A stretch of 64,000 nucleotides of DNA from Isoetes taiwanensis (Eukaryota > Streptophyta > Lycopodiopsida > Isoetales > Isoetaceae): positions 7,996,992 through 8,060,991 of the forward strand of contig JAJEKV010000058.1 of assembly GCA_021234155.1 (NCBI GenBank), given 5' to 3'. A program made the translations under genes and the position numbers. Below, piece after piece: positions 1 to 64,000 of the stretch (positions are counted from its first letter, which is position 1; the number at the start of each line of letters is the position of its first letter). A model generated the notes under the pieces. The model did not search any database, was not told the DNA's origin, and saw nothing but the letters and a program-made list of their open reading frames with translations.

Positions 1-600
1 CATTTCCATAGTCATCAATTGAATCTTCTTCCAATGCATGCTTTTCCCTGGTGCACATGAGAACATAGTATGAAACACCTTCCACATTGTCCGTGCCTAA
101 AAAGACACAAATACATCCAAAAATGTTTACAGTGTCATCTAAACCAGCCTTGCCCTCAAAGATACAAAACATCCACATCATTTTCAGCTTCAACACGAGA
201 GGCAATATGATCTGTGGGCTCCAAACTTTTTAGAGACCATTCTCCACAATGTTTAATGTTCTCACAATTCAACCAATTGAAGTTAATGCAAGCATCACAA
301 AAGCACGAGAGTGGTCTGCATAGCAACTTTGTTGGATCTGCTGGGTTTATAGTTGACATGCATCGTATCCGCCGAGTACCGTGTAAAGTCTTGCAATTGA
401 ATGCTTGTCGCCTCGTTCACATCACTGCTTTTCCAACCTCCCAAAACACCCTTTCACAATCCGATTCCTTGGCCCTTAAAACTGCGACAAGTAAGTTTCG
501 CAGACTGCCATCGGCATGCCATTTTGTTTTTCTCTGCTTGCTCTCAAGCCACAACTTTGCTATACCAGCCTCGCTATTTGCAACCTTATTGGAAATGGAG
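1..600 (-). pseudogene. C-terminal part of a transposase-like protein with LSCFC motif (decayed)
   Basis: On the minus strand a broken frame runs from about 600 to the window edge. It reads first a stretch ending EVGKAVM, then, after a stop near 405, MSTINPADPTKLLCRPLSCF and CDACINFNWLNCENIKHCGE. After a frameshift near 160 it continues with EGKAGLDDTVNIFGCICVFL and SYYVLMCTREKHALEEDSID. The arginine-leucine-SCFC box followed by a domain with a tyrosine-hydrophobic-C core is known to me from the tails of transposase-like proteins in plants and animals that are related to DUF7869 proteins. At least one stop and one frameshift make it a pseudogene. It continues beyond the left edge. The family assignment rests on recall of motifs, not on a search. 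Confidence 0.5.
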
Positions 601-1017
601 ATGATGGAACTTAGAATTATTGTAGTGTAGGTACATTACCCATTTGCTTCTCCTCGATACAAAATCCTAGAGATACAAACTTAATTTCATCTATTGGTTC
701 TTTGCTTTTACCCGATTATCATGTTGTGAGATAAAAGTGACCATGTTACATAATCCCCGATAGTAAAGAGAACAGAGTAGACAGCTATGCATGTAAGACA
801 TTTTTGATAGAATTGATGGTCCATGCACACTACGGCAAACTTCATATCTTCCAACTCTCTCGTGGATGCAGCTCTCCCCGCTATGATAGGGCATGGTGGG
901 AAAATTACACCTCCACCATGTTGGAAAAACAATGGACAAATGGTAGATCATTTTGAGATCGGACCCAACTTTGATGTCTACGTCTCCTACTACGTTGCCA
1001 TAGCTAGGCCGTGAATT
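601..1017. other. Unassigned sequence
   Basis: A minus-strand frame is open over part of this stretch (about 708-932), but I recognise no domain and see no repeat. It may be an eroded upstream part of the transposase-like gene at 1-600. Confidence 0.3.
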
Positions 1018-2700
1018 CTTTAGACAGGCCATGGATTCTTCAGATAGCAAATTCGGACATGCCAACATTGTCAAATACAGGCAAGGCACATGCACATTCA
1101 TAAGAAACCTTCTAATAGATATGTATGGCAAATGTGGAAATATAGATGAGGCAAAGCATATGTTGATGGAACATGGAAACGGAATTTATATTCATGGATT
1201 CTTATGATAAATGCATATATGGTACATGAACAGCTCAAAAGGGCTTTTTACCATTTTAGACAGATGCAGCCGGAAGTTGAGATGCCAGATAAGGTTACGA
1301 TCTCCATCATTACTAGTGCTTGTTCTGGTTATGGTTATTTCGAATAGGGTATTTATTGCAAGCAAAGAAATTGAATGTCATATTGTTGTTGAGACTTCTT
1401 TTATCAATTTGTATCGCAATTTCAGTAGAGTGGAAGAAGCATATAGAGTTTCAACACAATTCTATTATGGGATATCATTTCTCGGAATGTTATGATAGGA
1501 TCCTGTCTTCAAAATGGGTTTAGAAAGAGTGCCACTAATGATCCAATGCAGTTTTGAAGGTTATTTTCCAAATGAGGCCACCTTAGTCAAAAGGATACAT
1601 AGCTATGTTATATGCAACACATCAAGTGTTGTCACTAGAACTGCAATCATTAATATGTATAGTAAGTCTGGAAGTCCGGAGGATGCGTAAAAGACATTTG
1701 AGAGAATCGGTGTGAAAGAATTCTCTGGACTTTGATGGTTGGAGCTCTGGCTCAGAATGGGTTGAGCAAAGATGCTATACAGCTTGCCCAAAAAATCCAG
1801 TTGGAAGGCTTGGAGATGGATAGGGTAACAACTATCAATGTTCTATATGCATGCTCCAGTTTTCACCTCTTGGCTGATGGCAAAAGGATTCATGCCTATT
1901 TTATGGCTCGTGATTTCATCTTAGATGTCACTGTAGGAAATTCTCTACTGGCTTGTATTTAAAATGTGGAAGTATTTTCTCCGCATGCATGATTGCTTAT
2001 GCTATGTCTGAACAAGATATTATTTCTTGGACCACTATGATTACTGGATACGTCCAATATCCTGTTGGTGTATCTCAGAAAATGTAGCCAATACATCAGC
2101 TACTGAATATGCAAAACTTACAGGCAAGCTGATCCATAAAGCAGTGGCATTGAGCTTGCTGTACTTCTCTCTTGAACATGTATGCTAGGTGTGGAAGCAT
2201 TGAGAATGCCTTTGCAATGTTCAACAAGCTCTGTAAATAAGATGCAACTTCATTGTTCTCTATGGTAGCAGCTTATGCCAACAATGGGCATGAAATGGAA
2301 GCTATCAATATATTTTAAAGAATGCATGCAGAAGGCATAATTCTTCACAAAGTTACAATTACTAGTTTTCTTTTCATATGTAGCAAAAGGCTTTTATTGA
2401 ATGAAGGATGCCATTGGTTTCTGTCCTTGAGTAAGGATGTTTATATTGAAGTTGAGGAATATTACAATTGTATCATTAGTATTCTTGGTCGATCAAGAAA
2501 ATTAGATGAAATATACGATTTTGTCAGTAGTATGTCCATTAGCACATCTCCAATTATCGCAACAACCTTTTCGAGTGTCTTGAAGCTCATAGTGAGTAAC
2601 AAGGAGCTAACATTCCTTGGAGCTAGACAGTGGAGAAAGTTCACCTTATATATGATTTATCTAGCATCCATTCCACTGTCATATCTTTTGAAAGATAATT
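1018..2700 (+). pseudogene. PLS-class pentatricopeptide repeat (PPR) protein pseudogene
   Basis: PPR proteins bind organelle RNA, and PLS-class members act mainly in editing and splicing in plastids and mitochondria. The signature helices appear in order on the plus strand: NLLIDMYGKCGNIDEAKHML (about 1,105-1,165), AYMVHEQLKRAFYHFRQM, PDKVTISIITSACSG, TAIINMYSKSGSPEDA (about 1,640), MMVGALAQNGLSKDAIQL, RVTTINVLYACSSFHLLADG, DIISWTTMITGYVQY, LNMYARCGSIENAFAMFNKL, MVAAYANNGHEMEAINIF and YYNCIISILGRSRKLDEIYD. The last resembles the end of a PLS array running into an E motif, which then breaks off. No DYW domain is visible. The frame is interrupted many times, for example stops in the YGYFE and SPEDA motifs and several frameshifts, so the gene is dead. 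No start codon or transit peptide could be placed. Confidence 0.85.
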
Positions 2701-2923
2701 GTTTTTTGTTATCAAGCCTCATCCCGATCAGAACAAAGAATTCATGTGCAGCTTCCATTCAAGACTACTATAATAACACCTCCAAATGTGCAAGCTGCTT
2801 TCAATCGTGCATGAGCCTTGTGTAACATGGTTGTGGAAAGGTGGTATTCTCTTGCCTAGAGTAAGTACCAAGTTTCCTTTGAACATTGACATTACCATGT
2901 TGCAATGCTTTAAAAGTTTAGAA

Positions 2924-3166
2924 AACACTTGGGACATGGTTGAGAAGCTGCAGTTGAAAAAATAAAGCAATAGGAACTGACGGAATAGGATTTGGAGTTA
3001 TCCTCCTCCCAGTGTGGCAATTAGAATTTAAGAGTGCCTTTTACAAGAGCAAAATTGTTTGGGATCATTCGATAGCCAATAGATCCAAACTTTGTTATTA
3101 GCTGCCATGGTTTTCAAGATCCATGTTTAGAAAAGGTGCACCTAGTTATCCAAGAAAACCACCACG
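2924..3166 (+). repeat. Left arm of an inverted repeat; partial copy of the 1.09 kb repeat family
   Basis: This arm pairs with 3,249-3,475 in reverse complement over about 230 bp with scattered mismatches. Shared blocks include TTTGGAGTTATCCTCCTCCC with GTGTGGCAATTAGAA, and AGGTGCACCTAGTTATCCAA at the inner edge. The loop is about 80 bp. The right arm continues into a longer copy of the same family, so this is a short copy in head-to-head arrangement. Confidence 0.75.
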
Positions 3167-3248
3167 CTTTTGGCCTCCCAAACATAAACCGCATAATAAC
3201 TAAGCAACACATGTGGTTTACATTTCGAGACCAAAATGTAGTCGTTTT

Positions 3249-4280
3249 CTTGGATAACTAGGTGCACCTTTGCTAAACATGCATACGGAGCCATGGCAAC
3301 TGAAATGACAGAGTTTAGATCTATTGCCCATCCCAAGTGATCCTAAACAATTTTACTACTGCAAAAGGTGCTCTTGACTTCTAATTGCCACACGGGGAGG
3401 AGGATAACTCCAAACCCCATTCCGCCGGGCCTTATTGCTTTGTGCTTTCAACTGCAAAGATCTCGACAATGTCCCAATCAGAACCGACTAAAACTCGACC
3501 CCCATAACATAAACCCTTCAATAACCTAGCAACACACATGGTTTATGTTTCGGAGACCATATCCTAGTCAGATTCGACCAGGATCTTGCACAATGCCATG
3601 ACGTAGAGGGAGGGTGTTGATGCCAGAAGAAGGACCCTTAAAACCTTCCCAAAGTAGTTCGCCCCAAAGGTCCTCTCCTGAAGAACCCTGGCCACGGACG
3701 AGCAACTCTCCCACTCCGGAACTATGAACTGACTCTGCCAATGGACTCAAAACATTGACATTACCCTGGGGACCAAGTTTCGTGGGCAAGAGACCACCCC
3801 TTCTCCAAAAAGCGCCAAAATAGCTCATATCCAACATGTTCGTAGTCAATTGGTCTAAGAGATGGCTGCGGAATACTGCCATGTAGAGGGTTCGTTTTCC
3901 TTTTGTTGCCAAAAATGACCGTGTAACTCGGTCTTTAGGGTAATTTTGTCATTCTGGATGGCATGGCGAAGTCGAATCTCCATTCCGGAGCCTCTGCCCA
4001 AATGACAAAACACTTGGGTGTCTACACGGTCGACCGCAGGACGCTTCGCGGTTTGATAAGTTCTCCTGGACCGATCTTGATTTTTCTGAACATGCTTGAA
4101 GCAGGTTACTAGAACATTGATTCACCGACGGATAGGGAAACCGAAAGCAACGGGAGGGTAGGGGAGCATTGGCATTTACCCTCCGGAGGAGCCCGGCAGA
4201 AAGGTCGCCTCGACAACTTTTCCGAGGAGGATCGTCACTGGGTCCGCCCTCCTCCGGGTGAGGAAGCCGCAAAGTCCTGG
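3249..4280 (-). repeat. Diverged single copy of the 1.09 kb repeat family
   Basis: Read on the minus strand, this segment follows the monomer of the tandem array at 56.3-64.0 kb through most of its length. Matches include CAATTGACTACGA followed by GTGAGCTA/ATGAGCTATTTTGGC, AACTTGGTCCC, GAGTCCATTGGC, TAAACCACGTGGGTTGC against TAAACCATGTGTGTTGC, GAAGGGTTTACGTTTTGGGG against GAAGGGTTTATGTTATGGGG, and TCCTCCTCCCGATGTGGCAA. The apparent minus-strand ORFs at 3,568-3,912 and 3,949-4,272 are by-products of this repeat, not genes. Compared with the array, this copy is poorer in CpG. Confidence 0.8.
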
Positions 4281-4529
4281 CATGGTTCGATTTGGGGAAG
4301 GGTGTCAGCTTTTATGTTCTTCAAGATCCCTCTATTCTATCCCTTGCCAAACTCCTCTACCAAAAATTCCAAAGGTTATCATATTTCTTGCATAAAGTCC
4401 TAGTCATCATGTCCACATCACCACCATCTAGCCATGTCACCCAAAATTTACCAACATCACCCAATGAAAAGACCAAAGATAGATATCTTTTCATTTTTGG
4501 CCTAGTCAAAACTTGACCTAGCTTACTTT
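4281..4529. other. Unassigned spacer
   Basis: AT-rich spacer between the diverged repeat copy and the minisatellite. The end contains GGCATG and GTCACC words that foreshadow the minisatellite unit. I see no gene in it. Confidence 0.3.
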
Positions 4530-5950
4530 GCATGCCATGTCACCACTTGAGTGCCTAGGTGGCAAGGTGGCATGCCCGAGTCACCTTGGCATGTTGGAGC
4601 CTGTGTGCCATGTTGATGCCGCGTGGCATGTTGGAGCCACCTTGGCATGTTTGAGCCTAGGTGGCATGTTTGAACCACCTTGGCATGTTGGAGCCCACGC
4701 AGGCATGTTTGAGCCACCTTGGCATGTTGGAGCCTAGGTGGCATGTTGGAGCCCACGTGGCATGTTTGAGCCACATTGTCATGTTGGAGCCTAGGTGGCA
4801 TGTTGGGAGCCCACGTGGCATGTTTGAGCCACCTTGGCATGTTGGAGCCTAGGTGGCATGTTGGACCCAAGGGCACGCTTTGAGGCACCTTGACATGTTT
4901 GAGCCACCTTGGCATGTTTGAGCCTAGGTGGCATGTTGGTGCCTAGGTGGCATGATTGAGCCACTTTGGCATGTTGGAGCCTAAATGGCATGTTGGAGTC
5001 CCCAGGGCATGTTTGAGCCACCTTGGCATGTTTGAGCCGAGTGGCATGTTTGAGCCATTTGGCATGTTGGAGTCTACGCAGATGTTGGGAGCCCGTGGCA
5101 TGTTTGAACCACCTTGGCATGTTGGAACCTAGGTGGCATGATGGAGCCCGCACCGCACATTTGAGCCACCTTGACATGTTTGATCCACCTTGGCATGTTT
5201 GAGCCTAGGTGGTATGTTGGTGCCTAGGTGGCATGTTTGAGCCACCTTGGCATGTTGGAGCCTAGGTGGCATGTTGGAGCCACCTTGGCATGTTGGAGCC
5301 ACCTTGGCATGTTAGGGGCCTAGGTGGTATGTTTGAGCCACCTTCGCATGTTGGAGCCTAGGTGGCATATTGGAGCCCAAGCGTGGCATGTTTGAGCCAT
5401 CTTGGCATGTTTGAGCCTAGTGGCATGTTTGAGCCACCTTGGCATGTTGGAGTCTAGGTGCTATGTTGGGAGCCCACGTGGCATGTTTGAGCCACCTTAG
5501 CATGTTGGAGCCCACTGCATGTTGGAGCCCACGCAGATGTTTGAGCCACCTTGGCATGTTGGAGCCTAGGTGGCATGTTGAAGCCCATGTGGCATGTTTG
5601 AGCCACCTTGTCATGTCGTGAGCCTAGGTGGCATGTTTGAGCCACCTTGGCATGTTGGAGCCTAGGTGGCATGTTGGAGCCCCACGTGGCATGTTTGAGC
5701 CACCTTGGCATGTTTGAGCCTAGGTGGCATGTTAGAGCCACTGGTGGCATGTTGGAGCCTAGGTGGCATGTTTGGGCCAACTTGGCATATTTAAGCCTAG
5801 GTGGCATGTTGTGAGCCACCTTGGCATGTTGGAGCCTAGGTGGCATGGTGGAGCCCACGGGCATGTTTTAGCCACGCTGGCATATTGGAGCCTGCATGGC
5901 ATGTTAGGAGCCCACGTGGCATGTTGGAGCCACCTTGGTGGCATGTTTGA

Positions 5951-5955
<5 letters not shown>
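4530..5955. repeat. 19-bp minisatellite, roughly 75 units
   Basis: The basic unit is GGCATGTTGGAGCC followed by CTAGGT, CACCTT or a CACGT variant, about 19 bp long. Units alternate between TTGGAGCC and TTTGAGCC forms. Because 19 leaves a remainder of one when divided by three and the unit lacks stops in any frame, long ORFs appear on both strands with a 57-bp, 19-residue superperiod (for example NMPRWLKHATWAP). These ORFs are artefacts of the repeat. Many units show one-base length changes. Confidence 0.9.
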
Positions 5956-6206
<251 letters not shown>

Positions 6207-6381
6207 ATGACATGCAGATTCTTTTATCTAAAAATATAAAAACCGTGATGCCTTGAGAGATGGACGAGAGACAAATGTCTCTCGCCCCTCTAACCGCCCG
6301 TTAGGAGGGAGATCCACCTGAAAGGGAGGGAATCCACGGGATTTTTCTTCCCGCTCTTCCTTGGCCACTCCCAAGCTCGAA

Positions 6382-6588
6382 TTATCCATCGCCGCTGTCC
6401 TTCCCGCCATTGCCAATTGGACCAGATGGATCGGCAGGAACACCACCATTGTTCTCAACATTCATATTCTCACCATTCACAAATTCCTCTTCAACAAATG
6501 AAGCTTCAAAGGCCAATTGTCTCATAGAATGCTTGAGACATAAATTCATTTGTGAACATATCGCCTTCTTCAAATGCCTCGGGACCAA
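6382..6588 (-). pseudogene. 3' part of a trihelix (Myb/SANT-like) gene, cut off by the gypsy element
   Basis: This is the other side of the gene whose first part is at 14,483-15,103. If the element and one copy of the ACCAA duplication are removed, the frame ending DDGSFG runs on as PEAFEEGDMFTNEFMSQAFY and then reaches a stop after ETIGL. A one-base shift at that point opens a longer acidic tail reading EASFVEEEFVNGENMNVENN and ending GGKDSGDG before TAA at 6,382. The short stop may therefore be an indel, real or a sequence error. The tail is acidic and low in complexity, as is common downstream of trihelix domains. Confidence 0.65.
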
Positions 6589-6902
6589 TGTTAGAGCCTG
6601 AACTCTAACCTTGCAAGAAGGATGGAAAACCCAACAATCCAAGCTCAATCTATCAAAACAAGGCAATGCACAACACAAAGAATCATCATCTCCATAGCTA
6701 GATCAATCAAAATCCTCTCTCTCCATACACCGCCTCTCTCTGTTCTTCTCCCCTCCGCCGATAATACCTGATCATAATGGCCCCACAATGCATACGTGCA
6801 AATATCCCCAGACGCTGCATGCGCCAGATATCACTCTATATACCGGTATATGATGAGTGTGGTGAGTGGTGACGAGTGTGGTGAATGGTGATGACCCCAA
6901 CA
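6589..6902 (-). repeat. 3' LTR of gypsy 1, internally deleted (314 bp)
   Basis: It matches the first and last parts of the right LTR but lacks about 530 bp. The junction falls between two TGGTGA words, as expected for a deletion between short direct repeats. Confidence 0.88.
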
Positions 6903-7373
6903 ATTGGCGACCACGGTGGGAAAATGTGCCACTCACTGCATGAGAACCCACAACAAAACAAACTCATATGGTCCTTGGGACATGTCCCCAAATGACACAT
7001 TTACACCCTCCTCAAATCCAAATGACTAATACAAACAAACTAGTCCAAAATGACGTTGACGAAACAGAGTCTTTGTAATCGTGGCAAACTTTGAAAGCTG
7101 ATATCTTGAGTTCCGTAACTCCGCTTGACCTGCACCATAGCTCGTTGGATTCAGACGCCTAAACGCATCTTTTGATGTAGGATAGATGAAGTATTATTGA
7201 TCTGTCACCATCTGTTTTACAGAAAAACGACCTGCTGTAACCCAAAAATTCTCCACAATTCTCTCAGAATTGAGCTCGCCAAATCAATCCCTTAGAAAAG
7301 CACTTCTCTTTCAAAATAAGGCCTGAGATCCTTGCCATTTCTGGGATTAGGCAACAATTCCCCTTCCGAGTCA
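6903..7373. other. Non-coding 3' internal region of gypsy 1
   Basis: It begins with ATTGGCGACCACGGTGGG directly beside the LTR, which is a primer-binding-site-like motif in the orientation opposite to the element. The rest has no coding frame that I recognise. Confidence 0.5.
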
Positions 7374-8770
7374 TCAAGTAGAAAGCCCCACTGGTACCTC
7401 TTTATCAATCAGAAATGGACCTTCCCATGGGCTTTGAAATTTGGATAGATGCTTCTTAGTGGTCCTGCACAACACCAATTGCCCTTCCTCAAATGGATTG
7501 ACAACCTGTAACTTATCTTTGATAAGCTTTACTTTTTGTTTATGCCTCATATTGAAGTCTGCTGCTTCTTGTCTCATCTCTTGCAATTGCAAAGAAATCA
7601 TCCATCCTATTATGCACTTGATTTGGAGTTGGAACTTCTCCTAAATTCTCATAATAAGGGAGCTCCACAAATGAACACAAAGGAATGTCCAAATGAATAG
7701 GCATCACATTTTGCACTCCATAAACCAATTCAAATGGTATAAATCCTGTGAGCCAACTTGTAAGTACACCAAACTCCATAAGGCACCCATCAATGCTTCA
7801 TGCCAATTTCTTTGATTATCCTTCAACTGTTTTGGCCAAGATAGCTTTTAATTTTGTTCAGACTCAGCTTGCCCATTGCCCTGTGGATAATAAGCAGAAG
7901 CTTGCACATGTTGAACACCAATCTTTTCTGTTAACTGAGCTACTACTTTTCCCATGAAATGACTTCCCCGATCAGACAAAAGAATGGTTGGAACACCAAA
8001 CCGAGAAATCAAATTGTGATAAAGAAAGCTTACTGTGGTATTTTCTGTAGCATGCTTTGCTGGAATTGCTTCTACCCACTTTGTAAACATACATGTGGCT
8101 GCCAAGATATACTTATGACCTTTGGAAGATGGAGGATTGATAGGCCCAATGTAATCCAATCCCCACATATGAAATGGACCAACGCTCATTCTTTCTTGCA
8201 CTATTAGGGTATCATTCTCAATCATTTTTTGTTTTTCTCTTTAGGCCAGAGGAAATTAATATTTTTGATGAACTTTTGATGGTTATGATGTCCAGGATAA
8301 GCCTGAATCAGTCTTTTTATTTGCTTGGCCTTGTCCTAACGGATCCAACCTTCGCTTCGGCATTGCAAAATTCTATACCCACTATAGTCTTCATGATGGC
8401 AACAACTCTAGGGTAAACAGAGTAGAAAATTGCATATTTGCATACTGAACAATTTTACGCTCATGCAAATTAGAGATGAAAGAGGTGATATGTGTAATAA
8501 CCAGGTTTGAACAAGTGAAATGGCGTAGAAGAGATGGGCAAGCCAAACTAGTAGGTGCACTGCTTGGAGTTGCATTGGAATGGCATATTATTATGGCCTG
8601 TTAACTGCTTATGCCTTTGACACTTCTCATATTTGCTAACAAAGTCTCTAGTATCCTTGTAAAGAGTTGGCCAATAATATCCCCAATGAAGGATCTTCCG
8701 AGCTGTGGTTCTGGCTGCAAAATGCCCCTGACAATCATGTGCTTGCTGCAACAAATCATGAGTTTGTTGA
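7374..8770 (-). pseudogene. Integrase of gypsy 1 (frameshifted)
   Basis: Integrase inserts the element cDNA into host DNA. Reading downward, the HHCC zinc domain appears near 8,600-8,760 with HDLLQQAHDCQGHFA and FVSKYEKCQRHK. The catalytic core follows at about 8,225-7,848 with GLDYIGPINPPSSKG (first Asp), LLSDRGSHFMG (second Asp) and YPQGNGQAES (Glu). The downstream part reads FELVYGVQNVMPIHLDIPLC and then a GPFLI segment like the GPY motif near 7,400. The domain is split over at least three frames, so no intact protein is possible. No chromodomain is visible. Confidence 0.88.
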
Positions 8771-10448
8771 CCAGCAACACATCTTAATAAGAGACCTTCC
8801 ATAGTCCTCTTATAAAGAATAGCTTCATGCACCACATAACCAGCTGCTTGTACTCTAAGAGCATGCTTTTGTTGCTTTGAAAATGATGAAGGATAAGTCT
8901 GATCTTGCAAATACCTGTATATGTTGGCATACCAAAGATCCACCGTCTCAATGAACCCTTGTAATACTCCATTATCCCGAAATGCTACTTGCTGGTGCAT
9001 TTCCTCTTCTATTTCAGCACCACTACTCAAATAGGCACTTGGATTATGAGCTCCTTGAGCCATCTTAACATACTTCAACTCAAATTCTTGTATGATAAGA
9101 GCCCATCTTGTAAACTTAGGATCTTGGACAGGCTTGTTGTAAATGCATGGCAACGGGTTCACATCCATATGAATGTAAACATACCGTACATTTGCTGAAT
9201 TCCATTGTGAAGGAAGAAGATAATGTCTAAATTTGTTCAAGGCCCACTTCAATGCCAATCCCAAGATGCTCCACATGAGTCCATTTTCGCTCTTGTGGAG
9301 TTAACAACCCGCTAGCATAGTAATTCACATCATAATGCTTTTGCTGATTTTTCCGACATAGTGTGAGCCCAAAGCTTGCTCCCAAACAAGAAAGAATAAA
9401 TGAAAAGGCTCACTCATTCTTGGAGGAATCAGCAAAGTCCTCTCTTTCAATTGTCCAAGGCACCATTCAAATGCTTCTTGAGCCGCCTTCCTTCCATCTA
9501 AAATTCTGCCCTTGCTTCATACAATCCACAAGTGGTCGGGTTACTTTAGCAAAATTGTGCAAATACCTCATACTAAAACCGGAGTTGACCATATAAGCTT
9601 CTCACTTGTGATACATTTGTAGGTGGTTTGACGTTCTCCAAGGCTGCAATCTTACCATGATCCACTTGTAACCCCTTTTCTGAAACATAATTGCCCAATA
9701 GTTTTCCTCCTCTAGTGAAGAAAATACACTTAGCAGGATTCAAACTTATTCCATACAATCGCTTCAAGAACTTTTTCGAGATGATCCAAGTGATCCTTTC
9801 TTGGATTCGAAAACACCATCAAGTCGCCTATAAAGACTCTCAAAAAGTCTAAAATATCATGAAAAGCATATGTCATAGCTCTCTGAAATGTGGCTGGAGC
9901 ATTTGTGAGGCCAAAAGGTAATACCTTGTAAGCATAGATGCCAAAAGGTGTTCGAAAAGCCGTCATTGCTTGATGTGGTGGATAGATTTGGATCTGATTA
10001 TATCCTGAGTACCCATCCAAGAAAGAATAGGCCTGATTTCCTGCAACAATATCCAATAAAGTGTCTATGAATGGTGTAGGAAAATGATCTCTTTTGGTAG
10101 CTTTATTGAGATCCCCAGAATCAATGCATACCGGATTGAGTTATTTGGCTTTCTCACTGGGACAATAGAACTGATCCAATCTGAATTTGGCACTGGTACA
10201 ATAAATCCTGCCTCCAAAAGCTTCATGACTTCAACCTTTACTTGCTCCTCTATTGCTGGACTCATTCGCCTTTGAGCTTGTTGGACTGGTTTTGATCCTT
10301 GTTTCAAATCAATGGTGTGCACCACAACCTCTGGTGGAATGCCTTTTAATTCTTTGTAATTTCTTGCCAAAACATCCCTGAATTCTCTTAACAAAGATAT
10401 CAAATCACGTTCCTCCTCTTGAGTAAGATCGCCTCCAATAGTAACCAA
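8771..10448 (-). pseudogene. Reverse transcriptase and RNase H of gypsy 1 (degenerate)
   Basis: The upstream thumb-proximal segment includes VVVHTIDLKQGSKPVQQAQR and GFIVPVPNSDWISSIVPVRK (10,448-10,065). The palm follows with YSFLDGYSGYNQIQIYPPHQ, TAFRTPFGIYAYKVLPFGLT and NAPATFQRAM. The active site reads FIGDLMVFS where family members have a YxDD or FxDD box, so one catalytic aspartate is replaced by glycine. Next come the tether region and an RNase H end with NPLPCIYNKPVQDPKFTRWA and GAHNPSAYLSS. Frames change near 9,750, 9,570 and 9,280. Confidence 0.9.
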
Positions 10449-10479
10449 TTCTTCTTGATTTCCTTGAGAAATATTAATG

Positions 10480-10690
10480 TTCTTGACTGAATGTGGTGAC
10501 TGTAATGAAGGTGGTGAGTGTGGTGACGAATGTGGTGAATGTGGTGAATGTGGTGACGAATGTGGTGAATGTGGTGACAGTGATGAATGTGGTGTGTGTG
10601 ATGACTGTGGTGACTGTAATGGATGTGGTGGATGTGATGATTGTGATGAATTTGGTGCATGTAATGACCGTGGATGACTGTGGTGAATAT
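10480..10690. repeat. 9-bp minisatellite encoding a histidine-rich tract on the minus strand
   Basis: About 22 imperfect copies of TGTGGTGAA and close variants. On the minus strand one frame gives runs such as HHIHHIHYSHHSHHTHHIHH. It lies just upstream of the reverse transcriptase frame of gypsy 1. The same words (GAGTGTGGTGAGTGGTGACG) occur in the LTR of this element. Confidence 0.88.
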
Positions 10691-11830
10691 GGACTGATCC
10701 GATTTACCTCATCCTCCGGAATGCGCATGCCACCAAGCTTCTTGTACTTGTATAGTGGGCTGATTTGTTTACCCCATCCATGCTTGATGTCAAAATCAGC
10801 ATCTCTACTTGATCTAGATCAATACCTTGCTGAAATAAAGTGTCATCAATGGGTCTTTGAATGGACTCCTCCTTCATGTTTACAAGAGTCTCTTGTAACT
10901 CACCTTCACCAATACTTTCAAGTCTTTGGATATACTTATTCGCAACTTGCTGCTTGTAAATGACATATTTCTGAAATTTGGGTACCTTTTAACCACTTGT
11001 ACAAAGTCTTATCTTCCCTGTCACACCACTTCCAAGACATGAAAACAACTAAGACCTTGCTGCCCCGACACCATAGCATTCTCTTTGCTGATTTCTAACT
11101 GCAAGGGCTGCTCAAAGAAGGATTGCAAAGAAAGGTACCTTTTGCTGATTTCAGAGGATGATCTATAGTAACCTTGTGTTCTCCTTGAAAGATGTTCATT
11201 TCAAGGCTTCCTCCATGAAGTCTCAAATTTTGTACAAGCATCTAACCATGTACGACTCAAAGAACAAAGTATAAGTTTCAAAGATGCACACTCTCGAAAA
11301 TTTCAAAACCATGAAATCCAAGATTGATTCCACCTCATAAACCTTGCATAAAACATTTCTTACGACCCCATAGGCTGCACCTTCATTTGATTGAATGCTT
11401 TGAGCATCATAGTTGTCGGTTCCATCATTTTCAATCCAACTTGAAGCATTATATGATAAGGCATTACATTCACTCCGCTTCCGTATCTATGTTGGCATCT
11501 TTGATTAAATATCCATTGATACTCACATCACAAAGAAATGGCCCGGATCCTTGGATTGCCGGGCTGGTGGCTCCATTCTCCTCTTTTGTCGGGTATCATT
11601 TGATATGATTTGTTGGACTGAAATTTCTGATTTTGTTCTTCCCCCAACTCTTGCAACAAATTTGGAGAATAATGCATCAATTGCTCAAGAGTAAGTGTAA
11701 CTTTAGTGGCCAAAACTTGGCTGATCACATCATCGTCATTTTGAATGTTCTCATCCACCATAGGAGGCATCACTATGGGCTGATTTTCTTCTATAGACCT
11801 AGAAAACTGCTCTGTGGGCAAAGACATTGA
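10691..11830 (-). pseudogene. Protease and spacer region of gypsy 1
   Basis: A minus-strand frame at 11,827-11,528 is open without recognisable domains. Just downstream, near 11,475-11,440, the residues GSGVNVMPYH appear after a frameshift. They match the flap-proximal part of retrotransposon aspartic proteases (LLDGGSPLNVMPHH in gypsy 2 of this window). The catalytic Asp itself is not readable in the same frame. The remainder down to 10,690 has no clear frame. Confidence 0.55.
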
Positions 11831-12030
11831 ATTGCACCTTCTTAGGTGCTGACACCTTCAAAGCATGTTCCTTCAAAGCCTTTGGAAAAGAGGTCTTAGT
11901 CTTCTCTCGCAATTGGCACTACTCTTGGTTCTTAAACCACCTTTTGTGATCTTGTAACTGCATTTACTTCTCCAATCTCTTCTTCTTGCTGAAATGGGTC
12001 ATGCTCCCACCTCAACAAATCCACAATTTA

Positions 12031-13447
12031 CTACTGATTTTGCCTTCTCTTGCTTCTTAAGCTCCTCAATAAGAGCCTTAACTTGAGGATTTTCAATGTA
12101 CTTTGCATCTTGAATGCAACATCATTATTAGGAAGAGGTACCGATTCAAACACTTGCTGCTTTGGTGGATACTTGTTGGTTGCCCATTCTGGTTTCCCAT
12201 GGATTTTCCAACAAGTAGTCTCATCATGCTTGAATTTATCACATAACTTGCAATATAAATGAGCCTTACTTGGATACCATCCCTGTTTTGGCTGCACCAT
12301 TGGTGTGGAACCCATTGGAACTTGTTGGGCAATTGGAGCTTGTGGCATCATTGGAACTTGTGGTATGATAGGTGCTGCTTGCATTGGTTGAATAGGAATA
12401 GATGGTGCTTGTTGCATAACAGCAAATACCGGATTGGCCCTCTCAAAGAATCTCTTCTCCCTACATTCTTGATCAGTATGGCCCTTGATTTGGCATCTTG
12501 AACAGAATTTCAGCAATCTACATGTAGTATCAGAATGCCCAATAGACCCACAATACTCACAAGTAATAAACTGAACCTCCCTTGGCTTCTCACCAATTGT
12601 AAGCTTAGAAATCTTGGCTGCAATATCCTCTATTTTATGCTCTGGAGCAGCAACTTCATGAATGTATCCGAGCTTATCTTCAGCCTTGAGAGCATACTTT
12701 TGTGCTTCTAACAATGTTGTAGGTTGTTTAGCCTTCACCTTATGAGCAATAGCTCGTTTCAGCCCCTTCACATACCATTGGATATCCATTTCATCATCCC
12801 TTGCAATCTTCCAATGAACTACGGCTTTGAGAACCGCAATATACCTCTGATTATACTCTCTAATTGATTCATCTTCCTTTTGTGTGAAATTGGTCCACCT
12901 TTCCATAGTCTTATCCTTACCATGAACTTCTTGATAATTAGCAATGAAAGCTTCCTTTAATTCCTCGATATGTCATGGTATCCGGCTGAGTTTGTGCCCA
13001 TTCCTCCACTTTGAATCTTGCAAAGAACTATGAAACCAAAGCAAGTAATCACAGACGGTAACTTACATTCGGCAATACCTCTCAAACTTCACAATATGCT
13101 TCAAAGGATCCCGATCCACCAGATCATCAAACTTTGGAATCCCCATTGTCTGAAAACCCCATACCATAGGTGGTATTACAGCCATCTCTGCCTCTTCTTG
13201 GGTTTCTTGAAATTGGAAAAACGAAATTGAATCTCCCTTCAATTTGAAAAAACGAAATTGGATTACCTTCTAGATCGGTAAATGGAATCAAAACCTCCTG
13301 GATCTGAGAATTAGATTCCAGATCTGCTCCCAAATCTGAAAACGAAATTGATTCTTGATGCAATTTTGAGCCCAAAGATTGATTCACCGGTCCCCTTCTT
13401 GTTACGATAGAGCTTGGTGGTATATCCTTCCTACTTCTCTTGGGCAT
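12031..13447 (-). pseudogene. Gag of gypsy 1
   Basis: Gag forms the virus-like particle that packages element RNA. The N-terminal region starts near MPKRSRKDIPPSSIVTRRGP (13,447), and the capsid-like part includes MERWTNFTQKEDESIREYNQ and RYIAVLKAVVHWKIARDDEM. Two CCHC-type knuckles follow, CEYCGSIGHSDTTC and CSRCQIKGHTDQEC. A third Cys/His cluster, YCKLCDKFKHDETTC, follows a Pro/Gln/Met-rich linker. The frame is broken between 13,127 and 12,906. Confidence 0.88.
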
Positions 13448-13637
13448 AAAACTATGCCCCCTTTGTCAAATTCTACCCCACAAATCAATTACGGCAAAAT
13501 CCCCTTCACCCAAGAAATTGCTCCTTCCTCAATGGTGCCGTTCTTTACCGACGATCACCAATACCAATGGTAACAACTCCTTTTTCAATGGAAATTCTTG
13601 CCGATCAATAATCTGTCGAGCACCGTGGTCGCCAAAT

Positions 13638-14482
13638 TGTTAGAGCCTGAACTCTAACCTTGCAAGAAGGATGGAAAACCCAACAATCCAAGCTCAATCT
13701 ATCAAAACAAGGCAATGCACAACACAAAGAATCATCATCTCCATAGCTAGATCAATCAAAATCCTCTCTCTCCATACACCGTCTCTCTCTCTGTTCTTCT
13801 CCCTCTGCTCAGATAATACTCTGATCATAATGGCCCCACAATGCATACGTGCAAATATCCTGCACGCGTGCATGCGCGTATATCACTCTATATACGGTAT
13901 ATGATGAGTGTGGTGAGTGGTGACGAGTGTGGTGAATGGTGACTAGGGTTGGCCTTAAGGGGCTATTTATAGCCAAATGGCTATATTTTGAATATTTTCG
14001 AAAATGAGATACTAAAGCTGAATAGGTTACTATTGAAAATAAATTATATTCTTTCGCCAAAGTTTTACCATTTCGTCCGCCCGCCTTTCTTAAATTAGCC
14101 ATGCATTCTTAAGCTCAGATCTAGAGTTTCGCCTCCAGTTCCATGGATCTAAGTGTTTAGGATCATAGATTATCCCCTTAACAACATTGTAGATCAAGTA
14201 ATTGTTTGCTAGCTCTAGTGGACCATAGATACTCAAATTTTGCTAAACATAATAGGCTTCCTTAATCTCGTAAGTTGTATGTGAATTGACATCTAATTTA
14301 TTTATTCCAATTACCACATTAACGTTGGCAAGGTTCCCCAGGAGTTTCTATGAAACAGTTCAAGTCGCAAAAAGTAATCGCCTACAAAATTAATATAGAA
14401 AGCTTATGATTCGCCTCACCTTCTAAATCACGCCTATGCAGATATGGCCTTAAGGGCAACCCTGATGGTGACGACCCCAACA
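13638..14482 (-). repeat. 5' LTR of gypsy 1 (845 bp, full length)
   Basis: On the element strand it starts TGTTGGGGTC and ends GGCTCTAACA. It is the longer of the two LTRs. The motif TTTGGCGACCACGGTGCTCG follows immediately inside (13,636 downward) and is a plausible tRNA primer-binding site. Confidence 0.88.
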
Positions 14483-15103
14483 ACCAAAAGATCCATCATC
14501 TCCACCACCAGGTATGTCTCTCTCATTAGTCTGTCCGTGCTTTAAATCTTCCATGACTTCAAACCATGGCCAACTCGAAGGTTCAGCTCCAGTCCTGTTT
14601 GAAGCTTCTTTTTCATCCCTAAATTTAATCTGCAATTTATCCCATTTGTTTCTCAATTGCCTTAAATCTTCTAAGCCCTCTACTGAATGTCGAAGTTTTA
14701 TCATGATCTCTCTCCACTGACTGGCAGACAGATTAATGTTTCCATTATTATGCACTTTATATTCTTTCATCAAGGAAAGCATTGCGCCAATTGCATTATC
14801 AGACCAATCAACAGGACGCTTTCTTTTCTTGCTTTGAATGGCATCAGCATCACTTCCATGAACAATCAAGGCCAAAGAATTATCAGGGGGCATCGATTCA
14901 CCAGGATTTGGAACCACTGCCTTTTTTTGCTTCCTCAGATTGCAATCCTTTGCACCTTCAGGCTGAGAGCTGATCTGCAATGCATCACATTCAGGAATTT
15001 GACCAGTCATCTTCTTCGGCCTCTTAGAAGGCAATTTCTCAGTTCTAGGGGGTACAAAGGGTTTCGCGGTTGCTGGAAGAGCAGATCTAGAAGCTCTAGT
15101 CAT
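14483..15103 (-). pseudogene. 5' part of a trihelix (Myb/SANT-like) transcription factor gene, disrupted
   Basis: Trihelix proteins bind GT-type promoter elements in the nucleus. The frame begins MTRASRSALPATAKPFVPPR at 15,103. A basic patch SKKRKRPVDW (a likely nuclear signal) precedes the domain, which contains three tryptophan-bearing helices: DWSDNAIGAMLSLMKEYKVH, LSASQWREIMIKLRHSVEGL and LRNKWDKLQIKFRDEKEASN, then SSWPWFEVMEDL. The frame then meets the LTR of gypsy 1 at 14,482 directly after GGGDDGSFG; the rest of the gene lies at 6,382-6,588. It could instead be a Myb-like protein of a Harbinger-type transposon, but no partner transposase is seen nearby. The upstream region is intact to about 15,640. 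Confidence 0.8.
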
Positions 15104-15640
15104 GATTTAGAGTCTGTTGTAACAGAATTTGACAGTAAATTACTTCTTGAACACAATTTAAATCAGAAATTTTCAAGAAGGATTCCAAACCTGAGACCCG
15201 AAATCTTAATGCAAATGCTTGAGGAATTTGGATTGCAAGGCCGATCTCAACACCCTAATGCGGAATTGGAGCAGGAGGTGCGCGGGCAAATCAAAGAACA
15301 GGGGATCATTTCTTGAAGGGGTCGGAATTGGTGACTCAATTTCCGAGAGAGTTTTCGAGCGCCAAAACTCAAAAACCGGCCGTTATGCCCCTAACCATAA
15401 AACAGGCGAGGGGGTTAATGGGAACGCCCCTAACAATAGTTAGGGGCGTTTTGTCCCTCAAAGGGAGAGCCAAATTTTTTATTCTCCCTTCATCTCTCGC
15501 CATCTCCCATCTCTCCCCATCTCTCAAATTGTCTCTCAACCCCCATGTGACCAACGCATCTCCCTCTCTCTCTCCCTCCCTCCCTCCCTCCCTCCCTCCC
15601 TCCCTCTCCCCCCCTCCCTCCCTCCCTCTCCCTCCTTTTT
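15104..15640 (-). promoter_or_regulatory. Upstream region of the trihelix gene with a pyrimidine tract
   Basis: This stretch lies between the start codon at 15,103 and the LINE at 15,641. It contains the tandem pair CCCCTAACNATAAAACAGG-like words around 15,390-15,440 and a CCCT/CCCTC tract at about 15,560-15,645. No TATA box stands out. The assignment as promoter is positional. Confidence 0.35.
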
Positions 15641-17410
15641 GCAACTATTGTGGAACATAAAATAAGTGGTTGGGCAGAGGCACATGATGTACGTGCTAAA
15701 GGGCAAGGGCAAGCAGGCTTTAGACCAAAAAAATCCACAATAGATCATCTAGTAAAATTTAGAGCTATTATGGATTCAGTGAAAGGGACACGAAAACCAT
15801 TATTTGCAGGCTTTGTTGATGATCTGGTGAGTAGGGACCATTTATGGAAAAGTATGGAGAAAATCAAGGTGCCTAGTCATTTCAGAGATGCGGTAAAACT
15901 GTTATATGAGAAAGTGCTGGTGCAGCTGTCCTTCCCATACAAAGATGAATGCGGTGAACAGGTGGAAAGTAACATGGGAGTTAAGCAAGGTTGCCCCCTA
16001 TCCCCTACGATGTTTGGCATTTTTATTGATGATCTAGAAAGGTGGATAGGTACACTTGAGGGAGATGGCACACGTCTCGCAGGATATGCTATATGTATAC
16101 TTCTATATGGTGATGATATTGTTTTGCTTGCGCGCAGCAAGGATGGGATGCAGAAACATTTAGATATTTTGGCATCTTTTTGCAAGGCAACAGGGATGCA
16201 GGTAAACCTAAATAAGACCAAAATTGTGCTCTTTGGTACTACGCTAGATCATAAATTTGCATTTACATATCGCGGGGATACGGTTGAAATAACACAAACG
16301 TACAAATATTTGGGGGTGATCGTGGATAAGAATTTCAGATGGAATCAAACAGTAGAACAACTGGTAAATGGAGGGTTAAAGGCCCTATTTGCCATGCAGA
16401 AGAAATGTGTGAAGGCCGAGATCTGGAGGTTTGAACTAAAGAAGATGCTCTTTAAAGTTCTTGTACATGCAGTGTTGCTTTATGGATGCGAGGTGTGGGG
16501 GCCAGGATTATCTCTGGAGTTATGGCAAAAGATTGAGAAGATACAAAAAAAATTCCTATGTACGTGGAGTTCGGTCAAATTGCAAACCCCTTATAAGATG
16601 ATGCTAGCTGAATGTGGGATGATGCCCTTAGAGTGTGAAGCTCTCACACGGTACCCTGGATACCTGAGTAAATTAGGTGTCCTAGAAGAAGACAGTTACC
16701 CAAGATTGGCTATGAAGGAAACATTTGAGAAAGGATGGTATGCGGAAGGGCAGAATTGGATGCACAAATGGGGTCTCAGGATAGAAGAACTTGCAACCAA
16801 TAAAAATAGAATACATGAACAAAAGGAGACAGTTCAGAAAGAGTTCGGCATAGCCCCTCGAGTGAAAATGCTTCACTACCGGGAGAAGATGAATCCCACA
16901 TTGCAAGAAATGAGATACCTAAATGAGAACATCTCTTTGAAAAAAAGATACGCCATATGCAGGATGCGACTAAGTGCACATCACTTGGGGATTGAGGTAG
17001 GGAGATGGTATAATATTCCGCGAGAATATAGGACATGTAGTATGTGTGGGTCAGATGAGGTAGAGGATGAAGAGCATGCAATCATATATTGCCCAGCGTA
17101 CCAGACCTTGAGGGTTGCACATGGCGCGTGTGAGCAGCTTGCACCAGTTTTTTAACCTACCAGCTACTATAGCCGGAAGCTTCTTGATTGACATGATGCA
17201 ACTAAGGGAGGCAGGGACTAAAGCTATCAAGAGCTACTTGACAGATGAGGAAGGAGAGGGGAGCAGTGAGGATCCCCATGAGGGGGTCTCAGATGAGGAT
17301 TGACTAAAATGACATTGTATATAACTGTCTTATAGACCTGATGGTCTCACAAAGACGCAATAATACGCTACGCTACGCTACGCTTCACTTCACTTCACTT
17401 CACTTCTCTT
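15641..17410 (+). mobile_element. LINE (non-LTR retrotransposon), 5'-truncated, with simple-repeat tail
   Basis: A 501-codon open frame (15,650-17,155) encodes the reverse transcriptase. It contains QAGFRPKKSTIDHL, GVKQGCPLSPTMFGIFIDDL, the active site LLYGDDIVLLA, LNKTKIVLFG and YKYLGVIVDKNFRW. A C-terminal Cys/His cluster CSMCGSDEVEDEEHAIIYCP is the zinc-binding zf-RVT type. The endonuclease and the first reverse-transcriptase motifs are missing, as expected for 5' truncation. After the frame the element ends in (TACGC)n and (TTCAC)n short repeats near 17,365-17,408 instead of poly(A). The frame has no internal stop, so the insertion may be fairly young. It lies in the upstream region of the trihelix gene. 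Confidence 0.9.
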
Positions 17411-17447
17411 GCATTCTAGTTTTCTATAAGCATGAGGGGTAGAGGGA

Positions 17448-19599
17448 TGTTGAGGATATTCCTGGCAATCCCTCAACCTCAATGGTGTAGAACCTCCAGG
17501 GTGCTATATGCAACCAATGCGGAGAGAATACCGCAGGTGAAATTGCTCAAACAACCAAGACAGGTTTAGTTTCCCAAAACGAAAAAGAGTCATCCACAAA
17601 AAAACACTTCTCTCATATGGTTCTTTGGGCTTTTCTCCATGCAATCAATTTCATTGGACACTAGACAGGATGCTAGATTTGCCTATAAAAGTCTGCTGGG
17701 AAATCTTTAGGGTAGCTATGGGCATTTGATCACAATGACTGAGTCAATTTTGGGTCAATATCCCAACCCGAGAGCTACTTTTTGCAAGTATATGAGCAGA
17801 ATGTCTTTTCAAGTTTTGTCAATTGGAATACTCTCTGATGGCTCTGCAAGCTAGGTGCATAAACTTCTTTTTTTGAGATCTGGTCTTTCCCTTTTTGTTA
17901 TGAAGATTTTTAGTAAGAAATTGCAACTTCAAATTCTGAGACAAGCAAATGGATTTTTCCTAAGAAAAACACAACACCACAATGTTTTATTTTTCTGTTA
18001 ATGTTTAATTCTCGAGACACACTTTTACTTATGGGCTAATTAATCGAATTGAGATCTTTGATTTGCTTCTAAGTTATGCTTTTAGTTATCAAATGAAGAC
18101 TATGCTTACCAAGTTCGAATTTTCTTTCATTGAAACATCACAGAATAGGAACATAAATTTCCAAGCTCATAGTCTTGGGCACAGGATCGAAAGTAATCAG
18201 ATGAAGGTACACATTCAAGTAGTTTGCATCAAATATTCAGGTATTTCATGCAAGGCAGGTCATTCTCCGCTCATATTCTGCAAATCCGTTCCGCATGCAG
18301 TCACAGAGGTCGAATCTTTCGCACAGAAGCCGGCCCTTGTTTCCGAATAATTTTCCCTTTTTATCTTCTCCTTTCCGGCATCTTCTTGGCATTTTGAGTT
18401 TGTTTGGCTCTATCTCATGCGTGCTATGGTGTTTCTTGGGGCACAAGGAGACAAAATGGAGGTTAAGGTTCGTGATTAATAGGCCAGATCTCTCAGAGAG
18501 AACGGATCTTGGCCTGACCCTTTTAGGTCAGAGGGCTTTTACTGAAGAACAATATCCCACAGGCGTTCGAAGAAAAATAATGCTTGTATGGCGTGGCGCG
18601 CTGTGATTGGGCAAGGTAATGCTAAGGTAAAGGGGTGCATAAGAAAATATCGTGTTTGCAATTTCCAAATGTTGGGCGCACTTCCCTAGGAGCCAAATTT
18701 TAGGGCAACAACATGATCTACTAGGGAATCTTTTTGTTCTGCATGGAATCTCTTAGATGCTCCAACCTATGGGAGACTTTCTTAGGAAAAGATTTGCTTG
18801 CACATATTTTTCTTTTCGAATGGCATGAACTAGGAGTTTAGACATGGGGTGAGTATGGGGTACATGTGGGCAATCCAAGGATGATGTGGCATGTGGTGAC
18901 TTGGCAAAACTTTCCCCCTAGTCAAAAACTTTGTGAGATGAAAAAAAAAATGATGTGTGATGAGGTGGACAAATTTGGTGAGGTGGATGATGATGTGGCA
19001 TGGCAAGTTTATCAAATGTGAATTTGAGCAATGGTTTAAACCATGTTTTGAGCTTATTTTTGTCCATGCAATTTGACATTGAAGATGTAAGTTCTTTCTC
19101 ACTCTTTTTGACTTAGAGAGAGAATAAGCCACTTTGACTAATGGTAGGTCGATTTTGCATGGAATTTTTTGTGTTTCAAGCAAACGGAGGTTGTTTTGAG
19201 GATGTGTGAGAAGTTCTTGACTAGGGAAAGAGTTTTGAACCATGGTGGAATATGTATAGGGGTGGAGGCAAGTGAAATGAGGGAAGTGGAGGTGAAGAGT
19301 GCTCTCAACATGATTAATGCCCAAGAATTTGAACTTGAATAAACATCTTACTTCTCAAAGGGGTCTTCTTATCTTGTTATTGCCATTAAGCTTCCTTGAG
19401 TTGACCTTGCCTTCCTCCTTGTATGTTTTTGACCTTTTTCACCTTGAATCCTTTCTTGTGATGCTTCAAATGAAAGTCCTTGCTTGGTTCTTCAGCTCGA
19501 GCTCTTGAGTTGACTTGGTCCATGCACACATCTCATCAAATCATTAGCCATTGATATGAAATGCCATATGCTCTTCTATGCTGCCAAGTCATGGCAGCA
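17448..19599 (-). repeat. 3' LTR of gypsy 2
   Basis: It is nearly identical to 25,810-27,978. Differences are concentrated in the first 200 bp, often at CAG or CTG words. The LTR contains a GATGTGGCATG cluster near 18,880-19,000. Short open frames in it are not genes. Confidence 0.93.
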
Positions 19600-19731
19600 T
19601 CATGCTAAAAAAAGGAACAAACTGATTTTCCAGACTCTTACTCTTGACTTTGCTCTTCTATGCTGCCAAATCATGGCAGCATCATGCTAAAAAAGGAACA
19701 AACTGATTTTCCAGCCCCTTATTCTTGACAG
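19569..19731. repeat. 82-bp tandem duplication across the LTR/internal junction of gypsy 2
   Basis: TGCTCTTCTATGCTGCCAA begins at 19,569 and again at 19,651, and both units continue through CATGGCAGCATCATGCTAAA and GGAACAAACTGATTTTCCAG. The LTR end sequence is thus present twice. No polypurine tract is evident beside either. Confidence 0.88.
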
Positions 19732-19746
19732 CCCTTTTCCAAATAG

Positions 19747-20230
19747 GTTGCCTTGGATGGGAAGGTGATAGGCAGCCTGTGGGATCTTGGATGTGGATAA
19801 TGAATCAAGTTTTGTGGATGTGGCCAATTAATGAAGACTGATCATGAAATCTGCTGATGCACCTACATGACAATGGAGAAAGTTAAGCATGTTTGTGTCT
19901 TCAGCCAGTTGCCTTTGATGGGAAGGTGATTGGCAACTTTGGGAATCTGAATGATGCCACTGGGTGCAAGTTTAGGTGGAGATGGTCAACTAGTGAAGGA
20001 TGAAGATGGAATTGCTGATGCACCTGCATGACACTTGAAACAATATTAGGAATTTCTGTCTTCACAATCAAGTTGCTTTTTTATGAGAAGGTGATCAGCA
20101 ACTTTTATGGGGACCTGAGTGATGCAAAAGAGTGCAGATTTCCATGATAATGGTCAATTGGTGAAGGGTGACAATGGATTTGCTGATGCACCTGCATGGA
20201 AATCAGTTGCTTGTTGAATATGAACCTGTA
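19747..20230. repeat. ~162-bp tandem repeat, three diverged units
   Basis: Units start with GTTGCCTTGGATGGGAAGGTGA (19,747), a near match at 19,908 and a weaker one at 20,072; a partial fourth begins near 20,206. Each ends with GCTGATGCACCTGCATG. It lies in the 3' untranslated part of gypsy 2, between integrase and LTR. The segment 20,231-20,450 has no feature that I recognise. Confidence 0.8.
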
Positions 20231-20449
20231 TTCCTGGCTCTCACCTGAGAACTGAACTCAATTGTTTCTTCAACCTGCTTGCTAATTTATACTATCTGGT
20301 TAATAACTGAGCAATTTAATCATATTTTCAAAAGAGAAACAATACCAATCCTACTAAACACCTGAAACTTAATTAATCTAAGTTAACCTATATCTTGAGC
20401 ATGATATACATTTATTCAAAGAGAATTAAGGCAACATGCTGTTGCCAGT

Positions 20450-21533
20450 ACCTCTTCAGGTGCAGTATATTGATAGGGTTGAGCAATTCATGTCCATCTG
20501 CAAGAGATTTGAACCAATATGAGTCTTTTTCTGCAACTCCAATCACCTCATAAGGACCTTCCCATAGGTTCTCAAATTTGGCTGCAACTTTCTCTCTTGC
20601 CTTGTTCTATTTTAGCACCAACTCCCCAGTTCTCAAAATCCCTTGCAATTTGTGAGCTGCTTTGAATGCTGCCACATCTCTTGCTTTCTTCAGTTGCACT
20701 GCATTCTCAGCTTCATACCTATGTTCTTCTAACTGCATCAACTTTGCTAACCTGTCCCTATGAGCTTCTTCCATTTCCAAGTTAATCTTATATGCCGACC
20801 TTAGTGAGGGGAGCTCTAGTTCAATAGGTAAGATGGCTTCAATCCCATAGACTAGGCTAAAGGGTGTATGTTTAGTGGCGGCCTTTATGGTGGTTCTGTA
20901 TGCCCATAGTGCATCACATAGCTTCACATGCCAGTCTTTCTTTGATACTGCTATAGTTGTTTGCAGGATATACTTTAAGACCTTGTTGGTAGATTCAGGT
21001 TGGCCATTGCCTTGAGGGTAATAGGCAGAGCTTTTTGTGTGTTTCACTTTGAGGGTGTTTAGTAATGTGGCAATAACCTCATTCATAAATTGAGTACCCC
21101 TATCAGAGATGATTTTCAAAGGAATGCCAAACCTTGCACATATGTTCTCATGAAGAAATCTGGCAGCGGTTAGGGCATTTGCTTGCCTTAATGGGACAGC
21201 TTCAGCCCATTTGGTGAAGTAATCAGTAGCAACCAAGATAAACTCATGCTGAGCAGATGAAGGTGGGTCTATGGGTCCTATAAAGTCTAACCCCCAAACT
21301 TGGAAGGGTCCAGGGGATACTATAGTTGTAAGAGGTGCTGGTTGCAGAATTCTTTTACCAAAAATCTGGCACTTGTGACAACATTTGATAATATCATAGC
21401 AATCTTTAAATAAGGATGGCCAATAGTAACCTGACCTCAGAATTTTCTTAGCTGTTGTATCTGCTGCATAATGCCCTCCACACACTCCTTCATGACAAGC
21501 TTCAAGTACCAGTTTGGCTTCTTCCTTATCCAC
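20450..21533 (-). pseudogene. Integrase of gypsy 2
   Basis: The HHCC domain reads HEGVCGGHYAADTTAKKILR and CYDIIKCCHKCQIFGKR. The core carries the three acidic residues in GLDFIGPIDPPSSAQ, ISDRGTQFMNEV and YPQGNGQPESTNK. Next come YRTTIKAATKHTPFSLVYGI and a C-terminal region with the GPY-type motif FENLWEGPYEVIG near 20,570. One in-frame stop (TAG near 20,607) separates VLK from NKARE, and another (TGA) lies just before VDKEEAKLV. No chromodomain is visible. Apart from these stops the domain is well preserved. Confidence 0.92.
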
Positions 21534-22769
21534 TCATCTCATTAGCACTCCCTCTTTGTTAACCCTGCACAACACATCATTTATTAGTCTAAATTTACCA
21601 CATTTCTCTTTGAACCTTCTCAGTTGGCTGGAGTTCATGTCTGCTGGCACTTCTTTGGTCTCCAAGTATTTCCTGATGCCTCTTACCAATCCTGTTCTTC
21701 AGTGCTGCTCATGATTAGGCTACAGTTATTAACAGCCTCTGAGTCTTCTAATCCTTCCTGGTCTTCATGTTCAAAAAACATGTTAGGCAAATAGGCACTC
21801 GGGTCATTGACCAAACTTACCACTTTAATAGTGATATCATATGCTTGTACTCTGCATGCCCATCTACATATTTTGGCTTTAGTTTATTTTTTTTGCAAAA
21901 AGGAGAGCCATGGGATTTTGTTTCATAGAGACAACTAACTTGCTATTCTGGAAAACATGACCTTGCCTATCAATCAAAAATATCAGAGCTGCTGCATTCT
22001 TTTCAAGTCTGGAATATCTCGACTCTGTGTCAGACCATACTTTGCTTGCAAATGTTACTATCATCTCATCCTGGAGCAAAACTGCTCCTATAGCCCTATT
22101 GGTAACACTTATGTAAGCTTGGAATGGTTTCCTGGGATCAGGTGGTTTCAGTAGAGTAGATTCAGATATGGCTTGAATGATTTTTTCAAAGGCATGCTGG
22201 TGTTCTCCAGTCCATTGGACCTGGATATGCTTGCTCTCATGTTTGGAGAGCTTTCCTATTTTGGTCAGATTTGAGATAGGACTTGTGGTGTGAGAAAAGT
22301 GTGGTATGTACATCCTCAGAAAGCTTGTCATACCTAAAAAACTTTTTACCTGTTTGATAGTTTTGGGTGGTGTGAGTTTCTTCAAAGCATCCACCTTACT
22401 CTCTGCAACTTGTATCCCTAGTGTTGAGACTTCGTGCCCTAGCAGGTCTCCTTTTGAGCACATGAATAGACACTTCTTTGGATTAAGACTTACTCCTCCT
22501 TTTCTGCACGGAGAAAAAACCTTAGTGAGATAAGCAAAATGATCATTTAGCAAAGTACCTAAGCACAGATCATCCAGAAATACTCTGAACTGATCTGGGG
22601 GCATGTCTTTGAATATGGTATCCATAGCCCTTTGGAATGTAGCTGAGGCATTCATTAAACCAAATGGCATCCTCTTCATTGCATAGGTACCCCAAGGAGT
22701 GATGAAAGCTGTTTTTGCTTGATCTTCCTCTTTTATGCTGATTTGATTGGAGCCTGAAAATCCATCCAA
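21534..22769 (-). pseudogene. Reverse transcriptase palm and degenerate RNase H of gypsy 2
   Basis: The palm shows LDGFSGSNQISIKEEDQAKT, YAMKRMPFGLMNASATFQRA and the active site FRVFLDDLCL, with both aspartates present. The tether SFLGMTSFLRMYIPHFSHTT follows. The gypsy RNase H reads PFQAYISVTNRAIGAVLLQD, where the expected catalytic aspartate of a YxDAS-type motif is absent, so this domain looks inactive. That is typical when a second RNase H is present (see 22,809-23,720). The frame stops at 21,879; from there to 21,534 only a linker with scattered stops is seen. Confidence 0.88.
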
Positions 22770-22808
22770 GAATGAATAGATTTCCTTCCCTGCAACAGCA
22801 TGTAAAAC

Positions 22809-23720
22809 TTACTCCAAGAAGGGTAAAGGATAACAGTCCTTGACAGTGTCTTTGTTTAAATCCCTATAGTCAATACAGATTCTTATGGTTTTATTTTTCT
22901 TTTCCACAGGAACTATGCATGACAACCACTCTGGATTCACTATCTCACATATGACCCCTGCATTTTCCATCTTGCACAACTCTTCCTTGATCAGATCTAA
23001 CAAGGCAACATTAATTCTCCTTAGCTTTTGCACAACAGGTCTCACATCTTTTTTAACTTTAATTTCAAATTCACACACATTCCTATCCACTCCTACAAGT
23101 TCATTGTAGTCCCAAGCAAACACATCTTTCCAATCATCAAACATTTGAGTAACCTTACTTCTATTTTCCTCTTTAAACAAGTCTCCTACAAACAAAGTTC
23201 TTTCCTTACCATTTTTCTCAATCTTCAACTCTTTTACCTCTTTCTCAGTATTGGCATTGATGACTAGTATAGGGTGTAGCTGCCTCAAGTCTTCTTCTTC
23301 CAGTTCCTCTTCTTTGACAGCTCCTTCTGCTAGATGCTCAAGCAAAACACTTTTACACAGCGCATCAGTCTCTTCATTAAGGTCTCTGGAAATGTGGTTT
23401 AGCTCCCAACTCTCAAAGCTTGCTAGTTCCTTCAAAGCTTCATCTCTGAGGGCCATCATGTCTTCCTGTTTGGCTTGATATTCCCCTAATATTTGCCTGC
23501 ACACCAATTGAGAGTCTCCAAATATCACAATGTTAGTTATTCCCAAGTGTTTAGCCTTTTGTAATCCAGCTATCATAGCCTTATGCTCTGCCATGTTTGA
23601 AGTAGTGTTGGGATAGATCCTGCCAACTTTTGCAAGCAACTTACAGTCATGATCTTTGATAATAGCAGCAGAAGATGCAATGCCCAACTTTTTTGAAACA
23701 CCTCCATCGAATCATAGAAA
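22809..23720 (-). CDS. Archaeal-type RNase H domain fused upstream of reverse transcriptase (gypsy 2)
   Basis: RNase H removes RNA from RNA:DNA hybrids during reverse transcription. The first part of this frame is a complete RNase H of the type called aRNH in plant Tat/Ogre elements. It has FDGGVSKKLGIASSAAI (Asp 1), NMAEHKAMIAGLQKAKHLGI (Glu), IVIFGDSQLVCRQILGEY (Asp) and ISRDLNEETDALCK (Asp), so all four acidic positions are present. An acidic linker EEELEEEDLRQ leads to the start of the reverse transcriptase with FAWDYNELVGVD, VQKLRRINVALLDLIKEELC, VICEIVNPEWLSCIVPVEKK and RICIDYRDLNKDTVKDCYPL. The frame ends in a TAA just before the palm. A TGA separates it from the protease upstream. Confidence 0.87.
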
Positions 23721-24284
23721 GGCAAAACCTTTTACATTTGGAGCAATACTACCCTTAGCTGGCGTGGACTCAATATGTGCTGTAGCTATTGCAAACTCAT
23801 ATTCACCACATGGGTTAGTAACCAATAAATATTCTTCAATGAAGTTCAATGACTCAAATTCACCAAGCTTATTGAGTAGTGTAATAGTTTTCTTGCTATC
23901 AGATATAGTGCACTCTCCCTTTAACCAAATTGGTCTGGCATCAATAGTAGATAGCCATCTTCTACCTAATAACAGATCATAAATGTCAGTTTTTTCATCA
24001 GCTCCTTCAAATGCAACCACCACAAAGCTTGCAGCAACTTTTATCCCTCCCACATCAATTGGAATGTTGCTAAGCACACCAATTGGATTGATCCTCGAGT
24101 TAGAAAAAGACTTTAGCACCATAGGTGCCTTCTTGTCAACTTCCAAGCCACAAGATTTCATTATATGGTGGGGCATAACATTAAGTGGAGAGCCCCCATC
24201 TAGAAGTACTTTAGAAAGCAAATTTTTTCCCAACCTAGCTTCACATGTAAAGGCACCAGGATCATATTCATTCTGCACAAGCAT
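23721..24284 (-). CDS. Aspartic protease of gypsy 2
   Basis: The retropepsin-like protease cuts the polyprotein. The active-site segment LLSKVLLDGGSPLNVMPHHI carries a DGG in place of the usual DTG or DSG, a variant common in plant gypsy elements. A flap-like region with SNSRINPIGVLSNIPIDVGG and the strand IYDLLLGRRWLSTIDARPIW follow. It is bounded by stops at both ends, so separate expression or readthrough would be needed. Confidence 0.87.
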
Positions 24285-24338
24285 TTGCTCATTGATGTGA
24301 TTTGCAAAGGCTATCTGCTCCTCTTGAGAGAGATTGAC

Positions 24339-25765
24339 TTAATCTTCTTTTGACAAGTCCATAATTTTGTTTCTATAGAATGGAGCAATTTTTAGTAAAG
24401 TCAACAAGTCTACACTCACTTTAGCATTTTTCATCAGACATTCAAAGTCATCACTTTCTTTCTCTTTCTTAGTAAACTTTTGATTAGGAGGAAGGGGTAC
24501 AACCTGATTTTCCTCGGTCACTTTTTCTTTGATTACCTCAGCTCTTCTGTTGATTGATGTAGCTTCTTTATTTTTCATAGCTCTTGTATGCACAGCCATA
24601 ATCTCCTCTTCTTGATCTTCCTGCATAAACCTGATTGAAGTAGCAAACCTAACTGCAGGAGAGGTTTCTGTGGCCAGTCTGCTAGGTACACTTGGCTCAG
24701 CACTTTTGGTCGCCTCTTGTCTTGCAAAATATTCTTTGACACTACACCTTTCCTCATAACGGCCAACAAATTTACAGAAGTGACAGACTGGACACTCTTT
24801 GCCATAATGACCTCTTTTTCCACACTTTGGGCATGGTCTGTACCAGCAAAAGTCTGATGAGTGTGTATCCCTTAGGTAGTGCACACATGGAGCATAGGTT
24901 TTTCTCTCAGGTCTCGATGCTTTCATTTCTTGTAATTGCTTGGTGACCTCCAGCAAGGCTTCTGAAATTTAGTGATCTCTGCCCTGCCATCAGAGGTAGG
25001 ATTTGCTGCATCTTCTGCTCTAGCCTTCTTCTTTTCTTTCTGCAGTGCATAGACTGGTATTGGACATGGGCCCATATACTCTGGTTCATAATCTGGAAAA
25101 AAAGGGTCATCAGATGAGTGCATGTCATCAGGAAGATAGGAAAACATGTTAGCAATCTCAATAGCTTTGGTAAAAGCCTTATGTATGGTATCAAAGCCTG
25201 CTTGTTTCTGCAACTTGTACATTTTTCTGTACACCCTTGGTCTGCTACTTAAGCCTCTTATGAAACATGCCACAAGGTGTAGGGTATGATTTGGTACCTG
25301 ACTTGCTTGACACTTACTTAGATAAGTGTGAAATCTCTCCACATACTGGTGCACAGTCTCACCATGCTTAATCTGAAGAGTATGTAATTCAAAGACCAAA
25401 TCTTGTGGTTCAGTTATCTTACCAAACCTTTCAATGAAGTGCTTTTCGATCTCCTCCCAAGTGTTGACACCTATGCTGATAGTGTACTCCAACCTCACTT
25501 CCTCATTTTTGAAGCACTTCTTAAATTCTGAAAACTTAGTACCTTTCTTATGCCCATATTCTTGGTAGTATTCCTCATAGCTTCTCAAAAACTTATTAGC
25601 ATTGATGCTTGGATCAAATGTAGGAGGAGGAGTTGGCACATTGAGCTCAAAATATTGTATACCTGCATTACCTTGATTGGTGACATTTGTGGCAGGAACA
25701 CCCGTGTTCTCTGGTGCTTCAATATGAACTTGGTCAGACACCTCATTGCTTTTCCTAGGAGCCAT
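24339..25765 (-). CDS. Gag of gypsy 2
   Basis: The first methionine is probably MAPRKSNEVSDQVHIEAPEN at 25,765. The frame runs to about 24,923 with the capsid-type segment FERFHTYLSKCQAS and LVACFIRGLSSRPRVYRKMY, and resumes at 24,956 after a small frame change. The second part has the zinc knuckle CPKCGKRGHYGKEC (24,830 region), followed by CHFCKFVGRYEERC, which keeps the cysteines but not the histidine. A Lys/Glu-rich tail ends at 24,339. Confidence 0.88.
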
Positions 25766-25786
25766 GAGTTCCCAAAGATCCAGGTG

Positions 25787-25806
25787 GGATCTCGGTAGAA
25801 CCTCCA
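25787..25806 (-). other. Primer-binding site of gypsy 2
   Basis: Three T residues after the LTR end, the element strand reads TGGAGGTTCTACCGAGATCC. Position and the TGG start fit a tRNA primer-binding site. I could not decide which tRNA it matches. Confidence 0.6.
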
Positions 25807-25809
25807 AAA

Positions 25810-27978
25810 TGTTGAGGATATTCCTGGCAATCCCTCAACCTCAATGGTGTAGAACCTCCAGGTTGCTATAGGCAACCAATCTGTGAGAGAATACTGCAGT
25901 GAAATTGCTCAAACAACCAAGACAGTTTAGTTTCCCAAAACAGAAAAGAGTCTGTCACAGCAAAACACTTCTCTCATATGGTTCTTTGGGCTTTTCTCCA
26001 TGCAATCAATTTCATTGGACACTAGACAGGATGCTAGATTTGCCTATAAAAGTCTGCTGGGAAATCTTTAGGGTAGCTATGGGCATTTGATCACAATGAC
26101 TGAGTCAATTTTGGGTCAATATCCCAACCCGAGAGCTACTTTTTGCAAGTATATGAGCAGAATGTCTTTTCAAGTTTTGTCAATTGGAATACTCTCTGAT
26201 GGCTCTGCAAGCTAGGTGCATAAACTTCTTTTTTTGAGATCTGGTCTTTCCCTTTTTGTTATGAATATTTTTAGTAAGAAATTGCAACTTCAAATTCTGA
26301 GACAAGCAAATGGATTTTTCCTAAGAAAAACACAACACCACAATGTTTTATTTTTCTGTTAATGTTTAATTCTCGAGACACACTTTTACTTATGGGCTAA
26401 TTAATCGAATTGAGATCTTTGATTTGCTTCTAAGTTATGCTTTTAGTTATCAAATGAAGACAATGCTTACCAAGTTCGAATTTTCTTTCATTGAAACATC
26501 ACAGAATAGAACATAAATTCCCAAGCTCATAGTCTTGGGCACAGGATCGAAAGTAATCAGATGAAGATACACATTCAAGTAGTTTGCATCAAATATTCAG
26601 GTATTTCATGCAAGGCAGGTCATTCTCCGCTCATATTCTGCAAATCCGTTCCGCATGTAGTCACAAGTCACAGAGGTCGAATCTTTCGCACAGAAGCCGG
26701 CCCTTGTTTTCGAATAATTTCCCCTTTTTATCTTCTCCTTTACGGCATCTTCTTGGCATTTTGAGTTTGTTTGGCTCTAGCTCATGCGTGCTATGGTGTT
26801 TCTTGGGGCACAAGGAGACAGAATGGAGGTTAAGGTTCGTGATTAATAGGCCAGATCTCTCAGAGAGAACGGATCTTGGCCTGACCCTTTTAGGTCAGAG
26901 GGCTTTTACTGAAGAACAATATCCCACAGGCGTTCGAAGAAAAATAATGCTTGTATGGCGTGGCGCGCTGTGATTGGGCAAGGTAATGCTAAGGTAAAGG
27001 GGTGCATAAGAAAATATCGTGTTTGCAATTTCCAAATGTTGGGTGCACTTCCCTAGGAGTCAAATTTTAGGGCAACAACATGATCTACTAGGAAATCTTT
27101 TTGTTCTGCATGGAATCTCTTAGACGCTCCAACCTATGGGAGAATTTCTTAGGAAAAGATTTGCTTGCACATATTTTTCTTTTCGAATGGCATGAACTAG
27201 GAGTTTAGACATGGGGTGAGTATGGGGTACATGTGGGCAATCCAAGGATGATGTGGCATAGGATGACGTGGCATATGGTGACTTGGCAAAACTTCCCCCC
27301 TAGTCAAAAACTTTGTGAGATGAAAAAAAATGATGTGTGATGAGGTGGACAAATTTGGTGAGGTGGATGATGATGTGGCATGGCAAGTTTATCAAATGTG
27401 AATTTGAGCAATGGTTTAAACCATGTTTTGAGCTTATTTTTGTCCATGCAATTTGACATTGAAGATGTAAGTTCTTTCTCACTCTTTTTGACTTAGAGAG
27501 AGAATAAGCCACTTTGACTAATGGTAGGTCGATTTTGCATGGATTTGTTTGTGTTTCAAGCAAATGGAGGTTGTTTTGAGGATGTGTGAGAAGTTCTTGA
27601 CTAGGGAAAGAGTTTTGAACCATGGTGGGATATGTATAGGGGTGGAGGCAAGTGAAATGAGGGAAGTGGAGGTGAAGAGTGCTCTCAACATGATTAATGC
27701 CCAAGAATTTGAACTTGAATAAACATCTTACTTCTCAAAGGGGTCTTCTTATCTTGTTATTGTCATTAAGCTTCCTTGAGTTGACCTTGCCTTCCTCCTT
27801 GTATGTTTTTGACCTTTTCACCTTGAATCCTTTCTTGTGATGCTTCAAATGAAAGTCCTTGCTTGGTTCTTCAGCTCGAGCTCTTGAGTTGACTTGGTCC
27901 ATGCACATATCTCATCAAATCATTAGCCATTGATATGAAATGCCATATGCTCTTCTATGCTGCCAAATCATGGCAGCA
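25810..27978 (-). repeat. 5' LTR of gypsy 2
   Basis: It starts TGCTGCCATG and ends CCTCAACA on the element strand and is about 2,169 bp. It is the partner of 17,448-19,599 and carries an extra GATGACGTGGCATA segment near 27,260. Confidence 0.93.
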
Positions 27979-27983
27979 AGGGA

Positions 27984-28822
27984 CAATAGATGAGATATTG
28001 CATTTTTACACATGGCATGTAATGACACATATATGAATACTTTACGGGGTGTCATATGGATGGGAGCAGTGCAATGATTGTATAATGATGCTTACAAAAT
28101 TGGCTATAAAGAACCTTAAAATACCACACCCCTTTAGAGAACCATACATCCTTTAGAAAAAACCTCCTTAAAAACTACACTTACTTATAAACCGCACCTC
28201 CAAATACTACATCTCCTTAGAAACATCACCACCTCAAAAGAAAAAACCACAATTCCTTTAATAAAAAGCATACCTCCTTAAAAAACCACACGTCCTAAAA
28301 AACAAAGACCACAACTCCTTAAAAAAAAAAAAACTACACTTACTTATAAACCACACCTCCAAAAACTACATCTCCTTAAAAAAACCACTACCTCAAAAGA
28401 AAAAACCACAGTTCTTTTAACAAAAAACATACCTCCTTAAAAAACTACACGTCCTAAAAAAACAAAAACCACAGCTCCTTAAAAAAATAACAGTGGACAT
28501 TCCTTATCCACTTAAAAAACAATACCGTTAGTTAGTAACACCACACCTCCACAGATCTACATGTAGGCTTTTTTGAAATCTCTGAATAAAGAACATGTGG
28601 ACCTAAGAAACTTATACTTTTCAACATTGGACCAAAACTTGGGGTGAGTGTGGAATATAGTCTTTAGTGATCCTCAGGATGCTATAGACGATGAGTTCTT
28701 GGGTGAATCAAAGGGCGGGCTTTCAGTGGGTAACATAATAGATCCAACGGGGAAGGTCATGTCATGCTTGTGCTGAGAGGCCTCGAGCTAACAGTCTAAT
28801 ATCCTGGGAGACCCGAGATGTT
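27984..28822. other. AT-rich region with a 159-bp tandem duplication
   Basis: Two units starting AAAACTACACTTACTTATAA at 28,171 and 28,330 run to about 28,485. Both are built from short words such as CCTCCTTAAAAAACCACA. No gene is recognised before 28,823, although the DUF7869-type frame may begin slightly upstream. Confidence 0.7.
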
Positions 28823-31350
28823 TTGCTTCGTGATGGTAGGACAGAACATTTACAAGCTCGAGCTGCTCTCGAACAGGATGACTTAGAAGTTGAGTGCTTG
28901 GAAGCTGATGTTGAGAAGCAATTCAAGAGGAAAAGGAAATATACATATGTGAAGAGGGTCAGGAGGGAACCAAAGGGGGATAGCAAGGAGGAGAGGATGT
29001 GCGCTTCCAATCAAGAGTGCTCTAAAATCAACATGCTGCAAGGACGAATGTGTCGAAAAACTGAGCCGAGAGCAAGTATGTGCCTTAAGAAAAGAATTTT
29101 ATTCTCAATCAAGCAGTGCCAGGATTACGCTTATTTTTGATGTGTTGAGTGTAACTTATACAGGGCAGTCGGAGGCGAAAGTAGTGGTCTCTGGAGTGGA
29201 GTGCTGTCAATTCGCATGGCGCGTCGCTTTAGGAGTTGCTCAGTCTACGTTTTATAGTTGGAGGAAGAGGTTCGAGTTAGGCGGAAAACGGGCGGAGCAT
29301 GGTAATACAGGCTCTAAGAAGCCTAGATATGTGACACTAGCTACAGAAAGTGTGCTTGATACCTTCATTAGTGAGAATGTGGAGAGCATTCCACATAGAA
29401 GCAAAAAAGGAAAGGATGATATAAGGGAGAATGTTCGCAAACTTCCTTCCATCCTTAATAAGAAGAGCATACATAAGGAAGTGGGTGCCGTGGTGGAAGA
29501 ATTGACAGGAAAGAGTGTAACCTTGCCTTTGTTTTACAATGTTTGGAAGGTTTTCAGACGTCAGCATAGCAAAAAATACAGCATTCTCCAAGTGTAACAT
29601 ATGTGTAGTCATCAAGCAGAAATTGGAAAGAACAAAAGATACAAGGGAGAGGCGCAATCTTTCAATTCAACGGCGGGCACATATGTTGGAACAACGTTCC
29701 AATAGGAGTCAATATTGGCATTGGCGTGCATTATCACATCGTTCACCAGAAAGTCACCTTTGCATAATACATGATAAGATGGATCAGGTCAAAACACTCA
29801 CACCAAGAAGTCATCATCTCGCAAAGTCTGTTTGGAGAGGAGATCGCTTGAAGAGCAGCTTGACAGGAGCATTGACACATGGCCATGGTAGACGGGCTTA
29901 TGGTCATTTCTCTCTTGATCTTTGGAAAGATGACTCAAACTTTCATGTTGGATCACTTTCTAGGATCCTACACTATCTTGAGTTGCCGGACGAAGACAAG
30001 TGTGGTGATCTGTGCGGAAGCAGGACTACAGATTGCAAATTGATGCAAGCCCTAAAAGACACTCGACCACTGCAGCATAAGCTAGCGCAGACACAAGAGA
30101 TGATGCCCTTATCTTCTAGTGCCTACTTAGAAGGCTTCAATCCTCTTCCTCGAAATCTCTAATTACAGTTGGATAATGCATCGAGTCAAAATAAAAATAG
30201 ATATGTGTTCTCCTACCTCTCTTATTTGACATGGCTTAAGATATTCGATGAGATTCAGGTTGGCTTCATGATGGTTGGGCACACTCATGACGATATTGAT
30301 GCATTGTTTGGGAACTTTTCGACGTTAATGAGTTTATCGGATGCTCTAACTTTGCCTGAGTTGCTTTACTTGTTTAGCAAGTGCAATGCAAAGTCTCATA
30401 TTCCATATTTTGTGGATGAAGTTCCGGATTGGAAAGGCTTTGTCAAGGGATATATCCCTGATAAAGGCCAACGTCTAACAGACCATACCGACCCATTTCT
30501 ATTCGGATTAAAAATGGATGGGAAATGGCCCATTATGCAATATAAGATGCGGCCAACCCATAAAGAGTGGATTCCAGAAAAAGGAATAAGAATGTGGAAG
30601 GAGGATGAAAATGGCGAGCCAATGTTACCAACAGGGGTGCCTTAAAATATCCCTCCAAGGAAGACATTGAAAGATTTCCCTGGCCTGGCAGACAGCATCA
30701 GCAAGTACATAGCATTATGGAATTTCTTTTGCAAAAATCAAGAAGATAGTGTGTTTGCACGACAGTACAAAGCAACTATGGATTACTGGAACGAGATTCT
30801 TTTGTGTTTGGAAGATGTATCTCCAGGACGACCTCAAAATGATAACTTTTGGCTGTGTACAAGGCAAGAACCTCTACAAGCTGCCTTTACTCCAGAGATC
30901 GATGAAGCCGCTATGCTTGTAAGACCTTTGCCTACGTATTGTGGGCCAGCAAATGGGCGTCCAGTGTTACCTATGGATGATGAGTTCGACCCTCATGCAC
31001 ATGTTACGAAAGGTATGTTCGTTTTAGTCCGACCTGGAGACGATGAAAGTCCAACGTGGTTGGGCTTTGTAGAAGAAGATGCCATCCTGGATCCAGAGTC
31101 TACCAATTATGGTCACATTTATGTATCATGGTGGATGCCTGTTGGTCGTGACTATATAGGTTGCTTAACTAAATGTTGGCGATCCAATCCATCAGATCCA
31201 TCAAGGTATGAGAAGTTAGATGCCATACATTATGCATGGGATGCAAATGGCAAAAGACCGAAGACTGTTCAGATTCCAAAATACATTGTTGACATGTGGG
31301 GGGACATAGCATTAGCTAAAAGCTCTCAATCTCAGTCATGTTCTCGATAA
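28823..31350 (+). pseudogene. DUF7869-type integrase-like (transposon-derived) protein, nearly complete, with stops
   Basis: The function is unknown to me; the domain looks like a relative of the DDE/integrase fold and is common in repetitive gene families of seed-free plants. In order: a Cys-rich start (28,823-29,140); a helix-turn-helix region with VAQSTFYSWRKRFELGGKRA; a second DNA-binding-like stretch KSIHKEVGAVVEELTGKSVT; the core entry CNICVVIKQKLERTKDTRER, IIHDKMDQVKTLTPRSHH, GALTHGHGRRAYGHFSLDLW; and the hallmark LQLDNASSQNKNRYVFSYLS with VGFMMVGHTHDDIDALFGNF. The tail has TFVHWIP-like THKEWIPEKGIRMWKED, FARQYKATMDYWNEI, VRPLPTYCGPANGRPVL and GMFVLVRPGDDESPTWLGFV. Stops interrupt it at 30,160 (before LQLDN) and 30,643 (after TGVP), and frames shift near 29,140 and 29,570. 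It ends at 31,348. Confidence 0.82.
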
Positions 31351-32440
31351 TCATGTAATTTCTCTTGCTATAATACTTAAGCATTTTGGATAACTAATAC
31401 TCAGTCGATACATCAAATAATTTTCATTATGCTTATACATCCTTACATCTTTTATAATAGGTGTTTAATACACATCATTACATCTGATGCACACATTATT
31501 GATGGCATACATATAATTTAGATGCATATTATATTATTGATGGCATTACAGTCAATGATTCACTCATCAACCCCTGCTAACGTGATCGCATTCAGCTCGT
31601 AGGTATGGCGCTCAGGAAGCCAAAGAAGATAGATCACAACACGAGTAAGGCCGGGGCAATGACACTCACGACCATCAGCTTTGGATTGCAAGTAGGGATC
31701 CAGCTTAACACCTCTATGTATGCATCCAACAAGATCATTGTAGCTCATGGAGCAAGTAATGGTCTCAAACCGATCTTCATACATATTATAAGCCATGGGA
31801 GAGGAATGACTTCTACCACCGAATGGAGCTGCTTTTATAGTCGTTGTAGAATTATTGGTATAATACTTCAGCATTATTGGTATTATACTTCAACATTATT
31901 GGTATTATACTTCAACATTATTGGATTCGTAGCTATAAATTCTTTCACCTTGCCTTCACTTCTCACTTTTCACCTTGCTTTCACTTCTCGTGTTCTCACC
32001 TTGCTTTCACTTCTCACCTTGTGTTCCGTGTTCTTTGCTACTTGATCTTGATCCTTGCTTCTTGCTCCTTGATCTTCTTTCTTCCTTGATCTTTTTGCTC
32101 CTTGATCTTCCTTGTTCCTTGCTTCTTGCTACTTGATCTTGATCCTTGTTCCTTGCTACTTCATTCCCGTGCTCCTTGCTACTTGATCTTGTTCCTTGCT
32201 CTTGATCTTGCTACTTGATCTTGTTCCTTGCTCTTGATCTTGCTACTTGATCTTATTCTTGCTTCTTGCTCCTTGATCTTCCTTGTTCCTTGATCTTCCT
32301 TGTTCCTTGCTTCTTGCTACTTGATCTTGATCCTTGTTCCTTGCTACTTGACCTTCGTGCTCCTTGCTACTTGATCTTGTTCCTTGCTTCTTGCTCCTTG
32401 TTCCTTGCTCTGCTCCATGTTCCTTGCTCCGTCGGTGATC
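31351..32440. repeat. Simple tandem repeats downstream of the DUF7869-type gene
   Basis: Three and a half copies of a 22-bp unit, ATTATTGGTATTATACTTCA plus two bases, occupy 31,851-31,924. From about 31,940 a pyrimidine-rich region of CTTGCTACTTGATCTTG and CCTTGCTTCTTGCTCCTTG units continues to 32,440. A minus-strand frame at 31,560-31,790 (ending LPERHTYELNAITLAGVDE) is open but not recognised. Confidence 0.8.
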
Positions 32441-32441
32441 C

Positions 32442-33053
32442 TTGCTTGCTTTTGCAAATGATTGGACCCAATCCTCCCTGGGCTACTCTAGAAGCCACGC
32501 AAGCATCTTGGGCATTACGTATGTGGCCGGTCAAGATGAGCTATTTGACCATTTCTTGGAGTGGAGGTTGCACCACAGTCCCACCAAGGAGCTTGCAATG
32601 GAGTTGATCAACTTCATTATGGAGCGATTTGATTGTGGTCATGAGCCACTGATGGAAATTAATCCATCTGAATGTTATAGGAGACTTGCAATGAGGGGAA
32701 TTCTTGAACCCCCTCCTCATCTGGATGAGATGCTACAGCAGTTGAGGCCTCTTCTTTGTGCTGGTTATTTAGCACACTCTCTGGATCAATACATATCAGA
32801 GTTCATTCATGAAATTTGCAAGGGACGGATGTATGGCCTTATTAGGACGTACTACAACGAGTACAACAACTTTGTGGAGTTGGGTCCGCTCTTCTTCCGT
32901 GAGTATCATCCCGTGGAATTACTTTTTGCAATGACTAGGTACCCCATTTGGTGGGAAGAATCAGGCTGGGATATGCGTGAGCTCTGGGTTCCTAACCTAG
33001 CTGCGTGGGTTAGACCTCGTAGGGGAAGGGAAAAGGGAAGGGGAAGGGGTTAG
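32442..33053 (+). CDS. Unknown 203-residue protein
   Basis: The frame is open from 32,442 to a TAG at 33,051. The first codons overlap the end of the pyrimidine repeat, so the true start may be at ITYVAGQDELFDHFLEWRLH or further in. The protein looks folded and helical, with acidic and aromatic residues throughout (LAMELINFIMERFDCGHEPL, YNNFVELGPLFFREYHPVEL, RYPIWWEESGWDMRELWVPN). It ends in a basic, glycine-rich tail RPRRGREKGRGRG. No family is recognised. Its position behind the DUF7869-type gene suggests it may belong to the same mobile unit, which is inference. Confidence 0.45.
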   Translation: MLAFANDWTQSSLGYSRSHASILGITYVAGQDELFDHFLEWRLHHSPTKELAMELINFIMERFDCGHEPLMEINPSECYRRLAMRGILEPPPHLDEMLQQLRPLLCAGYLAHSLDQYISEFIHEICKGRMYGLIRTYYNEYNNFVELGPLFFREYHPVELLFAMTRYPIWWEESGWDMRELWVPNLAAWVRPRRGREKGRGRG

Positions 33054-33219
33054 GAACCTAGGGGAAGGTTACTAGGGACATACTGCCGTGGTCTCTAGTA
33101 ACCTTTGCTATCTATCATACATAGTTCATACTTCGGTCTCTATTGTGTTTGGAAGTTGGTATATGATACGTGTTAATATGTTCTCTAAATATTCATGTAT
33201 GTATGATACAGATGCACTT

Positions 33220-33352
33220 GCGTGTATACAACCCTGCATAAGGTCTATGATACAGTCTTTGTACTGCGTGTATACAACCCCTGCATAAGGTCTATGATAC
33301 AGGGTACTGTACACGTGTATACAACCCCTGCATAAGGTCTATACAACCCCCA
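33220..33352. repeat. ~55-bp tandem repeat
   Basis: Three copies of GTATACAACCCCTGCATAAG followed by GTCTATGATACAG, the last shortened. The segment from about 33,355 to 34,326 has no gene or repeat that I can support, apart from weakly inverted TAATTAATGCAG words near 33,880 and 34,225. Confidence 0.8.
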
Positions 33353-35382
33353 TAATAAAAAAATTCCAGTTTACTAAATTTTTTTCCATTATAATGAAGT
33401 TGTGCTTTTCTAGATTTTCCCAACAAGTCGCAGGGAGATGGGCCATCAAGCGTTAACATGGACTTGACAATGTCTCCAATTCTGGTGCTTTAGGTGAAGA
33501 TGTTAAGAACACTAGTGGGAACATAAACACCAACTATGGCTGCTGCAACACGAGCAGTTAAAGCTATGCATGTGAGTGCAGGTGCAAGGATCTGAGAAAA
33601 TTCTACCATCCAATGACGCTAATTCCCTTTTGATTTGGAATCATATGATGACCACCACCCATCTTTGATTCACATAGTAGATGTAACCGAAATGTTTTTA
33701 ACTGTTGTTAGCTTTTGAATGCAATTGTTTTCGTCAGTGAAATAAGGTAAGCATGCATTAGAGGAAAAATGAGATCACATTTTGTCCCATTAAGGAATGC
33801 TTAAAATGCCATGTCAGCTTTTTAAACTGTCCAATAAGAGAAGAGCTCCAGTATATCTCAATCCAGTATTATGTGGCAGCCTGTAATTAATGCAGTTGCA
33901 ACTAACTTCTATAGTATCATTTTTTCATTATAACGTTTGATCCAGAACTCCGATTCAAAATTTTTTGTAGCAATGGGTTCGTCTTCACAAGATCTATCTA
34001 GTGATAACCCATTCATACATCTTTTACGATATAAATATATAAGAAATAAGCAAAAAATCATATTTTTTAAGGTTAACGCATATGACCATATTGAAATACA
34101 TCATAACCATATATCATTGGAAAGATCTTTTCATTCCGCATCTAATGCAACAAATGCCGCAACATTTTGACGAGTGGATCAAAAGTTATGGGGGAAAAAC
34201 AACAACAATGAAGTTGTTGGTGCTGCATTAATTGCAGTTAATAGAGGGTAGCCATCCCATTGGAGGATTCTTATGGGGATGATATGAGATCTCAAATTTC
34301 CTCTAATGAAATAACTTTAGTAGAAACTAGTAATGGTGCCCAGCGTTGCTGGGCATAAGTTCGGCCTATAAATGTTTTGGCTGATAGTTATGGTGCCTAG
34401 CATTGTGCAAATATTCGGACACCTACCATTGGAACATTATGTAGAAGGGGATTTACTTCTTGGTGGTATTGAGCATGTTATTGCTTATTATTATAAAAAT
34501 AACATGTTTATTCTTGGCGGTATTGAGTGTTGCTGGGCTATAAAGATTGAATTGAATTGGCCGAGGTGAACGTAATTCTTAGGGTAGAAGGTCGTTGACC
34601 GTAGTTGTTAATATATAATAAGTAAAAGCTTATGTAGCAATAGTGCATGGAAGAGGTCATATATCAGATGGGTTTAAAACACTATGAAGCTTCACGTTAA
34701 AATGTTTCAAGTAGTCATTGTATCAGGGAAAATTTTATGGTGCACACAATTTCTTCTAAATAAAATAAATTGGTCATTTCCCTTGTATTTTATTCAGTCA
34801 TGAAGGCCATTTTCTGGGCAAGTTTTCATCTACTCCCCTACTAAAGTTGGAAATTAATCGAAAAGCTTCAATTGAACTTGTTTATAGAAGTTCCACAACA
34901 AAATTATATAGTTGAATTCTTATATTCACTGGATCATTATAATGTATTGAAAATGCTACATCAAGACTAATGAGGCAAGTAAAATGAACTCATGCAACAT
35001 CCTATCAAGATGCATTGTGGCACATGCGAAGGTCTTACCTACCACAGGTTGTGATTTGAATTGATCAAATTGCTCTGGTACCAAATTATCTTATATGGTC
35101 AATGCTTTCTCCAGACAACGGACCTGAATTTGTAATTGTAAAGGCAGATAATGCTCTATCAAATATGCATCTCTAACATGCTGGTGACAGTGGAGACACA
35201 ATTATTTGTGGTGTTGCTTATCTGATGTTCAGTACCAACCATCTGATGTTTAGATGCATCTGTAGTGTTGTTTGTCTGATGTTAATACCTGGTGTCTGGT
35301 GGTTCCTTGCTCTTGTACCAAATTGACAGACAGATTTGTGGCTTTGGTACCAATTTGATAAACAGAAGCACAAATATTGATG

Positions 35383-35490
35383 AAGGGGTTAAACCCGCTT
35401 GCGAGGCCATTATGGCAAATAATCGGGCGAGCCCGGAGGGGCGAGCCCGTTTATTTGCAATAATGGCCGAGCAAGGGGTTTAACCCCTTT
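35383..35490. repeat. Inverted repeat nested in Helitron copy A
   Basis: The arms are AAGGGGTTAAACCCGCTTGC ... GGCCATTATGGCAAATAA and, in reverse complement, TTATTTGCAATAATGGCC ... GCAAGGGGTTTAACCCCTT. Each is about 45 bp with a short GC-rich loop. It could be a small foldback element carried inside the Helitron. The same place in copy B is present but eroded. Confidence 0.7.
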
Positions 35491-35879
35491 AACCGGCAGT
35501 TTCGAGGAGATTTTGCACTTTAACCTTTGGATAAAGAATTTGTGTGCTGGGCAAAGGGGCTACGGATCAGATTCGTATCTGCGGAGATTAGCTTACTTTG
35601 TGGAGAGCACGTCTGGAAAAATTGGCGCCTGAGAAGATATGATGGCGATGGAGGGAGATTCATGGAGGAACATGCATTTGCTAGTGTTTTCTTATGTGCT
35701 TGCATACTGGACTGCATGATTCTTGACTGGATTCATGATTCAATGCTGCGTTTTGTATGATTTTACATTTAGTGATCTTTGCTTGCTTCTGGCTGTGCAT
35801 TGAAGCCCTCTGATGCATTATGCCTTTCTCTAAGTCTTTCTAAGCATGTTCTCATTATTGAATCGCTGCTTTTTAACAG

Positions 35880-36024
35880 GAAAATAATGCTATTAACAGG
35901 GGATCTTCCCATGAAGGAGTTGGAGAAAACAATAGAGGCTAACACAGGGGAAAGGGGGGCATGCTCCATTCTGGCTACCGAAATGTGCAATAGCAATCGT
36001 GCCATAAAGCAGCTTCTTCTCTAA
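35880..36024 (+). pseudogene. Possible captured last exon inside Helitron A
   Basis: After a pyrimidine-rich stretch ending TTTTTAACAG, a frame reads KIMLLTGDLPMKELEKTIEA and NTGERGACSILATEMCNSNR and ends AIKQLLL with TAA. It is preserved in copy B with one substitution. An AG acceptor followed by a coherent frame suggests host-gene capture, which Helitrons are known to do. The source gene is not recognised. Confidence 0.35.
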
Positions 36025-36335
36025 GCTCCGATATATTTGGGCAAAATCGTGATTGATTGGAGCTGAACTTGGTTTCGTGACAGATTGTTGATATGAATCT
36101 ATTTATGTGGATGTCCGGCAGCATTTGCTGTTGCATTCTAGAAGTAGAGTTTCTGCAATAAAGTTTTTTTCCTATGTTTCTGCTGCATTTTGGATCATCA
36201 ATGATCTTTCTGGTGCTGTTGTATAGGAATTAGCAACTCTATGCAGGAACTGCAGTCTCTATGGTCCAGGTAACAGCAGCACAGGGAATTGAAATTGCAA
36301 TTTGTTTGTGAATCTGAATACCCTATAATGACCAG

Positions 36336-36397
36336 CCTGTTTATCATGATAAACAGGATGCAGAATCGGCTGCGGCCTGTTTATCATGATAAACAGG
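36336..36397. repeat. Pair of perfect 22-bp palindromes in Helitron A
   Basis: A 22-bp palindrome, CCTGTTTATCA followed by its own complement, occurs at 36,336-36,357 and again at 36,376-36,397. In copy B both lose the outer bases. Confidence 0.85.
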
Positions 36398-37689
36398 CTG
36401 GAAATGTTACATTATGCCTAATAATTGAACTACATCTAACGGCCAGGATTAAAATCTCCGAGGAACTGCCGGTTAAAGTAAAGATAGCAAATCAATATAT
36501 TGATCAATAACCAAAAAAGGCTATGAAATACAAAGCGAACAATGTTGAGTTGGACATTATTGGTCAAGTTAATCTTTTAGTCAGTAGGTGGGAAGATCTG
36601 CAGAAGGATCTGGAAGAATCTAATCTGTATTATTTCCATTCCAAACAATAAAGACATTCCTCATTTCCCAACTCACGTGGGCATCAAAGTGGCAATGCAT
36701 AAGCCAAAGACCTGCATCACAATGATATATACGAACAGCATAAATACAATGCCCTTAGGATCAAAACTGTAAAAAAATCAAACCTGGATTATCAGCTTTC
36801 CATCTCATTGCAGTCCATCCAGTATTAGTTAACATTGCAGTGTTTCTTTTAGCAGGATCAACCAAGTTGAAACTTGCAAGGTCAGAAGAGTGATGGCTTC
36901 ATGAACTCTTGATTTTCATATTTACTTCTGCCAATTCAATATGCTAGTTCCAAATACCATAACAAAAATAGCTAAAATTTGGACTTCCCTTTTGCATTTG
37001 AGATATCAATATAGCTTACTTTTTCTATCGATTATCTTCCTTATCTCTAAGGTCTCTGAGCTCCATCAATTATTCTTCTACGTCATTTGCTGTAGGAATA
37101 GGGAAGCCAATGATCAAAGAAACTTACAGGTAATAATCATGATCTAGATTCTAGAAAGTGAAATGATCAAAATAAGCTTAAATCTAGAAAGCAAATTGCC
37201 TTTAAATTGTGACTTACCAAGCGTATGGCGGTGACTTAACCGTAGTCCTTCATGCATTTTTGGGCCTTCATCCTTATCGAACATGTAGAACAAAAAAAAA
37301 AACTACCTTCTATAAAAGGAAAACCACCGTCCAATAAGTTGGATACAAAACCTTACCTATTTGTAGTGCGGAGAATGAATACATATAGCGAGAAATGGTG
37401 GGGCTTCAAATTATACCTCTTAATGCTAGATTTAGTATGTCGTTTTTATCAAAAGTCCTTCTGCATCATTACGGCATAGTAGTAATGTGGTGAGTCCGGT
37501 GTTATATCTTCTCCTTCCAAAGCTCCACAAGCTTTGCAAAATAACAAGCTCAATTTGTATAACTCTTGTTGAACAACAAATGAATAAGTTGTTTTAGGCA
37601 ATTAGGGCATAGACATAGGCGTAACTCTCTTGCTAGAGCAAAAAGCTAACCAAACTGTTAAACTTTAAGATATGTGCTGCTTGCATTAG

Positions 37690-38130
37690 TGACAAACAAA
37701 CCTCTGCATTAAAGTGAATATTTTTGAGCCAAAAATATTACGTGAAAAAAATACCACGGCAGAACCTCTAGAATACCTTGCCAGAGATTCGACCTCTTCT
37801 GAGCCTTCTAACATGTTTTTTTTAGGAGCTCCAGATGCATCTGCCCTTGACTCCTCCTGCTGCTGTGCGGCAATTTCAATGGAGCCCTACCCTCTTTAGA
37901 AGAAAAGCGAAGGGATAGTTTAGAAAAAATTGGGTTTTGTCACGATTGATGCTATGTTGCCACCATCGTTTCTTCCAAAAGGCCATGTTGGGGGAGGAGA
38001 GCTCTTCTAGGGTTTGCAAACCATACAACAGACTAAAGCTGCACAACTACACTCACGCACAAAATCGCGGCCGGAACACATCGAACCATAGCCTTGGCTG
38101 AAGGAAGCCCAAAGCGTAAACGAAATGGAA
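37690..38130 (-). pseudogene. Possible captured 5' gene fragment inside Helitron A
   Basis: On the minus strand an AAACCCTAGAAGAGC leader of the type common in plant 5' UTRs is followed by a frame MAFWKKRWWQHSINRDKTQF and then stops. Further on, after an AG, a frame reads SIEIAAQQQEESRADASGAP and MLEGSEEVESLAR before a GTATTC donor-like site. Copy B has the same arrangement. Source unknown. Confidence 0.3.
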
Positions 38131-38251
38131 GCCAAAGAAACCTAAAAGAAAGGTCGCGAAAATACCCATCCGTCCGATCTAGGCAAAATAGTATAGACCG
38201 TCAGATTTAGGGCGTGGTCCATTACTTGCACTAAAACATTATAATATAAGA

Positions 38252-40370
38252 TTTATCTGCAGTTTCTTTTGCACGACTTTGAAGTTTATCCAACCTCTCC
38301 AATATTTCATCGTGTCTACCTTCCAATTTAGCTTCCATTTGATTCTGTTTGTCTATAATCCAGTTTAATTTACCATCCATGCGAGAAAGCAAATCCGTTC
38401 TATTGAAAGTATGGGTCTTGCACAACTGAGGTCGTACTGATTTCACAACTGGAATGTTGACCTTCTGCCCGCATGCACATGTACTTCATGAGTTTTTCCA
38501 TATTTTTATCTATATGCTATGTCTAGATAATTTTAGAAGCATAAATTTACTACTAGCATTAGCATTATCTTATCTTATTCTTGGTAGCCTTTTAATATTT
38601 GGTTATTGTGTTTGGTGATGGGGCCTAGTCCCCAGGTTTTAGATGGGCTGTTGCCCTTGCATGTGCCGTCCCATAACCCGTTGGGTTCCCGTGGACGTAA
38701 AAATTTATCTTATCTTATCTTATCTTATTCCTGAATAAACAAAAGATCTGAAACAATTGTTCTTGAAACTTGACCAAGTTCTGGAGCATTCTAGGTATGG
38801 TAACATGAGAATCCTCCTTCCTGAGCTTTCAATTTTAACTGAACTAAATAAGATGATGTCATATTCAACTGAAACTTTTAATTCTCGAATAGATTGTGTG
38901 GTATTATCGAATTCATCTAATGAAACACGTAGATAGATGAGGCACATATCTTTGAAAAACTTTATCTCTGACTTCAAAAAACTCTCTGGCTACCTCTAGA
39001 TTTTTTCTTTTGTTCAAAGGAAGCCTTAGCATGATATCAATCAAATGACGATCGGTCCAATGATCCGCCCTATTTTTATGATAAAAGTAATATCAATACT
39101 TTTTGTTGTGAAGCTTATCCAACCATCTCCAACATGGTAAGGATTGGGGTATGATTACTTTAGTTGGACTGCATCATAGTGAATATTCGAAGGGAAACAA
39201 CATATCTTTTCGGTCGCGACTATATCTGCGACCAATATAGAAAAACTCCAAATCATCTTAAGCCAAGCGATAATGGGTTCTTCAAAAGCGGGCATCAATA
39301 TAGACATAGGTTTGTTTTCTTCTTGGAATTTGTAAAAGCACTCCTAATCTTTCCAAGCAATTCATGATTGCATCGAAGTAAAGTATCCTCACATACTTCT
39401 ATAAGAGATCTTCTCACCTCGGTAATTCAAAATGATCTCATTTCTCTGAAGTTTATACGGTTGGATGAAAACTCAATTACTTCTCCTAACAAACCATTGC
39501 GTCTAAGATAATGAACTCACTTGTGTCTTTGAAGTAGATTAGTTCTCCCATATCAAACAAATGCTCTCTTTGCATTTACCAAGCCCATTCAGGAATCGTG
39601 TGCTTGGCGATTAAATTACCCAAAAAAGAGAAAATCTTGAAATGAAATAACTTTTTTGATAACATCAGTATGAGGAATATCTTTGATCTTAGTGCCTTTA
39701 AAAACTTTCTTGAGCTCACTTACTATCTGGCCACATATTTGAGGAATTTGAGGTCTTTGTTGAAGAAGATTATTCAAAGTTTGCTGGAGTTCAAGCTTTA
39801 GAGGCTTAAATTGTGAAGGATCTAAGGCCATTAATCCCCAGACATTATGTTGTGGATAACTAAAATCCAAAAATTTGTAATACACTTGAAGGTAATTACT
39901 AATGAATTCAAAGACATCTGTATTCATGTTCTTGAGATGTGGTCTGGAATTGCGAAAATAATTTACATATATAAAGACCTTTGGTTTTGCAAGAAGAGAG
40001 GAGGAGCGATGGGATGCAATGAAGTGAAGCCCGGTAGTCAAAGGTGACTAAAGCGTGGGTAGCTATAGCCAAGATTTGATGTAGGTGCTTTACATACAAC
40101 TAGAAAAATATCCTTATCAGAGCCTTTAAGAACGAGATGGTGGAATGCATGATATTCCTTCTGGTCAGCCAAATCACAGATTTGCAATTCTTGATTTGGA
40201 AATTGAATAGTAGTTAAGTCCATACCTCTTTGTGGGGCGGCGGTCATGTGTATTTGCGACCTTGAATTATGGAATTTTTAGTCAAACTCTTTCTGATTGT
40301 TGACTTGCCAACACCTGCATCCCCACATATAAAGAGTTCGGCAATGTTTGGAGATACCTTTTGTTGGTCA
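38252..40370 (-). pseudogene. ROCO-type GTPase (TORNADO1-like) pseudogene
   Basis: ROCO proteins carry a Ras-like Roc GTPase followed by a COR dimerisation domain; the plant member TORNADO1 acts in cell-file patterning. Reading downward, the Walker A motif is in ELFICGDAGVGKSTIRKSLT (40,299-40,325). Next come LTTIQFPNQELQICDLADQK and EYHAFHHLVL (G3-like, DLADQ for the usual DxAGQ), VFIYVNYFRNS, and the inter-domain LMALDPSQFKPLKLELQQTL with RPQIPQICGQIVSELKKVFK. A COR-like segment YIGRRYSRDRKDMLFPSN lies near 39,200. A coiled coil RMDGKLNWIIDKQNQMEAKL ends the readable part at the Helitron junction (38,252). Several frameshifts and stops are present. LRRs expected before the Roc domain are not seen. 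Confidence 0.7.
38470..38730 (+). mobile_element. LINE 3' tail with (TTATC)n
   Basis: The sequence GTTGGGTTCCCGTGGACGTA is followed by AAAAATTTATC and (TTATC)n. Non-poly(A) pentanucleotide tails of this kind also end the LINE at 17.4 kb. It interrupts the ROCO pseudogene between the COR-like part and the coiled coil. Confidence 0.5.
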
Positions 40371-40659
40371 ACAAGGCCACTAAACCATAATTCTATTATT
40401 TTGAAATTATTCCATCATTTTGAAATTTACAAATAGTGACAACCCCAATTTCAACAATGTGGAATTGCATGTAAATACTTTTTATTATCAGCCTTAATTC
40501 TAATAGGTCTCAAATTACAAGTTAACACTTATCACAAGCCAGTATTCCACATTCAAGTAGATGTAATTCAAGTCAGGGATAGGTTCAATATGTTGTATGT
40601 TTTATCACGAATCATTATAGATGTATGTCCCCGGCACATATTTGCCATATAAAGCATAA

Positions 40660-41215
40660 AAAAATACGGCAAAAAAATTCCGGTGGAAGATTTTTGTCTG
40701 TCTTGAAAACAGCGTGAAAGCGTCTGTGGAATTTTTTGAAAACCTCGTCTTGTGAGCATAAAATTTTTTCGGCGTCGCGAAACCGTACTGTCTTTAGCGT
40801 CTGCGAAAGTATTTTCGGCGTGTCCAGCGTCTGAAGGCCGGCGTCTTATAAAATTCATTTTTTTTTTGGATTAAAAAAAAAAAAAATTTCAGCGTCTGTA
40901 ATTATCTGTATCGGCGTCTGTAATTCTTAATATCAGCGTCTTGGCGAAAATACTTTTCAGCGTGCGTGAGAAGGTTTTGAGTTTTTGTAAAAAAAAATAA
41001 ATAAATAAATTTCTTTTTTTCTTTTCGCGTTAAGCGTCGCAGCGGTTTTTTCTTGTTTAAGCGTCGCGAAAAAATTTCAGCGTCTGCAGCTTTCCGTTGT
41101 TTTAAGCGTCTGCGAAAATTTTCGGTACGTGAGGTTTAAATCGTTAAATCATTATTTTATTAAAACTGCGTATTTTTTGACTTTATCGTCGGGAATTTGA
41201 ATTTTATGCGTCGGA
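40660..41215. repeat. GCGTC-rich patch resembling CACTA subterminal repeats
   Basis: The words GCGTC, GGCGTC and AGCGTCTG occur more than a dozen times among A- and T-rich spacers. The same motif fills the end of the CACTA-like element at 48,990-49,500 and the stretch 55,010-55,095. Similar words (TATCACAAGCC ... CACATTCAAGTAG) flank the patch at about 40,530 and 41,240. No coding frame is seen. Confidence 0.5.
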
Positions 41216-41439
41216 ACCTATCCACGATTCAAGTAGATAATCACAAGCCCGATTATTTCACATTCAAAGTAGAGTAATATATATGCTTGAAAGTAAGATT
41301 ACAATGAAAGCGAAGACAATGAAAAGCATGGTATGAGGAGGGATTAAGCCCTCTTGTCTTGGCACGAATTTCGGGCAAAGTTCTCTCTCGTTGGGATGTA
41401 TCTCTATGGGAGAAGGTTGTGAGAAAATTTGCCTCTCAT

Positions 41440-42250
41440 AGTGCAAGTTGGTCTTTTTGAAAGGTCTTGGAGTAATTTGTCATGAAAATATTCACAAAGG
41501 CAAAGCAATTTGTCGGATCGATATATCGCCTTCTTTTAGCACCACAACCCCTCCGGTTGCCGGTCGTGGCACCTACATGTTCCACAACCCACTTTGTGTG
41601 CGTGCGTGGCGATGGCTTTGGGATAGGTTGCTCCACCCTAAAGTCTCTATCTTGTGGTGGCGGGGTTATCCACCAGTGCACTGCGGGTTAATGCCTTTTC
41701 GACATCGGCTATGATCCACCGCATATCTGCGGTATGCCGCTCGCCTGCTGGGGCGTTGAGACTCTTGAACATTGTCTCTTTGATTGTCACGAGGTTCAAC
41801 CGGCGATGGTCACGGCTACAAAGGTTTATTTAACGATTACCTTTGGTTGCCGATGCATCCTTTTGGCATCCTATCCCAATGGATGGCCTTGACTAAACAA
41901 AGGGCATTTCACCTTGGTTCCGGTTGGCTCCTATGGTGATATGGGGCGTCCTTGAATTTCACATCTTCGGGGCATTTATTCATGCGCACCGCGGTGTTAT
42001 TCTGATGGCCGAAAAGATATTGGCGACTTACGAGTGTTCTTCCCTTGACTTCGGAGGCGGTGGATCGTATCTAGATTGATTACCTCGAATTGATTCTTAT
42101 CATTAGTCTCCTAATGCGGGTAAGCACATTGTGCTCGGGCTCGATGCTCTGTGGCATCTTTGTGTGCCCTGCGGTTAGATGAGACATGTAAATTTTGTAC
42201 TTTTTCTCGATTAATAAACTTTTGGCTTTTCGTCCTTCAAAAAAAAACAA
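41440..42250 (+). mobile_element. LINE 3' part with zf-RVT domain and poly(A)
   Basis: A broken plus-strand frame reads RAWRWLWDRLLHPKVSILWW, then RGYPPVHCGLMPFRHRL and ACWGVETLEHCLFDCHE. This is the zinc-binding domain found at the end of plant LINE reverse transcriptases (W-x-x-xKVxxFxWR ... CxxC ... ExxxHLxxxC). The element ends with AATAAAC and a short A run at about 42,240-42,248. The reverse transcriptase itself is missing. Confidence 0.7.
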
Positions 42251-42307
42251 TGAAAATGCTTTGAAAGTAAGATTTATACAATGAAAGTAAGATTCACATC
42301 ATAAGTT

Positions 42308-42390
42308 ACTCATCAACTCTCGTACTTTATTTTGCATGTTCGTCTATTACTCATCAACTCTCGTACTTTATTTTGCTTGTTTGTCTATCT
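42308..42390. repeat. 41-bp tandem duplication
   Basis: ACTCATCAACTCTCGTACTT begins both units, followed by TATTTTGC, TGTT-type words and CTATT. It lies between the LINE poly(A) and the DUF7869-related tail. Confidence 0.85.
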
Positions 42391-42917
42391 TCTCTAGTGA
42401 CTTCAGAACTTTATCCTTCACACAGATTGGAATCTTCATGCACCCCTTTCTCGGTTCCACCTTTCCCTTTACGGGGTTCCATGACATCGGCCGCAGTTTT
42501 GTTTCCACCCATTGGGCGGATCCTTGCATCATACTTCCATTGCTTATTAAAACAATCTTTGTAGCGCTCTTTTTGATAATGACTCCTTTTCCCTTCCCCG
42601 GGCGCCCCCACTCCTGGCAGCGCATCTTGTTTTACGTTAGAGTTATTAGCTTCTCTACAAACACTCGAGATGGTATACCCTAACCAAATAGGATAAGTAT
42701 CTTCATGCCTGACGATCAAATATTGGTCATCCTTCAAATCCATCTTAGGATCATATGGAGCAAGTCCATAATACTTGGGACACTCTTTTCTAGGTCCAAG
42801 ATAGTGCTCTTGATCCTCTTTCACCTCCTCTTCAGACTCCTCGTCATCAAGTGGATCAGTGCTTGTCGAGATTGGAATTGACCATGGTCGAGCCTCCATC
42901 GACTTTGAGGTAGCCAA
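42391..42917 (-). pseudogene. C-terminal fragment of a DUF7869-related protein
   Basis: The frame reads DPLDDEESEEEVKEDQEHYL, PKMDLKDDQYLIVRHEDTYP and IWLGYTISSVCREANNSNVK, then a basic Gly/Lys-rich end. The VRHEDTYPIWLG part aligns with VRPGDDESPTWLG in the tail of the gene at 28.8-31.4 kb. Only the tail is present, and it meets the cupin exon at about 42,910. Confidence 0.5.
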
Positions 42918-43500
42918 CCCTCTTGAAGGACGCTACTACTTGTGTCCAAACTCCCTAAAAGTATATGAACTTCATTCCAATCAAAATCCTGCGCATCCAA
43001 AAACAGCATGCCGGCGTAATTTAGTGTTTTGATGCTGCGCTAGAAAACAAATATGAGGAAAGAAGCATTCAATAACAAAAAGCCAAAGTGCAATGTGGAA
43101 CCTTAGGATGCCTGCCAATGTGGGAGAAGCCAACGCCAACTATTTCTGCCCGCTCTTCTTGGTCGTTGTAAAACCAAAATGCATGCCCCCGGGGTATGAC
43201 CACTACACCGCCTTCCCTCACACGGAATTGGCTTCTCTGGCTAACGTGATCTGTAGCAGTAAAGATGCCTATGATTCTAGAACTCACGACGGTCCTCAAT
43301 GAACCAACATTGTGAAATATGGGAGAGACCAATCCATTTGGCTCAATGACAATTCCATTTTCTAGCTCGGGGAACTCTTCCCTGTCCCATCTCTCTAGCC
43401 TACCTCCCTCGCCCTCTATCTCAGTCCTTGACTGTCGAGCTTGAATTGTGCCACAGAGTAGCAGGACGAGCACGGCAATCATGGACTGATGCATGGCCAT
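42903..43500 (-). pseudogene. 11S globulin-like cupin, exons 1 and 2 (3' half missing)
   Basis: Cupins of this class include seed storage legumins and related secreted proteins. Exon 1 runs from ATG at 43,500 to 43,102. It has a signal peptide (MAMHQSMIAVLVLLLCGTIQ), then RLERWDREEFPELENGIVIE, EPNGLVSPIFHN and the barrel end VREGGVVVIPRGHAFWFYND. A GT at 43,101 and an AG at 43,041-43,040 bound a 62-bp intron in phase 0. Exon 2 continues RSIKTLNYAGMLFLDAQDFD, WNEVHILLGSLDTSSSVLQE and GWLPQS, then runs into the DUF7869-related fragment without a clear donor. The second cupin domain is absent here. A separate 3' half of a similar gene lies at 48,096-48,973. Confidence 0.75.
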
Positions 43501-43569
43501 TTCACCTGGAGCAGCCCGTATTGTCTTTGGCGGAGGGCACGAGTCTTGACTGCGTAGATGTCAATTGAC

Positions 43570-43643
43570 GGACGCATGCACATTAGTGGATGCATGCAAG
43601 TGCATGCAACAAGCCAATCTGATTCCGTGCTTGCATGGCATGG
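43570..43643 (-). promoter_or_regulatory. RY-motif cluster upstream of the cupin gene
   Basis: Four CATGCA or TGCATG words lie at 43,575, 43,593, 43,603 and 43,632, about 75-140 bp upstream of the start codon. On the gene strand the outermost reads CCATGCCATGCAAGC, similar to the core of the legumin box. An inverted CCAAT word lies at 43,613. RY motifs are bound by B3 factors of the ABI3/FUS3 type in seed plants. The Helitron inserted only 30 bp further upstream. Confidence 0.6.
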
Positions 43644-43673
43644 TAGTCCCACAGAACACCGCAACATAAGATA

Positions 43674-46600
43674 CTAGTAATGGTGCCCAGCGTTGCTGGG
43701 CATAAGTTCGGCCTATAAATGTTTTGGCTGATAGTTATGGTGCCTAGCATTGTGCAAATATTCCGACACCTACCATTGGAACATTATGTAGAAGGGGATT
43801 TACTTCTTGGTGGTATTGAGCATGTTATTGCTTATTATTATAAAAATAACATGTTTATTCTTGGCGGTATTGAGTGTTGTTGGGCTATAAAGATTGAATT
43901 GAATTGGCCGAGGTGAACGTAATTCTTAGGGTAGAAGGTCGTTGACCGTAGTTGTTAATATATAATAAGTAAAAGCTTTTGTAGCAATAGTGCATGGAAG
44001 AGGTCATATATCAGATGGGTTTAAAACACTATGAAGCTTCGCGTTAAAATGTTTCAAGTAGTCATTGTATCAGGGAAAATTTTATGGTGCACACAATTTC
44101 TTCTAAATAAAATAAATTGGTCATTTCCCTTGTATTTTATTCAGTCATGAAGGCCATTTTCTGGGCAAGTTTTCGTCTACTCCCCTACTAAAGTTGGAAA
44201 TTAATCGAAAAGCTTCAATTGAACTTGTTTATAGAAGTTCCACAACAAAATTATATAGTTGAATTCTTATATTCACTGGATCATTATAATGTATTGAAAA
44301 TGCTACATCAAGACTAATGAGGCAAGTAAAATGAACTCATGCAACATCCTATCAAGATGCATTGTGGCACATGCGAAGGTCTTACCTACCACAGGTTGTG
44401 ATTTGAATTGATTATCACAAATTGCTCTGGTACCAAATTATCTTATATGGTCAATGCTTTCTCCAGACAACGGACCTGAATTTGTAATTGTAAAGGCAGA
44501 TAATGCTCTATCAAATATGCATCTCTAACATCTTTGGTGGCGGTGGAGACACAATTATTTGTGGTGTTGCTTATCGATGTTGATTACCAACCATCGATGT
44601 TTAGATGCATCGCGTAGTGTTGTTTGTCGATGTTAAGACACGGTGTCACGGTGGTTCCTTGCTCTTGTACCAAATTGTGATGATTTGTGGCTTTGGTACC
44701 AATTTGATAAGCGAAGCACAAATATTGATGAAGGGGTTAAACCAGCTTACTTGAGGCCATTATGGCAAATGTCGAGGCGAGCAGGAGGAAGAGCCGTTTA
44801 TTTGCAATAATGGCGAACAAGGGTTTAACCCCTTTAGCCGCGATTCGAGGAGATTTTGCACTTTAACCTTTGGATAAAGAATTTGTGTGCTGGGCAAAGG
44901 GGCTACGGATCAGATTCGTATCTGCGGAGATTAGCTTACTTTGTGGAGAGCACGTCTGGAAAAATTGGCGCCTGAGAAGATATGATGGCGATGGAGGGAG
45001 ATTCATGGAGGAACATGCATTTGCTAGTGTTTTCTTATGTGCTTGCATACTGGACTGCATGATTCTTGACTGGATTCATGATTCAATGCTGCGTTTTGTA
45101 TGATTTTACATTTAGTGATCTTTGCTTGCTTCTGGCTGTGCATTGAAGCCCTCTGATGCATTATGCCTTTCTCTAAGTCTTTCTAAGCATGTTCTCATTA
45201 TTGAATCGCTGCTTTTTAACAGGAAAATAATGCTATTAACAGGGGATCTTTCCATGAAGGAGTTGGAGAAAACAATAGAGGCTAACACAGGGGAAAGGGG
45301 GGCATGCTCCATTCTGGCTACCGAAATGTGCAATAGCAATCGTGCCATAAAGCAGCTTCTTCTCTAAGCTCCGATATATTTGGGCAAAATCGTGATTGAT
45401 TGGAGCTGAACTTGGTTTCGTGACAGATTGTTGATATGAATCTATTTATGTGGATGTCGAAATGCATTTCTTTGTTGCATTCTAAGTAGAGTTTCTGCAA
45501 TAAAGTTTTTTTCCTATGTTTCTGCTGCATTTTGGATCATCAATGATCTTTAAAGTGGTCTTTGTTGTATAGGAATTAGCAACTCTATCGAGGGCTATGA
45601 TCTCTATGGTCCGAATGCTTGGCTGACACGGGGAATTGAAATTGCAATTTGTTTGTGAATCGAATACCCTATAATGACCGACTTTGTTTATCATGATAAG
45701 CGAGGTGCCGAAAATCGGCTAGCGGCACTTTGTTTATCATGATAAGCGGTGGAAATATTACATTATGCCTAATAATTGAACTACATCTAGCGGCGAGGAT
45801 TAAAATCTCAGAAGCTGCTTAGGTTAAAGTAAAGATAGCAAATCAATATATTGATCAATAACCAAAAAAGGCTATGAAATACAAAGCGAACAATGTTGAG
45901 TTGGACATTATTGGTCAAGTTAATCTTTTAGTCAGTAGGTGGGAAGATCTGCAGAAGGACCTGGAAGAATCTAATCTGTATTATTTCCATTCCAAACAAT
46001 AAAGACATTCCTCATTTCCCAACTCACGTGGGCATCAAAGTGGCAATGCATAAGCCAAAGACCTGCATCACAATGATATATACAATGCCCTTAGGATCAA
46101 AACTGTAAAAAAATCAAACCTGGATTATCAGCTTTCCATCTCATTGCAGTCCATCCAGTATTAGTTAACATTGCAGTGTTTCTTTTAGCAGGATCAACCA
46201 AGTTGAAACTTGCAAGGTCAGAAGAGTGATGGCTTCATGAACTCTTGATTTTCATATTTACTTCTGCCAATTCAATATGCTAGTTCCAAATACCATAACA
46301 AAAATAGCTAAGCTGGACTTCCTTTTGCATTTGAGATATCAATATAGCTTACTTTTTTCTATCAGTATCTTCCTTATCTCTAAGGTCTCTGAGCTCCATC
46401 AATTATTCTTCTACGTCATTTGCTGTAGGAATAGGGAAGCCAATGATCAAAGAAACTTACAGGTAATAATCATGATCTAGATTCTAGAAAGTGAAATGAT
46501 CAAACCAGCTTAAATCTAGAAAGCAAATTGCCTTTAGAATTGTGACTTACCAAGCGTATGGGCAGTGACTTAACTTCGTAGTCCTTCATGCATTTTTGGG

Positions 46601-47578
46601 CCTTCATCCTTATCCGAACATGTAGAACAAAAATAAAAACTACCTTCTATAAAAAGGGAAAACCACCCGTCCAATAAGTTGGATACAAAACCTTACCTAT
46701 TTGTGGTGCAGAATGAATACATATAGCAGAAATGGTGGGGCTTCAAATTATACCTCTTAATGCTAGAGTTAGTATGTCGTTTTTTATCCAAAAGTCCTTC
46801 TCTGCATCATTCTGGCATAGTAGTAATGTGACTGAGTCACAGTTATATCTTCTCCTTCCAAAGCTCCACAAGCTTTGCAAAATGGCAAGCTCCCAGCTGT
46901 ATAACTCTTGTTGAACAACAAATGAATAAGTTGTTTTAGGCAATTAGGGCATAGACATAGGCCGTAACTACTGCTAGAGCAAAGCTAACCAAACCTGTTA
47001 AACTTTAAGATATGTGCACACTGCATTCCGTGACAAACAAACCTCTGCATTCCGTGAATATTTTTGGGCGCCAAAAATATTCTGTGAAGGTACCACAGAA
47101 CCTCTAGAATACCTTGCCAGAGATTCGACCTCTTCTGAGCCTTCTAACATGTTTTTAGGGCTCGGATGCATCTGCCTTGACTCCTCCTGCTATGCAGCAA
47201 TTTCAATGGAGCTCTACCCTCACCGAAGAAAAACGAAGGGATAGTTTAGAAAAAATTGGGTTTTGTCACGATTGATGCTATGTTGCCACCATGTGTTTCT
47301 TCCAAAAAGGCCATGTTGGGAGGCAGAGCTCTTCTAGGGTTCGCAAACCATACAACAGACTAAACTGCACAACTACACTCTGCACAAAATGTGACGGAAC
47401 ACATCCGAACCATAGCCTTGAACTGAAGGAAGCCCAAAACTGTAACACGAAATGGAAGCCAAAGAAACCCTAAAGAAAGGTCGCGAAAATACCCATCCGT
47501 CCGATCTAGGCAAAATAGTATAGACCGTCAGATTTAGGGCGTGGTCCATTACTTGCACTAAAACATTATAATATAAGA
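43674..47578 (-). mobile_element. Non-autonomous Helitron, copy B (3,905 bp)
   Basis: It has the same termini as copy A: TC start at 47,578 on the minus strand, hairpin plus CTAG end at 43,674, and host A and T on either side. Long blocks are almost identical to copy A (for example 43,690-44,500), while others (44,540-44,850, 45,440-45,830 and 46,600-47,400) carry many short changes. It is inserted just upstream of the cupin exon 1. Confidence 0.88.
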
Positions 47579-47611
47579 TGGTGGAGCACGTGCATACATC
47601 ATGCTTGCAGT

Positions 47612-47757
47612 GGGGAGGTCAGATGGCGGGATCAGTGGCTTGACGCCTCCTGGGTTCGAGGTTTGAGCCTTGCAATGGGTTGGGGGGTGGCTCTAAATAC
47701 ATGAGCATGTCCCCTTCCCCACCCAACCCCCCCTCCCAAAAAAAAAAAAAAAAAAAA
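47612..47757 (+). mobile_element. SINE-like element with poly(A)
   Basis: A short segment with a B-box-like GGGTTCGAGGTTTGAGCC and an upstream A-box-like TGGCGGGATCAGTGG ends in about 20 A residues (47,738-47,757). The arrangement fits a tRNA-derived SINE. Length is about 145 bp. Clear target duplications could not be seen. Confidence 0.6.
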
Positions 47758-48095
47758 CCCTTTACAAAAACATTGGACAAGAGGCACCTAGTAGATGCTC
47801 TTCGCTTGCCTCCTGCCATGTAAACCTCAAACGTTCCATAGCCCAATAGGCATGCACCGACACATGACTCGTTGGTGCAGCAAAGCAACATGACCACGTG
47901 GGAACTTTTACGTTGCAATGTTCTGTGCCTACATTTTAGCTAGGTCTCACATGATTCCATCTGAGGCTTTTCACACCCTTGGTTTTGACAAGCATCTTTT
48001 GGTCATTGCCTTTATATGTTATCGCAAATCATGATGCATAAAAACAAGGCACAACAAATGCAAGACAAAAGCTACAAGAATGCAAGGACGTGGTA
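47758..48095. other. Downstream region of the second cupin gene
   Basis: Non-coding sequence between the SINE poly(A) and the cupin stop codon. It probably includes the 3' UTR of that gene. No motif stands out. Confidence 0.3.
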
Positions 48096-48973
48096 TCAAA
48101 TAACTTTTTCATTTAATGTCATCGTACATATCTCATAAATTTTACATGTTCCTCGACATGTTGCCTTACAGTTCCATCGCCACATAGACAGTGACAAAAG
48201 AAAGGAGATGAGTAGCAATAAGAAAACTATCACGAGAGCTCCTCCTCTCCCGTCTTTGGAAAAATAATTGATTCTCTTGGGCTGACGAGATGCTAGCTCC
48301 TCTGCCTCATCCTTGCTCACCCAGAGTGCCTTTGGACAAGACACCTTTGGGCATGCGTGTATACGCGGAGTTGCCTCCGGTGAGAAAGCGGCGTCTCGGG
48401 GACTGCAAGCTTCGATAACATGAGAGAGAAGGAAGGCATGAATGAACAAGAAAGAAGAATCAGCAAAAGTCACGAGCCATGGTTTTACCGGTCGTTGTTG
48501 ATCACCGAACCCTTCGTCCCGGTGAGCAATGCGTGAGGATGGGAGTTGGAAATCAAAGCAAGGTCTCCTGCCTCAACTCTCCTCGGTGGCCCTCTCCCCG
48601 AGCTCGAAATGACCTCAACCTCATGAGATCCTCGGATGGCGTACACAAGCTTGTCACCGTTATGGGCGTAGTTTGGTGCAAGCAAGGCTCACGATGGCAC
48701 AATAGTAAGCAGCGATTAAAACAAACCAAGCAAGTTTAGAACATAGTCCTTGCCCCTCGAGGGTGATATGCTCACCACTTCCAAAGCGTGATGGCGTTTT
48801 GCCATGCCCTGCGCGTGAAAGAAGGGCATCCTCTTTAACATTGACCTCGTGAAATCCCCACCCGTTTTGCCGCTTACCTGGAAACCTCTCCCAAGGTGGT
48901 GGACAAGGTGGGTGGCACCTACGTTCAAGGTGGACCTCAGGTGGTGCATCTCTTCTGGAGACCACGATAATAC
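48096..48973 (-). pseudogene. 11S globulin-like cupin, 3' half, cut by a CACTA-like element
   Basis: The second cupin domain is readable. The first exon piece (48,973 to about 48,740) reads SPEEMHHLRSTLNVGATHLV, SMLKRMPFFHAQGMAKRHHA and LEVVSISPSRGKDY. The next exon (48,687-48,489) reads LAPNYAHNGDKLVYAIRGSH and RRVEAGDLALISNSHPHALL. A GT at 48,488 and AG at 48,403 bound an 86-bp intron in phase 2. The last exon reads FSPEATPRIHACPKVSCPKA, LWVSKDEAEELASRQPKRIN and a hydrophobic helix ALVIVFLLLLISFLLSLSMW. VSKDEAEEL matches the usual end of 11S proteins; a membrane-like helix after it is unusual. The boundary near 48,700 is uncertain. Everything upstream is lost at 48,974. Confidence 0.72.
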
Positions 48974-49504
48974 CACTACAAAACCAAAGCCCTGATACGG
49001 CGTCTATTTACGGCGTCGGGCGTCGTTGCGTCGATGGTCGGCGTCAAAGCGTCGATAAAGCGGCGTCTGGCCCCGGCGTCCGGATCGTCGATAATGCGGC
49101 GTTTATCGTCGCTATCGATAAGCTGGCGTCGCAAGCTGCCGGCGGCGTCTTTAAGCGGCGACATGTATGCCGTCGTTTCAGCGTCGTTTGCATTACCGTG
49201 TCGTTAACGACCACGCGGCCTTCTTGCCAGTGGCCAGCGCCCGCGGCCGGTGGCGTGTGAAGCGTCGTTCAGCGGCGACAAAGTACCGTCATCATGGCGT
49301 CCGGTGGCGTTGCGGTAGCGTGGCGGCGTGGCGTGGCTTTGCAGCGTGTGAAAGCGTCGTTCAAGCGGCGTTACGCAGCGTGGCGACAATCTGCTGCGTG
49401 TTGTCGGCTTTCTGGCGGCTTTGGCGCCGCCCACGGGGCGGCGTCGTTCAGCGGCGGCTGGCGGCGTGGCGACCCACCGGAACAACGTCGTTCAACGGCG
49501 ATTA

Positions 49505-50050
49505 AAAAATTTTGATAAAAAAAAATATTTATTTAATATTATTCAATATGATTTAGCGGACGGTTAATATTCATATGCAAAATTAACAAATATTTAATAT
49601 AAATAAATATTTAGTAATATTTATTAATATTAATATTATCAATAATATTAATAGTATTAATAAATATTAAATATGAACAAAATAAATCGAGAATAAATAT
49701 TTAAAAATTTAAAAATTCGAAAAATAGAAACAAATATTGATTAAATTATATTAATGGTAGATAAGCATTATTGTTTAATATGTAATTAAATGTTTAATAA
49801 ATCTAAGAATAAAAAAATAGAATCGAGCATAAAATTAACATAACAAAAAAATCACAAATAATAAGAACAAAGCATAAAAAATTTAAATTGAATTCAATTA
49901 ATATATTTCACAATGTAATTTGCACATTACAAAATATATTAAGTCTTTAGTTGTTGCTCTCTTCTTCTTCTTCTTCATTGGCTTCGTCTTCATTTACCTG
50001 CATTATATTGTATCGCAACAATTAGTTCATTGTAGTCACAAATAATTATC
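49505..50050. other. Extremely AT-rich segment inside the CACTA-like element
   Basis: The sequence is dominated by AATATTTA and ATTAATA words, with almost no C or G, directly after the GC-rich GCGTC region. A CTTCTTCTTCTTCATTG run lies at about 49,958. No gene is visible. Confidence 0.7.
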
Positions 50051-53000
50051 TAATGAATGATACACACTTCATCCCCCTTTCACTTGCTTGATGGCGTCTG
50101 CGATAGCGCATATTTGCCTTGTTTGAAGGCCCTTTGGCGTTCATCTTTAGCGGTAGGGCGACCCGACAAATGGCGCCTAGTGAGAATGAGCACCAAAACT
50201 AATGTTAGTGTTCAACTCGAGAACCTACATTATAAACCAAATTTATACTTACAAATAGCTTATCCAGAAAGCCATAACCGCGGACCAGTCTTATTGGCAC
50301 TATGGCTGCCACTTGCTTCGTCGTACCTCGCGTCCAGCGCTGCCTTTGTTCTAGCTTCCCCTTTCTTTGATAATATGTTGGCCTTCAAACACTACAATGC
50401 AATACAAGGACTTAGTCCACATGGCATCATCTAATTATCGACTCATGGGAGAGATGATGTACTTGAAATGCCTCATTAGTCAACCCGGATAAGTACATTG
50501 CCACTTCCTCTATCGGGACTCTGTAGCTTTGGCAAGATCTTTCGGTTTGCTTCTTACGATTACCTCTGCAAAATATAAATAAAAATATGAGTACAATGAG
50601 GTTATAATGAAGAGCGAAAAGAGCCTAATACACAGTGGATTTAACATGTTTACCCTGCTTTGAACAAAGCTCCCTCCATGAGATCTCTCGACTTGAGCTC
50701 GGGATATTACGCTTCTAAAATCTCCTTGATCCTCTCTTTTTCCTCATCATAGGCTCCGAGTTCAGTCACCCTTGTGGGCGTTATGGCAAGCGCTATTTGT
50801 GACATTATTAGCCATCTTCCAAAAATTGTATGCCATCTGCGGTCTTTGTGGGCGGCAACTCTTGCTACTACACTCAACATCGACTAACATATGAATATGT
50901 GTTAGTGAACAAAAAAGGGCATAATTCAAGATGAACTCACTCATATTGAAAGAGATGCCTTCGTGGAGGTGGTGCGGTGGTGCGATCTTTATGAGCTTGA
51001 AGAGGAATTGCGTCCACTCAGGCGTGGGCGGCGGTCGGCAGCTCGCCCGTGGGGGTTCATTCTCCGCACCGTGCTTTCGGGAGCGGTCCCAAGATTGAAT
51101 TCTGAAGGAGTGTATGAGCTATGGCGTGGGAGGTCATGGGGGCGGACCTCGCCTACTTTGTTCACATGACTGGGCGCAATCTCCATTTCTGCGGGCGACA
51201 TCGGTGCAAGGCATTCCACCTATCTTGGGGTTATCGCCTCGTTGATATCTCGGAGTTCCACGCTCTTCGTCTTCTGGCTGGATCGAGGTCCTTTTCGTCT
51301 CTCTTGGCGGTGGTGATGAGAAGAAGATCCGCCCATAACCACGACGGCGAACATTATGCATAGGAAAAGAAGGGCCTTAACCGCATTTACGCTACATTTA
51401 AAAACATTAGAGCGTTAAAAATAAATGGTTAACTTGCATTTTATCCTAGAAAAAATCCATACCAAATCCACACAATGGTGGAGGTGGCGGTGGTGTGAGC
51501 TAAACCCGAGCGACCAACCGCCTCTTAAAGGCCTTTGCGAGGGTTTAGGGCTGTCAATAAGGCTACCAAACCCCTGAGAAGTAAAGTTGTGAACAATAGA
51601 TATGCCATCGTACCAAATCCATGGTTCTTTGGACATGTGCAAAAACTTGCAAGTTATTTATATGGAGTGCGATGAATAACATAGTAGGAAAGCAACAAAT
51701 GTTAGCAACATGGGAAGTTCATTACAAAACATTGGGATTTGAATAATTAAAAGTGTCTTTATATATTTGGTTATTAGACAATTAAAAAATTTAATACTCT
51801 TAAACATGGCAAGATATACAATATTGTATTCATTATTTGAGTTGTGACAACAACAATTTTGACATCTCAAGGCATCCATGCACTTCATGTGTCGTCTTTG
51901 TCTCACAACCATGGTAGAAGATATTCCAACACTTTGTAAGGCTTCAACAACCGGAAGCTTTGGGTCGTGATGAGAATCGTCTTCACGTAGGCACATCATT
52001 CTTGTTTTGCTCCTCCAACTTGTCAAGGCGTCGTTGGTACATATGGGTTGGATTAATCCATTGGGCATTGTTGTTATTATTAAACCACTCCATTCGTCGC
52101 GCAAGCTTTGCGAAATCGAAGCATCTCATAAATATATCCCAATGCATAGACATCATGAATTTCGTGTCCCCATACGATCATCATCCTTTGATTTCTCAAA
52201 CCACGGTTTCCTCTAACCATGGATATTTTGCTTGTCCATCCAGAAAGTAAGTCACAAACACTTCAACAAGGGACGGCGGCTCTTTGGCGTAAAATGAATT
52301 GCATTGTCCCAATCACCAATGGCCACCCACACATTTTGGTACTCATCATCAAAATGTAATTTGACTCTCTTGCAATTAAGCTTTGTGTGAGTGAAGTGGC
52401 CTTTGTGGATCTCAACGACACCATACGCTGGGGCAAGAGCTATCTACGGAACATCTTGATATACAACTTCGCATTTTGCTCCTAAGTTCGGTAGCCTATG
52501 TGTTTGTCGGTTCTTCTTGGGCTCTAGCAATTGCATTTGACCATCTTCTAAAAGCGTGACAAGTTATTAGGTAAATAGTCAAACAAGTGTGCAAGTGTCT
52601 CTCCATTCATGAAAGGTAGAATCACCATTGGCCCTATGGTATCCCCACTAGAGCTAGCAACTTCATATGCAAGTCAATGGATGTAGCCAAAGCGGGATCA
52701 CGGGCTCTTGAAGCGTATGTATCTTTGAGCCATCTCATGCGTCTACGCCCTATCTTTGCCCTTGAAAACCCATCCTTTGTATAGCTCATCATCTTGGAAG
52801 TGTTGTGTTCCGTTGATTTTGATTTGATCGATGCGATGTGTTGGTTTCTCCTCAATAAGGTGTATCACATCCACGGCCTCTCACGGGCATGGGATCAACA
52901 AAGATTGATGTGTTCATGTGATTCTCAAAGAAAAGTGGGGCTTGCTAGGCCTGCTCCACTAGAGCTTCCCCACGATGCAAAGCATTTTTAATTACCTCAA

Positions 53001-53365
53001 GCGGCGTGCATTGAGATCGCAATGATGTTCTTGTGATCAAGCGTCGCTTCTTTGAGGAATTCCATGAAGCTACCCATTCCTTGACACGAGCCTCGGCATT
53101 GGGACTTTTAAAGCTGCCTTTGAATGCTTCAAACATGTCTTGAGTTCATCCATGGGGTTTTCAATCATTGGCTTTACATGTGTGTCAAGGAGAGAAGTCA
53201 ACATTTCTTCTTGACACGGCCATTTTTGTGCTAACTCAAATTGGCACTTCCTTTTCACATGTCGACAAAATGGTGCGACCCGTTGACGATTTGCATCTCC
53301 CGGTCGGGACTTTCGTTAGCACATATCTCATTTATGACCATGCGTCTAATCTCACTAATCATTAG
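50051..53365 (-). pseudogene. Broken multi-exon frames of the CACTA-like element, unrecognised
   Basis: Coherent minus-strand fragments include SLLDTHVKPMIENPMDELKT and NAEARVKEWVASWNSSKKRR near 53,000-53,200, RWLKDTYASRARDPALATSI near 52,700, LEPKKNRQTHRLPNLGAKCE with HFDDEYQNVWVAIGDWDNAI near 52,300-52,500, RRMEWFNNNNNAQWINPTHM with YQRRLDKLEEQNKND near 52,030-52,090, and ILSKKGEARTKAALDARYDE near 50,300. GT/AG-like borders separate some of them. They look like exons of element-encoded proteins, but the classical tnp2 transposase motifs were not found. I cannot name a family. Confidence 0.4.
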
Positions 53366-53689
53366 TGTCTTCACAGTCGGGGCCATACCTACAAACCAAT
53401 TTAGATTCATTAATCTTGCTTTGTGACTTTTTTCAAACCTTCATTATGAATCTTTACCTACTTTCTTAAGAGTTAGTTTCCCTTTTAATTTTTTTTAAAA
53501 CCAACTATTTAAATTTTTTCTTGCTCTTAACCACTCCACATCAGTGTTTCTTTGACATCCCTAACATCTTTAAAAAACAACATTCTTAACTAGAAACCGA
53601 AAATCAATAATGCAATTTTTTCAAAAAACCCGCCCTTGTCCAATCCGTAAAGATTTCTATTTATTGATATATTAATAAAAAAAAATAAA

Positions 53690-54045
53690 CAAGAGTAGGC
53701 GGTGAGCTTGGACCCGGAACACCTAGTCTTCTCCACTCAAGGCGGGCCGACCATGCCCCTGTCCAAGTCTCCCCAAATTTTTCTAAACTAAATACATTAA
53801 TCAATAAAATTTCAAAAGTAAGCGGTGAGCTTGGACCGGAACACCTAGTCTTCTCCACTCAAGGGTGAACCCGACCATGCCCTGTCCAAGTCTCCCCAAT
53901 TTTTTCTAAACTAAATACATTAATCAATAAAATTACAAGAGTAATCGGTGAGCTTGGACCCGGAACACCTAGTCTTCTCCACTCAAAGGCGGGCCGACCA
54001 TGCCCTGTCCAAGTCTCCCCAAGTTTTTTTTAACCTAAATAAAAC
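53690..54045. repeat. 123-bp tandem repeat, three copies
   Basis: GGTGAGCTTGGACCCGGAAC begins at 53,701, 53,824 and 53,947. Each unit continues through CACCTAGTCTTCTCCACTCA, GCCCTGTCCAAGTCTCCCC and AAATACATTAATCAATAAAA. Copies differ at a few positions. Confidence 0.92.
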
Positions 54046-54299
54046 ATTAAAATTTTATTCTCCTACTCAAACTCAAATTCTTACCTAGAATGTCTTCATT
54101 TCTTGAAAATCGATTTCCAAAAGCGGCCGCATTTTGTTATTAGTGTACATGCAAAAAATAAAGGCATTCAATAATTAGAAAACTTACATAAATAAAGAAA
54201 TAAAAAAAAAACAAAAAGGCGATTCACATTGAAAAGATCATTGACATTAAAACTATTTACATTGTTAATTAAAAGAACTATATATTGACATGTAAAAAA

Positions 54300-54720
54300 T
54301 GAAAAAAAAAAAAAAAAAAAAAAGAACATAAAAGAAGGGGCCTCGTCTTTCAGCGGCGTCCCCTTCTTGTAATAAAAAAATAGAGGAAGAATGGGCCTCG
54401 TCTTTCAGCGGCGTCCTTCTTCCATGGAAAAAAAAATAGAAGAGGAAGAAGAAGAAGAAGAGAAGAAGAAGAAGAAGAAGAAGAAGAAGAAAGAAGAAGA
54501 AGAAAAGGAGATAGGAAAAGAAAAGATTGAATAGAAGAAGAGAAAAAAGAAGAAGAAAGAAGAAGAAGAGAAGAAGAAGAAAAAATGAATAGAAGATTGG
54601 AAGAAAGAAAGATTGAATAGAATGAAGAAATTGGTGAAGGAAGAAAACCAATGAATTGGAAGATTCATTGGAAGATCATTGGAAGAAGAAAGGAGGAGGA
54701 TTGATTCATACTAATAAAAA
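54300..54720. repeat. Poly(A) run and GAA-type microsatellite
   Basis: An A run at about 54,302-54,322 is followed by two GCCTCGTCTTTCAGCGGCGT words and then a long GAA/AGAAG tract to about 54,700. The minus-strand ORFs rich in F, L and S here are products of the tract. Confidence 0.88.
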
Positions 54721-55150
54721 TGAAATGGATTGAAGAAAAACAAGGATGGAAAGAAGAGGAGGATAGAAATGGGATGGATTGAAAACAAATAAGAAAAAAC
54801 AAAAGCCCTAAATCTATCAAACAACAAGCCTAATTCAAAAATAGAGTTGATTGATCCATTGAAATACCTTTGGATGCTTGCTTGAAGCTTGGAAAGGACA
54901 TAAGGATGATCGCCAAAAATGCGCCGAAACAGCGCTCCTCCGGCCGCTTAGAACCAAAAAAAAACTAGGCGGCGGAAAAGCGGCTTCTGTTTACGATAAA
55001 AATTCTGAGGCGTCGTTGAGCGGCGTCGCGAGGTCGTTAACGGCGTGCGCAATAGTCGTTAAGCGGCGTCTATAGCAACGTCTTTGTGTTAAGCGGCGTG
55101 CCCTTTTTTATTAAGTTATAATTATAAGTTATTATTATAATTATAATAAT

Positions 55151-55515
55151 ATGATTAAGTCAAGTGCACACCGCAGTTCAATCCTTACAATTGCAATTGA
55201 TGGTGAATTTGGCGAGAATGGGGCTCCATGTGACACATCCATTCCAAAGATTATAGTTGGCTCCACGGAGACCTTTGGAAGACCACGGCGAAATTCCGCC
55301 GATAACATCGTATTATATCCTCCACCTCACGGTTTGAAAGTAAGTCTTGGTTCAATGAGCGGGAGAGCCATTATGGGGTACCAAGTGAGTTACCTTGGCA
55401 TTAATTTTCAAAGCCACATTCGTCAAGTACTGATCATTTATATTACGGGGAGGAACTATACACTGATTAACAACTCCAGCGTCCGAGAAGCGGTTTGTTA
55501 AGCGGTACGCAAAAA
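55151..55515 (-). pseudogene. AGO4-like Argonaute PIWI-domain fragment
   Basis: Argonautes of the AGO4 clade bind 24-nt siRNAs and guide DNA methylation. On the minus strand, 55,482-55,397 reads GVVNQCIVPPRNINDQYLTN and VALKINAK, followed by GTAACT (a likely donor). After about 100 bp, 55,290-55,180 reads VEPTIIFGMDVSHGAPFSPN and SPSIAIV. GMDVSHG carries the first catalytic aspartate of the PIWI DEDH set and is characteristic of the AGO4 clade. The rest of the protein is not found on either side. It borders the GCGTC sequence of the CACTA-like element and could be a captured fragment. Confidence 0.75.
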
Positions 55516-55689
55516 CATCTCTGCATAAGTATGCATTGCATCTTCCAACCGTAAACTACATATAAAAGGAATCAAACCATTACACAGCATAGAGATCAGT
55601 CTTTCTGAGGTAGAATGCATAGAATAAACTCTGGTGGCTCTTTTAGCTGAGATTTTAAAGCATTGAACATCATTGAAACTCTGTGAATA

Positions 55690-55880
55690 TCGATGGGGAA
55701 GAAATCAACATGATGCTATTGGTAACAATGATCTGGTCTAATATAACAAGGAATCAGGTGAGAATGATAGTTGGGGAATTGCATCAAATGGAAATGGCGG
55801 ATGGGGAGGAGGCCTTTCGGATGCCAATGATTCTTGGGGTATTGCTTCAATGAAACTCACACATGGAGGCGGATAATAAT
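55690..55880 (+). pseudogene. WG-motif (AGO-hook-like) coding fragment
   Basis: One plus-strand frame reads CEYRWGRNQHDAIGNNDLV, a stop, then NKESGENDSWGIASNGNGGW and GGGLSDANDSWGIAS before ending. It has four WG dipeptides in a Ser/Gly/Asn/Asp-rich context, with the block NDSWGIAS repeated. Such repeats occur in the C-terminal tails of NRPE1 and SPT5-like proteins, which bind AGO4. The fragment is too short to name the parent gene. Confidence 0.4.
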
Positions 55881-56295
55881 GGAGCACTAGTTGGCAATGA
55901 TTACTTATGTATTTTATCTATCCTTCTTTATCTATCCACTTAGATTTCTCTCCATCCTTGTTTATCTATCCACTTTAATAAACCGGACTTGTGCACCATT
56001 GAGCTTCACTTGCATACTTTCATACTAAATCAAGCTTGCCAATCACTTGATCATGGTATGTTGCGGTGCAAACATATGGCTCACCGGGTTGCTCTTACGC
56101 ATACAATCTACACAAGGCATGCCCGGCTTCTGATCCATGCAAAAGCTGCAAGAAGAGCTTCTTTGATTTGCCATATTCTCTCGTGCATGATCACATACAA
56201 CTTCATATATGGTTGCGACCTCTTCATAGATTCTTGCTAAAAGGGTTTTGGACCGCGGCCGAGGGGTTCAGCGGCGTCTCACCTTGAATTCCGAG
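55881..56295. other. Unassigned segment before the tandem array
   Basis: It contains a pair of CTATCCACTTA words near 55,935-55,975. A plus-strand frame with CSYAYNLHKACPASDPCKSC lies at about 56,085-56,145, and I do not recognise it. A CAGCGGCGTC word at 56,262 may mark the CACTA-like end just before the array. Confidence 0.35.
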
Positions 56296-59200
56296 TTCCC
56301 GGGGCCTTGGGGAGAGGAAATTTGGGGCAAGCGACCTCAGGAGGATTTTAGGGTCAGCTCGGCGTCAACACCCCAACCCCACTTCAAGACCGGCGCGCAA
56401 GGTCGTAGAATCGACAAGGAGAGGGCCTCGAAGCGTAAACCACGTGGGTTGCGAGGGCTCTAGAAAGGGTTTACGTTTTGGGGGCGAGTCTGTCTGTTGC
56501 GCAGGACTGGCGGCGGCCCAGAGAATCACGGGCAAGGCCCGGCGGGCCGGAGTTTGGGCCTTTCCTCCCTCCCGATGTGGCAAGTAGAAAGTGGAGCTTT
56601 TGCGGTGGCAAGACATTAAGTAAATTCGCAATTAATGCATTGCGAAAATAAATTCGGTTTTTGCCAGCGGGATCCCTAATTCATCTCGGCCTACGGCCCA
56701 ATTTTGAATTTACGGAGGAGAAGGTCTAGGTCAAAGGGTTAGCATTAGAGCGGTGGGGGCAGCCCGTTGCGGGGCACAGCGGTGGCACCCTTCCCAAGTC
56801 AAGCGAGGCGGGACCTTGCGGGGATCCCTCACAAGAGGGGAAGTCCGGACCCGAGGGGCGGGATCAAAAAGTTCGAGGCAGCCCTTCTGGCGGCGCTCCC
56901 GGGGCTGCCGCTAATGACCACCCTCGGGCCGGTTCCCCTATCCGCCCGTTGGATCCTCCGTTCGGGGGGCCCCTCTTCGGGGAAGGTCAAAAGATTCAGA
57001 TCGGTCAGGAGAACTTGTCAAACCCGGGGGCGTCGATGTCGACCTTGTAGAAACCGCCTTGTTTTGTCGTTGGGACGCAGGGATGCTCGGAATGGCAAAT
57101 AGACCCTGCCAAATCGTCAGGAATGGCGAAATTACCCTAGGGAGCAAGTTACCGCGGTCGGTTTTTGCGAAAGAAGGAAACACTCCGCCCTCCACGGCGG
57201 TATCCGCATGCACATCCTAGGCCAATTGACTACGAGTGTGATGGAAGTGAGCTACTTTGGCTTCTTGGAGTTCCGGGTGGTCTTCGGCCCGCGGAACTTG
57301 GTCCCGAGGGGCAATGTCGGCGTTACGAGTCCATTGGCGGAGTCGAATCAGCGATTCGGAGGCGGAGGTCGCCCGTCCGTCCCGAGGGCCTTGGGGAGAG
57401 AAATTTGGGGCAAAAGCGACCTCGGGAGGATTTTAGGAGTCAGCGCTCTGGCGTCAACACTAACCCACTTCAAGACACGGCGCAAGGTCCGGCGAATCGA
57501 CAAGGAGAGGGCCTCGAAAGCGTAAACCACGTGGGTTGCGGGCTCTAGAAGGGTTTACGTTTTGGGGGCGAGTCTGATCATTGCACTGGGACTGGCGAGA
57601 AGCGGCGACCGAGAATACAGAGCAAGGGGAACTGGCGGGGCGGAGTTTGGGCCTTTCCTCCTCCCGATGTGGCAAGTAGAAGTCGGGGGCTTTTGCGATG
57701 GCAAGACATTAAGTAAATTGCAATTAATGCATTGCCACGAAAATAAATTCGGTTTTGCCGGTAAGGATCCCTAATTCATCTCGGCCTACGGCCCAATTTT
57801 GAATTTTAGGAGAAGGTCTAGGTCAAAGGGTTAGCATTAGAGCGGTCGGGGCAGCCCGTTGCGGGGGCAGCCGAGCTGGCACCCTTCCCCAAGTCAAGCG
57901 AGGCGGGGACCTTGCGGGGATCCCTCACAAGAGGGAGAGTCCGGGACCCGGGGAGGCGGGATCAAAAAGTTCGAGGCAGCCCTTCTGGCGGCGCTCCCGG
58001 GGGGCTGCGCTAATGACCACCCTCCGGGCCGGTTCCCCTATCCGGCCGTTGGATCCTCCGTTCGGGGGCCCCTCTTGGGAAGGTCAAAAGATTCAGATCG
58101 GTCGGGAGAACTTGTCAAACCCTTGAGGCGTCGATGTCGGCCTTGTAGAAACCGCCTTTTTTGTCGTTGAACGCAGGGATGCTCGGGAATGGCAAATAGA
58201 CCCTGCCAAATCGTCAGGAATGGCGAAATTACCCTAGGGAGCAAGTTACCGCGGTCGGTTTTGCGAAAGAAGGAAACACTCCGCCCTCCACGGCGGTATC
58301 GCATGCACATCCTAGGCCAATTGACTACGAGTGTGATGGAAGTGAGCTACTTTGGCTTCTTGGAGTTCGGGTGGTCTTACGGCCGCGGAACTTGGTCCCG
58401 GGGGCAATGTCGGCGTTACGAGTCCATTGGCGGTCGATCGCGATTCAGGGGCGGAGGTCGCCCGTCCGTCCCGGGGCCTTGGGGAGAGAAATTTGGGCAA
58501 AGCGACCTGGGAGGATTTTAGGGTCAGCGCACGGCGTCAACACCCCTAACCCACTTCAAGACCGCGGCGCAAGGTCGGCCGAATCGACAAGGAGAGGGCC
58601 TCGAAGCGTAAACCACGTGGGTTGCGGGCTCTAGAAGGGTTTACGTTTTGGGGGCGAGAATCTGTCTGTTGCACTGGGACTGGCCAGAAGCGGCAGTAGA
58701 GAATCACGGACAAGAGGCCCGGCGGGCCGGAGTTTGGGCCTTTCCTCCTCCCGATGTGGCAAGTAGAAGTGGGGGCTTTTTTGCTGATGGCAAGACATTA
58801 AGTAAATTCGCAATTAATGCATTGCGAAAATAAATTCGGTTTTTGCGGCGGGATCCTAATTCATCTCGGCACTACGGCCCAATTTTGAATTTTAGGAGAA
58901 GGTCTAGGTCAAAGGGTTAGCATTAGAGCGGTGGGGCAGCCCGTTGCGGGGCAGCAGAGCTGGCACCCTTCCCCAAGTCAAGCGAGGCGGGACCTTGCGG
59001 GGATCCCTCACAAGAGGGAGAGTCAGGACCCGGAGGCGGGATCAAAAAGTTCGAGGCAGCCCTTCTGGCGGCGCTCCCGGGGCTGCGCTAATGACCACCC
59101 TCCGGGCCAGGTTCCCCTATCCGGCCGTTGGATCCTCCGTTCGGGGGGCCCCTCTTGGGGAAGGTCAAAAGATTCAGATCGGTCGGGAGAACTTGTCAAA

Positions 59201-62200
59201 CGCGGGGCGTCGATGTCGGCCTTGTAGAAACCGCCTTTGTTTTGTCGTTGAGACGCAGGGGGATGCTCGGAATGGCAAATAGACCCTGCCAAATCGTCAG
59301 GAATGGCGAAATTACCCTAGGGAGCAAGTTACCGGTCGGTTTTGCGAAAGAAGGAAACACTCCGCGCCCTCCCGACGGTATCCAGCATGCACATCCTAGG
59401 CCAATTGACTACGAGTGTGATGGAAGTGAGCTACTTTGGCTTCTTGGAGTTAGGGTGGTCTTACGGCCACGGAACTTGGTCCCCGGGGCAATGTCGGCGT
59501 TACGAGTCCATTGGCGAGAGTCGGATCAGCGATTCGGAGGCGGAGGTCGCCCGTCCGTCCCCGGGGCCTTGGGGAGAGAAATTTGGGGCAAAAAGCGCCT
59601 CAGGAGGAGGATTTTAGGGTCAGCTGCGGCGTCAACACCCAACCCACTTCAAGACCGCGAGCGCCAAGGTCGGCGAATCGACAAGGAGAGGGCCTCGAAG
59701 CGTAAACCACGTGGGTTGCGGGCTCTAGAAGGGTTTACGTTTTGGGGGCGAGTCTGGTCTGTTGCACTTAGGACTGGCGGCAGCGGCGAGGAATCACGGA
59801 GCAAGGGAAGGCCGGCGGGCCGGAGTTTGGGCCTTTCCTCCTCCCGATGTGGCAAGTAGAAGTGGGGAGCTTTTGCGATGGCAAGACATTAAAGTAAATT
59901 CGCAATTAATGCATTGCGCGAAAATAAATTCCGGTTTTTGCCGGCGGGATCCCTAATTCATCTCCGGCCTACGGCCCAATTTTGAATTTTGAGGAGAAGG
60001 TCTAGGTCAAAGGGTTAGCATTAGAGCGGTCGGGGCAGCGGTTGCGGGGGGCAGCAGGTGGCACCCTTCCCAAGTCAAGCGAGGCGGGGACCTTGCGGGG
60101 ATCCCTCACAAGAGGGAGAGTCCAGGACCCGGGAGGCCGGGATCAAAAAAGTTCGAGGCAGCCCTTCTGGCGGCGCTCCCGGGGCTGCGCTAATGACCAC
60201 CCTCCGGGCCGGTTCCCCTATCCGGCCCGTTGGATCCTCGGATTCGGGGGCCCCTCTTGGGGAAGGTCAAAAGATTCAGATCGGTCGGGAGAACTTGTCA
60301 AACCGCGGGCGTCGATGTCGGCCTTGTAGAAACGCCTTTGTTTTGTCGTTGGACGCAGGATGCTCGGAATGGCAAATAGACCCTGCCAAATCGTCCGGAA
60401 TGGCGAAATTACCCTAGGGAGCAAGTTACGGTCGGTTTTGCGAAAGAAGGAAACACTCCGCCCTCCGCGGCGGTATCCGCATGCACATCCTAGGCCAATT
60501 ATTTCTACGAGTGTGATGGAAGTGAGCTACTTTTGGCTTCTTGGAGTTGGGTGGTCTTCGGCCCGCGGAACAGTCCCCGGGGGCAATGTCGGCGTTACGA
60601 GTCCATTGGCGGTCGGTCAGCGATTCGGAGGAGGAGGGAGGTCGCCCGTCGTCCCGAGGGCCTTGGGGAGAGGAAATTTGGGGCAAGCGGCCTCGGGAGG
60701 ATTTTAAGTCAGCGCTCTGGCGTCAACACCTAACCCACTTCAAGACGGCGCAAGGTCGGCCGAATCGACAAAGGAGAGGGCCTCGAAGCGTAAACCACGT
60801 GGGTTGCGGGGCTCTAGAAGGGTTTACGTTTTGGGGGGGCGAGAGTCTGTCTGTTACGCAGGACTGGCGAAGCGGCGGCGAGAATCTGAGCAAGAGGCCC
60901 GGCGGGGCGGAGTTTGGGCCTTTCCTCCTCCCGATGTGGCAAGTAGAAGTCGAGCACTTTTGCGATGGCAAGACATTCGTAAATTCGCAATTAATGCATT
61001 GCGAAAATAAATTCGGTTTTTGCCCCGGGATCCCTAATTCATCTCGGCCTGCGGCCCAATTTTGAATTTTAGGAGAAGGTCTAGGTCAAAGGGTTAGCAT
61101 TAGAGCGGTCGGGGCAGCCGTTTGCGGGGCAACGGTGGCACCCTTCCCAAGTCAAGCGAGGCCGGGACCTTGCGGGGATCCCTCACAAGAGGGAGAGTCC
61201 AGGACCCGGGAGGCGGGATCAAAAAAGTTCGAGGCAGCCCTTCTGGCGGCGCTCCCGGGGCTGCGCTAATGACCACCCTCCGGGCCGGTTCCCCTATCCG
61301 GCCGTTGGATCCTCCGTTCGGGGCCCCTCTTGGGGAAGGTCAAAAGATTTCAGAATCGGTCAGGAGAACTTGTCAAACGCGGAAGCGTCGATGTCGGCCT
61401 TGTAGAAACCGCCTTTTGTTTTGTCGTTCGGGACGCAGGGATGCTCGGAATGGCAAATAGACCCTGCCAAATCGTCAGGAATGGCGAAATTACCCTAGGG
61501 AGCAAGTTACGGTCGGTTTTTGCGAAAGAAGGAAACACTCCGCCCTCCACGGCGGTATCCATGCACATCCTAGGCCAATTGACTACGAGTGTGATGGAAG
61601 TGAGCTACTTTGGGCGCTTCTTGGGTTGGGGTGGTCGGCCCGCGGAACTTGGTCCCGGGGGGCAATGTCGGCGTTACGAGTCCATTGGCGAGTCGGATCG
61701 CGATGGGAGGCGGAGGTCGCCCGTCGTCCCGGGGCCTTGGGGGAGAGAAATTTGGGGCAAGCGACCTCGGGAGGATTTTAGGGTCGCTCACGGCGTCAAC
61801 ACCCCAACCCCACTTCAAAGACGGCGCAAGGTCGGCGAATCGACAAGGAGAGGGCCTCGAAGCGTAAACCACGGTGGGTTGCCGGGCTCTAGAAGGGTTT
61901 ACGTTTTGGGGGCGAGTCTGGTCTGTTGCGCAGGACTGGCAGAAGCGGCAGCCGAGAATACGGAGCAAGGGAACTGGCGGGCCGGAGTTTGGGCCTTTCC
62001 TCCTCCCGATGTGGCAAGTAGAAGTGGGGGCACTTTGCGATGGCAAGACATTACGTAAATTCGCAATTAATGCATTGCGAAAATAAATTCGGTTTTGCCC
62101 GGGATCCTAATTCATCTCGGCACTACGGCCCAATTTTGAATTTTGAGGAGAAGGTCTAGGTCAAAGGGTTAGCATTAGAGCGGTCGGGGCAGCCCGTTGC

Positions 62201-64000
62201 GGGGAACAGCAGGCTGGCACCCTTCCCCAAGTCAAGCGAGGCCGGGGACCTTGCAGGGGATCCCTCACAAGGGGAGAGTCCAGGACCCGGGGCGGGATCA
62301 AAAAGTTCGAGGCAGCCCTTCTGGCGGCGGCTCCCGGGGCTGCGCTAATGACCACCCTCCGGGGCCGGTTCCCCTATCCGGCCGTTGGATCCTCCGTTCG
62401 GGGGCCCCTCGCCGGGGAAGGTCAAAAGATTCCAGATCGGTCAGGAGAACTTGTCAAACCGCGTCGTCTGATGTCGGCCTTGTAGAAACCGCCTTTTTTT
62501 TGTCGTTCGAGACGCAGGGATGCTCGGAATGGCAAATAGACCCTGCCAAATCGTCAGGAATGGCGAAATTACCCTAGGGGAGCAAGTTACACGGTCGGTT
62601 TTGCGAAAGAAGGAAACACTCCGCCCTCCACGGCGGTATCGCATGCACATCCTAGGCCAATTGACTACGAGTGTGATGGAAGTGAGCTACTTTGGCGCTT
62701 CTTGGAGTTCGGGTGGTCTTGGCCCGCGGAACTTGGTCCCCCAGGGCAATGTCGGCGTTCGAGTCCATTGGCGAGTCGGATCGCGATTAGGAGGAGGGGA
62801 GGTCGCCCGTCCGTCCCAGGGGCCTTGGGGAGAGGAAATTTGGGGCAAGCGACCTCGGGGAGGATTTTAAGTCCAGCTCACGGCGTCAACACCCCAACCC
62901 CACTTCAAGACGGCGCAAGGTCGGCGAATCGACAAGGAGAGGGCCTCGAAGCGTAAACCACGTGGGTTGCGGGCTCTAGAAGGGTTTACGTTTTGGGGGC
63001 GAGTCTGGTCTGTTGCACAGGACTGGCGAAAGCGGCGGTAGAGAATCTGGGCAAGAGGCCCGGCGGGCGGAGTTTGGGCCTTTCCTCCTCCCGATGTGGC
63101 AAGTAGAAGTCGAGCACTTTTGATGGCAAGACATTACGTAAATCGCGCAATTAATGCATTGCGAAAATAAATTCGGTTTTGCGGTGGGATCCCTAATTCA
63201 TCTCCAGCACCGCGGCCCAATTTTGAATTTTGAGGAGAAGGTCTAGGTCAAAGGGTTAGCATTAGAGCGGTCGGGGCAGCCCGTTGCGGGGCAACCGGTG
63301 GCACCCTTCCCCAAGTCAAAGCGAGGCCCGGGACCTTGCGGGGATCCCTCACAAGAGGGAGAGTCAGGACCCGGGGCGGGATCAAAAAAGTTCGAGGCAG
63401 ACCCTTCTGGCGGCTCCCGGGGCTGCGCTAATGACCACCCTCCGGGCCGGTTCCCCTATCCGGCCCGTTGGATCCTCCGTTCGGGGGCCCCTCTTGGGGA
63501 AGGTCAAAAGATTCAGTCGGTCAGGGGAGAACTTGTCAAACGGAGGCGTCGATGTCGGCCTTGTAGAAACCCGCCTTTGTTTTGTCGTTCGGACGCAGGG
63601 ATGCTCGGAATGGCAAATAGACCCTGCCAAATCGTCGGAATGGCGAAATTACCCTAGGGAGCAAGTTACGCGGTCGGTTTTGCGAAAGAAGGAAACACTC
63701 CGCCCTCCGCGGCCGGTATCCGCATGCACATCCTAGGCCAATTGACTCACGAGTGTGATGGAAGTGAGCTACTTTGGCTTCTTGGAGTTCGGGTGGTCTT
63801 ACGGCCCGCGGAACTTAGTCCCGGGGGCAATGTCGGCGTTACGGAGTCCATTGGCGGTCGGTCGCGATTCGGGAGGGGGGAGGTCGCCCGTCCGTCCCAG
63901 GGGCCTTGGGGAGAGAAATTTGGGGCAAGCAGCCTCAGGAGGATTTTAGGAGTCAGCTCTGGCGTCAACACTAACCCACTTCAAGACGGCGCAAAGGTCG
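56296..64000 (+). repeat. Tandem array of a ~1.09 kb GC-rich repeat, about 7 units, open at the right edge
   Basis: The word GTCTAGGTCAAAGGGTTAGC recurs at 56,724, 57,816, 58,902, 60,000, 61,079, 62,154 and 63,241, so units are 1,075-1,098 bp. Each contains, in order, GGATCCCTCACAAGAGGGAG, TTGGATCCTCCGTTCGG, GACCCTGCCAAATCGTC, CATGCACATCCTAGGCCAAT, GAGTCCATTGGCGG, AAACCACGTGGGTTGCGGGC and GCAATTAATGCATTGCGAAA. Units are nearly identical except for many one- to three-base length changes. The monomer is open in several frames, so the many ORFs here are not genes. A diverged relative occurs at 3,249-4,280. LTR or satellite origin is possible. Confidence 0.92.

Follow-up and report, generated by a model that had tools for sequence, protein, structure and literature searches.

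The window, a 64-kb stretch of Isoetes taiwanensis DNA, contains a minus-strand Ty3/gypsy LTR element of 10.5 kb (17448-27978), the pieces of which follow one another in the order gag, protease (PR), archaeal-type RNase H (aRNH), reverse transcriptase (RT), native RNase H (RH) and integrase (INT), as listed in Table 1. Both LTRs and every domain are present, yet the copy is decayed. The LTRs, each of about 2.15 kb, are separated by a K2P distance of 0.018 (2149 aligned sites) and have the ends TG...CA; the TCCCT found on either flank constitutes a 5-bp target duplication. The LTR opens with a short inverted repeat (27958-27978), and an 80-bp piece around the start of the 3' LTR is duplicated just inside the element (19651-19729). 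The putative primer-binding site presumably resembles the 3' end of tRNA-Gln. Neither an Rfam search at the gathering threshold nor ARAGORN gave a match within the window.

Table 1. Features of the gypsy element in the Isoetes taiwanensis window (window positions)
Feature	Positions	Strand	Evidence
5' LTR (TG...CA)	25810..27978	-	97.0% identity with 3' LTR; opens with inverted repeat TGCTGCCA/TGGCAGCA
3' LTR	17448..19599	-	Paired with 5' LTR; ends and flanks
Target-site duplication TCCCT, upstream copy	27979..27983	-	Direct reading
Target-site duplication TCCCT, downstream copy	17443..17447	-	Direct reading
Putative primer-binding site (TGGAGG...), 3 bases inward of the 5' LTR	25789..25806	-	Sequence reading
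gag capsid ORF	24923..25807	-	PF03732, E 1.3e-9
gag zinc-knuckle region	24339..24956	-	PF00098, E 0.0073, below cut-off (weak)
Aspartic protease (PR), ending at in-frame stop	23712..24284	-	PF13650, E 0.013, below cut-off (weak)
Archaeal-type RNase H (aRNH), D-E-D-D present	23333..23711	-	PF13456 and RNase HI structures
RT with degenerate native RNase H at about 21882-22214	21882..23332	-	PF00078, PF17919, PF17917; Ty3 RT 4ol8
Integrase (H2C2 and DDE core)	20607..21533	-	PF17921, PF00665
Non-coding 3' region, 161-bp tandem repeats at 19747-20198	19651..20198	-	Sequence comparison within the window

Domain order and acidic residues of the two RNases H

The open reading frame at 22809-23687 (minus strand) begins with a match to Pfam RVT_3 (PF13456, E 5.4e-20) and its end aligns with the RT of Ty3, so that the aRNH passes straight into the N-terminus of RT. 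Upstream of the aRNH is the protease frame (23712-24284); downstream are RVT_1 (E 2.6e-15) and RT_RNaseH_2 (E 5.3e-19), together spanning 21879-22769, followed by the H2C2 and rve domains of integrase (20607-21533). The placement of the aRNH between protease and RT is thereby confirmed for the window element, as had been predicted from the letters of the sequence. In phmmer searches against solved structures, the aRNH matches the RNase HI proteins 4e19 (E 6.6e-14) and 2ehg (E 2.6e-9), which we take to be haloarchaeal and from Sulfolobus, respectively, with further matches to ST0753 (3aly) and Rv2228c (3hst). Its glutamate, second aspartate and last aspartate align opposite D/E letters of 4e19 that are presumably the catalytic ones. 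The first aspartate belongs to the motif FDGG, two codons past the in-frame stop at 23712-23714, which puts it outside the open reading frame although it can still be read; the four acidic residues of the original prediction are thus all there. Chance as the source of the domain pattern is excluded by the E-values and by the recurrence of the pattern across copies. An AlphaFold model of the 292-residue window frame, made without an alignment, had a mean pLDDT of 36 and was discarded.

In the native RNase H, a serine lies opposite the aspartate of the TTDAS motif in the alignment with Ty3 RT (4ol8), an aspartate that we take to be the first catalytic one. The columns of the glutamate and of the second aspartate, which were set by eye, hold asparagine and methionine in the window copy. 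The predicted loss of the first aspartate is therefore real, but the domain is more degenerate than had been claimed, the glutamate and second aspartate (by eye) being lost as well.

Copies elsewhere in the genome

A search of the Isoetes taiwanensis genome with the aRNH and RT together as query scored 40 places among 1651 candidates, and all 40, the window copy included, were examined. The aRNH is directly before RT in 38 of them and between protease and RT in 35; all six pieces are in order in 26, and two have no match to the aRNH. Because this query favours elements with the aRNH before RT, a second search was made with PF13456 alone, which yielded 2502 candidates, 150 of them scored and all 150 above the cut-off. 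Thirty of the 150 were read, namely the top ten and then one row in five between rows 11 and 106. This sample, drawn from rows 1-106, favours well-kept copies; all 30 have the order PR-aRNH-RT, with 35-76% identity to the aRNH of the window copy. Conservation of this order in many copies, which the original prediction had named as support for itself, is seen in both searches.

The original prediction had named an aRNH located after the native RNase H in other copies as evidence against itself; there is none in the 41 loci that show both domains (31 from the set of 40 and 10 from the PF13456 set of 30; in the remaining 20 PF13456 loci the piece ends short of the native domain), and no second aRNH was found on scanning every match in the 40 and 30 loci. 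PR-aRNH-RT-RH-INT is the sole aRNH arrangement in the loci sampled from Isoetes taiwanensis, where aRNH-bearing elements look abundant. Among the 150 scored PF13456 matches, 26 are in open frames of at least 1000 codons, one of which has an internal stop.

Of 36 copies, the window copy alone has the in-frame stop that separates protease from aRNH, and the in-frame RT stop at 22809-22811 occurs in two of 38. Since both stops are rare among the copies, they are attributed to decay and do not mark gene boundaries. Frame changes in 7/36 and 13/38 copies (assessed on 300-bp pieces) indicate that many copies are decayed.

The acidic residues of the aRNH are largely kept in the copies that have a match among the 40: the first aspartate in 33/34, the glutamate in 32/36, the second aspartate in 36/37 and the third in 32/35. 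All four are kept in each of the 30 PF13456 loci, a sample picked by profile score. Distances in the aRNH and in RT are strongly correlated (Mantel r 0.88, 37 loci, a value reached by 0 of 2000 permutations), indicating that the two domains have been inherited together.

Relation to Tat elements and probable roles of the two domains

The PR-aRNH-RT arrangement is already known in the literature, both as a type of element and from this group of hosts. According to the available text of PMC6317226 (REXdb), TatI from club-mosses and TatII from gymnosperms are characterised by an aRH between PROT and RT, whereas in TatIII it is found after INT, and in Ogre and Retand between RH and INT; TatI and TatII also resemble the window element in having the native RH after RT, and integrase last. 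In the part of PMC10508981 available, the aRH upstream of RT is termed 'structure #2', the second commonest kind, which was found in three clubmosses (clusters F/G) and in every gymnosperm studied (clusters E/J), and which shares with the window element the DEDD residues of the aRH and the degraded native RH, a degradation described there for all aRH-bearing Tat structures. The window element agrees with structure #2 and with TatI/TatII in being an LTR element with the Ty3/gypsy order RT-RH-INT, in possessing an extra RNase H of archaeal type (PF13456; 4e19, 2ehg) between protease and RT (35/40, with the aRNH directly before RT in 38/40, and 30/30), in the degraded core of its native RNase H, and in its lycophyte host. 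The Ogre/Retand elements (structure #1) likewise combine an archaeal-type aRH with a degenerate native RH, but differ in having the aRH between native RH and INT, a position that it occupies in none of the 41 Isoetes loci with both domains. The original prediction regarded the order as a departure from the Tat lineage, and only the order of flowering plants was known to it; with the arrangement published for clubmosses and gymnosperms, the observation is correct, though not new. Isoetes is not named in the main text of PMC10508981; PMC10541799 mentions, in its available part, a Gypsy expansion in Isoetes, the words Tat and Ogre are absent from its main text, and none of the matches listed in a literature search has Isoetes Tat elements as the subject of its title.

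The best explanation, to which we assign a probability of roughly 0.92, is that the window contains a Tat-type Ty3/gypsy element of structure #2 in decayed form, Tat by its order and by published description, with a catalytic aRNH and a native RNase H that acts as a tether. The aRNH is most likely the active enzyme, taking away the RNA strand in the course of reverse transcription; the native domain, its catalytic acids lost, is probably retained as a structural 'tether' beside RT, a role proposed for the native RH of Tat, as in retroviruses, in the available text of PMC10508981. We infer both the catalysis by the aRNH and the tether role from these comparisons, which lend support to the earlier idea that the RNase H activity comes from the upstream domain. 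A second RNase H accompanied by loss of the native catalytic set is also found in the Archon and Chronos elements of oomycetes, distant kin of Tat, and in retroviruses; both differ from the window element in their 'dual' layout, the second domain of Archon/Chronos adjoining the native one and Chronos having a chromodomain (PMC5348765, as far as available). The Isoetes elements agree with the published view that capture of an RNase H is followed by decay of the native one, independently of the place of the new domain in Pol.

The original prediction took a reversed order to imply a separate acquisition or a rearranged lineage, and a gypsy lineage of lycophytes outside Tat may have acquired its aRNH independently, in convergence with Tat. 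Such an origin draws some strength from the deep aRH phylogeny, which in the available part of PMC10508981 does not distinguish single from multiple captures, both being equally assumable there before a single capture is preferred, and from an older proposal of three acquisitions or more that is cited in the available text of PMC6317226. The window family comes from a quillwort and is likened to TatI of its host group, the club-mosses, by published description. An independent acquisition is nevertheless quite unlikely, given that PMC10508981, in the part available, places all aRH-bearing plant LTR elements that it found within a monophyletic Tat, describes Tat of clubmosses and gymnosperms with the same order and the same loss in the native RH, and, with the aRH tree unresolved, prefers a single acquisition and later recombination between elements, so that no separate acquisition is needed.

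A structure #2 element with a catalytic aRNH is also preferred over one in which the aRNH is a functionless passenger while the native RNase H remains active. Selection was measured as divergence at third codon positions divided by the mean of first and second positions, a plain codon-position ratio. The ratios are 3.72 (protease, 33 copies), 3.89 (aRNH, 37 copies), 3.36 and 3.53 (the two halves of RT, 38 and 33 copies), 3.00 (native RNase H, 33 copies) and 3.51 (integrase, 29 copies), a codon pattern of purifying selection that points to both RNase H domains being maintained, even the native one, which has lost its acids. The value for the native domain is what a working native RNase H would predict, but that of the aRNH is at least at the level of RT and its acids are mostly kept, whereas the column of the first native aspartate, fixed by the Ty3 alignment, has no D in any of the 32 readable copies (serine in 29), and the columns set by eye read E in one of 32 and, for the second aspartate, methionine in 32 of 32. 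In the ten divergent PF13456 loci with a match to the native RH, too, none of the three columns holds its acid (D, E and D) in any locus, gaps occupying 1, 3 and 3 loci, respectively. These readings make a passenger aRNH very improbable.

That a piece of a host RNase H gene was inserted in the window copy alone, as the in-frame stop parting its aRNH from the protease might suggest, is refuted by the other genomic copies and has almost nothing left in its favour, the aRNH occupying this place in 38 of 40 copies and in all 30 PF13456 loci at identities down to 35%, with the stop peculiar to the window copy among 36.

A broader proposal, to which we give slightly less than even odds, is that in Isoetes Tat elements of the order PR-aRNH-RT are nearly the sole aRNH-bearing kind, and that selection may maintain their native RNase H as a non-catalytic positioner of an N-terminal RNase H, unlike the C-terminal layout of retrovirus-like elements. 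Many long open copies are present in Isoetes taiwanensis, and these would allow a study of how an RNase H located before RT works.

Other repeats in the window

A second gypsy element, degraded, is located at 7681-12906 on the minus strand, where tblastn with the domains of the window's element recovered pieces of gag, PR, RT, RH and INT; tblastn, Pfam on four minus-strand frames and inspection by eye all failed to reveal an aRNH there. A GC-rich (0.57-0.59) tandem array with units of about 1.08 kb occupies 56.2-64.0 kb, its full units being 90-91.5% identical to the first and the adjoining DNA about 40% GC; Rfam at the gathering threshold has no match for it. An open frame of 501 amino acids on the plus strand (15650-17155), which stops some 290 bp short of the 3' LTR, reads by eye like a LINE reverse transcriptase, and an array of 19-bp units extends over 1.35 kb at 4587-5938.
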